Assembly: GCF_020921035.1 (NCBI RefSeq)
Contig: NC_063153.1
Span: 14,694,001 to 14,758,000, forward strand
From: Rhodamnia argentea
Taxonomy: Eukaryota > Streptophyta > Magnoliopsida > Myrtales > Myrtaceae
Direction: 5' to 3'
Length of the DNA stretch: 64,000 bases
How positions within the stretch are numbered: the first letter of the stretch is position 1; every line of letters begins with the position of its first letter. The position numbers were made by a program, and so were the translations under genes. This document shows, one piece after another, positions 1 to 64,000 of the stretch. The notes under the pieces are model-generated. The model was not told where the DNA came from, made no database searches, and was given only the letters and a program-made list of their open reading frames with translations.

Positions 1-415
1 ATTATTACAGGAACGGGTAAGACCACGATGTGTACCAAGTATGCATATTTTCACCAAAAGAAAGGTTGGAAGCCAGCTCGTCTTTGCTGATACTTTTAGA
101 GCTGGCGCCTTTGATCAGTTGAAGCAGAATGCCTCTAAAGCTGAAATTCCATCTTATGGAAGGTACTTCCTTTCGTGCATTATTGCATTTTGATCTGCTC
201 CTGTATGCAGACGCCTAGTTCCTCAATCAAAATGAGTAGGACTGTCAGATTCCGTAAAAGTTAAAGTTAAGGTCTCCAAGTGCACATTTTTTCATCATGC
301 ATAAAATTATTTCGCATGTTTGATTAGTTTATCCTTCATTTACTCACGAGTGGGCTCACAGAATTGAGCATTTAGGACCGTCATGTTTCGATACAATTTC
401 TTGGCCATCAAATGA

Positions 416-801
<386 letters not shown>

Positions 802-1410
802 TAAGTGTTATTTTGGTTAAATCAAGAGACAAAGCATTTCATTTTCCATATTTTCCCTCTTCACAGTTGCCACCATTAAAGAAGTTATCTAGCATTTGAA
901 TGGGTACTGGAGTGGATTCATGTACAAAATGTTTGCAAACGGTTGCAATGTGAGTCTTCGGAGTAGATTGCTGCTAGCTTGCATGTACATGTTTTGTGTA
1001 TGTGTGTGTGTTTCTTTCAACCGCGGAGGCTATGATCCTATTCTGAATTATAGCTCAGGAATGAGTATTACTGGTTATATTCTTCGTTGGATTCTAACTG
1101 TTAGAACTACATACTTTGTGGGTTATGTTAATATACGTCAGAAACATTTATACTTGTTGTAATTGAAAGTTTTCATGGGATCGAAGGTGAAATATTCTCT
1201 ATAGAAAAGAAAAGAAATCTAGTTGGGAATCCAGGATGGATAAGTTTACCCGTCAAAGGTTACTTAAACTTATGATACTTTTGGATGTTCCTTTGGTCTG
1301 AGTTTATTTGTTTGCATGTGTAGCGTCGCAGCAACAGAAAGTCCTATCATCTATAGGTACTGGAGAACATATGGATCAGTTTGAAGTGTTTGATGTCAAG
1401 CCTTTTGTAG

Positions 1411-1470
1411 CAGTGATATATGGAGTTTGGGTACCGTAGAGCTCGAATGTGCTACAGGACGCTTTGTTGA
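1411..1470 (+). pseudogene. MKK6 exon-6 fragment fused into SRP54 copy A
   Basis: Right after the SRP54 sixth-exon remnant, the DNA changes to a diverged copy of MKK6 exon 6 (compare 37640-37700). The shared protein signal is S-S-D-I-W-S-L-G followed by LECAxGRF. The two parts meet at a shared AGC: SRP54 normally reads ...TTTTGTTAGCCGG and MKK6 reads ...CTACAGCAGTG. That is a three-base microhomology junction. Confidence 0.75.
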
Positions 1471-1484
1471 TGGGAGCAGGGAAA

Positions 1485-1514
1485 AGATATAACTCAGTGG
1501 TAGAGTGTCATCTA
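1485..1514 (+). pseudogene. Fragment resembling the 5' part of plastid tRNA-Val(GAC)
   Basis: About 30 bases containing GATATAACTCAGTGGTAGAG match the 5' half (acceptor stem, D arm, start of anticodon arm) of plastid trnV-GAC as I know it, with a few substitutions. No T arm or 3' acceptor strand follows, so it cannot fold as a tRNA. It lies in the composite insertion of SRP54 copy A, close to a clpP fragment, which supports a plastid origin. Confidence 0.4.
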
Positions 1515-1582
1515 GAACAAAAGTCTCCTCTCTAACTACAACAAAACTTTTCACGTTGCAGGAAAAGTGTTAGAAAAATCTT

Positions 1583-1660
1583 AAATCTATTGCCAATTTA
1601 GTTCTAAATCTTTTAATGGTGTTAATTTAGTCCTAAACCTTTTAAGCCGATGTTTACCCG
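1583..1660. repeat. Dispersed 'tttagtcctaaatc' repeat, member 1
   Basis: A short member of an interspersed repeat with the phrase 'caatttagtcctaaaccttttaa'-like sequence. Relatives occur at about 39895-40030, 49886-49990, 54540-56130, 56505-56600 and 56990-57080. It does not code for protein. The low-complexity, self-similar style fits a degenerate non-autonomous transposable element family, but no ends were defined. Confidence 0.5.
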
Positions 1661-1889
1661 GGCGTCGTAGTCTTGCCTAACCGTTCGCTCATAGATGCCT
1701 CATCATTTTCAACATGTATCTTTCCTTTGCTCATCTGATCTTGAATAGTTTGTTTGAGTTGAGTGTTAGTGCCATGCCCCTCAATACTAACCGAATGATT
1801 ATGAGTTACTTCTCTATTTAATAGATGAATAGAATATTATAAAATCCGGTAATAAGTAAGAGGAGAAAATCTCAAATCGGCTATTTGCA

Positions 1890-2003
1890 TAAACTTACTG
1901 GTATTCTTTTTCGCTACAAGATCAACAATCCCATGAGCTTGGGCTTCTGTTGCTGACATGAAAACATCTCTTTCCATATCTTCGAGTAAAACCCATAAGC
2001 TCT
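1890..2003 (-). pseudogene. clpP: Plastid clpP fragment in nuclear DNA (NUPT)
   Basis: On the minus strand this stretch translates to a run containing [20 protein letters not shown] and then VDLVA, which is the C-terminal block of plastid ClpP, the proteolytic subunit of the chloroplast Clp protease. It includes the conserved ED-M-x-RD-x-FM-S-A-x-E-A pattern. Only about 35 codons are present and the ends run into unrelated DNA, so this is a nuclear-integrated plastid fragment and not a gene. It sits inside the insertion that interrupts SRP54 copy A. Confidence 0.75.
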
Positions 2004-2005
2004 CG

Positions 2006-3065
2006 TGATGATCATTTTAATTTTTATAAAAATAGTTAAATTAAAAAAAATTACAAAATTTAAAAATCGACTTTGAAATCCTTGGCCAAGCCTAAAAAAC
2101 CAATTTTGACCAAAAAATATTTTTCGGTATTTTTGAAATTTCTTTTCATTTAAAAATGGCCAAAATTTGAGAAAAATACCAAATGAGGTCAGAAAAATCT
2201 AGAAAAATAGTCAATAATTTTATTTTAAATTTAATTTTTGGTCACTTTAAAAAAAAAATCAATTAGCATCATAGTTTTCCCCAAAATCATAGGAATTGAT
2301 GACCTAATTGAGCCAAAAAAATCATGGCAATCTCAAATGACACATCATAGGTTACGGGCCAACCTAAACCTTTCATGGTTAGCAAAAGTGAATGTAGGCT
2401 ATTAGATCGATCCTAGGAGCTCCATGAAAACACTAGGGTGCCCTAACAAGCCTATAAAAGCCCTAGGATAGCCCCACTAGACCTCAAGAAGGACACCACT
2501 CCAAAAATCCCTTCTTGGTTCAAGAACACACAAATGAGAGAGAGGGAGACGGCTGGTTTTCGAGAAAACAAAGAAAAAATCAAGTGAGAAAACTCAGAAA
2601 AAGCTGGTCGGGAAGGAAAATGGGGAGTTCGTGTGGTGTGATGATTGAGTTTTAGAGCGAAAGAGAGTTTGAGAGACCTAAAGGAGCATTTCCCACCGTC
2701 TTTTCGCTGTCTTTCATCCCCATGAGATTCGAAACGGCGGGTTTTTTACCCTTCGCGAGAAGCCAAGTCTGCGTTTTCTGAGTATGGGTCTTACATGTAG
2801 GCTACTTCATGATGCGTTTGTGATGCGTGAGTTTATTTCCCGAAACGTTGAATGTTTACATACTTTCATTTCGTTTGAGTGGTTTTTCTTGTATGGTGTG
2901 CTTGTGTGAAGTATTGGGGCTTGAATCAAGGCAGGCAACAAGTTAACCTAATCTGAGTTCGAGCCTAACTCTTCAAAACAGCTCAAACCTGCGATTTTGA
3001 GGCAGGTTTTTGTTATGATTTTGTTCGTTTTAGTTGTTCTTTCTTAGTTAATGTTATTCCCAACA
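2006..3065. mobile_element. LTR-like or solo-LTR candidate inside SRP54 copy A
   Basis: About 1.05 kb of non-coding DNA separates the plastid/MKK6 patch from the seventh exon of SRP54. It opens with a TG, ends near ...CCCAACA, and has a good TATA box (CCTATAAAAG near 2450) followed by a leader-like GA-rich stretch, all compatible with a solo LTR. No target-site duplication or internal coding region was recognised, so the class is uncertain. Confidence 0.35.
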
Positions 3066-4013
3066 TGGAGTGGTGACTAAAGATCAACAGCCTGAGCTTC
3101 TACAAATGCTTTCTCAAGGAACGTTACCTTGAGAATTATGCATGAACATTATGAGAACATTCTTAACATGGATCCAACGGGCCTGGCTTGTATTTATTCC
3201 ATCATTGGATATGATGCTTTATCCTATCATCCCATGCTTTTATTTTGAGATTCGTGCGAAGTGAATACTCAGCATGCGTGCATGCATGCATGACAATGTA
3301 CAAGCAAGATCAGTCCATGATCTAGGCTAATGGTTTGGTTCTCTTGAATCAAGTTTATTTCCATGTTATAGGGGTTCAGTTCTGAATTGATGCCCAAGGG
3401 TCAAGGGAGAGAAATCCAGGCGAAGATGAAAAGATATATGACCATGATGGACTCGATGACAAACGAAGGCAAGTCATGCTGTAATACATAGTTTAATTAA
3501 GTGTTTATTATTCTGTCTTATGGCTGCGGGAAGGCTTTAAATTCAAATCCTTGCCTGAATAAACAAGTTCAATTTGCTCTAGGGCTAGACGGTTCAAATC
3601 CAAAGATGATGAATGAATCAAGAATCATGCGGATAGCAAGGGATTCTGGTCGTCACTTGAAAGAAGTTAAGGAAATGCTGAAAATGCATGAGCGGTTTGC
3701 GTCGATTTGGAGAAAAATGAAGGGACTTTAGGTCTCGAAACATGCAAACATGAATGCATGGAGTTGTCCCACCTCAGATGCTAAAGCGTCGATGCATTTG
3801 ATTGATTGGCATTCTGATGTAACTAGTCAAAATGTGCAGGATTTTTGTTTGAGTTATAAAAACGGAAGAGCAAGTGCATGTTATTATTATTATAGTTCTC
3901 GTTTCAAGAATAATTAGACAAAATTCGTCGAATTTCCCTTTTTATTTTATTTCTTTTTTCGCTTTTTATATTTTCTGTGCAGATTTTGTGTGGTCCTTAT
4001 AATAGTCTTCTTC

Positions 4014-4225
4014 ACGGACACTGCCCCGTGCACCGCCGTGAACTTCCTGTTGCTCTACACCGGTGAAAGGGCGTCGGCCGCAATAGGAAGCCGCTCTACC
4101 TCGAGGGGTCGATGTTCCACCGCGTGATCTGGAGGTTCCTATGCCAAGGCGGCGGCTTCACCTCCAGGAAGGGGACCGGCGGGGGAGTCGATCTATAAGC
4201 CCAAGTTCCGGGACGAGAACCTCGT
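4014..4225 (+). pseudogene. Cyclophilin (peptidyl-prolyl isomerase) fragment
   Basis: A GC-rich island in AT-rich DNA. In shifting frames it encodes recognisable CYP18-type cyclophilin blocks: [40 protein letters not shown] and KFRDENL. These are the parts of the fold around the active site (the family motif FHRVIPxFMCQGGD). Frame changes occur near 4080 and 4190 and no start or stop is in place. The intronless continuity suggests a processed copy, since many plant cytosolic cyclophilins are themselves intronless this is only an inference. It is broken and not expected to work. Confidence 0.8.
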
Positions 4226-4984
4226 GAGTCGTGAAGAAACACACGAGTCCCGGGACGAACGGGAGTTTTTTCACCTCGGATGGTGAGCGATAACTGGAGC
4301 GCCGCTTCGGCATTTTCATATGCAAATTGACAGACAAAACTAGATATGATTGTCGAAATTGAACAGTTCATTACTAAATTGACATTCCTATATAGGTTTA
4401 GAATCCATCCTAATTTTCCTGCTCGTGTCCTCGTGCAAGTTTGCACATCAAGGCTCCGTTTGTTTCATGAAAATATTTTCCTCAAAATGGCAGCTTTTCT
4501 ATAATTAGATCAATAAAAAAAATTTCCACTATGGATAACGATTTATGTCTTCATGTTTTGCGAACAGTGAAAATAATTTATGTTCGACCAATCTTTAGAC
4601 CGCGCGCGGCTTCGGCGATCGAGCTTTGTTCGAGTTGAGCCTCGAGTAACGAATTGGTGTCGGCTCGACTCGAATCGGCTCGATCGACCTTGGGAACTTC
4701 TCCTGGGCCGTACGCGTGAAGCCCGATATGGGACCAAACATCTCTCTATCAAGCCCCAAAATGAAGCCCGGGATTCGCGCAAGACTTACCCAAGCCCAGT
4801 CCACTCGGTGAACCTGTTCGATCCACTTTGACCTTGCAAATCATATTGTAGTGGTAGATTTCGTGTTTGGCCCGGTAAAAAAATTTTCACTCGAAGCTTG
4901 GCCCGACTCGGCCGGGCTGGAGGACCGAAGCTATGATTTCACCTCATCCCAAACAATTTTTTTTTTGAAATTCCAAAATTTTGA
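4226..4984. other. No gene seen; possible MITE end
   Basis: Short overlapping reading frames on both strands at 4540-4830 are shadows of a GC-rich, TCGA-rich stretch and match no family I know. At 4452 the phrase CTCCGTTTGTTTCATGAAA resembles the terminal sequence of Harbinger-like MITEs, and a partly complementary sequence lies at 40475-40490, but no paired end was found locally. Confidence 0.4.
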
Positions 4985-5510
4985 TTAATTAGTCGAATTA
5001 ATTTCTCCAAATTAGCTTTGCCAAAGCTTGAACTGACCCGATGTGAAATAGTCTCATTTGCATCACCACCTCATCCTTAACAAATAAAATCGACATTCCA
5101 CGATCCATTGACTAATTACTTAGCTCCTCTGACCAAAAGAAAAAAAAAACTAATTAATTAGCTCCAAATTAGCTTTGCAAAAGCTCGAAAAAGACCAATA
5201 TGAAATAACCCCTTTTGCATCACCACCTCGTCCTAAACAAACGAATTTTCACATTCGAAATTTAATCAATTAATAATTAATTAGCTCCAGATTAGCTTTA
5301 GGAAAGCTCAAAAACGACGAATATGAAAGAGTCTCTTTTGCATCACGACCTCATCCTGAACAAATCAAATCGACATCTCGAGATTAATTAGTTGATTGAT
5401 TAATTAGCTCCATATTAGCTCCGCAAAAGCTCGAAAAAGACCCGCAATGAAACAACCTCTTTTCGCATCCCCACCTCATCCTAAACAAATAAAATCAACT
5501 TTCATTACAT
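4985..5510. repeat. Tandem repeat, about 125-bp unit, four diverged copies
   Basis: Four units start near 4985, 5143, 5270 and 5396. Each carries 'taattagctccaaattagct', then an AAAGCTCGAAAAAGAC-like segment, then 'cttttgcatcaccacctcat', then 'cctaaacaaataaaatc'. Units differ by roughly 15-25% as judged by eye, so the array is old. No coding potential. Confidence 0.8.
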
Positions 5511-8500
5511 TGATTGCGCCATAATTATGAAAATATGCGCCAGCATTGTGGAGCTGTCTAGATGATTAATTAATCAATTTACCTATCAATTAGTGTCTTG
5601 AACAACTATCTAGTATCTAATCACCCTTTTTCCAAGCTGCCACGTCTTTTTTTTTTTTTCCCCTTACTTTAAAAGAAAGGGAAAAAATAAATTCCACGCG
5701 ACATATCTGGCACACGTGGGGAGGTCCGGTCGGTGACAACTTCCTTCGTGTCCGGTTTAAACAATAATTTCATAAATTTATGCGTCTTTTGGAACGACAA
5801 AACGAAGAAACGTATGGAAGAAGATTTTGAGGTCACGTGCTCGAGCACGTCGTCTGCGTTTGAGCCGTCGGTTATGTCCCACCGTCCAGATCGTCGCCCT
5901 CCATATCCGCCGCTGTCCAAGCATCATGCATAAAGTATACACCACACGACACGACATGCCGATTATTTTTTAGAAAATAGAGAATTCCGATAAATTGAAA
6001 CACATAATATATTAAATATATATTTTTGTATATTCATGTATATATAAAAATATCAGTCACTATTAGTTTTTTTTTTCCGATCGCGTATATTGATTTTTTG
6101 GTGGCAAGATATATGAGTTAAACATATATATTTTTGATGAATTTACATTTTGACCCATAATTTATTGAAAATGCTTAAAATTGATCATGTATGTGTCAGA
6201 ATACTGGATTCGCGTGTTGCCGACATATCTAAAGTGTCGATCACGTGTCTGTCATATATCGTAGAGTATCGGACACGACACGACATGAAGGCCTCCAGAG
6301 AGTGTCGGTGCTTCCTATATATGACTTCACTTTGGATAGTTGTTTTTTGACCGAGAGACAGAGAGGAGGAATTGGTTGAATTTTTTTGGGTATGAGTAAA
6401 TTAAATAAAAGTCAATAAATTTATGCCTAGTTTGAAAAATACAAATTATTACATAATTCAGCCTATAATGACTCCGATGGAGTTGGATTATTTGAGAACA
6501 AAATTAGGCGATTGACGAAGTTGGGACCGGTTGGGTTCCACGATGATCGTCCCTCCCTGTAATCCCATCAATGTCACGTGGTTTTCAAGTCCGGCCCAAA
6601 CTCGACGGGAATAGGCAACGACAGGATCGAAACCCCGCAAAAGGATAAAAAATGAGCTGCCGGTTTAGGGTACGGCATCGGTGCTGTACAACCGGTGCTC
6701 TGTAAGGGTTGTCAATATTCGATCAAGTTGAGATCGATGTCGTGCAACTTTTATGCCGTGTCGGCATTTTTAGCCCGTTAGATTCTACCGACATCATGGG
6801 TTGGAGATTCGAAATGTCTCGTTTTGCGATATTCGTGATGAAGACCGATGCATGCCGAAGATGAAAGGGTGACGAGATCCGATTTCATCTAATTCGATTC
6901 GATTTCAACTGAAACTTAGGACATTAAATCAGCTAATCAAAGTCCACATCGTCCGGACCGCTCCCTTTGAATGTTGTGTATGTCGAATGTGAATGCTCCT
7001 TCTTCTAAGTCATACCTCACATGTGCATATAGGAGATGAAGTATACTCATAAAGTATTCAATAATTCGTTTAATGGTTCCCTTGGTTCCAAAGAATTATG
7101 CTTGAACTAACTCAAGGACTCTCAAGGCTCAAAACCCTAATTTTATATCTTCAACATAGCTGCCGCATAATGCTTCTCTTATCATCTACACGTCGATTTT
7201 CTCTTGTGGAGAAAAGGTTATATTCGGACACGATGTGACGAGGGTCCAAACGGTTACGATGAACAGACGAATAGAACGAGGTTGCAGCTCCATCGGAGTT
7301 CCCAACATGGGCCCCACATTTTACTCGAGGCTGAAGGGTAACTGCCGACAAAATTTTTATTATTATCTCGATAACAACGGAAATTATATTTTACAAATGT
7401 AATCTACATACTTCGTTCGAATCTGCAAAGGGAAAAGGGAGTACTATCGATTCGGTACTAAACATATTATATAGATATTCATTCCGTCTGATTGTTTTTT
7501 TTTATATTTAATTTTATCAATATAATCCTAAAGATTTGTGCGAAATTCCAATGAAGTCCTTCCGGCCACAAGCTGTTGGAAATCATTGATGTGGCATTTT
7601 GCATGTTGTTCACGTTATTGTGTCACGTAGGATGGTCGGCGATGATTGGACATCACGTCGGCGGTTTGCTTGAAGGTTTTTATTGGAGTTCCGCACAAAG
7701 ATTTTGGATCATATTGACGAAATTAAAAAAAATATAATTAAATTAGCATCTTTACAATAGGATTATGGCTGATTGAGTTATTCTCCCAAGGGAATATATT
7801 AGAATAATGTCTTATTGAGAGAAGATGAATTATATAGGACAGTAGGCAATCATTTTTTTATATAATAAAATGTAAGATATGTGAGAGTGTGGCGGATGTT
7901 ACGTTACCCGTCTTAGATGAGGATCTTGCTTATCATAGAACCTTAATCATTCGTACTTACTTCAATAGGATGCATGTAATTTCATGAAATTGAGAGATTG
8001 GAAACTATTCGTGTCTAGTTCGCGAGTAATGTAAGGTAAAAGGATATTAACCTGTTCGGGATGGTCTCGATTTTATTTTTCAAAAAATGCACTCGACAAC
8101 TTCTCTCGATGGCTGCCGTAAAAATAAACAATTTAACAAAAATAAATGAAACAAAACAAAGAAATAAACCAGACATTGAGTTTGCATGCTTCGATCGGTG
8201 TGACTTGCTTCATGGGAGAGCAGCGCAGGATTGACTTGAACTAGTCAAAAGTTCTGGGCATTTCCTAGCTTCTGATTCCACTTAATAACTCACACAGTAT
8301 TCATCACTCACGATTTCTCGCGAAAAGCATTCTTTCAATCTCACAAAAAGATTTGCAATATCTCATCACAAGATTCATTGATTTTAAAAGACCCGTGATC
8401 TCCTCGTGATGTAACTTAAGAGCGCACCGCACAATTAATTGTTGCCATCACGAAACGAACCCTTTTCAAGTAATTTGTTCAAATTAAGAAACCTACTCGA

Positions 8501-8900
8501 ACTAAGAAACCTGGTCAAATTGGAAAGAAAAATTGATCGGGTTTCCCTCTGGACTCGAACGAAGATAGTATGGGAACAAATCATGAGGATTACTATTTGC
8601 CTTTAATGAAATCATAAACACCATAACATCATCAGAACATACTTCTTCTTTTTTTCTTTTTTTTAATAGCAAATCTCGAACGCGAAACCAAATCGGATGC
8701 TGTGGTCCAACCATGCACATGGGGGTTGAAGGCCTAGGTTCCCCACGATCACATCTTTTCTTCTTCACATTCATGATCCTGAGCTGTATATGATTGTTGG
8801 GCAAACCAAAAGCAAAAAAGTAAAAAATAAAAAATAAAAATAAAAATAAAAAAAGTATTCGAATCATTTAAAAAAGCAAAAAAAAAAAAAAAAAGGCCCA
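5511..8900. other. AT-rich intergenic DNA, no gene recognised
   Basis: Only short reading frames of 60-120 codons without family signatures. There are poly-A/T runs, ACGT-rich phrases (for example a run of ACACGACACGACATG near 5943 and a similar one near 6268) and a purine-rich stretch at 8820-8895. The 121-codon minus-strand frame near 8500-8870 is low-complexity Phe/Leu translation of an A-rich run and is not credible. Confidence 0.6.
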
Positions 8901-8982
8901 ACTTTATCCATCCGAAGAACAAATTAATAAACGGACCCAACAAAGCAGCAAAGCCCAAGAAAGGCCAAGCCCTAGCATGGCC

Positions 8983-9010
8983 GCCACGTGGCACCTCGGC
9001 CCCCTATAAG
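8983..9010 (+). promoter_or_regulatory. G-box/ABRE and TATA box of the RCI2-like gene
   Basis: GCCACGTGGC (8984-8993) is a palindromic G-box and strong ABRE-type core for bZIP factors. CTATAAG follows at about 9003. They lie about 220-245 bases before the start codon with a GA-rich leader between. Genes of the RCI2/LTI6 family are typically cold-, salt- and ABA-induced, so an ABRE next to the TATA box fits; binding itself is inferred. Confidence 0.65.
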
Positions 9011-9175
9011 TTCGACCCCTCAATCTCGTCTCGCTTCGCCCAACTTCGCCAGCGAAATATCCCTCGAATATCTCTCTCCCCTCTTCGATTTTCTTCGCTC
9101 TGCCGTTTCTTCCAAGCTCGTCCAATTAGGGCTTTTGCAGAGAGCAAATCGGCTCCTCCTTTCTTCGCTAGGTAA

Positions 9176-9203
9176 AGAGAGAGAGAGAGAGAGAGAGAGA
9201 GAG
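9176..9203. repeat. (GA)n microsatellite in the 5' leader of the RCI2-like gene
   Basis: Perfect AG/GA dinucleotide run of about 14 units ending some 26 bases before the start codon. The same kind of repeat sits in front of MKK6 (16869, 34078) and the OXS3-like gene (59427). Confidence 0.95.
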
Positions 9204-9229
9204 CAGAAGAAGAAAGAAAGAGAGCAGAA

Positions 9230-9603
9230 ATGGCCGACGAGAGCACGATGAACTGCATCGACATTATCCTCGCCATCATCTTGCCTCCTCTCGGCGTCTT
9301 CCTCAAGTTTGGCTGCAAGGTGATGATCCCCGCTTCTGATCTTATATTCCCCACATCTCCCTCACTTTATTTTGCTGTCGATTTAGAGGGGAAAGAATCT
9401 AGTCTGCCTCAGAGTTGAGAGCTCTGGTTTTTAGCAGGGTTTCTTCAGTTTTATGTGGGTTGAAAGGAGGGTTTTTGAATTTGGATTTGGATTTGATCTT
9501 GAGTATGTATGTGCAGGTGGAGTTCTGGATCTGTCTGATACTCACGCTCTTTGGCTGGATTCCTGGCATCATCTATGCCGTCTATGCCATCACCAAGAAC
9601 TGA
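9230..9603 (+). CDS. RCI2: Low-temperature/salt-responsive RCI2/LTI6 (PMP3 family) small membrane protein
   Basis: CDS is join(9230..9319, 9517..9603), giving 58 residues. Exon 1 ends after GCK at donor gtgatg and exon 2 starts after gtgcag with VEFWICL. The protein has the PMP3 family plan: a short polar N-terminus, a first hydrophobic helix (about 9-28, containing IILAIILPPLGVFLKFGC), the signature VEFWICLILTLFGWIPGIIY (31-50) forming the second helix, and a Lys-Asn tail. Family members are 52-77 residues, sit in the plasma membrane, and limit membrane hyperpolarisation and sodium influx under cold and salt stress. Ends with TGA at 9601. The start is the first ATG after the leader; a second Met at residue 7 would give a shorter but still plausible protein. 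ABRE-type sites lie on both sides. Confidence 0.95.
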
Positions 9604-10260
9604 ACTTGATCGAGTAATCTCTCTCTCTAGTTTTATTTTTTTTTTCAAACTAGATATTGCAGATCACGACACGTGTCCGGATCGTGCTCGCCTTTCGAGA
9701 CCACTACCGCGACACGTGTCCATTTTTTGTTTTTGGGGGCTGGCTTTTCAATGCCCACATCGCTAGTATATTAAAAATAAAAATAAAAAAGCACACCAAG
9801 GATCCGTAGGAGCTAAGGCATTTTCCAAACGGAAAAAATATGAATTTTCTAACTGTTGTTTTATTTTTTTATTTATTTTGTTTGACAGGTGGCGACACGT
9901 GGGGAGGCTAGCGAGCCCTCCATCCAACGGTCGCAGATTTTCGAATGCTCTTCGTATTAAATGTTTGTCATTAGTTGTCCAATAGCGTGGTGTTGTGAAC
10001 GGTTTGTATTTGGTGGATTCAATTTCTTTGTGTAAAGTGACGTGGCACTGTTTGGTTGACGTGGTTGTATCCGATTGTCGGCAGATCTTTTTATTCTTTT
10101 CTTTTGGTTTTAACTTTAATCTCATTTCTTTAATTAATCAGTCCACTCCTGCTTTTTACTGTAGAAGATAAGGATAGTAAGGAGGGTATTTCCGAACATG
10201 AATGGCATTTCAAAATTTCCTTTTCTTTAATATGTTTTCAATCATAAAAGTGGATTGGCA
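9604..10260. promoter_or_regulatory. Cluster of ACGTG boxes downstream of the RCI2-like gene
   Basis: Two perfect palindromes GACACGTGTC (9668-9677 and 9711-9720), a CGACACGTGGGG (about 9892-9903) and further TGACGTGG-type sites near 10038 and 10058 lie within 400 bases. No coding region was seen after them on either strand, so they may serve the RCI2-like gene, an unrecognised transcript, or be chance. Confidence 0.45.
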
Positions 10261-11068
10261 TTTCAAAAGATAGCAGAGATCAATTTGGCTTTTGAAAATA
10301 TCCAAATATCGACATCTTCAGAATTTGGGGCAGTCATTAACCAGATACATATGTAGGGATTAATAAAAAAATGTAAGAATTGCGATCGATGCCGTGTGAA
10401 AAAAAATGAAATTTGTGTCCACGATAAGCGCAAGAACTCATTCATTCATTGGTCTCGCTTTCTTGTAGATCATACCCAAATTGATCCAAATGCGATCAAT
10501 GTTAGCATTGGAAATGAAGGAAGGACGCGTTATCCCCATTTCGACATCACATGATTTAGTGTACTCGCCATAGCCTTCTCCTAGATTCGAATGTTGGGCA
10601 ATGAAATTTGATTTAAAAAAAAGTTGCATTTGAGACCGTCACGACCTTAATTGTAACAAACCTACAAATTGAAGTATAGCACGGAAAGCATAGGAATTTC
10701 ATTTCCAATTGCACTCTTATTTCTTTTCATCTTCCTCCTTTTTGTAAGACGACATAACCGACACTCGAGTCTAAATTTTATTTGAATCCCCATCTTATAT
10801 TTCTCCATCGTCAACCCCACATTGAAATATAGGAACAAAACCACAATAGCGTTAAAGGTGAGACAGTGCTTGCTTTTTCCTCGAGCCAACATGAAAACAA
10901 GAGAGGAAGATGCCAGGATTCTCTGGAAAAGGTGTTATAGAGGCGTTGGACCTACGCACGTACTGAAGCATCACCATTTGTCATTTTGCCTTTGAGCCCT
11001 TGTCCCACCATGGACCAACCCAGCTGAAATCTCGAGCTTAACGACGAAGCAAATTTCTACTCTTATGG

Positions 11069-11070
<2 letters not shown>
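10261..11070. other. No gene recognised
   Basis: Several minus-strand frames of 60-76 codons overlap here (10263-10892). None has a recognisable domain, signal peptide or splice structure, and I regard them as chance. Confidence 0.5.

Positions 11071-11072
<2 letters not shown>

Positions 11073-11117
<45 letters not shown>
11073..11117. repeat. (AG)n microsatellite
   Basis: Perfect AG run of about 22 units in intergenic DNA. Confidence 0.95.
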
Positions 11118-11119
<2 letters not shown>

Positions 11120-11257
11120 AAGGATGAAGGAAAGAGAGTCCATTAGTCTCTGTTCAAATTGAGGTGGTTGCGTACACGTTGAGAATTCTTTCCACGGCAG
11201 GGAAAAGAAAGAAAGCCATTGGTTTCTGTTCAAATTGTTACCTACACGATGAGCAGT

Positions 11258-12384
11258 TTAGGGGGTATTTGGTAACGTTTCTGTTCCAAAAAAGTGATTC
11301 CGATTACAATTAATTTTTTTATTATGTTCCATAGATGAGTTTTAAAAAATCAGAACGCATTTGATAACTGCATAAAATTTCTGTTCCCGGAACGGAAATG
11401 CGTTTGATAACCGCACAAAGTTTCTATTCTGGAAAATAATTTCTCTTCCTAATTTGTCATTTAAATCAAATAATTACATAATCATATTCTACAATTGCGA
11501 TCCTCTTGCACCATAATATCTTTTTGGCCAAAATAGGGTTGCTTCAGATTTGTTCCTTAGAAGGATAATATGCTAAAATTATTGTTTTTCATGCTTCTCT
11601 TAAGGCTATGCATATGCCAATAATGAAAGAGGTGACTCTAATTATTTTTTATTGTTCAAAATGAATAAAATACATCTACGCCACGTAGGTGGCTTAGTTT
11701 TACCCTTAAATGCCATATGGTTAGTTAGCGATGCGGTATGGTACTTCGATAATAAATCAGGAAAGGCTTAAGAAAAATCGAATGGCAAAATTACCAAAAA
11801 CAAGATTGACCAATTGAATGGACCCATTTCCTACTTTTTGAGATTTTTTTGGAATTTTCGGATTTTTTTGAACAATTTGCCCATGAGGGGCAAAATTGTC
11901 ATTTGGGAGAAATCGAATGGAAAAATCATCAAAAATAGGATTAGCTAATTGAAATGACCCATGTCCTAATTTTTGATTTTTTTTTTTGGAATTTTTGGAA
12001 TTTTTTTCTGATTTTTCCCATTTTTTTAGATTTTTTTCTTTATGAATTTTCCATTTTTTTGGACTTTTTAATGATTTTCTATTTTTTTTGAAATTTTCGA
12101 AATTTTTATTAAAAAATATTATCCGGACCGGGCAGGTTGACTCAAGCCATGCCTTGCGGGTCCCGACAAAAGTGAAAGAAAATTATCGTTGCCTTTTTAA
12201 TTCTCAAAAGTGTACATTTTTTTGAGAAACAACTTTTTTTTGTTTCTCATTTTTTGTCCAAAAGTGTCCCCAGGAGTAGAATTAGAATTAGATTCATTTG
12301 TATTACCAAACATGGTTCTGATTTTTTTTTTTTGTTCCGAAGAACAAAAACCGAGGAACAGAAACGTTATCAAATAGGCCATTA
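11258..12384. mobile_element. Tourist/PIF-Harbinger-like MITE, member 1 (1121 bp), TSD TTA
   Basis: The element is 11261-12381, flanked by TTA (11258-11260 and 12382-12384). The left end GGGGGTATTTGGTAACGTTT pairs with the inverted right end AAACGTTATCAAATAGGCC. Internal parts, including ...GACCCATTTCCTA..., CGGGCAGGTTGACTC and a run of AAAAATTT-like sequence, match the MITE at 21493-22298, some of it inverted. There is no transposase frame. The GGGCCTGTTTGG-type ends with a three-base TWA duplication are typical of the PIF/Harbinger superfamily, so a non-autonomous element is inferred. Confidence 0.75.
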
Positions 12385-13424
12385 TTTCCCAACTTCAGGA
12401 GACAATTGAAGCCAAATTGCAGAGCAGAAGACTGGACACAGACGTGAGGAGGTGACACACATGAATAGCCAAAGTTTGTCAACTAATATAGTTACTTGAA
12501 ACCCCCACGTCAACTCTGCTCATTCACAATGAGTCCATGACCCAACAAAACAAACTGTTCATCAGCAACAAGAAACATAAACTGAAAGCAAATTTGGTCC
12601 TTCAGTGATTTGTGATGCCGACAAAGGACACAGTTTCCATATCCAGACACCCAAATTTGGTTCTCTATTGAACTGTTTCGACCCTCAGGCAAAAGCAACT
12701 AGGCCATATATTGTACGCCTATGGACATGCATTATGTTTGATCGAAGCCGATGATGTACGGGTTGAACCATTTTTGAGCAAATGGTCCGTGATCAAAACT
12801 GGGTATCATCAAGGCCTGCTTTGAATTGGATCGATACAGCCACCTCTGTCTTTCCCCGGTTTTGAGAACACTTGAGATCCCAAGGAAGATGCCCGTGCAA
12901 TAGGTTAGAACGTGCAGGGCTCAGCGAATTGCACAGGTACTCACATCTTTGAAAAAAATGTCTGAGGCACAAAACGAGCTCACAGCAAAAGGCGATGGTA
13001 GAAAGGGTAAAACTCAGATTTACCAGCACAGTTATAGTTTAATGCAAGGCACAGATGACATGCACTTCTGCAATCTTTAGGCAGTACTTAAGGACTAAGT
13101 ACCCCACTTATAAATCAGCCATGCAATTCAACAAGGCCATTACTTAGTGGGTAGGGCCAAACACCAACTAATGTTGGCCATTCATATGAACATTTCTCCA
13201 AAGTGACATCATTCATCACAAATCAACGGCATATACCTGTCTGTGCATTAAAAAACACTCGAGCGCATATAAAGAGACAGAGTTGGAAGATTTCATACAC
13301 TTTGGCTTGTAATCCTTTAAAATTGCTATTCTTCCTAACTCATGGGGCAACGTAATTGCAAAGTCTGTGGATTCACCCATTTCCAGATGCAATGAAGACG
13401 TGAGGATTCGTGAGTTCTGGCTCA
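12385..13424. other. 3' flank of APC11, no separate gene seen
   Basis: This lies downstream of APC11 on its strand and probably holds part of its 3' UTR. A near-copy of the last APC11 exon's 3' end lies at about 13330-13420: phrases such as 'catggggcaa', 'agtctg' and 'ttcacccat' + 'agatgcaatgaagac' recur at 13454-13512, pointing to a short local duplication of exon sequence. The remaining short frames match nothing I know. Confidence 0.5.
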
Positions 13425-15149
13425 TCATTCTTTAAATTGCCATTCTCTCCGACACATGGGGCAATGTGCTTGAGAAGTCTGCGAGTTCACCCACTTCAAG
13501 ATGCAATGAAGATGGAAAGCATGATTGCATGCACCCCATACTGCAGACCAATCATACAATATGAAATCATTATAACTATTCTTAGAAAGCATCTTTGTTT
13601 TCCTTTTTCCTCTTTTTTGTGGCTTTGAGGAGGGGGAGGGAGGGGGCAAATTGGGAAGAAAGGAGAAGTGACATATGTTAAACAACAACTCTTTATTATT
13701 TGCTTAAAGTGCTTCTAAAGCACAGGGCATTTAGCCCAGATTGAATCCTTGTTGACTATGTAGAAGTACTTCAGATTCACAAGCAGACATCTAAGACAAG
13801 AAATACAGGAAATCTCCATCTATATTCCAGAGGCGATATCAGCTACAACATCATACCTTACTAAGAACAGAGTGAGGAATGGGAGAAACTTACTCAGTGG
13901 ACAATCATCCCCAGGGAGTTTACAGTCAGGACAACAGCCATCAAAGGCCATCCTACAAATTCCACACGTTTCATCCTGGGCATCCCAAGTCCATGAAGCA
14001 ACAGCATGCCATCTGTGGTTCAGATAAATAAAAGAATTAGGGTTCCAAAGCCACTACATATGAACAAGTCCTTCCCTCTTTATTACAGATACACAAATGC
14101 CTAATACAGCTATCTGCTAAAAGTGAGTACTTACTCTGTTCAATAATACCAGCACGAATTCAGGAAGAAGTAGGTCAAGGAAAACTGTCTCCACAAAGTA
14201 GAACATTTGTAACAAAAGAATGGAGCAGATACTTGCTACCAGATGATGTTAGTCTCCAAAACGCTTCTGTGAAAATGAATCTAAACATTGACTGTGGCAA
14301 GTTCTATGTGGGGACTATAAGCGGATGTATCCAAAATTCAGGCCTCCTTTCGTACTGGCATTTCTCTATGTATGTGTGTGCCCGCACACGTGCATGAGTC
14401 TGTTCTTGTGTGCGAGCACGCACGCAGGTGTTTCTTTGAGTTTGCACAACACATGCACATGAATTGTCCACGCTGTGTTTGAGTAATGAATTTCTGCGAA
14501 TTGAAGATAACCATTTTACAAATCCTCGTGTTGTCCTTAAAATGGACCATAACATGAAGAATATCAGCACTTCCCTTTGTATGAAAAGAATGAAAGCAAA
14601 TAAGTGAAGACAGATAAACGGGCTTCAAAAAAAGCAATGAGAAAGAAAACAAATGGGTAATAGCAGGAGAACAAAGTAGTAGTAGAGAGAAACTGAGGAG
14701 CATCAGACCTAATAAAGGTTATATCTCTCGTCTAAGTCATAAGTCTGATCTTATATAAGTTTGCTGTTTCACAGATAAGAAAATCACAATAACTGATTTC
14801 GATACTTATGGGGCAAAGGAAAAGGAGATAATTAAAAGGAATTATGAACATTAACCAATTAAAAGGGAGAGAATGAGATATGTATTAGTAATCGGTAGTG
14901 GAAGGTTTAATGAGTACACAAATACAATATCCAGGAAACAGCTACATATAGATCAAATATTGGTCAGACAGCACAGAGAATTGAATGACAGCTCGACGGC
15001 ACAAAGAAACACTAACATAGCTTTCATTACTGGACTGTTTATTCATCTCATTATTAAAAAAAACTAAATTGGCCAGTCTATGAATATATTGGACAGCAAG
15101 AAGTGCAGCCAGGCATTATGTGAAGGATACTCAAGAGCTTGACTTTCAT
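13425..15149 (-). CDS. APC11: Anaphase-promoting complex subunit 11 (RING-H2 protein APC11)
   Basis: CDS is complement(join(13425..13540, 13894..14012, 15130..15149)): 84 residues, exactly the family length. The protein starts MKVKLLRWHAVASWTWDAQD and ends CPMCRREWQFKE. RING-H2 ligands are visible: C23, C26, C34, C37, C44, C51, H53, H56 or H58, C59, C73 and C76. APC11 is the catalytic RING subunit of the APC/C, which with APC2 recruits the ubiquitin-charged E2 to degrade cyclins and securin at anaphase. The first coding exon carries only MKVKLL plus two bases. The last intron is a normal gtaagt...ctgcag. The first coding intron has an odd 5' site: the minus strand reads TTGAGTATCCTT, a U12-type donor consensus (see findings). 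A non-coding first exon lies at 16143. The gene is divergent to MKK6 copy A. Confidence 0.93.
14305..14450. other. (CA)n-like purine/pyrimidine-alternating stretch in the APC11 intron
   Basis: Alternating phrases such as TATGTGTGTGTGC, GCACACGTGCATG and TGTGCGAGCACGCACG form an imperfect GT/GC-rich tract in the long first coding intron. The translated frames here are not genes. Confidence 0.5.
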
Positions 15150-15163
15150 CCTCGTTTTCTGCA
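15130..15163 (-). other. APC11: APC11 start-codon exon
   Basis: Minus-strand exon bounded by acceptor TTTGCAG and containing AAAACGAGG, then ATG AAA GTC AAG CTC TTG AG. It is preceded by a long intron reaching the non-coding exon at 16143. This start is chosen because MKVK is the invariant N-terminus of APC11 in plants and animals. Confidence 0.85.
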
Positions 15164-16142
15164 AAACCAACAAAAACAAAAACAACCGTGGTTTACTTGT
15201 GCAGTACACAACATGTAATAAAGATATGCAAAATCCTTGATAGTAGCACAACGAAGATATAAACATTCACACTGGTTATCTCCAAGGAAACTTTACTGGG
15301 TTCCTGGAACATGCAAAGGAAGAGCATTTGATTTTTTTCCCCCTTTTGCACCCCACTTTGCCCTGGGAAAATCCCTCATTTACATAAGAAATCCACTGGC
15401 CATAATCTCCTCTCCGGTTTAGTGAAGGAAAGCTCTCTACACAGTCACTCGTGCGCCTGCACCAAACCCAAAAACAATTCCATAGATGCTTGCATTCGAG
15501 TTATTTTCATTATATGCCACTTCTTTCCCCTGCTTTTAGTGAAGTTCCAATATACACCATATTTGCAAGATGGAAGACCTGTTGATATCACGATGGACTG
15601 ATCGATTCACAATGTTCTAAACACTCTCTGTGGCTCATGCAGGTTGGTTTCATCCTTTTCAAGCCGACCCTTCGTCACTTCGCGGGTCCATTCAGATTCC
15701 CTATGAATCACTCCCAAAACTCCAGCCGACCCATTACGTACAACTCGTAAACGAAAATCTCATTCAGCAGAAACGATACTTTCCACATTGCTATACACCA
15801 ACAGCATTGCCAACCAAATCACGAACAGCACCAACATAACCAAAGAGCACAATCAGCGGAACCCCGCTAAGAATGCGCCGGTGCTCTCGCTCCGCGGTTT
15901 CACGCGCGAGGGCGACTGAACAGCGAACATCTCAAATCAATCACTCATAACATGATTAATGGGTCGAGTTTCAAACTGTACAAGCTGGAAGTGAGGAGAA
16001 AAATCCAACCGCTAAAGCTTTGATTCAGCAGTAATTTCGCCAACAAAAAGGAAACGCGAAATCTAAATCCATCATCAAGAGGGGGGGAGGGGTTTAAAAA
16101 GTTGGAATTCATCGGTAAATGAAGACCCTTTGAGGAGCTTAC

Positions 16143-16255
16143 CTGCGACGACCTGATCTCGGAGCCTTCAACTTGATTTCGACGAGGCAGAGACTGGAGC
16201 AGAGTCGCCAGAGAGTTCCCAGAGAGAGAGTGAGCTCTGGAGATGTTACAACTTT
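16143..16255 (-). other. APC11: APC11 non-coding first exon
   Basis: On the minus strand a CT-rich leader (CCAGTCTCTGCCTCGTCGAA) ends GTCGCAG and is followed by donor gtaagctcc. The same exon with the same donor is preserved at 33112-33215. The upper limit is approximate because the transcription start was not measured. Confidence 0.65.
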
Positions 16256-16866
16256 GGAAAGAGAAAAAGCAATTTGTATTTATGTCTCGAATTTTTCAAA
16301 GATATAAAATGAAATAAAATAACATAAAATACTGGATAACTAATTCCGCCACAACCTCCGACCCAAAGAAAAAAAAAGAAAAGAATTTCCGCCACAACCT
16401 AAAATATTACTCGATCTTTTTTAAAGAAAATAATTAAGTATGACACAAATAAAATTACGACAAATTATCAATTGATTGAGCCCGCAATATATTCCTTTTT
16501 TTAAGGATATATGGAAATCACTATGACATTGTAACGTGGAGAGTTAAATATATATATTGTCTTTAATTAGCAGGTTAAATTTCATTTCTTAACTACTACG
16601 TGCATAAAAGAATAGTAATAAATATTTCTTTATTATTGATCTATTTAAATTAAGATGGTACATATATTTTTTGGCCAATATATGTGAATTAAGCCTAATT
16701 TATTTATACACGACATTTTCTTTTTAGAATTACGAAATTTCAAAAATAATTGGACAAAATATTCTCCCGTCTTTATTATATCCTGCGCGGTCATTCCGGT
16801 TTGAATTTTTGGTCCTCCAACGGACTTCTCGTCACCATCTCCTTCCAGACAGAGACTAAATAAAAC

Positions 16867-16868
<2 letters not shown>
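16256..16868. promoter_or_regulatory. Divergent promoter between APC11 and MKK6 copy A, with MSA element
   Basis: About 600-700 bases separate the APC11 leader (minus) from the MKK6 leader (plus). TCCAACGGAC at 16816-16825 matches the mitosis-specific activator consensus YCYAACGGYY at nine of ten places; MYB3R factors use this element for G2/M transcription. It is kept at 34028-34037 in the duplicate. The rest is AT-rich. The shared location fits co-expression of an anaphase and a cytokinesis gene; activity is inferred. Confidence 0.6.

Positions 16869-16905
<37 letters not shown>
16869..16905. repeat. (CT)n microsatellite in the MKK6 copy A leader
   Basis: Perfect CT run of about 18 units, 49 bases before the start codon. 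The duplicate at 34078-34102 has about 12 units. Confidence 0.95.
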
Positions 16906-16907
<2 letters not shown>

Positions 16908-16953
16908 CCATTAAAGCATCGCGAGCTATTCTGAGCTTCCGACGAACCCTAAC

Positions 16954-19900
16954 ATGAAGACGATGAGGGGCACGCTGCCGCTGAAGCCACTCAAGCTCTC
17001 GGTCCCCGTCGAGGACGCCCCAATAGCCTCCTTCTTGCAAACTCCACTCCCTGCTTAAACATCGTTTGCGCAGCGCGATTTGTCCGTTCAGTTCGTGAAC
17101 TGTACGTTTAGGCGTCGGATTGGACTTTGCCAGCTTTGATTGCCTCGAAATTGACCTGGATTTCGGTTTCTCCCTCGGCCGTTCAGTTCTCTGTGGCCGC
17201 TAAGCCGGGGATCACTGAGAAAACGACGGGACTTGAGGTTTCCAGCTGAGATTAGTTTTCCATGCAGCTGAAAATAGGAGGAGAAGATGAGACGTTGATC
17301 GAAATTCCGAATTTCCGGCAGTAGTAGCCCGTAGGATTGGGTACTGTAGTTGTTGCTTGAAAAATGTTCCACTTTGGTTTAGTGGAAATGCCAGAGAAAC
17401 AAATAAGAACATGCAATTGAGGCATTGCGCAAATAAAGTTACCTTTGGCGCCTTTTACTTGGTGAGAAGTTGAGATTGAGGCAGCATCTTTGTTCAACCA
17501 CTTGATTTATTGTAGCTGATGTGCAAGTTTATATCCACAGTTACCTTAGCAGCTGAAGTTTTCTTCAAAATGTACCGATCTAGTCATATAAAGTTTGTTT
17601 GACTTGTGGCTAATCTAAGGAACGGAATGTAATGCAGGACTGCAAGTGGCACGTTCCATGATGGCGCTTTGCTATTAAATCATAAAGGTTTGCGGCTCAT
17701 ATCTGAAGAAAAAGAGTCTCGTGTAAGTCTGCTTTAAGATCACGTCGCTGTAAGAGAGGTTATCATCTATATCCTTCTACAAATGATAGGACTGGTCACT
17801 CGGCAGGATTGTGGAGTTTTTTGGGGAAGCTGATTTCACCTAGTCGGCATTGTTTTTTGATGCTGCTCAAATGTATTGTGGATTGATGCTGCTCAATTTG
17901 TATGCAATACGCTGTTAGATCTGTGTCTACTCGAGAGTTATTAGATAAGTGCACAGGAAAGAAGTCATGGATTGCCTAATTATTTTGCTGTGAATTTTTG
18001 GATTCCAAGATGTCATCAAGTACTCTTATATGTTACATCAGATTTACCTGTTCCCACTGTTATTCTCTGCATACTTCACCACATATAGTTTCCTTTGTAC
18101 CACTGTTCTCTGTGTGAAGTAACTTTTTGGATTACTTGACTTTTAGATACAGCATTTGTGCTCTATTAAGCAGTGTAAACTTCACCAATGCTGGTAGAAG
18201 ACATCAGCATAAATGTTTTATAGTGAGGATGGTGTTTCTCTATTAGAACTTCAGCGAATTAGAAGTCAGTTCCTTGTCCACTTGAACTTCCTATGATGTT
18301 GGTTTTGATTCTCGCATTTAATTCCCTTTGTCATTGTTGCTATTGGCAATCATTGTTGACATAACTGTCTGTTTGATTTCATAGCACTTCTGTCTTAATT
18401 TGGTCCAGTTTGAGCTCTTGAGATTGCTTTTCTTTTTCCACGTGGACAGCCTTCCAATGGTAAGGAACTTGATCTTGACTTCTCATTGGAAGACCTTGAG
18501 ACTATCAAAGTCATAGGAAAGGGAAATGGTGGCGTGGTACAACTTGTTCGCCATAATTGGGTCGGAAAGCTATTTGCTCTTAAGGTAATAATAATAAAAT
18601 GAAAGGCTTCTCTGTTGCCCAGCAGGTTTTCTTGTTTGATCTCATCCTACATTGCATACAGTCTACAATTTATCTTCGATGCAATCTGCAAAGAAATCCC
18701 TTGTGCAAGGAATTCTTTTATGAGTATCACTTTTCCATCAGACAAATTCCCAAGGTGATAAAGGCAGGAGTAGCATTGGAAAGGAGGATATATTCCAGGG
18801 CCAACAAACAATAGGAGCATCCTTTCTGCATTTTGCACAACATAGCAAATAAAATCTATTTATCAGCTTTTTACATGATTAGAGTATTGTCCAGTTTGAG
18901 ACTCAAGCAACATCTATCTCTCTCTCAAAGGAACAGAAATATGTAGAAATATGAATTGTCTGCAGATTTATCGATTTTGCATTTATACATCTCTAATACA
19001 AATGAATTTTTCTAATAATCACGATTTACTTGCTGAAATAATAATTTGATCCTTAGTCTATTATGTAAACCGAAACTTAGTTGTTCTACTACAATTAAGG
19101 CGAAGAGTTTGCTATCTAGCATCATGATATTTGTATGCCAATTGCTTTTATTACCGGCACAATTTTATTAGAAGAAGTACCTGATAGCAATACTTTTAAC
19201 GTAGATGTCCGTATTGTCCATTTGAAGTTATTAGGGCATTTCTAACTAGTAACGAGACAACTTCTATCTACCAAAACACCAAATTTTGCAATATAATTTG
19301 CTCAATCTATACACGTCAATATTAAGGAATGTGATATTAGGACTTCACTGGATCTTATGATTTAGTTCAATGCATGTTTAGGCCTAAGATTTTCGTTCAT
19401 GATTTGTATATTGATCTTGCAACTATGTCGCACCACCACCAAACCTCAGAGGTTGACTGTTCATGGTTAGACTAAGTTCAGTTTCTTAAATGGAAAGTGA
19501 TTATTATCAACAAGCTTGAATAGCAGTGGTATTCCTGTATGAACTATCCGTATACATGCGGCGTAGATGTTATTCTATTCTTTTCAAAATCAAAATCACA
19601 GAATGTTTTGCTATGTGAACAGTGTTTCTGCATTTGCTTCTATAATTTCTCTCTGCATTGGGTAGAGTTTCATGCTGAATATACCTATGGCATCTGCTTG
19701 CAATTTTTCTACCGAGTCTCTTGCACGGATGTGTCTAGTCTTTGATTGATCGGAGGTGTATTTCGGACTTATAGGTCATCCAGATGAATATACAAGAAGA
19801 GATCCGTAAACAGATTGTACAAGAGCTAAAGATCAATCAAGCTTCTCAATGTCCACATGTGGTGATTTGCCACCACTCGTTCTACCACAATGGAGCTTTC

Positions 19901-21508
19901 TCCTTGGTGTTAGAGTACATGGACCGTGGATCCTTGGCTGACGTGATAAGACAAGTTAAGACTATCCTAGAACCATATTTAGCAGTGGCCTGTAAGCAGG
20001 TATTGAGTTCTCAGATAAAACTCTCCAGTAAAACACGAAGAGTTTCAATGAAGCTTGTCGACACTAAAGGCTGATTATTTGTGTTCAGGTGTTACAAGGT
20101 CTGGTTTATTTGCACAATGAAGACATGTAATACACAGGGATATAAAACCATCCAATCTGCTTGTGAACCACAGAGGTGAAGTGAAGATTACAGAGTTTGG
20201 TGTCAGTGCAATGCTAGCAAGCTCAATGGGTGAACGAGATACATTTGTTGGAACTTACGATTATATGTCAGTATGTGGGTACTACTACTTTTGAACTACC
20301 TTCCTGTGTTGGCACATAGAACAGGCATTTTGCATAGAACTGATATATATAAGTTAAACTAACTGTCATTATTACTTCTAGCCTGAGAGGATTAGCGGAA
20401 GCACATATGACTACAGCAAGTGATATCTGGAGTTTGGGTATGGTAGTACTTGAATGTGCTAGAGGACGCTTTCCTTACATGCAATCTGAAGATCAGCAAG
20501 GCTGGCCATGCTTTTATGAGGCTTTGGAGGCAATTGTCAAAAGTCCACCGCCTTCTGCTCCGCCAGATCAGTTTTCCCCAGAGTTCTGCTCATTTGTATC
20601 TTCCTGGTAAGGACTAGAGACTCTCATTACTTGTTTGCCGTACTTGCCTTGTATCCTCATTTTTGCCCTCACATGTAGCCAAGCTTGCGCCTTACCTTTC
20701 TGGGATTTTCATAATTCATGGTCTTAGGATTTTAATATTGGAATAAGTCCTCCGCAATATAAACTCTATCTAGCACATTCTTTGCCTCCGACTGGATTGA
20801 CAGCAAGCTATCTGCATCCCTCAAAACTGGTGTTTGATCTCACCAAATTTGTGATCTTTATGGGTTGAGACGCTGTTTGGTTTTGGTTCATTGTCTGTTT
20901 ATCCGAGCGAAAAATAAAATCAGAATTAAAAAAAAAAAGCGTCAGGAAAGCATTTGGTGCTTCTCTGAGACAATTGCATGATCCTCTTTGAAGTGGAGTG
21001 GCATAATGATTTACCTTAACCCTAAAGAAACAAGTTAGCTTCGACTCAATAAAAAGATCGAGCTATTGTTTCAACTCTCCACTCCTCTTTTTCTGTATAA
21101 ATCGGATCTATCCAACTGATAGTGCTTGTTGGGGCTGGGCATGAGCCAAAATGAATGCAAAAGATGAATCACGATACTTTCCTCGACTTTCTCCTCATCT
21201 TCTCCTTGTAGAATCAGAACTCACTATTGTTTTTTGACATGCACTTTCCTCTGCGGTTCTCAGCATACAAAAGGAGCCTCAACAAAGATCTACATCTTTG
21301 GACCTTTTTTGGTAAGTGACATGTGATTGTAAACTGTTTGAGATCTAACATTCTGCCTAATGGTTATTTGACAATGAATTCCATCTGTCATTTCTGAGTC
21401 ATCCTTTCTTAAAAAAGTTTGAAGACAAAGATATCGATCTCGGGATTCTTGTAGGTAGCTTGGAACCTCTCGTGAGTTTTCTGAGATATCAAGGGCCTGT
21501 TTGGTAAC
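16954..21508 (+). pseudogene. MKK6: MKK6-type MAP kinase kinase, copy A, disrupted
   Basis: Exons matching the intact copy B: 16954..17036, 17638..17722, 18450..18584, 19775..19999, 20089..20270, 20382..20606, 21264..21311, 21399..21508. Defects: (1) intron 1 donor is gcaaac instead of gtaagc; (2) the glycine loop reads GKGNGG, not GKGSGG; (3) one base is lost after HNE in exon 5, giving ...EDM and TAA (20128) just before the HRD loop; (4) downstream of that, DFG has become EFG; (5) one base is gained in exon 6 (AGCAAGTGAT for AGCAGTGAT), restoring the original frame; (6) two bases are gained at the end of exon 7 while the exon 8 acceptor AG has become TG, and use of the next AG would restore frame; (7) a MITE sits in the stop codon. 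The lesion before the catalytic loop makes an active kinase impossible. A truncated N-terminal product with the MAPK-docking segment (KPLKLSVP) could still be made. Confidence 0.9.
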
Positions 21509-22301
21509 GTTTTTGTTTTTCTATTTTCATTTCCTGAAAGAAAAAAGAATCAGAAATATGTTTGGTAACGCAAATGATTTTGATTCTGCTCCAAAAATAA
21601 GAAAAAAAAAGTTATTTCTAAAAAAAAATTGCACTTTTGAGAATAAAAAAGGCAACAATAGTCTTCTTTCACTTTTGTCGGGTGCCCGCGAGGCGTGGGC
21701 CGGGTCAACCCGACCCGGTCCGGATAATTTTTTAAATAAAAATTATGAAATTAATAAAAAATAAAAAATAGAAAATGATTAAAAAATCCAAAAAATGGAA
21801 AATTCATAAAAAAAAATCTAAAAAAATCAGAAAAAGTTCCAAAAAATTTCAAAAAAATCTAAAAAATTAGGAGATGGACCATTTCAATTGGTCAATCTTA
21901 TTTTTGACAATTTTGCCTTTCGATTTCTCTCAAATGACGATTTTTTCTCTCATGGACAAATCATTCCAAAAAATCTCGAAAATTCTAAAAAAAATTCAAT
22001 TGGCCAATCCCGCTTTTGGTAATTTTGCCTTTCGATTTTTCCTAATCGGTGACCATCCGCATGGTATCAAATGTGATTATGTAATTATTTGATTGAAATG
22101 ATAAATTGGGAGGAGAAATTATTTTCCAGAATAGAAATTTTGTGCAGTTATCAAATGCATTTGCGTTCCGAGAACAGAAATTTTATGCGATTACCTAACG
22201 CGTTCTGATTTTCTAAAACTCATCCAGAGAACAAAATCAAAAAAATTGATTCTAATCAGAATCACTTTTTTGGAACATAAAAGTTACCAAATAGGCCCTA
22301 A
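21490..22301. mobile_element. Tourist/PIF-Harbinger-like MITE, member 2 (806 bp), in the MKK6 copy A stop codon, TSD TAA
   Basis: Element 21493-22298. Ends GGGCCTGTTTGGTAAC and GTTACCAAATAGGCCC are inverted repeats with one mismatch. The right flank is TAA (22299-22301) and the left flank CAA (21490-21492). The empty site in MKK6 copy B reads TAT TAA GCTG, so the target was the stop codon TAA itself and the left duplicate has since changed T to C. The interior is AT-rich with a short GC patch (CCCGACCCGGTCCGG) and no transposase. Same family as 11261-12381. Confidence 0.9.
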
Positions 22302-22870
22302 GCTGCAGGTGTTTACGATGTAAACATCCTCCTGCTCGTATGTATCCATCATCATGTGTGCGTGGTTGAGAATTCGAACAATGTTACTTCCCCTAAGCAG
22401 TTGAGCAGATGATGATATAAGTCTCTTACATATAGAAAGAGCATGCCAAGGTTCTATACTCAAGATTCTGCCTTGTACTTAATCCTACCAGCATAAGTAA
22501 GCTTACCCGGGACGTATTTGTTTTGGCTCCTAACCTTAAAGAGCTGATTCCGAAATAAGAAGAAGAAGAAAAGCGAGGAGACAGGCATCTATAATCCATG
22601 CTTAGCCCTTGTAATCCATCTTCATTACTATTTTCTGCTCATGTATGCGAGAAGACAGGCAGATGCATCAAGCTTTTGCTGATATTACCCATTGAACAAA
22701 TCGTAATGTTACACTATTCCACATTGCTTATCTTCAAGGTTTATATGTTTTTTCACCTACATGTGGCTTCTATCCACCTTTTTGCAGTCGAATGTTCTAA
22801 CAAGATATTAGAGGAAAATTCGCCCGAGTTTATTTTGAATGTGCAGCCCCTCATGTGTTGTCTTGACCTG

Positions 22871-22911
<41 letters not shown>

Positions 22912-23205
22912 TGTCTTGCATGGGAGAAGGGTTTTGAATGTATCCTCTCCTTGTTTACGTGATTAATATGCTGTTTATATACATGGAATTTCTCTCTATC
23001 TATTAGCTTAAGATTGAACTTTTGGCATATCCTTTCACATTATTCAAGTTCTCCTTTCCTTTTATTTTCAGTATTTTTTTTTTGTTGCTTTTAACACACA
23101 TAAACTCAACGTGAACGGCATATGTAAAGATCCGTGAACTCGAGAGACCTTTGAATCAAATTGATTCAAACCAAGACATTTAGTACATCCTTGCCATCTT
23201 TAGGG
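22302..23205. other. MKK6 copy A 3' region
   Basis: Matches the 3' flank of MKK6 copy B (38618-39475): the phrases 'agctgcaggtgttta', 'gcttacccgggacgtatttg' and 'aatccatgcttagccc' recur in order. It holds a (GA)n run at 22874-22909 that copy B lacks. Confidence 0.7.
22874..22909. repeat. (GA)n microsatellite unique to copy A
   Basis: Perfect run of about 18 units inside duplicated DNA; the corresponding place in copy B (near 39190) has none, so it arose after the duplication or was lost from copy B. Confidence 0.9.
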
Positions 23206-26180
23206 GGTCGCGACCTAAAAATTATATTTAGGTTAATGGATTATTAAGTTAATTAAATTAACTAACCTAGTTCGAGTTCTCCTAAACTCTATTAAAACGC
23301 AACTTAGGTTCAATTTCATAAAGAATATTCAATAGGAGTTGCCACTAATCATTGTAGGTAAGTTGATTAGAAACCTAAATAAAATAGCGGGAGAAAACTA
23401 TTTTATTTTTATGAACCATATATTATGAGTCCAGGGACTTGGTTATGCTAGATTACTTTAACGTCCTTTTGGTACCATTTTATTTCATGAAAACATTTGG
23501 AGCATGCGCCAAGTAATATTCTCTCTTTTTGGATTCACTTTTTAAGTGAAATCTAATCTATATGCAATGCATGAATTTTAATCTAAATGCAATTATATAG
23601 ATGAAAGCCATCTTCCCTAAGAATGCATATGAAAACTAATGTCGCGCAAATGTTTGCTAACCTAACATGGGATGAATTCAATTAACTATATGACTAACTC
23701 TATATGACATGCAATTAAATTAATTCTAACATGCAATCTACACGATGAATTAATTAACTTAACATGCGACTCTAAATGACATACTTAAATGACATGGCAA
23801 ATACGACATGTATACATGATGACATTTTTTTGCTATTTTCGAAATTAATTATGACCCTAATTGAAACTATGCCTAAAGATAATTATCTTGCATATTTTAG
23901 GGTTTGAATTTTGCCAAAAAGTTAGTTTTAGACATAAAAATCTATTTGAACATGAAAATTCTATCCTAGAATGCAATCTAATCTAAATGATTTTAAGATT
24001 TAATTTAACATGCAAATATTATCTAGAATGCTCTAATCCAGGAATGTAAATTGAATATGCAATCTATCCCGTATGGCATGCAATCTAAACCTATATGGAA
24101 ATTTATCTCCATGCAATATCTTTTAAAATCTTCAATCATGCGATCAAATATTCTAAAGATAAAATGCTTCAAAATTGGAAAGTGGATAACCAAAGATATC
24201 GCGATATTTAAATCCCATTTTTAATTTGTAATTTTACAGATCAACCTATCGGATTTAAATCTCTGCATGATTAGATGTTCTTTCTATAAGCTTAGAGATG
24301 ATGCAATATGCTCAAAGTAGGCATGTAAATATTCTAATTCTAAAAAAAAGTCAGAATTTTACCTTATCTTGCGAAATTCACTTTCCTAATTCGAATTGGG
24401 TTTGCGAACCAATGGACTGGCTCGGGAGGGTCTTGTACGCACGGCCGGACAGAGGCTGGGTAGCTCGGCAACGGCTCAGCTTGTTATTGCATGGCCTGTT
24501 TCTTCCTTCAGAATCCGCGGTCATCACCTGTTCAAGCTTTCCCTGTCAAAGTATTCTTTGACTTGCATAAAAACAAAATCAAAAGCCTACAGCGTTAGTG
24601 TCACATCTGGACAACAGCTGAAAGAAGACGGATTCATGATTTAGGCTCAATTAATCAAAAGACTCTAATAGCTCTTCCTTGACCGTGGACTTCGGGGAAA
24701 CAAGAGACGCTGCTTAGACTTGATAGATGATTATCACCCGTAGTACAGCAGGAACGCGTTTGAGGATCCACGGCGGGGATTACGACAAGGCCTAGCCACG
24801 GTGGCAGCTGCGGCGTCGGTGACAGCTCGACTTCAACGGGTTGCGGCGGGACTCATGGCTCAACGGAGATGACCGTGGGATCACAACAACGGCTCGGTGA
24901 CTCGTGGGATGACTCAGACGACTTTGACTAAACCAGTGAATAATCCAATAATCACCGCTTGGTATCTCTTCAATTGTGCATGAGATTTTGTGGTGTCTTA
25001 TTGGGTCACTCACAGATTGGAAGCAATGGATGACCCGCAGAAGAAAATATCGGCACGTAGGGGCTGTTTTTGGGGACACGACCATAAACTGGGCCGGATG
25101 AAACCATCTGGAAAAGACATCTGAAACAGCAAAGTATAATTGGAGAATTTGATCACCTGTTGGTGTCTTTGGCAAAAAGACAAGCGTGACCCGCACACAC
25201 AATAAGCGATACGACATGTTGACATGACATTTCTAAAAAAATAGAAATTTTCGACACGTTTAAAATACGTTATGTATTAGGATTGCACTAGGGATGCCAT
25301 GACTTTCCAATGTTTTTTTTTTTTGGTCGAAACTATCTAATGGATGACAAACAATAAATAAAACCCTTTTGAATCTATTCTAACTTTAAAAAATGTAGAC
25401 ATAGGGTTAAATGATTTTTCCTAAAATTTTTGGGGTTTAATACAAATCTTGCATTATCATCAATTTTGAGCACACATCGAAAAATCCATCTTAACTAGCT
25501 ACGGCTTTGCCAAAAGGCGGTGCATGCTGCTTATAAGTCACTCCGGAGGGCGAGGACACGTGCGAGAATTCCTTGCATCAATCTTCGCCTTCTCTATCGA
25601 TCCGTTCCATCGCTCGAAGTTCATAAGTAGGAAAGCGCCGATCTTTTATGAATTTGCAATTTTGCGGGATTGAGCCAACATTCTTGTTAAAAGAACGTGC
25701 AAGTTTCTGATTACGTTGCAATTGATATCGGCTAATGATAAATTTCTCGTGCGAATGAAGACTTCATTCGAACCAAATCCAAGGGATAAGAATTTGAATC
25801 CATTGTTGGTTTTGCTTTCTTCGTGCTCATGCAAGTTTGCTTCGATTTTGTAACCGACCGACCCTCGTTGTACCCTCACCGCCTGGTTTACGCTCCTTCT
25901 CTTTTTTCTTTAATTTTTAATTCTTTAAATTAATTTAAATAGTTGATTAAAAAAAACTTAATTTAAACACTAACTAAATTAAAAAAAGATTCGATTTGAA
26001 TCAAAACGTAAATTTTTTGACTCGTTTTTTTTTTTATGTTTTTATCTACGTCCATGTTACGTAGAATAGAGAAAAACTAATAAGAAAAAAGTCAGATTAG
26101 TCAAGTGAAATGAATTTAAATGGAAAGGTTTGATTGTTAATGATACGCTGATTACACGTTCTGAAAGAAGTTCAGGATTC
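23206..26180. other. Retroelement-like, AT-rich spacer between MKK6 A and SRP54 B
   Basis: 23206-24300 opens with GGGTCGCGACCTAAAAATTA and contains 'ggagttgccactaatcatt' and 'agcgggagaaaacta', wording I associate with LTR-retrotransposon non-coding regions in eudicots; no ends or coding region could be fixed. 24370-25220 has mid-GC DNA with short frames and no family match. 25646-25879 holds a minus-strand frame of 77 codons whose DNA recurs inverted at about 50090-50285. Confidence 0.4.
25660..25860. repeat. Inverted-repeat partner of 50090-50285
   Basis: Sequence containing 'ctaatgataaatttctcgtg', 'gaatgaagacttcattcgaa' and 'ttttgctttcttcgtgctca' matches the reverse complement of 50090-50285. 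The repeat lies upstream of SRP54 copy B here, and directly against truncated SRP54 copy C there. Confidence 0.75.
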
Positions 26181-26189
26181 AGCAGATGC

Positions 26190-26725
26190 AAGATAATGAT
26201 AAGTCTGGCAAGGAATTACGTGAAAGACCAGAAACTCTCGATCGCCATTCGTCTGTCGAATCCTCGGCCCTAGAGTCTCAGATTCTTCATCGCGATCGGT
26301 TTACGTGTTCGTCTCCTTCGTCCTCGTTTTCCGGCTGCGCGAGCGAAGATGGTGTTGGCACAGTTAGGCGGGAGTCGTGGCCGGTTAGACGGAACCGCCG
26401 GTTCCGGTTACCGCCGGTTCCGGTTCCGGGTTTGGAACCGCCGGTTCCGGGCCGGTTCCGGTTCCGGTTTGAAACCGCCGGTTCCAAAGCTCAATTGCTC
26501 TTTTCACCCAACTTACTTTTTTTTTTTTTTTTAAACCGGCCCGGAACCGGCAGTTCCGGGCCGGTTCCAACAATTTACAAACCGGAACCGGCCCTTGACG
26601 GCCGATTCCGGTTCCGGTTCCGGGTTGGAACCGTGGGCCCGGTCAACGGGCCGGTTCCGGGCCCACGGGTCCATTTGGCCACCTCTAGGCGGGACCATAA
26701 CCCGCGCGGTACAACTGAAACCGCG
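26190..26725 (+). pseudogene. Duplicated SRP54 first exon, split by a hAT-like MITE
   Basis: The leader and start of SRP54 exon 1 appear twice. Leader phrases such as 'tctcgatcgccattcgtc' and 'cggccctagagtctcag' at 26235-26282 repeat at 26862-26908, and ATGGTGTTGGCACAGTTAGG occurs at 26349 and 26975. In this upstream copy the exon is interrupted after MVLAQLGG by the element at 26374-26687 and resumes with ...CATAACCCGCGCGGTACA at 26695-26714 before unrelated sequence. It can give no SRP54 protein, but its ATG lies upstream of the real one. Confidence 0.85.
26366..26695. mobile_element. hAT-like MITE rich in GGAACCGG, about 314 bp, near-8-bp TSD
   Basis: Element about 26374-26687. The right flank GGCGGGAC (26688-26695) and left flank GGCGGGA (26367-26373) are the duplicated target, with about three bases lost at the left end. 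The ends resemble each other inverted (GTGGCC near 26376 and GGCCACCTCTA at the right). The interior is many copies of CCGGTTCC/GGAACCGG in both directions, able to fold on itself. The same kind of element, better preserved, is at 33224-33471. Confidence 0.7.
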
Positions 26726-26974
26726 CCCAAGAAGATACTCCCCAAATTCCCTCAATCTTATTTTCCAATTATTATTATTATTATCATCAAAATAAGATAA
26801 TAATTATCTTAATTTTTCTCTTCACCCTCTTGCCCTAGAAAGGAATCTGTGAGATCAGAAACCCTGAATCGCCATTCCTCCGTCGATTACCCGGCCCTAG
26901 AGTCTCAGATTCCTCATCACGATCGGTTTCTTGTTCGTAAACTTCGTCCTCGTTTTCCGGCTGCGCGAGCGGAT

Positions 26975-30587
<3,613 letters not shown>

Positions 30588-31540
30588 TCGGAAGCTTCAG
30601 CATTGGCGTGTCAAGTGGGAATGGTTCCTGACTCACTGACCAGACCAAAGTCTTTTGGTTTTGTATCAAACTACAAATTTAGCTTGTATTCAGGCAAAAC
30701 AGTTTTACACGGATATATGGCGAGGAATGGTAGTTTTGCGTTACTTGTAATATAAGAAATTGTTCTTGGTAACATCAAAACTGAAGAAGACTCGGGCATT
30801 CCTAGAGACCGAAACACTCGACTGGGGAAGCTTCAACATTGCGCGTAACTAGTGCTAACTTGCTATTCTGTAACGTTGAGAGAGTGCCATCAAAGCAATC
30901 CACTTTTATTACTACGGAGCAGGGCTAATTATACTCATCCTCAAAACACATAGGCAAGGTGATTTTGATCTTCACCAATTATAGTTAATAAAATTGTTGT
31001 TATTGTTAGCCGCCTGAATGAGACCTTGGGATTATCACTGCTATAATCTAGAAATACAGTAATACTTTATTTGATGCGGAATAGTGGCGATTCAAAGTTC
31101 AAATATTGATCATATCCCATTCATAAAGTAACCCATTTTAGCCAAGTAGGCGAGCCGTAAAGGAGCTCACTAGGGCAAGATCCCAATCAGATTGTTCGGA
31201 TCATTGATGCAAGAGCGGTCATGTGGCCCCAATCCGATGATTGCCACGATTCTCGACGGGAAAATCAAGAGGCGAGTACTCTTCTCCGTACTTAACTAAC
31301 TTCAATGTCACCCTCTGCCTTTTTCCCTATAGGTCAAGTCAAATAGTCCAGTTGAATTAGGGAGAGGCCTCCACCAGAGTCTCCTAGCAACATGGTTGCT
31401 GCCATATTCATTCGAGGCCCGCCATCTTTCACTGCCTCTCGATGACGCCATCGCTTACTGCCTGCAACCATGTCACCCAATTCGTGCGAGGCGATAGTCG
31501 CTTGATGTGACCCATTCTGACAGAAAGTGGGGCAAGCCTT
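30588..31540. other. SRP54 copy B 3' flank, no gene seen
   Basis: Probably the 3' UTR, then spacer. Frames at 31334-31626 on the minus strand are the antisense of a retroelement approach region and not genes. Confidence 0.45.
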
Positions 31541-31549
31541 AGGATCCGA

Positions 31550-32085
31550 AGGATATGAAGTATATAGTGATGCTTCCAAGAGAGGATTTGGTTGTGTCTT
31601 AATATAATAAGGGAAGGTTGTTGCATGCGTCTCTAGGTAATTAAAGCCATACAGACTGAACTATTCAACGCATGGTCGGCTGCGATTGTCTTTGCCTTGA
31701 AAATATGGAGACATTACCTCTACGTAGAAAAGTTCGAGGTGTATATAGACCATAAAATCCTCATATATTTGTTCTTACAAAAAGGGTTAAACACGAGCCA
31801 AAGACGATGGATGGAATTATTGAAGGATTACGATTGCGAGATACTATATCACTCGGGAAAGGCCAAACGGAGTTGCGAATACCCTTAGTGGGAAATCCGC
31901 AATAATGCCAAACATGATGATCCAAAAGTGGAATCTGTTGAAAGGAGCATCATGTTTAGAATTTAAATTAGAAATAGGAAGCCTCACGAGTATTTTAGTA
32001 ACTTTGAGGATTGAACTGGATATTATCCAAAGGGTCAAAGCATCACAACAAAAGGACCTTGAAATTTTAGAAGGGACTATTTTTT
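31550..32085 (+). mobile_element. Ty3/gypsy pol fragment (RNase H and start of the connection to integrase)
   Basis: In the plus direction the translation shows the RNase H signature order of gypsy-type retrotransposons: VYSDASKRGFGCVL near 31560, then [19 protein letters not shown] near 31700, then [20 protein letters not shown] near 31800, then the segment linking to integrase (GSLTSILVTLRI near 31978). Stops at about 31603, 31640 and 31886 and a small loss near 31690 interrupt it. No LTRs were found nearby. It is a dead fragment about 0.5 kb long. Confidence 0.8.
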
Positions 32086-33111
32086 TTTTTCTTTTGGGTC
32101 AGAAGAAGGGACCATGTGTTGCATATTACATGATAATGTTTCATTTCACTTCTAACCCTTTTGCTTTATTCTTCACTTCTTCTAATGAGATATTTAGATA
32201 TGTGAATTGTACTATGGTACTTGATTTTTGAAGATAGTAAAATTCTCTCTCTCACGTGGCTTTTCTCATTTTGGATTTTTCACGTACATCGTATCTCGTG
32301 CGATTTAATTTTTCTTTCATCTTTTGCTATTTTACGCTTCGACTTCAGTATCTTTTGGCGTTCTTCCGCAACAGATGCTTTCCTGGGTTCCTTGAACATG
32401 CAAAGTAAGAGGATTTGATTTTTCTTTTCTTTGTTAACCCCACTTTGCCCTGGGAAACTCCCCATTCACATAGAAATTCACTGGCCATAATCTCCCCTCT
32501 GGTGTGGTGAGGAAAGCTCTCCGCATAGTCACTCGTGCACCTGCACCGAACCCCGAATATAATTCCATAGGAGCTCGCATTCGAGTCCTTTTCTTTATAT
32601 ACATGAACACTTCTTTCCCCTACTTTTAGCGAAGTTCCAAGATATGCCTCGTTCGCAAGATGGAAGACCCGTTAATGTTAATATCACGGTGGATCGATTG
32701 ATATGTTCCCACGCAGGATAGTTTCATTCCATTCGAGCAGACCCTTCATCACTTCGCGGTTGCATTCACACTTCCAAAGAGCAACAGCATCGCCAACCAA
32801 ATCACGAGCAGCATCAACATAACCAAAGAACGCAATCAGCGGAACCCCAGGTAAGAATGCGCCGGTGCTCTCGATCCGCGGTTTCACGCGCGAGGGCGAC
32901 TGAACGGCGAACATCTCAAATCACTCCAAACATGACTAACGGGTCAAATTTGAAAAATGTACCAGCTGGAAGCTAGGAGAAAAATCCAATATCGCTGAAG
33001 CTTTGATTCAGCAATAATTTCGCCGACAAAAAGGAAACGTGAAATCTAATCCATCGTGTGGTTTAAAAATTTGGAATTCATCGGTAGATGAAGACCCTTT
33101 GAGGAGCTTAC

Positions 33112-33215
33112 CTGCAGCGACGTGATCTCGGAGCCTTCAGCTTGATTTCGACGAGGCAGAGACTGGAGCAGAGTCGCAAGAGAGTTCCCGAAGAGATGAT
33201 GGAGAGCGCTGAGAT
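33112..33215 (-). pseudogene. Orphan APC11 non-coding first exon
   Basis: Minus-strand copy of the APC11 leader exon with donor (CTGCAG then gtaagctcc) at the low end, matching 16143-16255. No APC11 coding exon follows: DNA leftwards is duplicated intron until 32378 and then retroelement. Its upstream side is the promoter shared with MKK6 copy B. Confidence 0.8.
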
Positions 33216-33479
33216 GTTGTAACTAGATATGGCCACGGGCCGATTTGGGCCTAGAACTGGCTCGTGGAAGAACCGGAACCGACCCGGCCCCTCACGGGCC
33301 GGTTCCGATTTTAAAAAATTAGGAACCAGCAAAAAAAAGAAAATTAGGGAAAGAGCCCTCCCTCCCCCTCGGGCCCCGCCCCAAAACCGGAACTACCCCT
33401 TCAAGGGATGGTTCCGATTCCATAGTGGCCAGGAATCGGAACCAGCGGTTCCCGACCCGTGGCCATGCCTAGTTGTAAC
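33216..33479. mobile_element. hAT-like MITE, 248 bp, 8-bp TSD GTTGTAAC
   Basis: Element 33224-33471. GTTGTAAC occurs on both sides (33216-33223 and 33472-33479). The left end TAGATATGGCCACGGG and the right end CCCGTGGCCATGCCTA are inverted repeats with two mismatches over 16 bases. The interior has GGAACCGG-type runs. An 8-bp duplication and TA(G)..ATGGC ends are typical of hAT elements; there is no transposase. The empty site is seen in copy 1 at 16246-16256, so the insertion postdates the duplication. Confidence 0.9.
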
Positions 33480-34077
33480 TTGGGAAAAAGCAATTTGTAT
33501 TTATGTCTCGAATTTTTTGAAGAAATAAAATAAAATAAAAACATAAAATACTGGTTAACCACTACATGCATATTATAAAAATACCAATAAAAAAATGAAT
33601 TCCCTTGCACCACCGAAAATATTACTCGATCTTTTTAAAGAAAATAATTAAGTATGATACGAATAAAATTACGAGAAGTCATCACTTGATTGAGCCCCGT
33701 TATATATTATCTTTCATTGGGATATATGGAAATCGATAAACATTGCAACGTCGAGAATTAAAGATGTATTCGTGCCTTTAATTGGCAAGCTATATTTCAT
33801 TTCTTAACTACTGCATGCATATAAAAATAGCAATAAAATTTTCTTTATTATGGCCAATGTTTTTTTTTTTGGTCGGAATTATTATGGCCAATGTCATATG
33901 CATATATTTTTTGGCCAATATATGTGAATTAATTTATTGATACACGAAGCTTTCTTTTTAGAATTACGAAATATTCTCCCGTCTTTACTGTATTCTGCGC
34001 GGCCATTCCGGTTTGAATTTTCGGTCCTCCAACGGACTTCTCGTCACCATCTTCTTTCAAGACACAGACTAAACAAT
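33480..34077. promoter_or_regulatory. MKK6 copy B promoter with MSA element
   Basis: Matches the divergent promoter of copy 1. TCCAACGGAC is conserved at 34028-34037, 117 bases before the start codon, and matches the MSA consensus at nine of ten places. The hAT-like MITE has been placed between this promoter and the orphan APC11 exon, lengthening the spacing by 264 bases. Confidence 0.55.
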
Positions 34078-34102
34078 TCTCTCTCTCTCTCTCTCTCTCT
34101 CT
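34078..34102. repeat. (CT)n microsatellite in the MKK6 copy B leader
   Basis: About 12 units, shorter than the 18 in copy A. Confidence 0.95.
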
Positions 34103-34153
34103 GCCATTAAAGCATCACGAGCCATTCTGAGCTTCTGGCGAACCCTAACAATC

Positions 34154-37100
34154 ATGAAGACGATGAGGAGCACGAAGCCGCTGAAGCCACTCAAGCTCTC
34201 GGTCCCCGTCCAGGACGCCCCGATAGCCTCCTTCTTGTAAGCTCCGCTCCCCGCTTAAACATCGTTTGCGCAGCGCGATTTGTCCGTTCAGTTCGTGAGC
34301 TGTTGGTTTAGGCGTCGGATTCAGCTTCGATTGCTTCGAAACCGACCTGGATTTCGGTTTCTCCGCTGGCCGTTTCGGTTCTCTGCGGAAGCTAAGCAGG
34401 GGATCACTGAGAAAACTGACGATATTTGAGGTTTCCGACTGAGATTAGTTTGCCGTGCTGCTGAAAACAGGAGGAGAAAATGAGATGTGGATCGGAATTC
34501 CAATTGCCGTGTAGTAGTAGCCCGTAGGATTGGGTTATGTATCCGTTGCTTGAAGAATGCTCAACTTTGGTTTAGTGGAAATGCCAGATGTACAATTAAG
34601 GACATGCGATTGAGGCATTGCGTAAATAAAGTTACCTTGGGAACCGTTCACTTGGTTTTGAGTTGAGATTGAGGCAGCATCTTGATTCAACCACTTGATT
34701 TGTTTCAGTTGATGTGCAACTTTATATCCATGGATACCTTACCAGCTAAAGTTTTCTTCAAAATCTACTGATCTAGTCTTATAAAGTCTGTTTAACTTGT
34801 GGCTAATCCAAACGACACAACTAATGCAGGACTGCAAGTGGCACATTCCATGATGGCGATTTGCTGTTAAATCACAAAGGTTTGCGGCTCGTGTCTGAAG
34901 AAAAAGATTCTCGAGTAAGTCTTCTTTAAGATCAGGTCACTAAAAGAGAGGTGATCATCTATATCCTCCTACAAATGATAGGATTGGTCACTAGGCAGGA
35001 TTGTGGAATTTTTGGGGGAAGCTGATTTCACCTAGTAGGCATAGTTGTTTGAAGCTGCTCAAATGTACTGTGGACTGATACTGCTCAATTTGCATGTGAT
35101 ACACTGTTAGATCTGTGTCTAGGCGAGAGTAATTAGATAAGTGCACAGGAAAGAAGTCATGGATGGCGTAATTGTTTTGCTCTGAATTTTTGGATTCCAA
35201 GATGTCATCAAGTACTCTTATATGTTACATCAGATTTAGCTGTTCCCGCTGTTACTCTCTGCATACTTCACCACATAGAGTTTCCTTTGTACCACTGTTC
35301 TCTGCGTGAAGTAACTTTTTGGATTACTTGACTTTTAGATATAGCATTTGAGCTCTGTTAAGCAGTGTATTTGCCAATGCTGGTAGAAGACATCAGCATG
35401 AATGTTCTATATTGAGGATTGTGTTTCTCTATTAGAACTTCTGTGAATTAGAATTCAGTTCCTTGTCCACTTGAACTTCCTATGATGCTGGATTTGATTC
35501 TCACTTTTTTCCATTTGACATAGCTGTTTGTTTGATTTCATAGCACTTCTGTCTTAATCCAGTTTGAGCTCATGAGATTTGCTTTCCTTTTTCCACGTGG
35601 ACAGCCTTCCAATGGTAAGGAATTTGACCTTGACTTCTCGTTGGAAGACCTTGAGACTATCAAAGTCATAGGAAAGGGAAGTGGTGGTGTGGTACAACTT
35701 GTTCGCCATAAATGGGTTGGAAACCTATTTGCCCTGAAGGTAATAATAGTAACATGAAAGGCTTCTCTGTTGCTCAGCAGGATTTCTTATTTATTCTCTT
35801 TTTCTACGTTGCCTAAGGTCTACAAAGAAATCCCTTGTACGAGTAACTGAGTAAGTCTGCAGTATTTCTTTTCCATCAAACAAATTTCTGATGTGATCTA
35901 GGCAGGAGTAGCATTGCAAAGGAGGATATATCCCAGGGTCAACAAATGATGGGGGCATCCTTTCTGCATTTTGCACAACATAGCAATTAAAATCTATTTA
36001 TCACCTTTTTACTTTGTTAGGATATAGTTCAGTTTGAGACTCAAGCAACATATCTCTCTCAAAGGCACAGAAATCCGTAAAACACGGAATTGTATGAGGA
36101 TTTATTGATTTTGCATATAGATATGTCTAATACAAAACAAATGAAAGTTCCTAGTAATCATGATTTATCATATCTTGCTGAAATAATAATCTGATCCACA
36201 GTCTATTATGTAAATCAAAACTTAGTTGTTCTACTACGATATATGCGACAGTTTTGCTATCTAGCATCATGCTATTCGAATGTCAATTTTTTTTATTATC
36301 GGCACAACTTCATTAGAGAAAGTAATTGTTAGCTATACTTTTTAAAGTAGATGTCAATAGTGTCCATTTGGAGTCATTAGGGAATTTCTAACTGGTAACG
36401 AGACAACTTCCATCACCCAAAACACCATATTTTACAATATAATTTGCTTAATATATACATGTCAATATTAAGGAGCGTGGTATTAGGACTTCACTGGATT
36501 TTATGATTTAGTTCAATTCATGTTTAAACCTAAGATTTCCATTCATAATTTGTGTATTGATCTCGCAACTATGTCACACCACCACCAAACCTCAGGGGTT
36601 GGATGTTTATCGTTAGATTAAGTTCAGTTTCTTAAATGGAAAGTGACTATTACCAACAAGCTCGAATAGCAGTGCTGTTCCTGAATGAACTATCTGTATA
36701 CATGCGGCTTAGATGTTAGTCTATTATCTTCAAAATCAAAGTCACAGAATATTTTGCTAAGTGACCTGTGTTTCTGCATTAGCTTCTGCAGTTTCTATCT
36801 ATGTTGGTTAGAGTATCATGCTGAATATACCTATGGCCATCTGCTTACAATTTGTCAACGACAGCTACTGCATAGAGCTAGAATATTCTTCTATTACTAC
36901 TGAGTCTCTTTCATGGATGTGTCTGGTCTTTGCTTGATCGGAGTTGTATTTCGGATTTGTAGGTCATCCAGATGAATATACAAGAAGAGATCCGTAAACA
37001 GATTGTACAAGAGCTAAAGATAAATCAAGCTTCTCAATGTCCACATGTAGTGATTTGCTACCACTCGTTCTACCACAATGGAGCTTTCTCCTTGGTGTTG

Positions 37101-38617
37101 GAGTACATGGACCGTGGATCCTTGGTTGACGTGGTTAGACAAGTTAAGACTATCCTAGAACCGTATTTAGCAGTGGTCTGTAAGCAGGTATTGAGTTCTC
37201 AGATAAAAATCTCCAGTAAAACATGAAGAGTTTCAACGAAACTTGTCAACACTAAAGGATGATTATTTGTGTCCAGGTGTTACAAGGTCTTGTTTATTTG
37301 CACAATGAGAGACATGTAATACACAGGGATATAAAACCATCCAATCTGCTTGTGAACCACAGAGGTGAAGTGAAGATTACAGATTTCGGGGTCAGTGCAA
37401 TGCTAGCAAGCTCAATGGGTCAACGAGATACATTTGTTGGAACGTACAATTATATGTCGGTATGTGGGCACCACTGCTTTTGAACTACCTTCATGAAACT
37501 GAAACTCATTTTGTATCTGAGTCAAGAAATCTAGCTGTGTTGGCACATAGAACAGACATTTTGCGTAGAACTGATATATAGAAGTTAAATTAGCTGACAT
37601 TATTACTTGTAGCCTGAGAGGATTAGCGGAAGTACATACGACTACAGCAGTGATATCTGGAGTTTGGGTATGGTAGTACTTGAATGTGCTATAGGACGCT
37701 TTCCTTACATGCAATCCGAAGATCAGCAAGGCTGGCCAAGTTTTTATGAGCTTTTAGAGGCAATTGTCGAAAGCCCACCACCTTCTGCTCCGCCAGATCA
37801 GTTTTCCCCAGAGTTCTGCTCATTTGTATCTTCCTGGTAAGGATTAAACACTCACGTCACTTGTTTGCTGTACCCTCATTTTTGACCTCACGTGTAGCCA
37901 AGCTTGTGCCTTACCTTTCTGGGATTTTCATAATTCATGCTTTTAGGATTTTAATATTGGGATAAGTCCTCCGCAAAATATAAACTCTATCTAGCACATT
38001 CTTTGCCTCCGACTGGATTGACAGCAAGCTATCTGCATCCCTCAAAACTAGTGTTTGATCTCACCATAATTGTGATGTTTATGGGTTGAGACATTAATTG
38101 GTTTTGGTTCATTGTCTATATATGTCCGTTATATGTCACTTCTGTGATCAATTAGCAGCATTTGGTATTGATTATCTCCGTTGGAAATGTGAGAGATGTG
38201 CAAATCGGATCTATAAATTAGGAAGTGACCAATAGTGCTTGTTGGGGCTGGGCATGAGCCAATATGAATGCAAAGATAAATCACGATACTTACCTTAGCT
38301 TTCTTCTCGTATCAGAACTCAATATAGTATTTTGATGTGCACCTTCCTCTGTGGTTCTCAGCATACAAAAGGACCCTCAACAAAGGTCTTCATCTCTGGA
38401 CCTTTTGGTAAGTGATATGTGATTGTAAGCTGTGTCTATTTCACATCTAACATTCTGCCTGATGTTTTTTTTTTTTTTTTGCCTCATGGTTATTTGACAA
38501 TGAATTCTGTCGTCGTTTCAGAGTCATCCTTTCATAAAAAAGTTTGAAGACAAAGATATCAATCTCGGGATTCTCGTAGGTAGCTTGGAACCTCCTGTGA
38601 GTTTTCCGAGATATTAA
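34154..38617 (+). CDS. MKK6: MAP kinase kinase 6 (ANQ/NQK1-type), intact
   Basis: CDS join(34154..34236, 34830..34914, 35605..35739, 36963..37187, 37277..37459, 37613..37836, 38362..38407, 38522..38617), 358 residues, in frame with GT-AG introns. N-terminal MAPK-docking stretch [11 protein letters not shown] (about 8-18); glycine loop GKGSGGVV (79-86); ATP lysine K101 in FALK; catalytic loop HRDIKPSN (192-199, Asp194); DFG 212-214; activation loop with the plant MAPKK pattern S/T-x5-S/T at Ser222/Thr228; [11 protein letters not shown] substrate loop; C-terminal [11 protein letters not shown]. Closest in memory to Arabidopsis MKK6/ANQ1 (356 residues) and tobacco NQK1. In that pathway NPK1/ANP MAPKKKs activate MKK6, which activates MPK4/NRK1 at the phragmoplast to expand the cell plate in cytokinesis. 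Start is the first ATG after the CT leader and gives the conserved N-terminus. Ends FPRY TAA. Confidence 0.95.
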
Positions 38618-38868
38618 GCTGCGGGTGTTTATGGAATGAACATCCTCTTGCTCATATGTATCCATCATCATCTGCGTGGTTGAAAATTTGAACAGCGTTA
38701 CTTCGCTTGAGCAATTGAGCAGATGATGATATAACTCTCTTACATATAGAAAGAGCATACTGAGGTTCTGTACTCAAGATTCTACCTTGTACTTAATCCT
38801 ACCAGCATAAGTAAGCTTACCCGGGACGTATTTGTTTTGGCTCCTAACCTTAAAGAGCTGATTCCGAA

Positions 38869-38897
38869 AGAAGAAGAAGAAGAAGAAGAAGAAGAAG
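38869..38897. repeat. (GAA)n microsatellite in the MKK6 copy B 3' flank
   Basis: About ten GAA/AAG triplets; the partner place in copy A (22557-22575) has about five, so the tract expanded in one copy. Confidence 0.9.
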
Positions 38898-39475
38898 CAA
38901 AGCAAGAAGACAGGCATCTGTAATCCATGCTTAGCCCTTATAATCCATCTTCATTACCATTTTCTGTTCATGAACGCGAGAAGACAGGCAGATGCCTCAA
39001 GCTTTTGCTGATATTAGCCATTGAACAAATTGTTCGGTTACACTAGTCCACATTGCTTTTCTTCAAGGTTTATATGCTTTTTTCACCTATATATGGCTTC
39101 TATCCATTTTTTGCGGTCCACTGTTCTAACATGGTGTTAGAGCAAATTCGCCTAATTTTATTTTGAATGTGCGGCCCCTCATGGTTGTCTTGTACGGGAA
39201 AAGGGTTTTGAAAGTATCATTTGCTTGTTTATGTGATTAATATGCTCTTTACATACATGCAATTTCTCTCTATCTATTAGCTTAAGCTTGGACTTTTGAC
39301 ATATTTTTTCACATTATTCAAATTGTCCTTTCTTTTTATTTTCAATATTTTTTAGTCGCTTTTAACACGCGTAAACTCAACGTGAACGACATACGTAAAG
39401 GTCTGTGAACTAGAGAGAGCTTTGAATCGAATTGATTTAAACCAAGACATTTAGCACATCCTTGCCATCTTTAGG

Positions 39476-42400
39476 ATTTTTGCCCTTCCTTGTGGCGAGA
39501 TAATTATGAAGTCACAACCTCCTCAACCCCCTCTCCAAAATCTCCCAAGCAATTGGTTTCTTGAGACCGTCCCGACTTTCTGCACATACCTCGCGTTTCA
39601 AGTCAATGAAGACAAGTAACATTGGTGAAATTTGGGTGTCTCCGGGTTCATATTTGGATGAGGCGGTTGCAAGACGCTCTAAGGATGTCCGCGCGGCTTG
39701 TACCATTGTCGAAGATGCGTCTCTTGACATATTTGATAGTCGAAACTTAGGTTTTGTGCATGAATTGCGTAGGGGTTGCCCAAGCCGAAACTTGTCGATG
39801 AGAGCAGGTCGTAGTCGAACTATCCAGGGAACAAAGGGCTTTACTTGGATTACAAGAAATGGCAGCCATGTGGTTCATGTATTGGCCGGGAAAATTCTCC
39901 AAAAATTCTTAAATCAATTGGAATTTTGCCAATTTGGCCCTAAACCTTTTAATTTTCTCAATTCAGCCCTGAATCTTTTTATCTTTTGCCAATTAAATCC
40001 ACCCAATCAATTTTTGCCGTAAACTGCTGACTTGGATGCCGACCGTCTTACGTGGTATGTCTTCTGATTTTGGATCATTCTAGGGAATGGTTCAAACCAA
40101 CTATATGTTTCGTCCTTGGCGACAATGTTCCTTTATACATTATAGAATGACTCGAAGTAGACAGTGTCTTCCTATCTATGAAAATAGATAAAAGGAGAAG
40201 GGTGCCGACATCAAATGAACAGAACATCTTGCTTTTTTTTTTTTCTTGTTTTCTGAATGCAATTTATTCAAGTTCATCCGGAAAGCATTTTTTTTGAAAA
40301 ATGATTGTTTATATTGCTCACAAAAATGAATAATTGAAAGAAGTTTTTATTATCTGTGTAAAAAGTTAGAAATAAAATAATATCGACAATGAAAATATTT
40401 TTCATGGGTTGATTTTTTTTTTTAAGAGATACAATTGATTATTTTTAAAAAATGTTTTCCAAGACCCGGACTTTTCCATGAAACAAAGGCACTCACTAGG
40501 TTATAATGCGAATCCATCAATTACCCATTGACTTATAGAATTGATTTCGCAGATGGGGTAATTGTGAGTTCAATATATGGTTTTGACTTCGATTTGGACT
40601 GATGTACTCTTCACCTTAGACTTGATTTATGGGATGGACCTAATCCGGTGTGTACCATACATGACATTGATTGTTTGTCCATGAGTCACTTACTTGCAAG
40701 AATTATTTGCATCATCTTTTGCCTCCTCCGTTTTTCCGTTCCCGTCGCTCAACTCCTCAGAGCAAAAGATAACGAAGAAGAGTGATTCACAATGACAAAT
40801 ATCTTAGATTCTCAGGCAGATATCTGTGCAAAATGTCCTCCACAAAACTAATGGAAATTAGAACCATTGACTAGCTAAAACTAAGCTTGAATTTGTGTGC
40901 GTGAGAGAGATGACACACTTCTACTTGGTATCACGAGGATCTGCAAGGGAGGTAGCGTGCCTTCAATCTTCAAGTCAAGGGGTAAAATTTTTCTTAGCAT
41001 TCTGCAGCAGAGCCACACTTTGTTCAGACATTACATTACACAGATTTTCAGAAGCGGCATGGACATAGTCCAATGGGCAGTCAATTTAATTATCAAAGAA
41101 AAATTTGAATAATACAATTTCAAATCCAGTGATTTGATATTCTCAAGGTAAACTAAATCACAAAAAGAGAAAAAGTTGAACAGCTTTTGTTAGATAGAAG
41201 TCATGAGAACATGTTTTCATGAGGAAGAGTCGTCTCAATACTAAAACTCCAAAAAGAGATTTTGTTTCGTTATTTCAAATCTTATGAGAGAGAATAAGGT
41301 TGGACAAGACCACTCCTCTCATCCTTTATAAATTCTAACACAAAATGCAAGCTCAGGTAGTAACAAACCTTGTACCAAGAATCAATGGCGATTTTAGCCA
41401 ATCTAATTGTTGAAAGAACTCTCTAATAAATTAGGAGGCCTACCTTGCATTACTGTCCGGCAACTAATAGCCACCACACCTTCAAGTTCGGCAACAAAAA
41501 TAAAGCTCCCACGCCAGTAAAATATGTACAAGTAATCATCTGTCAGAGCTATTGCCTTTGCAACCTCAAAATCTGGAGACATCTGTTACAAAACAACCAC
41601 GCAAGGAAAGCTTAAGCAAAAGAATTGCTCTAAACCGAAACGCAAGATACTCTCCTACAATGCAAACTTGTTCCTGCTTCCTAGGACGTTGGCATAATAA
41701 GAGAGGGCAACCAGAAACACTTGTGTCGGTAGCAGCAGAAGAGAAGACCCAATGCTTTCAAGAAACCATTTTCAGCAAGTCTGACCTTGGTCCAGTTTTC
41801 GCAACAGATCAGATCAGCGTAGGAGTTCAACCAAATCGATTAAACTAAACCAATAAAAAGTGCAACAACATTCCACTGAAAACTCCTATAGTAGATATTT
41901 CTATTAAATTGAAAAATTAAAGGTTAGTCATTTGTTGTTTATACAAATATTAATACCGTGTTATAGAATTCCTGAAAATTTATTGTTAGTGTCTTGAAAC
42001 TTGGTAACATGTACAATAAATCGAAAAGATAAGTTTCAGGTCATATAATTGGATTTGAGAAGAAGATGAAGATATAAAAGTACATATATTTATTTTTCCC
42101 AACTAATTAAACTATACCATTTATTTCACACTCATTTAACTAAAAATTCGCTAAATTTGCTAAATTATATGATTTATTGAATAAAAAAAATACTATATCA
42201 CATTTAAGATATTTTTCATTTATCCTTCTTGAAAATTTAGATGGAATTTGTAGACTGCAAATCAATAACAAATATTGTTAACTTCGGCTTTAACTGGAAA
42301 AAAAATCAAATTAAATAAAAAATACACTATTTTCAGAGTGGGTTATGGGGCTCGGGTTCACTTTGCTCTGTCATGTCCCTTGGTTACAAACAGTATCGTG

Positions 42401-43200
42401 AAAGCGATGATATGTAATGTATGGTCTTCTTTGGCGAGCAGGAATTTTGAATAATGCGATATGTGATTGCTTTGATTCTCATTACGAGAACAAGTTTGAC
42501 AAGTTGATGAGACATAAAACAGGTCAGGCTGCAAACTTGTCAAGCAATCTGATATAACTTAATCAATCCTCAAAGCTATGATATGTATGGCCTTCTTTGG
42601 CGAGTCTCTCGATACAGTGTTGACACATTTTGTCTCTGTACTTGTTCTTTTATATTTGATCCTTTTCTTTTTCTCTTTTTTAGTTTTGTTTTGGCAAGGG
42701 GAAGTGCAACTGTGGAATTTGTGTTTGGTGTTGTTCTTCTCGTTCAAGTTCTAATGAATTTTACTGACCAAAAAAAAAGAAAGTTCTAATGAATTTCAAT
42801 ATGTTTTTGGCATATTAGCATTTCACTCCTGCTAATACAAAATCATCAAAAGAATATCAGTAGGATTCGTTATGGAAGATCGTTGTAGACCTGATTATAC
42901 GAGTATTGTATTGTGCTTTGATGCTTGGTGTCAAATTCAAGCCATTTTCCAAAGGTAGGATTAGCTTTGGTTTGTTTGTATTCCTTTACTTTTGAATATC
43001 CATATGAGGATTTGATGCATGAGTGGCCCCTGCCAATATCTAAGAAATACAGGGTTTTTGCGCAATTAAGTTGGGAGTTCTGTTAGTTAGTAACCTAGTA
43101 TGGGAGATCCTTCTACAATTTCATTGGATCAACGAGTCTTTTACAGAAAACAACCTGTATGGAGTGATCAGAGGCATTGCCGGCGCGATCTTGTTGAGGA
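39476..43200. other. Spacer, no gene recognised
   Basis: 39512-39900 carries overlapping frames on both strands (153 codons plus, 72 codons minus) with no family match. 39895-40030 is a member of the dispersed 'tttagtcctaaatc' repeat. 40262-40490 is AT-rich and ends in GACTTTTCCATGAAACAAAGG, a MITE-like end. A 98-codon frame at 41552-41848 is unrecognised. A 30-base phrase ('ttctttggcgag' region) occurs at 42410-42440 and again at 42577-42606. Confidence 0.45.
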
Positions 43201-43410
43201 GTTTTGCATTCTAGCATCGTTCTTTTCTACATGTCTTCTTTAAGAGTTGCTTCTTTTGGATACCCTTGCACCTCTTGGAGAAATCTCGGAGACACTGCTT
43301 AGATTTATCTTCGTGAGAAACGGCCTTTGGAGCTTGAACTTGGACCGTCAAAGCTTCTTGCTTGCACTTCTTCTTTGCCGCTGTTGGGTCGAGTACGTTT
43401 AGTATCCTGG
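43200..43410 (-). other. Unrecognised Lys/Cys-rich reading frame without start
   Basis: On the minus strand a stretch reads ...NVLDPTAAKKKCKQEALTV... and ends KKTCRKERC before a stop. It is basic and has three spaced cysteines in its last third. It has no ATG here and could be the last exon of a small gene whose upstream exon might be the frame at 43746-43976, but no convincing splice junction was found. It may be chance. Confidence 0.2.
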
Positions 43411-43745
43411 AATCTGTAAAAGGCCACTATTTATAGGGCTAGACTGATGAAAGAGTAATGATATTCTGAGAAATACATGATAAAGGTGCAGTTACTTTTG
43501 CCGGGTCAATCTGTAAAAAGCCACTATTTATATGTAAGGATCAAGAAGAGAACTCGCTTCCCCGAATCATTCTTCATTTTTCATAAGCAGTAGGTATATT
43601 AGAGCAAGCCACTGAGCTTTTGGTGAGATATAAAGCGAGGAATTTCTGATTGGCTTGTATAAAGAATAAGCTGTTTAATAGTTGAGTTGGCATCTTCAGT
43701 CATATACATAATGATAATGGACTGTAGATCCAATTGCTTTGACCG

Positions 43746-43976
43746 TCACAGGAGCGCTTTGAGAGGCTCCAGTGACAAAACTAGAGATGAGGTTGGATTA
43801 GTTGGAGCTAGGGCGACTATAAAGCCGATTGCTAGATCGGGGAAAGCAAGAGACCCTGCAGCGGTTAAGGCGACAACCAGAGTAGCTGTCGCTGCTATCG
43901 AAGGAGATAAGGGAGAGGCATTTTTGTAGTTTTCGTTAGACGCCGAAGAAAGTGATTTCTCTATTGTCTGCACCAT
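43746..43976 (-). CDS. Small hypothetical protein, 76 codons, Ala/Leu/Ser-rich
   Basis: Begins MVQTIEKSLSSASNENYK and has a hydrophobic alanine-rich middle (AATATLVVALTAAGSLAF, about 30-47) that could be a membrane segment, then PTNPTSSLVLSLEPLKALL. I do not recognise a family. The local DNA is richer in GC than its flanks, which favours real coding, but the plus strand also has an 80-codon frame here. It lies about 450 bases downstream of UGD on the same strand and could be part of its 3' region. Confidence 0.25.
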   Translation of the reverse strand: MVQTIEKSLSSASNENYKNASPLSPSIAATATLVVALTAAGSLAFPDLAIGFIVALAPTNPTSSLVLSLEPLKALL

Positions 43977-44431
43977 AGCATTACTGTTGTCACTGTCTGT
44001 ATATGCAAGTTCATTGAAAAATGTCAGTGCAACTTACCAGTTGATTTCCCGCTTACACAACAGTCATCATCCTGAATAGAGTTGACCCAACAGCAGTTTG
44101 CCAGTAACAAATGTAGACACAAATAGAAAACAAGGTAGTCAAGCGTTCTAGAACAACAAGAGAGTGTCTTTCTCAGAGTTGCTAACCAATCGTAAAAATA
44201 TCGAACCGACAAAAATGTAACCAAAATGTAGCCGAAAAGCAGTAACAGACAGATGGAAAAATAGCTGAATACAATGTAGAATAAAAGAGTGAATTACCCT
44301 GACTACTCTAGGGAAGTAGGAGAACACTCGAAACCATCAAAAAGCGAACATGGAGGGATAAAAACGGCTGCTTTAAGAATGTAGAATCCTTGGCCATCGA
44401 CAAACAAATGCCGATATCAGGTGCATCTCCA
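43977..44431 (-). other. UGD 3' flank and probable 3' UTR
   Basis: Follows the UGD stop codon on the minus strand. AT-rich, with no reading frame worth calling. Confidence 0.4.
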
Positions 44432-45874
44432 TTATGCCACGGAGGGTATGTCCTTGAGCCAGGGATCCAGCGGCTTGCCGATGGAATAGACAATGAATCC
44501 GATCTCACGCAGCTTATCCACATTGGCGACATTCCTGCCATCAAAGACGAAAGCCGGCTTCTGCATGTTGTCATATATCCGCTTGTAATCGAGAGTCTTG
44601 AACTCATCCCACTCGGTGAGGATGCAGAGGGCGTGGGCATCCTTGACTGCGCTGTAGGCGTCCCAGACTACAGAAACCTGCTTCACAGTGGTGGGACTCA
44701 TGGGCTGAAGGTGGACTGGGTGGTCCCAATCAAACTTTTTCATGGTAAGGTCCCTCTGGATCTGCTCCTCAGTGACCTGAGGATCATAAATGCTTAGCCT
44801 GGCCTTGTCGCCCAAGAGACCCTTGCAGACGTCGATTGCAGGGGTCTCGCGCGTGTCCCCAGTATCTTTCTTGAAGGCAAACCCGAGAATGGCAATCTTC
44901 TTGTTCGACACGGTGTTGAACATGGAGGAAACTAGGCGGTTCACGAAGCGGGTCTTCTGGTAGTCGTTGATCTTAATCACTTGTTTCCAGTACTCAGCCA
45001 CTTCAGGAAGGCCATTGCACTCGCAGATGTACACCAGGTTGAGAATATCCTTTTGGAAGCAGGATCCACCAAAGCCGACACTAGCATTAAGGAACTTGGG
45101 ACCAATTCTCGAGTCCTTACCCACAGCATAAGACACTTGAGTAACATCTGCCCCGGTCGCCTCGCAAAGCGAGGACATGGCATTCACAGAAGAGATCCTC
45201 TGGGCCAAGAAAGCATTGGCAGCCAATTTAGAGAGCTCTGCAGACCAAAGGTTGGTGGTCAAGATCCGATCTTCGGGAACCCAATGAGAATAGACGTCCT
45301 TCAAGGCTTGGATGGCTTTCTGGCCTTCCGGAGTTTCCCTGCCACCGATGAGGACACGATCCGGAGCAAACAAATCCTCGATCGCCGTCCCCTCGGCGAG
45401 AAACTCCGGGTTCGACAGAATCTGGAATTTGATTCCCTTGCTGTTATGGGTCAGGATCTTCTCTATCGCCTCGGCTGTCTTAACGGGGACGGTCGATTTC
45501 TCCACGACGATTTTATCCGATTTCGAGACGTCGGCAATCATGCGGGCTGCGCTTTCCCAGTAGGTCAGATCCGCTGCTTTGCCGGCACCGAGGCCTCGAG
45601 TCTTGGTCGGGGTGTTGACAGACACGAAGACAATGTCAGCCTCGGACACATGTTTCTCCACATCGGTGCTGAAGAAGAGGTTCTTCCCTCGGCACTGCTG
45701 CACCACCGCATCAAGGCCTGGCTCGTATATCGGGAGCTGGTCGCTGTTCCAGGCTTGTATACGAGAGGCGGAGATATCAACGACCGCAACTTCTATCGAC
45801 GGGCATTTGAGAGCAATCACGGCCATAGTAGGCCCGCCGACGTAGCCAGCGCCAATGCAGCAGATCTTCACCAT
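44432..45874 (-). CDS. UGD: UDP-glucose 6-dehydrogenase
   Basis: Single coding exon, 480 residues, the standard length for plant UGD. It oxidises UDP-glucose to UDP-glucuronate with two NAD+ in the cytosol, feeding pectin and hemicellulose precursors (UDP-xylose, -arabinose, -galacturonate, -apiose). Seen: N-terminal Rossmann motif GAGYVGG (8-14); NTPTKTRG (87-94); [10 protein letters not shown] (155-164) with general-base Glu161; Lys216 in [10 protein letters not shown]; catalytic Cys272 in [21 protein letters not shown] in the C-terminal domain; end [14 protein letters not shown]. The frame stays open upstream to 46234, but [14 protein letters not shown] is the conserved start and upstream codons look like leader, so I start at 45874. 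High GC and an intron-free ORF are usual for plant UGD genes. Confidence 0.97.
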
Positions 45875-45883
45875 CTCTCCGCA

Positions 45884-46014
45884 CTGATTCAGAACATCGC
45901 AGCGCACATCAGATCCCAAACGATTTTGAAAAAACACGCACGGCCCAATCGGTTGCAGAACACAGAGGATCACGCAGTCAATCGAGCAATTCGAAGATGA
46001 AGACGAAGATTTAC
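45884..46014 (-). other. Probable 5' UTR intron of UGD
   Basis: On the minus strand, TCGAAG is followed by gtaaat at 46014 and a ctgaatcag acceptor lies at 45884, ten bases before the start codon; the intron would be 131 bases. Leader introns are common in plant UGD genes. The acceptor tract is not very pyrimidine-rich, so this is tentative. Confidence 0.45.
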
Positions 46015-46482
46015 CTTCGACGAGGAGGGCCCGCTTCTGCGTCCGGAGATGGAAGATCGCGGGATCGATCGGGAGAGAGATGACGCGGTCAATGGGGTTG
46101 CAGTAAATGTTCACGCGGTTAGTGGGAGGACACAATCTGTGAAAGGAGAGCACCCTCGCCGTATGATTATGCTTTGCGATCGCTCGTCGTGTCGAGAGAA
46201 AATTCCGAAAATACCCCCCTAAATAAAATGACATTTATTTCTCAAAACTCTTCCCCCAACTTGATATTATTCCAAGTCTCCGTTTATTTTTTACCAAAAA
46301 AAAAAAAATAGTCTCCGTTCATTTCAAAAAATAAATAATTTAAAATTTATTTTCTTAAAATCTATCATTTGTTATTGAGATATAAGTTGTTTTAGATAAA
46401 ACAACATCGTAGACATTAACGCATCATCTTAAGTAGCGTGGCTAATGATGACGTGAACAGTTTTAAATATGTTATTTCTTTA

Positions 46483-46659
46483 AAAAATTTATTTAATTTT
46501 TTTTCTCTTTCACTTTGGCCGAACAGACGGCGGTGACCCTAGGCGAGGCCATTACGGCCTCAAAAGGCCATCGCCTAGGGCCACGACCCTCGCAATGGCC
46601 GGCGAGGGCTGCCGATGGCCCTTGCCTCCCAAAGTGAAAGAAAAAAATAATTAAAAAAT
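46483..46659. mobile_element. Fold-back MITE-like element with GC-rich hairpin
   Basis: The left arm (...TTTTTTCTCTTTCACTTTGG, ending 46518) is inverted at the right (CCAAAGTGAAAGAAAAAA..., from 46628). Between them an inner palindrome CCCTAGGCGA (46537) pairs with TCGCCTAGGG (46571). The whole could fold as one long hairpin. No coding and no certain target duplication. A related GC-rich piece (CCGGCGAGGG, GTGGCCGATGAGGG) lies at 56690-56860. Confidence 0.65.
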
Positions 46660-48074
46660 AGATGCACGTAGTTCAAAGTTAATTCCAAATAAAAAGGATT
46701 TCGATTATAATTTTCCTTCGACAGTCTAGGACAAGGCTACTTGTGATATTTTCGCTTGAGACACGTTTTATTTGGTAGTTTTCTAGATGTTAAATACCAT
46801 TGGGTGGGTTGCTTTTTCCAATCAACGTTGGTTACATTTATTTATGTTGTATGTAATAGTAACCAGTTTATGGGTAAGTGTTCTTAGAGTAGTTGGTCTA
46901 GCTTTGAACTCACATGCCTAATGCCTATGACTTCGGTTTTCGGGAGATTCGTGTAGCGGGAAATCCTGAATTTGAATCAAAGATCAGCTTTCACGTCAGC
47001 AATTTTCGGTCAAAATTGATCGTATGGATTGAAATTGGTATCAATGAAAAAAGGTTTGTTACTAAATTGATCAAATTGAAGAGATTAAGTTGAATTGGTA
47101 GGATTGAAATATGTTTAGAACTATTTTTTTGTACTTTTCCCCACTGTTTTCGATCGCCGACACCAAAACAACTCCTGGAATGGGAAAACTATTGTTTGCA
47201 TCCATTGAAGTGCCAAGTATTGTTTGCATCCATGGAAGTTCTGATTTGACCACAATTACAACCATTGATCATTCCTCAATCTCATGGTGGAAATCGCACC
47301 TCCCTGTCTACCAATGAGAGTGCACATCCCTGTTAACCAATCACATTACAAGTAATTTTCTAGAATATGGTACATTTACTCGATTGCCCACCCCTAGTAA
47401 TATTTTAGAGAACCCCGACAGGGACGTCCGTTCTTCTTACATTGTTCACTGTCGTTCGAGCTTGCAAACCTCCAGACCGTGACATAAGCATGTCCTTACT
47501 TAATTTTATCTTGTCCATGCTATAGATGGGCCAATTTAAAATACACAACATGCTGTTGTACAGACTGTTTGTTTCTATTAGCTTACAATTGTTTAGGTGG
47601 GTTTAACTAAACAAGTTAACATATTCTTCTCAACATGGTATACTTGGATATATTAAGATACATTTTTATCTATGAGATAAGTGCAACATTTACTAATTTA
47701 TGAACTTCATTTCGTCGATTCAAATAACTTTTGATTTGTGCAATTAACTCTCATAATCATGTCTTTTCGTCGTCAACCCATAAAATCACCGTGTTCATGC
47801 TGCTGCTGACATGTCTAAATTTTAAGTGTCACGACTCGTCACTCGCCAAAGCCTCTCGATATAAACCTCTATGATAACATACCATTGGCATCAAAGCCTA
47901 GAGTCAACTAGGAAGTTAATCAAAACCTGAAGATCAAAGCAATCAAACAAATTGCCCGCCACGAGTGTTTGGTGATCCGGAGATACCCGTAGCCGCAGAT
48001 ATCACCGAGAAGTGGAGAAATCCATTTGCCAAAATGAGAAAAGGTGTCGAACTCACTTGCAAAGACTTTATGTG
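46660..48074. other. Spacer, no gene recognised
   Basis: Only short frames. 47905-48065 read on the minus strand gives VFASEFDTFSHFGKW and then GDICGYGYLRITKH, adjacent across the TRIM array to the phosphatase exon, but I do not recognise it and it may be intron. Confidence 0.4.
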
Positions 48075-48651
48075 TGTTGGAATATATAAATATTAAAACC
48101 ACGCATTCTTTTATAAGTTTAAGCTTTTAGAGCGGTTGGCCGTGGTCCCATAAAATCTTTCATGGTATCAGAGCAACATGAGGTCCCGAGTTCAAATCTT
48201 TTCAGACCCCTATTTGCCTCTCCAATGAATATTTCCACGTTTTGTACTAGTAAAAAAAACCAGATTAAGCGAGAGGGGGAGTGTTGGAATATATAAATAT
48301 TAAAACCACTCCTTCTTCTATAAATTTAAGCTTTTAGAGCAGTTGGTCCCGAGTTCAAATCTTTTCGGGCTCCTATTTGTCTCCCCAATGAATATTTCCA
48401 CGCTTTGTACTAGTCAAAAAGACAAGACTAAGCGTGAGGGGAAGTATTGGAATATATAAATATTAAAACCACACATTCTTCTATAAGTTTAAGCTATTTG
48501 CCTCCCTAATGAATATTTCCACGCTTTGTACTAGTCAAAAAGACCAGATTAAGCGTGAGGGGGAGTATTGGAATATATAACTATTAAAACCACACCCTCT
48601 TCTATAAGTTTAAGCTTTTAGAGCGGTTAGCTGCGGTCCCATAAAATCTTT
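48075..48651. mobile_element. Tandem TRIM-like retroelement array: four short LTRs
   Basis: LTR-like units start TGTTGGAATATATAAATATT at 48075 and 48282, with TATTGG variants near 48451 and 48566. LTR1 is 48075-48162 (88 bp) and ends CA. It is followed by TGGTATCAGAGC (48163-48174), a perfect initiator-Met tRNA primer-binding site, about 100 bases of internal DNA, and a polypurine tract GAGAGGGGGAG (48271-48281) just before LTR2. The second and third units have deletions around the LTR/primer-site junction. Short LTRs, primer site and polypurine tract without coding capacity are the definition of TRIMs, and LTR-sharing arrays are known for them. Confidence 0.85.
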
Positions 48652-48652
48652 G

Positions 48653-48746
48653 TAAATGAAGTCCACTGCATGGCCAATGTCAATGAAAGATGGAGCAAGG
48701 AGATAATCCCTGGTAGGTATTACAAGGCGGTCAATCGCATGGCCCT
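48653..48746 (-). pseudogene. PTPMT1-like dual-specificity phosphatase exon fragment
   Basis: Minus-strand exon after acceptor TTTGCTTCAG encodes GHAIDRLVIPTRDYLLAPSF then IDIGHAVDFIYK. It matches the segment just ahead of the catalytic loop in plant PTPMT1/DSP phosphatases (family wording HxIDxLVIPTRDYLFAPs...I.RAVdFI). These enzymes dephosphorylate phosphatidylglycerophosphate in mitochondria. The next expected exon, with HCKAGRGRS, is not found in place; the TRIM array begins there. No upstream exon was recognised either, so it is called a fragment. Confidence 0.6.
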
Positions 48747-50089
48747 GAAGCAAACAAGCAATTTAAGTAATGAGCAGGATATCATAAGCAACTCATACAT
48801 AGACCAGCACACAAAAGAAAGATATCTCTAGAATATGTGATAAACATGACAGTCCTAAATGTTCAATTCCGTGAGCCCAGTGAAACGATAAACTAATCAA
48901 CATGAGAAAGAATTTGCGCATGATGAGAACATGTCCACTTACTTAGAGACCTTAACTTCAACTCTTACGAAATCTGACAGCCCTGCTCATTTTGTTTGGA
49001 GGCACTTAGGTGCGAGAACATATCAAAATGCAATGCACGAAAGGAAGTACCTTTTATAAAATGGAATTTTAGCTCTAGTGGCATTCTCCTTCAACTAAGC
49101 TCCAGAATGAGCCGCTGTCAAATTGGGGTCCAAAATCTGAAACACCTGTCCAAATTGACAAATTCCAATCACACGAAGAAATAAGATTAATATATTCCAA
49201 CTTCATTCAAAGAAAACGTAATTGCTAATAACACTGAGCTCACAGCCTACTGTCCAACACAGGCGTACCAACAACTCATACGGATGAAGAACCTTCCTAC
49301 GCATCGTGGTTGACTGTTTTCCGAATTCAATCCAAGACAAGCTTCTACATAAACTTCATCAAATTATATGCAATTATTCAGAAAAAATTCATCAAAAGCC
49401 CAGGCGAATTCACGGACAACTTATAGATAAATCAATCCAAAACAAAAACATGAATTCCACACCCCCCCAAAAAAAAAGAAAAAAGAAAAAACACATACAT
49501 GTTGGATGATTCTTCGTTAAATTCGGTAATCAAACTAATTTTCCCATGCTAATGGTTGGTCTTGGATTCTTAATCCATATGACCCGAATCGCAAATCCGG
49601 ATCGGTCGGGTTTTCGAGTGCCTTTGGTACGCAATTAATTGATCTTGAATTGACACAATTGCAATAGGTTTAAGATTTTTTTGATAATTTTCTCGAAAAA
49701 GAACAAATGGATTGGGCGGGGGTCCTTATGCTTATCCATGATGCAATTAGCCGGCTCCACGCTTATTTTATCCATCGGTCAAGGATGATAAAAAGGGAGA
49801 CTAATTCCTTAAAGCTTCCGTCGAAAGATACGTTGTTATTTTCTTATATGCGTATGTATTTCATGGAAAAATTATCAAAACAGTCATAAATCTATTATGC
49901 ATATATCAATTTAGTCTTAGCTTTTTTAATTTGATCAATTTAGTCTTGAATCTTTTAACAGTTCGCCAATATGATCGTTCAAGCCAATTTTGTTTTGAGA
50001 ATCGGATGAATCTATCCTCGATTTTCCTTGGGAGGGGTTTCAGTTGATGGATCTCAAAGGGCTGCGGTTTGGGCTCAAGTCTGAAGGCA
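48747..50089. other. Spacer, no gene recognised
   Basis: Short frames only. A member of the 'tttagtcctaaatc' repeat lies at 49886-49990. Confidence 0.45.
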
Positions 50090-50285
50090 TTGGAGGCTTG
50101 ACATGTAACTTGGGCCTGTCGTGGTCTCTGACCGAAGCAAACTCATGTGTGCACGACGAAAGCAAAATCGATGATAGATTCAAAATGTGATCGGTTGGAA
50201 TCCAATCGTTGGACTCTGTTCGAAGGAAGTCTTCATTTGCGTGAGGAATTTATCATTACGTTCTTTCGACGAGAATGATGGCTCA
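50090..50285. repeat. Inverted-repeat partner of 25660-25860
   Basis: The reverse complement contains 'aatgataaattcctcacgc', 'aatgaagacttccttcgaac' and 'gattttgctttcgtcgtgc', matching 25728-25850. It abuts the truncated start of SRP54 copy C at 50288, so it marks a rearrangement junction. Confidence 0.75.
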
Positions 50286-50287
50286 AA

Positions 50288-51978
50288 CCTTCAATTGGAT
50301 CTCTGATCCTTTGAGATTTTAACTTGTTGCATGATATGCTGCAGAAACCAGACCTCATTGTATTTGTTATGGACAGTAGCGTTGGTCAAGCCGCATTTTA
50401 TCAAGCACAGGCATTCAAGTAAAGTGTTCCTGTTGGGGCTGTTATTGTGACTAAGATGGATGGTCATGCAAAGGGTGGTGGTGCTCTTAGTGCGTAAGTG
50501 TTATTTTGGTTAAGTCAGCGACATACCATTTCATTTTCCAAATTTTCCCTCTTCACAGTCGCCACCATTGAAGTGGTTGTCTAGCATTTGAATGGGGCAG
50601 TGGAGTGGATTCATGCACAAAATGTTTGCAAACGGTTGCAATGTGAGTCTTCAGAGTAGAGTGCCGCTAGCTTGCAGTCGCGTATATATGTTTTGTATAT
50701 GTGTGTGTGTTTCTTTCAATCGTAGCGGCTATAATCCTACTCTGAATTATGGCTCAGGAATGAATATCACTGGTTATATTCTTGGTTGGATATACGTCAG
50801 TTATATATGTTTTGTATGTTTTGTTAGAGCTTCATACTTTACGGGTTATGTTAATATACGTCAGTTTAGGTGAAAGATCACCTAAAGAAACATTTATACT
50901 TGTTGTAATTGAAAGTGATTATCATTTTCATGGGACTGAAGCTGAAATATTCTCTATAGAAATTTTTTTTGTTGGGAATCTAGCATGGATAAGTTTTACC
51001 CTTGGATGTTCCTTTGGTCTGAATTTATTTGTTTACAAGTGCAACGTTGCAGCAGCAAAAAGTCGTGCGATCTTTATAGGTACTGGAGAACATATGGATG
51101 AGCATGAAGTGTTTGATGTGAAGCATTTTGTTAGCCGGCTATTATGTAGGTAATTTCATTTGGATTCTTCCTTTCATTGTGTCTTTTTGATATGTATGAG
51201 TGAGATGCATTCTTTAGTGGTTTAATATTTTTGTGGAAACTATTTTTCCACAAGGATATGGGCGACTGGTCTGGGTTTATGAGATAAATTCACGAAGTGG
51301 TGACTAAAGATCGACAACCAGAGCTTCTACAAATGCTCTCTGAAGGGAAGTTTACCTTGAGAGTTATGCATGAACGTTATCAGGACATTCTTAAAGTGGA
51401 TCCAACAGGCCAGGTTTGTATTTCTTCCATCACTGGATATGATGCTTTATCTTGTCATCCCATGCTTTTATTTTGAGATTCGTGCAAAGTGAATACTCAT
51501 GGATGCATGCATGAGAATACACAAGCATGCGGTATGTCAAGATCAGTCCATGATCTAGGCTAATGGTTTGGTTCTCTTGAATCAAGTGTATTTCCATGCT
51601 GCGGGGTTTCATGCCAAAGGGTGGAGAGAAAGAAAGCCAGGCCAAGATGAAAAGATACATGATCATGATGGACTTGACGACAAACGAAGGCAAGTCCTGC
51701 TGTAATACATAGTTTAGCTGTTTATTATTTTGTCGTATGGCTGCAGGAAGGTTTTAAATTCAAATCCTTGCCTGATTAAACAAGTTCGATTTGCTCGAGA
51801 GCTAGACGGTTCAAATCCAGAGATGATGTCTGAATCGAGAATCATGCGGATAGCAAGGGATTCTAGTCGTCATTTGGAAGAAGTTAAGGAAATGTTGAAA
51901 GTGCATAAGCGGCATGCGAAGATTTGGAGGAAAATGAAAGGACGAGATAAAATGCACAGCACATTGATTGATTGACAT
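50288..51978 (+). pseudogene. SRP54: SRP54 copy C, 5'-truncated and broken
   Basis: Starts inside the intron before the fifth exon. Exons recognisable: 50345-50494, about 51044-51150, about 51264-51415, about 51590-51689 and about 51800-51975. The first has TAA in place of the Gln codon after QAFK (50420), while the rest of that exon, with [15 protein letters not shown], is clean. A stop also follows GFMR in the DWSGFM exon. The linker keeps [16 protein letters not shown], which copy B has lost. The M-domain exon ends [13 protein letters not shown] instead of MKGLKIPKKG. The GC donor (gcaagt at 51690) is kept. The 3' flank matches copy A better than B ('attctgatgtaactagtcaa' in both). N domain and G1-G3 exons are absent. 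Confidence 0.9.
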
Positions 51979-52137
51979 TCTGATGTAACTAGTCAAAATG
52001 CGCAGAATTTTTGTTTGAGTTAGGATAACAGAAGAGTAGGTGTATGTTTTTTTTCAAACTGAAGTTTTTTTTGCCTGTTTCCTCCCTTTGTCTTTATTAT
52101 ATTCTACACGGTATGAATTGGTATTATTAAAAGGCTT

Positions 52138-52480
52138 AGGACTAAATCAGCACCAATGTAATAAGTTGAGCACTTTTCTGGCACCAATTACTAGAGCTTT
52201 TCGATCAATCTAAAACTGCTCTCTTCCGTGAGGTTTACAAGTCTAACATGGCCAATGCTCGAGACTTGCAATGTACCCCTTGAGATTTGGTTGATTTTTC
52301 TTCAAGTCTTTCTATTAACTTGATTTTTTGAAGTTCCCAGATTCTCAGAAGTCAAGTACCAGTCATGAGTGACAATTAGCCCGAGAAATACCCTTCACGA
52401 AATATTGTCATCACAGGTAGAACAAGCCACTCCAGGCATCTGCTCAAGCCGTCACTAATGGAACTCACTCTGTGTCAGAA
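52138..52480. other. Spacer with a short dispersed-repeat phrase
   Basis: 'ggcttaggactaaatcagcaccaatgtaataag' style sequence near 52133 belongs to the same kind of interspersed repeat as elsewhere in the window; no gene. Confidence 0.35.
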
Positions 52481-52499
52481 TTTTCCAATCATCATTGAA

Positions 52500-53330
52500 G
52501 TTGCTTAGGTCTGTGGATCTTCTGTCGAGGTCAACCATGTTGCAGATTCTCCTTCTGAAGTTTCCTTCTCTGATGGGCAAAAGACTGCTTTTGTTGCAGA
52601 CTTACATTCATTATGGCTGTGTCTGCTCTCTTCTTATGTCTCTCCTATACTTCTCTTGCAGAATGAAGGTCCATCTGAGCTATGTATCATCTAGAAAGGA
52701 CTAGTGAAGATCACTTTCAACCCAGAGATGATTAAGAGTCCTAATATCTGTAGTCTCAAATGTGATTATGTAGAGGATTAATCGACAGAGCAGTAAAGAG
52801 ATCTGAATGGAGAAGAATGAGGGAAGTTATTTTGGTGAATGGTGCTTCTTGGTGAGACCAATCAGGACATATACAGGTTAGTGTTCTCTAAAGAGCTGTG
52901 TCTCCTGATGTTCTAATGCTGGACCAATCAGGACATATACAGGTTAGTGTTGTCAATAAGTATTCTTTTAGGGTGAATTTGCTCGCCAATTACCAGCTGA
53001 AGATAATCTCATCTTCTCTCATTGAAGTAGCAGTTCACTTTCGCATTGTAAGTGGTAGGCTTCAGATTTGGGAAGAAGTTGGCTGGTGAGAGAACATTTA
53101 CCATATGTGGAAGGACAGACTCTTTAGCACCAGAAGTCATCCAGGGAAGAGGCCATGGTTTCCCGGCCAACTTCTACATATTAGGTCTTCAAATAGATGC
53201 TCAATCTGGCCTGATAATCAGAAATTTTGTGAAGACGCCCCTTTTGATTTGGTTGTTTTGATTGCTCCTTGCTGCGAACTAGATCACTCTACTCTTGCTG
53301 CAGAGTGTTCGTTCCTGATGTGACACTGGG
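52500..53330 (+). pseudogene. Remnant of a PP2C / cNMP-binding / protein kinase fusion gene
   Basis: Exon-like pieces in order: SFSDGQKTAF (about 52567), NEGPSELC after a CAG acceptor (52663), VSPDVLMLDQSGHIQ followed by donor gttagt (52896-52940), then FRFGKKLAGERTFTICGRTD and SLAPEVIQGRGHGFPA (about 53056-53165). The last two are the kinase activation-loop region of a plant protein with PP2C, cyclic-nucleotide-binding and AGC-type kinase domains (Arabidopsis At2g20050 type), where the family reads TICG-x-x-D-x-LAPE and GHG-x-PAD-WW. Here the PADWW tryptophans are lost (PANFYILG) and a stop separates exons (52703). No start, PP2C core or 3' exons were recognised. Confidence 0.65.
52858..52949. 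repeat. Short direct repeat across a splice donor
   Basis: 'accaatcaggacatatacag' plus 'gttagtgtt' occurs at about 52858 and again at about 52921, 63 bases apart. The repeat spans the end of the VSPDVLMLDQSGHIQ exon and its donor site, duplicating the splice site. Confidence 0.85.
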
Positions 53331-54433
53331 ACACTCTGTGCTGCCATAGTGTCTTGGATATGGTATGCTTGTCCCCGGTCGTTTTATTTGTTCCAAAGTC
53401 CATAATGCTCACAGTGGTGTGGTGATTGCACAATGGAAGACGTCTCCAATCTGAATACTACATGCTCCATCTTATAAAAGACACCTGGATGTAATGAAGC
53501 TATAGGTGAATATTTTGGAAATTCTAGTACTAAGTTATGAGGGTGACTGCAAAACTGGTATGAGGAATAGATTTCTCCTGATCCATAGCTAAGCAGGAAA
53601 TATGTAATGTAGTTCTACTGCTGTCTTTGTAAAACAGACGAGATTGTCAAACCTCTAGCACAATGGCTTTTTTTGGAAACAAGGCATGGTCAATGGATTG
53701 TGCTGAAAAGAAGTCACTTTGTTTGACACTTGTCTCAAGCAGTTAGCGTGGTTCGTTCTGCCATTTCACCGTGTTTGCAATATCTCAGTGAGATATAGCA
53801 ACTGATGTGAATGACTTTCTCCTTCTGTCATCCTGAATAGCGTGAGGGTAAAAGGGTGATCAAAACAAAGATCTTTCTATAGTAATGCCACTACTACATT
53901 ACCCTTTCCCTTTCTTGTGATGCTCACTTGATGCTGCTCACTAAGATGTTCTTAGTTAGGTTTAAGAGACTGGATTTTGTTATACTTTGCATCTCGAAGA
54001 CTTCCATTGAAGTTCAGAAGTCTACTTTATATTGACAGCAAACCTTGAATAACATGATGGCAATAGGCACGAAGAAATTCATGCCGATTCGGATGCGGTT
54101 TCCAGGAATATGATCTAGGACTATAAATACTATGACTATTAGACATGTGTTTAGAAGATAATCCTGGAAGTGCTTGTGCCTTTGCGAGGGCAATGGAGGC
54201 CAAGGATTCTCATGTAGTTAAAGCGTACTTTAGTATTGCAGTAGCAGTGTAGACCGACTTTTGTGTTCCGTGTTCCATGTTGCTTTGAAGCTGCCTCTGC
54301 AGCATCCTGAATACCCGATGTTATGCAATGTGACACGGACCGGTTGTTCCGTGTCCCCATCCGTACAAGTGTACGATGTGGCGGATCTAGAAAACAATAA
54401 CGACCCAGTTAACACGTACACTTAAGCATCTTG
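53331..54433. other. Spacer, no gene recognised
   Basis: No frame over 75 codons and no known motif. May hold decayed 3' parts of the preceding pseudogene. Confidence 0.45.
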
Positions 54434-56135
54434 TTGCCAGAACTTGTCTCACCTAATTATTCGAATACAATTAATGAAATTATTAAACTACTTATTGAAT
54501 ATCATCACTGGTTGTTAGCAAACGAGTGAACTAGCAGCCTAGTTCCGTCGATGATACTAAGTATCTGAGGACTAAATTGGCCAAGAGGACTATATTGACA
54601 AATAATGAAAAGATTTATAACTAAACTAAAAATCATCAAAATATTTAGGATTAAATTGGATTGAAATGTTTAGGATTGAATTGACCATTGTACATTAATT
54701 CTAGGACTTTTTTGGACACTCATCCCCATATTGTCACACTCTACGATTGGCACTGAAGTATCCGAATACAATTAATGAAATTGTTATACTAATTATAGGA
54801 TCATTATCATCACTCATCATTAGCAGACGAGTGAAGTAGTTCCTTCGATGATACTAAGTGTTTTAGGACTAAATTGGCCGAGAGGACTACATTGGCAAAT
54901 CGTCAAAAGATTGAGGACTAAAATTACAAATCATCCACATATTTAGGATTAAATTGAATTGAAAGATTTATGATTGAATTGGCCGCAGTACAATAGTTTT
55001 AGGACTTTTTTGGGCAATCATGCCAATATGGTCAAACTCTACGATGGGACTAGTTGGAACAAAGTTAGAACCGGTAAATTTAACTATAATTAGAGGCAAT
55101 GTGCGCCGAATATAATTAAAATTTTTTATAAATGTAATTGTAACTGTTGACCACTTTTTTTTCGATTGGTCGAGTAACCTTTTTATTTATTTATTTGTGG
55201 TCGGAGGTCGAGTACCCTTTACTAATTTACTAACTTAGAATTAATTGTAGATGTAAGGGTGACATTGTAAATTCGGTGTGGACACCGAAAATCGAAATCT
55301 TTATACATATTATAGCCAAACCTTGTTGCAAGAACTAGTCCCACCTGATTATTTTAATACAATTAATGAAATTATTATACAAATTATTAGATAATCATCG
55401 GTTATCATTAGCAGACGAGTGAACTAGTAGCCTAGTTCCGGTGAGGATACTAAGTGTTTTAGGAATAAATTGGCCGAGAGGACTACATTGACAAATCATC
55501 AAAATATTTAAGACTAAATTAAAAATCATAAAAATATTTAGGACTAAATTGGATTGAGTTGGCCGCCTTACAATAGTTTTTAAGACATTTTTGGACAATC
55601 ATCCCCATATGTTCGGACTCTACGATTGGCGCCTAATTATGCGAATACAAAAAATGAAATTATTAGACTGGTTATTGGACTATCATCACCGATCGTTCGC
55701 AGACGAGTGAACTAGTAGCCTAGTTCCGACGATGATACCAAGTGTTTTAGGAATAAATTGGCCGAGATGACTACATTAGCAAAACATCCAAACATTTAGG
55801 ACTAAACTACAAATCATAAAAATATTTAAGACTAAATTGGATTGAATTGGCCGCCGTAAAATAGTTTTTATAACTTCTTTGGGCAATCATCCCCATATGG
55901 TCGGACACTACGATTGGCACCTAATTATTACAATACAAAAAGTGAAATTATTATACTGATTATCGGATTATCATAACTGGTTGTTAGCAGACAAGTGAAC
56001 TAGTAGCCTATTTCCATTGATGATACTAAGTGTTTTAGGATTAAATTGGCAAATCGTCAATTCAGAGCTAAATTAGTACAACTTAAATGTTTATATCTTG
56101 GTATAATAAATTTAGGGCTTTTTCTATAATTTTCC
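54434..56135. repeat. Tandem repeat array, about 300-bp unit, five copies
   Basis: Units begin near 54434, 54759, 55327, 55640 and 55930. Each has 'cgaatacaattaatgaaatt', then 'agcagacgagtgaactagta', then 'gatgatactaagtgttttag', then 'gactaaattggccgagagga', then 'aatcatccccatatggtc' and 'ctctacgattggc'. A non-repeat spacer lies at about 55060-55320 between the second and third units, and the fifth unit is truncated. No coding. Parts of the unit are the dispersed 'gactaaattgg' repeat. Confidence 0.85.
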
Positions 56136-57160
56136 CAATTATATGTGATAAAAAAATTCAGGGGCTTCTAGAGTGCAAAGATCCCCCTTGGTCCACGCTC
56201 GGACTATGGACTGAAGCCTAGGGATTGTGTTAGGAGGTATGAGCCGCGCACAACTACGGAACATCACAATTTTCGGTCGTGCGGACAAGATGTGGTCAAC
56301 AAAATTGCATTAAAAAAGGTGAGCAACCTTCTTCCAAATCAATCCTGTGAGATTCGAGGGGGCAATGGCATTATTAGTAGCACCCTAAAACCCAAATCCG
56401 TCTAATCAAATCATTTGAGTAGTGGATTATGTTGCCCTTGAATACTCCTCATTATATTTGGGATAATTACAAAAAAAAATGTCTAATCATATTGTGCATA
56501 TATCAATTCAATGCTAAATTTTTTAATATGACCAATTTAGTCCTAAATCTTTGGACGATTTGCCAATATAATCATAGTGGTCAATTTTGGCCAAAAATCG
56601 CTAACATTGATGCCAACCGTTCTTATATAAATAATTTTGCTTTTTTTTTTCCTTTTGTGTTTTCTTTTTTCTCTTCTTTCTCTCCGCCGGTGTGCAGCCG
56701 ATAGAGGTCCCCAAAACACAACTGAGGGCCAGGACGGGCTCGTTGGCCCATGCTGGATTTGGGTGTTGCTGCTTCCCCAAGATCCGGCGAGGGGTCATGA
56801 GCCCTTGCCTAGTGCCGGAGAGGGCCACCAACCTCGGTTGTGGCCGATGAGGGTCAGAAGTTAAAAATTTATAATAAAAAATTAGAAAAGTAAAAAAATA
56901 TTGTTGAAATTGTTTAGGTTAGTATTCGTCATGCCACATAAGACGATCGACATCCATATAAATGATTTTTGATAAAAATTCGCCGGAATGACTATCTTGG
57001 CAAATCGTTAAAAGGTTTAGAATTAAATTGGCCAAATTAAAAAGTTTAGGGTTTAATTAGCCGATATACAATAGGTTTATAACTTGCACAAGTTCAAATT
57101 TTTAAAACGAAAAATCATATATTTGTAAGGCTCTGAGCAAGTTTTCGTAAATTTAATCGG
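56136..57160. other. Interspersed-repeat and hairpin-type GC-rich DNA
   Basis: 56505-56600 and 56990-57080 carry 'tttagtcctaaatc'-type sequence, and 56690-56860 a GC-rich insert similar in wording to the fold-back element at 46483. Together they may be one degenerate composite element. Frames on both strands are artefacts of it. Confidence 0.45.
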
Positions 57161-59423
57161 AATTTCTTCAAGACTTCATTTAAAAACCCATCTCGAGCTC
57201 GAGACGAGCTCCCATTTTACTCGAGGACCGACTAGGAATAGGGTTCGGAACAGGATCGATCACCCCGAAACCGTCCCATCCCATCCCGTCCCGTCCCGTC
57301 GTCTTCTCTTTGCTCCGTGCTTCTTCGAAAGGAAGGATAAAGATGAGAAGAGGAGGTGCACAAAAAAGAAAAGGACCGAGAGAGAAGTGAACGGAAGGCA
57401 TCAAAGAAGATAAGTGGGGCTGGCCAATATTGCCATTCCTCTATCCAATTTCCAATCCGTGGGTGCAAAATGGACATTCAATTAGGCGAAAGGCACGATC
57501 AGGCCGCCCACCCACCCCGGGCCAAAGCCGTGGGCGACGTTGAGGAGGGGAGGAAAAAGTGTGGATAAGATCATGAGAATCAAAAAGGGTGGGGGAGGAG
57601 CTGTCCAAGAAACAAACACGTGGTGTGCATCAGATGGAAAGGGAGGAAGGTAAGGGAATATCCTCTCTGCCCCCTCCTCAATCATGATGATTCCTTTACC
57701 CAAGTCAACCTCCTTATCCTCTCCTGCCAACTCTCCCTCCCCGACCCCCATGGAGAATCGCATTTATTATTATTATTATTATTATTATCTCATTAAAATA
57801 TGTATAAAAAAAATTTGGTGATATTCTTTTATTTAATTCGTGGGTTACGTGGGGGCCGGTCTTTCTCGATTCGATTACTTTAATGATAAAGTGCTACGAG
57901 AAAGGTGCGACAAGGCAAGGGCAGAAGGCTGTTCTTGTCTTGGCGATTTGGGTCTTAATGACTCGGGATTGGCGCTGAAGTCAAAAGAGGAAGGAAGATT
58001 AGACAGAGAGAATAATAAAATATTTCCAGAGACACTTGGTGTGTCTGTGTTTCCATCTGTGGATTTGCTAATGAATTCTAATAATAGCGTCGAGACGGTT
58101 ACGAGGGGGCTTAATTGACGTTCGACCATGCAGAGAGGCGTTGGATAAGCAGCTTCTTTTGGAAGTTGGTTCGCGATTTCATGTCAAGGAAAACAATACA
58201 AAACAGAGAATAAGAAGGGTCCAAGCTTCTTCTTTCTTTCTTTTTTCTTGAAAGAACGAAAGGATTGGAATGGGCAATTCACGTCGATGATTACTTTATG
58301 CCCTCGACGGGCAATCCCGTTCGAGCCATATTCTGCTGCTTATCTTGAGGAGTCCGACACAACTTGCCCCGTCACGATATTAGTAGGAGTAGAGTCGAGG
58401 TTATATTACGTCGGGGACGCAATCGATTCTACAAAGCAAAACGAACCGAGACTTTTTGAGATTAAGAAGTAACTTGGGGACTCGAACGCACGATTAGTGG
58501 ATAATTACCGGCAATCGGCAACAGATTATGACTGATTAGCTTAACCCTCATGAGACGCCAAGCCGGTGCGACCTCCCCCAATTTATTTCAACGGGGACTC
58601 CCCGTTCTGGAAAAGGCGTGTAATATATATAAATAAACACAATTCAAAAGGAAAGGTCAAAATCTGAACACGGTGGGGTTGTTATTGCTTTATGAGGCAA
58701 AGATGGCCAAAGAGATAAGGAAGGGTTTTGATCCGTTACCCCATCAAGAGAGAAAGGGATAGCTACGTCCATACTGGTGACTCGGACATGTGTACATGTG
58801 AATTGCCTTCCAACCAAAAAAAAAAAAAAAACAAAAACAAAAGGCATGGTTGTGCCTTATCTTCTTTCCGAGAGCCGATTATGATGACTCCCGACTCCTC
58901 CTTGAGGATAAAAGTCCATCTCGTGCCAAGAAAAGGCAATAATTAAATTCGCTGACATAACAGTTTTTATTTTTATTTTTATGATCGTGAGAATAATAGC
59001 ATAACGTAAGGACTCAAATTCTTAAAAGAGTGATTTTTAATTATTTAATTATTTATTTTTTGCGGCTCGTTGTATGCTGTCGATCTCATATTAAATAAAA
59101 AGAAATCGTCACGTAAACATATTCCAAAAATAGATAGATAATTAATTAATTAAATGACCAATAAATTTCCCAAAAAAAGGAAAAAGGAGAAAAAAGAAAC
59201 GGTCCATTTTTAACCTATCCATGGGCAGCCTCCCTCCCTTCCGCTTTGGTATGGTTATGATAAACATTCAAGCACATCTCGTTACGTTGCCTTATCTTTT
59301 GCTGTTGGGTACGTACGTTACGTTGCGTGTGTATTTATTCCCACCACATAACGCTTCCTTAAGAGCAACCTGTGAAGGATCACTTCACAATCCATCCTGC
59401 GCATAGCCTTGAGAGATAAGACC

Positions 59424-59426
<3 letters not shown>
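57161..59426. other. Spacer upstream of the OXS3-like gene, no gene recognised
   Basis: 57280-57300 has a short GTCCC/TCCCA tandem phrase; 57765-57787 is a (TTA)n microsatellite; 58806-58824 is a poly-A run. A 92-codon frame at 57840 and a 74-codon frame at 58248 have no family match. The last few hundred bases before 59427 presumably contain the promoter of the next gene. Confidence 0.45.

Positions 59427-59455
<29 letters not shown>
59427..59455. repeat. (CT)n microsatellite in the OXS3-like leader
   Basis: About 14 units, ending 11 bases before the start codon. Confidence 0.95.
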
Positions 59456-59458
<3 letters not shown>

Positions 59459-59466
59459 TCTTGTTC

Positions 59467-60441
59467 ATGACATCAATGGTTGAAGAAAACCAGAGCTTTG
59501 GCGATCTGGGTTTGAAGTTTCTTGATGATCGTCCGAGGGAAGAGGAGTGGACGATCATGGACGGTGGTGGTGGTAATGTCTGTGATGATTCGGAATCGGT
59601 AGGGACGTCGTCTGTGGAAGATCGAGGCTCGAGAGACTCTCGGGAATGGCCGTCGTGTTCGTCCGATCTCCTAGAGGACGCTTCTTCTTCTCCCTCGCCT
59701 CCTCTTCCGAAATGGTGGAGGTCCTCATCGTCCTCCTCGTCTCTCGCGGGCAAACACGGACCTTTGTACGAGTTATCGGACCTCATGGCTCACCTTCCTA
59801 TTAAGTAAGTTCCAAGTATTTATCTTCCCTTGGTATGCGAACACGATCTAGGATCGAAAGACGCTAGTGGATCGGATATTGCGAGAATGAAATGTCGTTC
59901 TACATAACTTGTAACTTGATCATTTTATTCATCAAGAGAAGAACACGGAATTATCGTAGTATGGTAGTTCTCCACCATTCTGATTGAATGAGAAGGAAGA
60001 TTCCGAGCCACTAAATTAGTTGAACTAAGATCATGCGGAAAACTATAGTGTTACATATTTCTCTAAGTTGATTTTCGGACAGGAAGTGGCGGTAATTGAA
60101 TTTTTTTGATCTTGTCGCGGCGCAGGAGGGGGCTCTCGAGGTGTTACGATGGGAAATCGCAGTCATTCACGTCGCTGGCGAGCGTGAAGAGCGTGGAGGA
60201 TCTGGTGAAGAAGGAGAGGCCCTACGCAAAGAGATTGAAGCTGTGCAAAAGCTATGGAGGAGGCTTGGACAGTCCCAGCAAATCGATTAGTCCCAAGGCG
60301 ATCATATCGAAGAAGGGTTCGTCATCAAGATCTGCTTTTTCATCTTCTTCTTCATCATCATCTTCTTCTTCTTCGCATCTAGGCAAGAGGTGTACTTCGC
60401 TCGGCAATAGACCGCCCATTCGGGTACTCAAGACGTTTTGA
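59467..60441 (+). CDS. OXIDATIVE STRESS 3 (OXS3)-family protein
   Basis: CDS join(59467..59804, 60126..60441), 217 residues. The intron starts gtaagt after PIK and ends gcgcag before RGLSR. The signature across the junction is [20 protein letters not shown] (113-132) followed by [19 protein letters not shown]; this GLS[13 protein letters not shown] block defines the OXS3 family. The N-terminal half is acidic and serine-rich ([21 protein letters not shown]); the C-terminal part has a run of 13 or more serines (60338-60378) and ends [12 protein letters not shown]3 proteins are nuclear chromatin-associated factors that raise tolerance to cadmium and oxidants and modulate stress-gene expression. 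Start is the first in-frame ATG after the CT leader; a second Met three codons on is possible. Disordered outside the motif. Confidence 0.9.
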
Positions 60442-60503
60442 GTTTTGATCGATGTGCATATACTCTCTTTAGTCTTGAATACATCTTTCAATCCGTGGAA
60501 CAT

Positions 60504-60531
60504 TTGTTTTTTTTTTTTTTTTTTTTTTTTG
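60504..60531. repeat. Poly-T tract downstream of the OXS3-like gene
   Basis: About 24 consecutive T after the stop codon, about 65 bases into the 3' flank. Confidence 0.9.
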
Positions 60532-60685
60532 GTGGTTGCTTTGTATGATTAAGGGAGAGTTTAGGGTTAAATATAATCAGGAGCCGGTGATTTTGGATGA
60601 TAACGTGATGTGTTTTTTCGTTTATTGTTATTAGTCCTAGTCTATGCATTTACAAAAGAATAAGATGTTCCGGTTTGAAAAACCA

Positions 60686-61275
60686 AGCGTAAAAAGAAAT
60701 ACGTGATATGTATTCAAAAACAACTAATGCGATGCAATCAAATAACGTTGAACGAGTTAGGTTCGAAATTAAATTTTGCGAAATTTGCTTATTTCTATTC
60801 GAGTACAGCCTCACGTGAATCGGCATAATGGTCGGTTATGCCGGCGGAGAGCGTAGTCACAAGGTGCATCAAAGAGGTTGCATATTTCCGACATGGAGGA
60901 CTTGGATAAAAGCCTTATCCAATGACTTGCATCAAGCGTAAAAAGAAATACGTGATATGTATTCAAAGACTACTAGTGCGATGCAATCAAATAACCTTAA
61001 ACAAGTTAGGTTTGAAATTAAATTTTGTAAAATTTGCTTATTTCTATTCCAAAAAAAATTTGCTTATTTCTATTCGAGTACAACCTCACGTGAATCGGTC
61101 TAATGGTCGGTTATGCGTTTTAAAAAAAAAAAAAAAAAAAAAACGTAAAGTTGTGCGGATTTGTATTTATTTGATGGTGATAGTCACAAGGTGCATCAAA
61201 GAGGTTTCATATTTCCGACATGGAGGACTTGGATAAAAGCCTTATCAAGTGACTTGAATCAAAAAAAAAAACGTG
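60686..61275. repeat. Tandem duplication, about 249-bp unit, two copies plus a partial third
   Basis: Unit 1 starts at 60686 and unit 2 at 60935, both with 'agcgtaaaaagaaatacgtg', 'gatgcaatcaaataac', 'tacaacctcacgtgaatcgg' and 'cacaaggtgcatcaaagagg', ending 'gacatggaggacttggataa'. Unit 2 has a further internal 24-base duplication ('aaatttgcttatttctattc') near 61035-61075 and an A-run at 61123. A partial third unit ('aaacgtgatatgtttcaaga') follows at 61262. No coding assigned. Confidence 0.85.
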
Positions 61276-62157
61276 ATATGTTTCAAGACTACGCGATATC
61301 GTTAAACTGGGTTAAGGATTATTTTTTGTATAGGATTATGTCTTACAATGGAGACTTAAATCTTTTTCTTGTAAACAAAGCAACATTTCGTTTCTTCTTT
61401 TTCAGGAGTGAAGCTCCTGAGGCTTCTGTCGGCGTAAAAATTGATCTCCAGAAAACAAGCATTGTCAATTTTTTGGCGTTCCCGCAAATACATCAGAACT
61501 CATTGACCATGTATGATGATCAACTTAAATGAGAAAATGACATATCTATAGCCTCCAATGAAAACCAATCTGATCTCCAACTAAAAAAATACACCAACAT
61601 TTCTTCTTTCTATTTTCTTTAATTTCTGCAGAACACGTTTTTTGTTGATGCTTTCACTTGAAATTGAATAGCCGTTTCCCTCCATTTCTCCTTTTCTTGC
61701 GAGGATTGACAATCCTGTACTTTGCTTAAACTGGAAATGGTTATCCACTTAAATCGGGATCGATTAGGGTCAGTTTCTTACTTTGATCTGCATTTATTGG
61801 CTTCGACTTGATCTTTGACAATATCAAATTTGCCAAAAATAAAAAACCGCCGTTTAAACTCATCGTTACATGTTATAATTCGAAGCATGTAATTGCGATT
61901 TTAAAGCAAAAGGATGAGATTTGTTGTGCACTAATAGATCTACGTCCACCCGTGATAGCGTGCCGGTATTCTCTAGTACACGCGAAATGCAATGCAACAG
62001 CAATACAGTACGTGTAAAAGAAAGAGAGGATTAGGTCATTGCGAAATCCTCTTGCCCCAGCATGCATACAAAGCTAACCACGAAAAATTTCTGCTTTCAT
62101 ATAGTGTCCCATGACTAACCCAATCATCAGGTGCATCGGTGTAGTAAACCCACACAA
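61276..62157. other. Spacer between convergent OXS3-like and ArgRS genes, no gene recognised
   Basis: Only short frames without family match. Confidence 0.5.
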
Positions 62158-62243
62158 CTTGGAAAGTATCCTTTGCTAATGTATTTATAACTTGTGGGAG
62201 CTTGGAAAGTATCCTCTTCTAATGTATTTATAACTTGTGGACA
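62158..62243. repeat. 43-bp tandem duplication over the ArgRS stop codon
   Basis: 'cttggaaagtatcc' then 'ctaatgtatttataacttgt' occurs at 62158-62200 and 62201-62243. The second (upstream in the gene) contains the working VHKL stop; the other duplicates those last codons and the stop in the 3' UTR. Confidence 0.9.
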
Positions 62244-63791
62244 GGCACAATCCCGAGGAGATGGAAGCATTTCCTCATAACAATGGCGGTCGCTTCACAC
62301 AGTAGCAACCTGCTCGTCTCCTCTGCTGATCCAACCACCTGTGCATAATTTCAACATCTATAAGAAACTGTTTCGGGACTAATTTCAGTAACATCTAAGC
62401 TAAACTACATGAAGATTATTGGGGTGTAGTTTAAGCCCATGCGTAAGTATGTAATAAGCACAGTGTACGCATCCATATGCATTCTGATGAAAGCCACTTC
62501 CCTTAATTTGAATAGGGCCGATATAGAAACGAAGCATTCTAGTGCCAGCTATATTGCAAGGAAGTAACATCTCATCTCATACCACAAAGAATGTGCAGAG
62601 GCAAAGCTGAGACCTTAGGAATATTATCCAGAAATAAGAGTGTTTCTCAAAAACAGTAGGAGTACAATGACCACTCGAGAGATGCAATTCAAACTTCAAA
62701 TTTTGAAATTTTAGCCCTTCAAAGGAGACAGTTGCATATCTGCTCTCAAGACTTTATTCACGAGAGCCAGAAATTATGCAATTTTCTTTCAAAAGCTCTA
62801 CGCATTAAAATCCTACCACTTTCCAGTTATGGACTGAGATTATCAGCAAACTCAACAATCAGACAGTGAAGAGACGCAACCAACACATAGCATAAATGCT
62901 TGAAACAAGTAGCAATTCATGTCCTGCTGTCGTGAAGCATAACAAAGGCCAAGCATGTAATAGTACCTGGCAGTTCGAATAGAATTTGGTAAAATTCTCT
63001 GACAAATTGTACAGGTATTCACACAACACATTGGGCAACAAATTAGTGCAAGCCTCCTCCACAGTCTGCAAAGTGACAATCAAGAAAGTAATATTAATAT
63101 ACACTCCACTTTGCAAAAAGAATATTCTGACATTGTCAAAATCATGCTATTTCATGTCCTACCTCAGCGAATTGGAGCAGATGGAGTCCCAATGCTCGTT
63201 CATCTGGATGATTCAATGCTATGCTTCCAGTCTACAGCCAAAGAGCATGACTTAAAAAACAAAAGACAGAAATGATGAAATTGTAGCGCAGTGGAATTTT
63301 AGCTTCAAGTCCCAAATAAATCACCAGGAGGTCATTTAATTAGCATTCAAAAGAGAAGACATCATTGGTTAAGTTGTCGTAAAGTACCATAAACATTAAT
63401 TACAATGATAATTGAACATAAAAAACAGACTACTTACTTTCTTAAGTTCCTCTATATCTTTACCAGATTTTCTGATTATTGAGCAGATCCTAGCATGGGC
63501 ATACAACAGATAGACAGCAGTATTCCCCTGTCATCATAAATAACAAACTAAGCCAAAAAGGAATATGAAGAAGGGACAGATAAAGAAACAAGGAGAAGCA
63601 TATGTGCATGTGTGCGTGCTGGTAAAAATGGGATATAAACTCATGGACTGAGTGAACTTAATAAAAAATGTAATAATCAAATCCACTCAACACAACCAAG
63701 AGCTTTTTGATCAATCTTCACCTTATCATTAAGCATTTGATCAAAGTTGAAGGTGTAGTTTGTGGTCCTATTGTTCTTCAAGTCGGCGTAC
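62228..63791 (-). CDS. Arginyl-tRNA synthetase, cytosolic, C-terminal exons (partial; 5' part beyond the window)
   Basis: Five exons: complement(join(62228..62338, 62967..63065, 63163..63231, 63438..63527, 63722..63791)), all with GT-AG junctions, giving the last 145 or so residues. Sequence blocks: YADLKNNRTTNYTFNFDQ; GNTAVYLLYAHARICSI; NHPDERALGLHLLQFAE; TVEEACTNLLPNVLCEYLYN; ETSRLLLCEATAIVMRKC; end HLLGIVPVHKL. This is the end of the class I catalytic core and the DALR anticodon-binding domain of ArgRS, which charges tRNA-Arg. The window from 63792 to its end is intron on this strand. The HIGH and KMSK regions lie outside. The C-terminal residues VHKL replace the usual VYKI and sit in a duplicated 43-bp segment. 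Confidence 0.95.
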
Positions 63792-64000
63792 CTACGAAGA
63801 GAAGTTGAGGATATCAATTCTTTCTACTCCTAAATCCCTATACAGGACTGAACAGACCACTACTTAGTAAGGCATGCAAAAACAATTCACAAAAATATGC
63901 TCAACCGTTTCTCTTAATAGTCAGGAAAATGCTCTAAGTAATTCTGTACAAAGAGTATATACTATCTTATCAAAAACAAAAGCATAGAAGAATAATCTCA

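Follow-up and report, generated by a model that had tools for sequence, protein, structure and literature searches.

A neighbouring kinase exon piece, organelle-type DNA and repeat fragments fill a probable break-repair scar in an SRP54 pseudogene of Rhodamnia argentea

The window analysed here is a 64-kb stretch of plant nuclear DNA from Rhodamnia argentea (C4:14694001-14758000, within an assembly of 346.7 Mb and 74 contigs), which contains three SRP54-like gene copies, here termed A, B and C, together with two copies of an MKK6-like kinase. A fourth SRP54 copy (P, below the C2 copy) lies outside the window at ~25.29 Mb on C2. The SRP54 name is based on an exon of copy B, which matches PF00448 (E 1.3e-15) and SRP54 chains in the PDB (best E 1e-15). 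Exon 6 of MKK6 copy 2 (37608-37840 with flanks, forward strand) has an open frame and is of the MAPKK type (Pkinase E 8e-9; PDB MAP2K1 E 1.8e-13), and exon 6 of MKK6 copy 1 (20379-20610, forward strand) carries a one-base insertion at the homologous spot. The label MKK6, as opposed to that of another plant MAPKK, was taken over from the initial annotation of this DNA and is presumptive. SRP54 copy C is rearranged, its 5' part (48842-49459) lying in the opposite orientation to its 3' part (50290-52054). A repeat array with a spacing of ~288 bp, whose units are 77-85% alike, occupies 54430-56053.

SRP54 copy A, whose 5' start lies beyond the left edge of the window, is present in two separated parts. 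The left part (1-1408, forward strand), comprising exons and introns, matches B at 85% (28295-29765), C at 79% (50290-51131) and the C2 copy at 83%. The right part (3069-3888, forward strand) matches B at 77% (29914-30521), C at 79% (51296-52054) and the C2 copy at 84%. Copy A is a pseudogene, as its exons upstream of the interruption carry frameshifting deletions in a three-way alignment. A fragment of a cyclophilin (Pro_isomerase) gene lies just downstream of it at 4097-4174 (E 5.5e-4, slightly below the Pfam cut-off) and is perhaps another gene scrap, and beside it, at 4940-5503, stands a direct repeat whose four copies are spaced at 123-157 bp.

The two parts are separated by an insertion of 1,660 bp (1409-3068), which stands in place of ~158 bp of SRP54 sequence. 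The stretch absent from copy A measures 148 bp in B (29766-29913, forward strand), 158 bp in the C2 copy and 164 bp in C. A piecewise search of the genome's own assembly resolves the insertion into eight tiles, seven of which match other DNA of the cell; both this and the loss of ~158 bp relative to the uninterrupted copies are features of filler DNA. Rfam returns only two hits on the insertion, far below gathering scores, and ARAGORN finds no tRNA in the window, the trnV piece described below being part of a tRNA only.

Tile 1 (1409-1465, forward strand) is 57 bp of MKK6 exon 6. It agrees with MKK6 copy 2 at 50 of 57 positions (37646-37702; 12.3% divergence, 7/57) and with copy 1 at 47 of 54 (20419-20472; 13.0%, 7/54). 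The match to copy 2 has an E value of 3.7e-14 within the window, and the genome-wide values of 1.0e-11 for copy 2 and 4.4e-10 for copy 1 mean that the resemblance is not due to chance. When the whole MKK6 exon is the query, a distant kinase on C4 is also found at 69%. The assignment depends on the DNA match, because the 32-residue translation of the patch alone hits no Pfam family and finds MAP2K4 as its best PDB match with an E value of 0.25. As the tile is about equidistant from the two MKK6 copies, the donor is not fixed to a single one of them, and either may represent the donor lineage. The initial annotation held that copy A passes from SRP54 into about 60 bases of MKK6 exon 6, contributed by a neighbour in the duplicated block. 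The alignment that it proposed, against B, C and both MKK6 exons, bears out the passage and the neighbouring donor: the collinearity of copy A with B and C extends to 1408, the MKK6 match follows at 1409-1465, and searches of the 346.7-Mb assembly gave no further close match for these bases. While 57 of these bases are confirmed, the MKK6 piece is only the beginning, with more foreign DNA (1466-3068) intervening before SRP54 resumes at 3069.

The join between SRP54 and MKK6 is blunt when read base for base. Here copies B, C and the C2 copy all have TTTTGTTAGCC, MKK6 copy 2 has TACAGCAGTG, and copy A has TTTTGT followed by AGCAGTG. AGC is common to both parents only given a one-base gap (a lost T) against the other three SRP54 copies, so that the strict 3-bp AGC microhomology previously read at this point was rejected. 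The idea of a coding patch transplanted from one gene into another was likewise abandoned. The MKK6 piece is unable to act as coding sequence because it lies in a frame other than that of SRP54, meets a TAG stop at 1437-1439 and follows exons that were already frameshifted. No open reading frame crosses the join, as a functional chimeric gene would need; the join yields no SRP54-MKK6 protein and the scar is without a coding role. A Thr codon in the patch was at first taken as ancestral and this reading was then dropped, the plant MKK6 residue at that position presumably being Ile.

Organelle-type DNA follows immediately. Tile 2 (1463-1510, forward strand) comprises the 5' end of a plastid-type trnV-GAC with upstream sequence, and agrees at 44 of 48 positions with nuclear C4:2661112-2661159 (reverse strand), where ARAGORN identifies a tRNA-Val(GAC) and Rfam likewise hits a tRNA. 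No plastid contig occurs among the own-genome matches of this tile, and we assume its plastid origin from the tRNA type. Exact-pattern scans with the trnV piece found no match in viral and bacterial collections, as expected for plant sequence. Tile 3 (1511-1561, forward strand) is mitochondrial DNA, with 45 of 51 positions shared with C36 and C14 and 43 of 51 with nuclear C10. C14 carries mitochondrial rps4 (PDB uS4m, E 3.7e-178), and C36 is 99.9% identical to C14 across 3 kb. Tile 4 (1560-1645) belongs to a nuclear repeat that is dispersed in many copies over C1-C9 and C11; among the best 40 of 807 candidates scored, the top two matches reach 83% and 88%. Tile 5 is a 60-bp stretch (1646-1705) to which no donor is assigned, an own-genome search with 1640-1712 giving the self-match only.

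Tile 6 (1706-1785, forward strand) is again mitochondrial, agreeing at 75 of 80 positions with C16:97232-97311 (E 8e-27); on C16 there is a stop-free cox3 frame of 314 residues (E 1.1e-102). Tile 7 (1781-1999, reverse strand) is the last exon of plastid clpP with its 3' flank, at 90% to C23, C43 and C46 and, over 1806-1999, at 89% to nuclear C11. Open reading frames in the matching stretch of C23 encode Clp protease (plastid-type ClpP), and translation of the tile 7 region matches PF00574 (E 5.8e-6). Tile 8 (2009-3068, forward strand) represents part of a long, dispersed nuclear repeat, at 77% to C11:1874073-1875147 and with many partial copies among the best 40 of 1744 candidates scored. The match itself covers 2009-3066, its start possibly lies at ~2001, and 3067-3068 could also be read as SRP54. 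This tile is cut at both ends, since other copies begin earlier and extend beyond its 3' end. These features, together with the lack of a flanking duplication, led us to reject a clean solo-LTR insertion at 2009-3065, for which there are TG...CA-like ends.

Five of the nine joins are blunt or share 2-4 bp, as in filler DNA, a count that leaves out the mitochondrial/repeat join and the two joins flanking tile 5 and that includes the repeat/SRP54 join with a mismatch in copy A. Besides the blunt SRP54/MKK6 join, the donors at the MKK6/trnV join have TTTC in common, of which copy A retains TTT; the trnV/mitochondrial join (1510/1511) is blunt; and AT is shared at the mitochondrial/clpP join (~1781-1785). 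At the repeat/SRP54 join GAA is common to the donors and copy A has GGA. About 9 bp without a clear source lie between the clpP and repeat tiles.

The insertion is very probably an old complex filler-DNA scar, formed when a break in copy A lost ~158 bp and its ends were joined through a chain of scraps. In such a model a double-strand break would open in the surplus copy A, and non-homologous or microhomology-mediated end joining would close the ends with the gap filled by the chain. Some 57 bp of MKK6 exon 6 would have come, by copying or by release, from the neighbouring gene, today 19-36 kb away, and would be followed in order by plastid-type trnV, mitochondrial DNA, a nuclear repeat, mitochondrial DNA, plastid clpP and the 1-kb repeat fragment. 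Collinearity on both sides, the SRP54 stretch lost from copy A, the unrelated donors and their identities, the near abutment of the tiles, the joins, the similar divergence and the lack of an inverted repeat pairing the ends support break repair. The donorless 60 bp of tile 5, the 1-kb repeat, which is possibly a separate event, the ~9 bp at the clpP/repeat join and the donors not fixed to single copies count against it. Template switching or end joining, as put forward in the initial annotation, thus stands as the best explanation at a break, although the product is a gap-filling patchwork rather than a simple two-gene chimera. We infer that the event was single and that the MKK6 piece is a copy and not an excised fragment, as well as the repair pathway and the source of the organelle pieces. 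That the MKK6 donor lies so close, in the same 64 kb of a 346.7-Mb genome, suggests local copying, in what is a single case.

The organelle tiles may have been taken straight from the organelles or from older nuclear copies. Tiles 2, 3 and 7 also match organelle-like copies on nuclear chromosomes and may therefore derive from older nuclear organelle insertions. The organelle contigs are slightly ahead of the nuclear copies for tile 3 (45 versus 43 of 51) and tile 7 (90% versus 89%), a difference that is not decisive.

Compared with its best match, the MKK6 piece differs at 7/57 positions, trnV at 4/45 (against its nuclear copy), the mitochondrial pieces at 6/51 and 5/80 and clpP at 15/219. Pooled over these five tiles the divergence is 8.2% and homogeneous (p=0.54), in a test that left out both repeats and the unassigned tile 5 and has low power at lengths of 45-219 bp. 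Among the SRP54 copies the differences amount to 11-16%, and in the MKK6 block to 11%. Given the similar divergence of the five tiles, one old event of approximately the age of the duplications suffices and fits, weak as the divergence test is. Only tentatively can this be sharpened to a single repair burst, at about the time when the SRP54-MKK6 block was amplified, that chained together a copied neighbour exon with plastid and mitochondrial DNA. Such a burst is made less likely by the fact that three of the organelle-type tiles match nuclear copies too. A series of events, which would not exclude break repair, is similarly tentative: the MKK6 and organelle patch would have come first, the 1-kb repeat later and separately, and a deletion thereafter. 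A separate arrival would suit the repeat fragment, which exceeds the other tiles in length by a wide margin, comes from a multicopy family and has its left end near where other copies begin. However, it is cut at its 3' side and abuts SRP54 directly, no flanking duplication is seen in the junction sequences, and the near abutment of the assigned tiles and the similar divergence of the five tested ones also speak against a series.

The remaining explanations are less probable than either of these. One of them follows the template switch between SRP54 and MKK6 during block duplication that the initial annotation envisaged, and would take the rest of the sequence to be unrelated. The donor is indeed a neighbour, and as 64 kb is 0.02% of 346.7 Mb such nearness is unlikely by chance; the divergence of the patch is also of about the same order as that of the block. 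A switch between two genes is nevertheless unlikely, as plastid-type and mitochondrial tiles directly follow MKK6 ahead of the resumption of SRP54, and the join lacks strict microhomology. Helitrons and Pack-MULEs capture exon pieces and the region is repeat-rich, which would favour gene-fragment capture by a mobile element of one of these types. Yet the ends of the insertion are not paired by a terminal inverted repeat, as those of a Pack-MULE would be, target DNA has been lost, and the MKK6-trnV-mitochondrial chain is found once in the genome. A Helitron would have 5' TC and a 3' hairpin with CTRR as its termini; a scan for plain CTRRT strings shows six of them inside the insertion. Transposon capture was set aside as very improbable, on a scan that covered inverted repeats and, for Helitron ends, CTRRT strings. 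We give as little weight to an artefact of assembly in which unrelated reads were joined. Organelle scraps can contaminate assemblies, but five tiles are 6-12% off their best matches, differences that the joining of known sequences cannot create, and the window is without Ns.

A filler-DNA scar of this composition has close relatives among known systems. Wicker et al. reportedly described in 2010 a gap patching that moves gene pieces, and the likeness is that a gene fragment fills a break; here it is a tiny exon piece in a mixed chain and not a whole gene. PMC3445842 describes the mechanism of gap patching with gene pieces and also states that elements of the Helitron and Pack-MULE type capture exon pieces. 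Numins are mosaic mitochondrial-plastid nuclear insertions in plants (Portugez et al. 2018, PMC6215612), and blunt and short-microhomology joins are given there as a signature of mosaic organelle insertions. The scar resembles numins in having plastid and mitochondrial pieces side by side within nuclear DNA (at ~1781-1785, and at 1510/1511 where trnV is identified through a nuclear copy only) and in its blunt or short-microhomology inner joins, and it is unlike them in not consisting of organelle DNA alone, since it also takes in a piece of an MKK6 exon and two nuclear repeats. A review of NUPTs and NUMTs describes organelle scraps as break filler with micro-identities of 1-7 bp or blunt joins (PMC7037861), which agrees with the organelle scraps at this break, again with the difference that the present scar holds other DNA as well. 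The maize p2/p1 chimera contains 50 bp of complex filler DNA with two nearby sites as its source (Goettel and Messing 2009, PMC2686159), and it shares with our locus a deletion filled from nearby sites within a tandem gene cluster, being ascribed to NHEJ. In the same source that chimera is expressed, whereas the scar described here measures 1,660 bp, has seven assigned pieces and lies in a dead copy. Our literature search found no paper on a tandem duplication of SRP54 and MKK6.

The scar neither makes a new gene nor shows a new mechanism. It is a mosaic of numin-like character into which a neighbour's exon was also drawn, and as such a clear new instance of a process already known. Three insertion-free copies in the same genome make both outer borders and several inner joins readable at base level; the numin survey omitted terminal borders for want of close enough genomes (PMC6215612), and uninterrupted paralogues supply the comparison here. 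One chain unites a neighbour-derived exon piece with plastid-type and mitochondrial-type DNA. Should this chain have arisen in a single burst, the local copying of filler and the capture of cytoplasmic DNA would be one repair reaction and not two.
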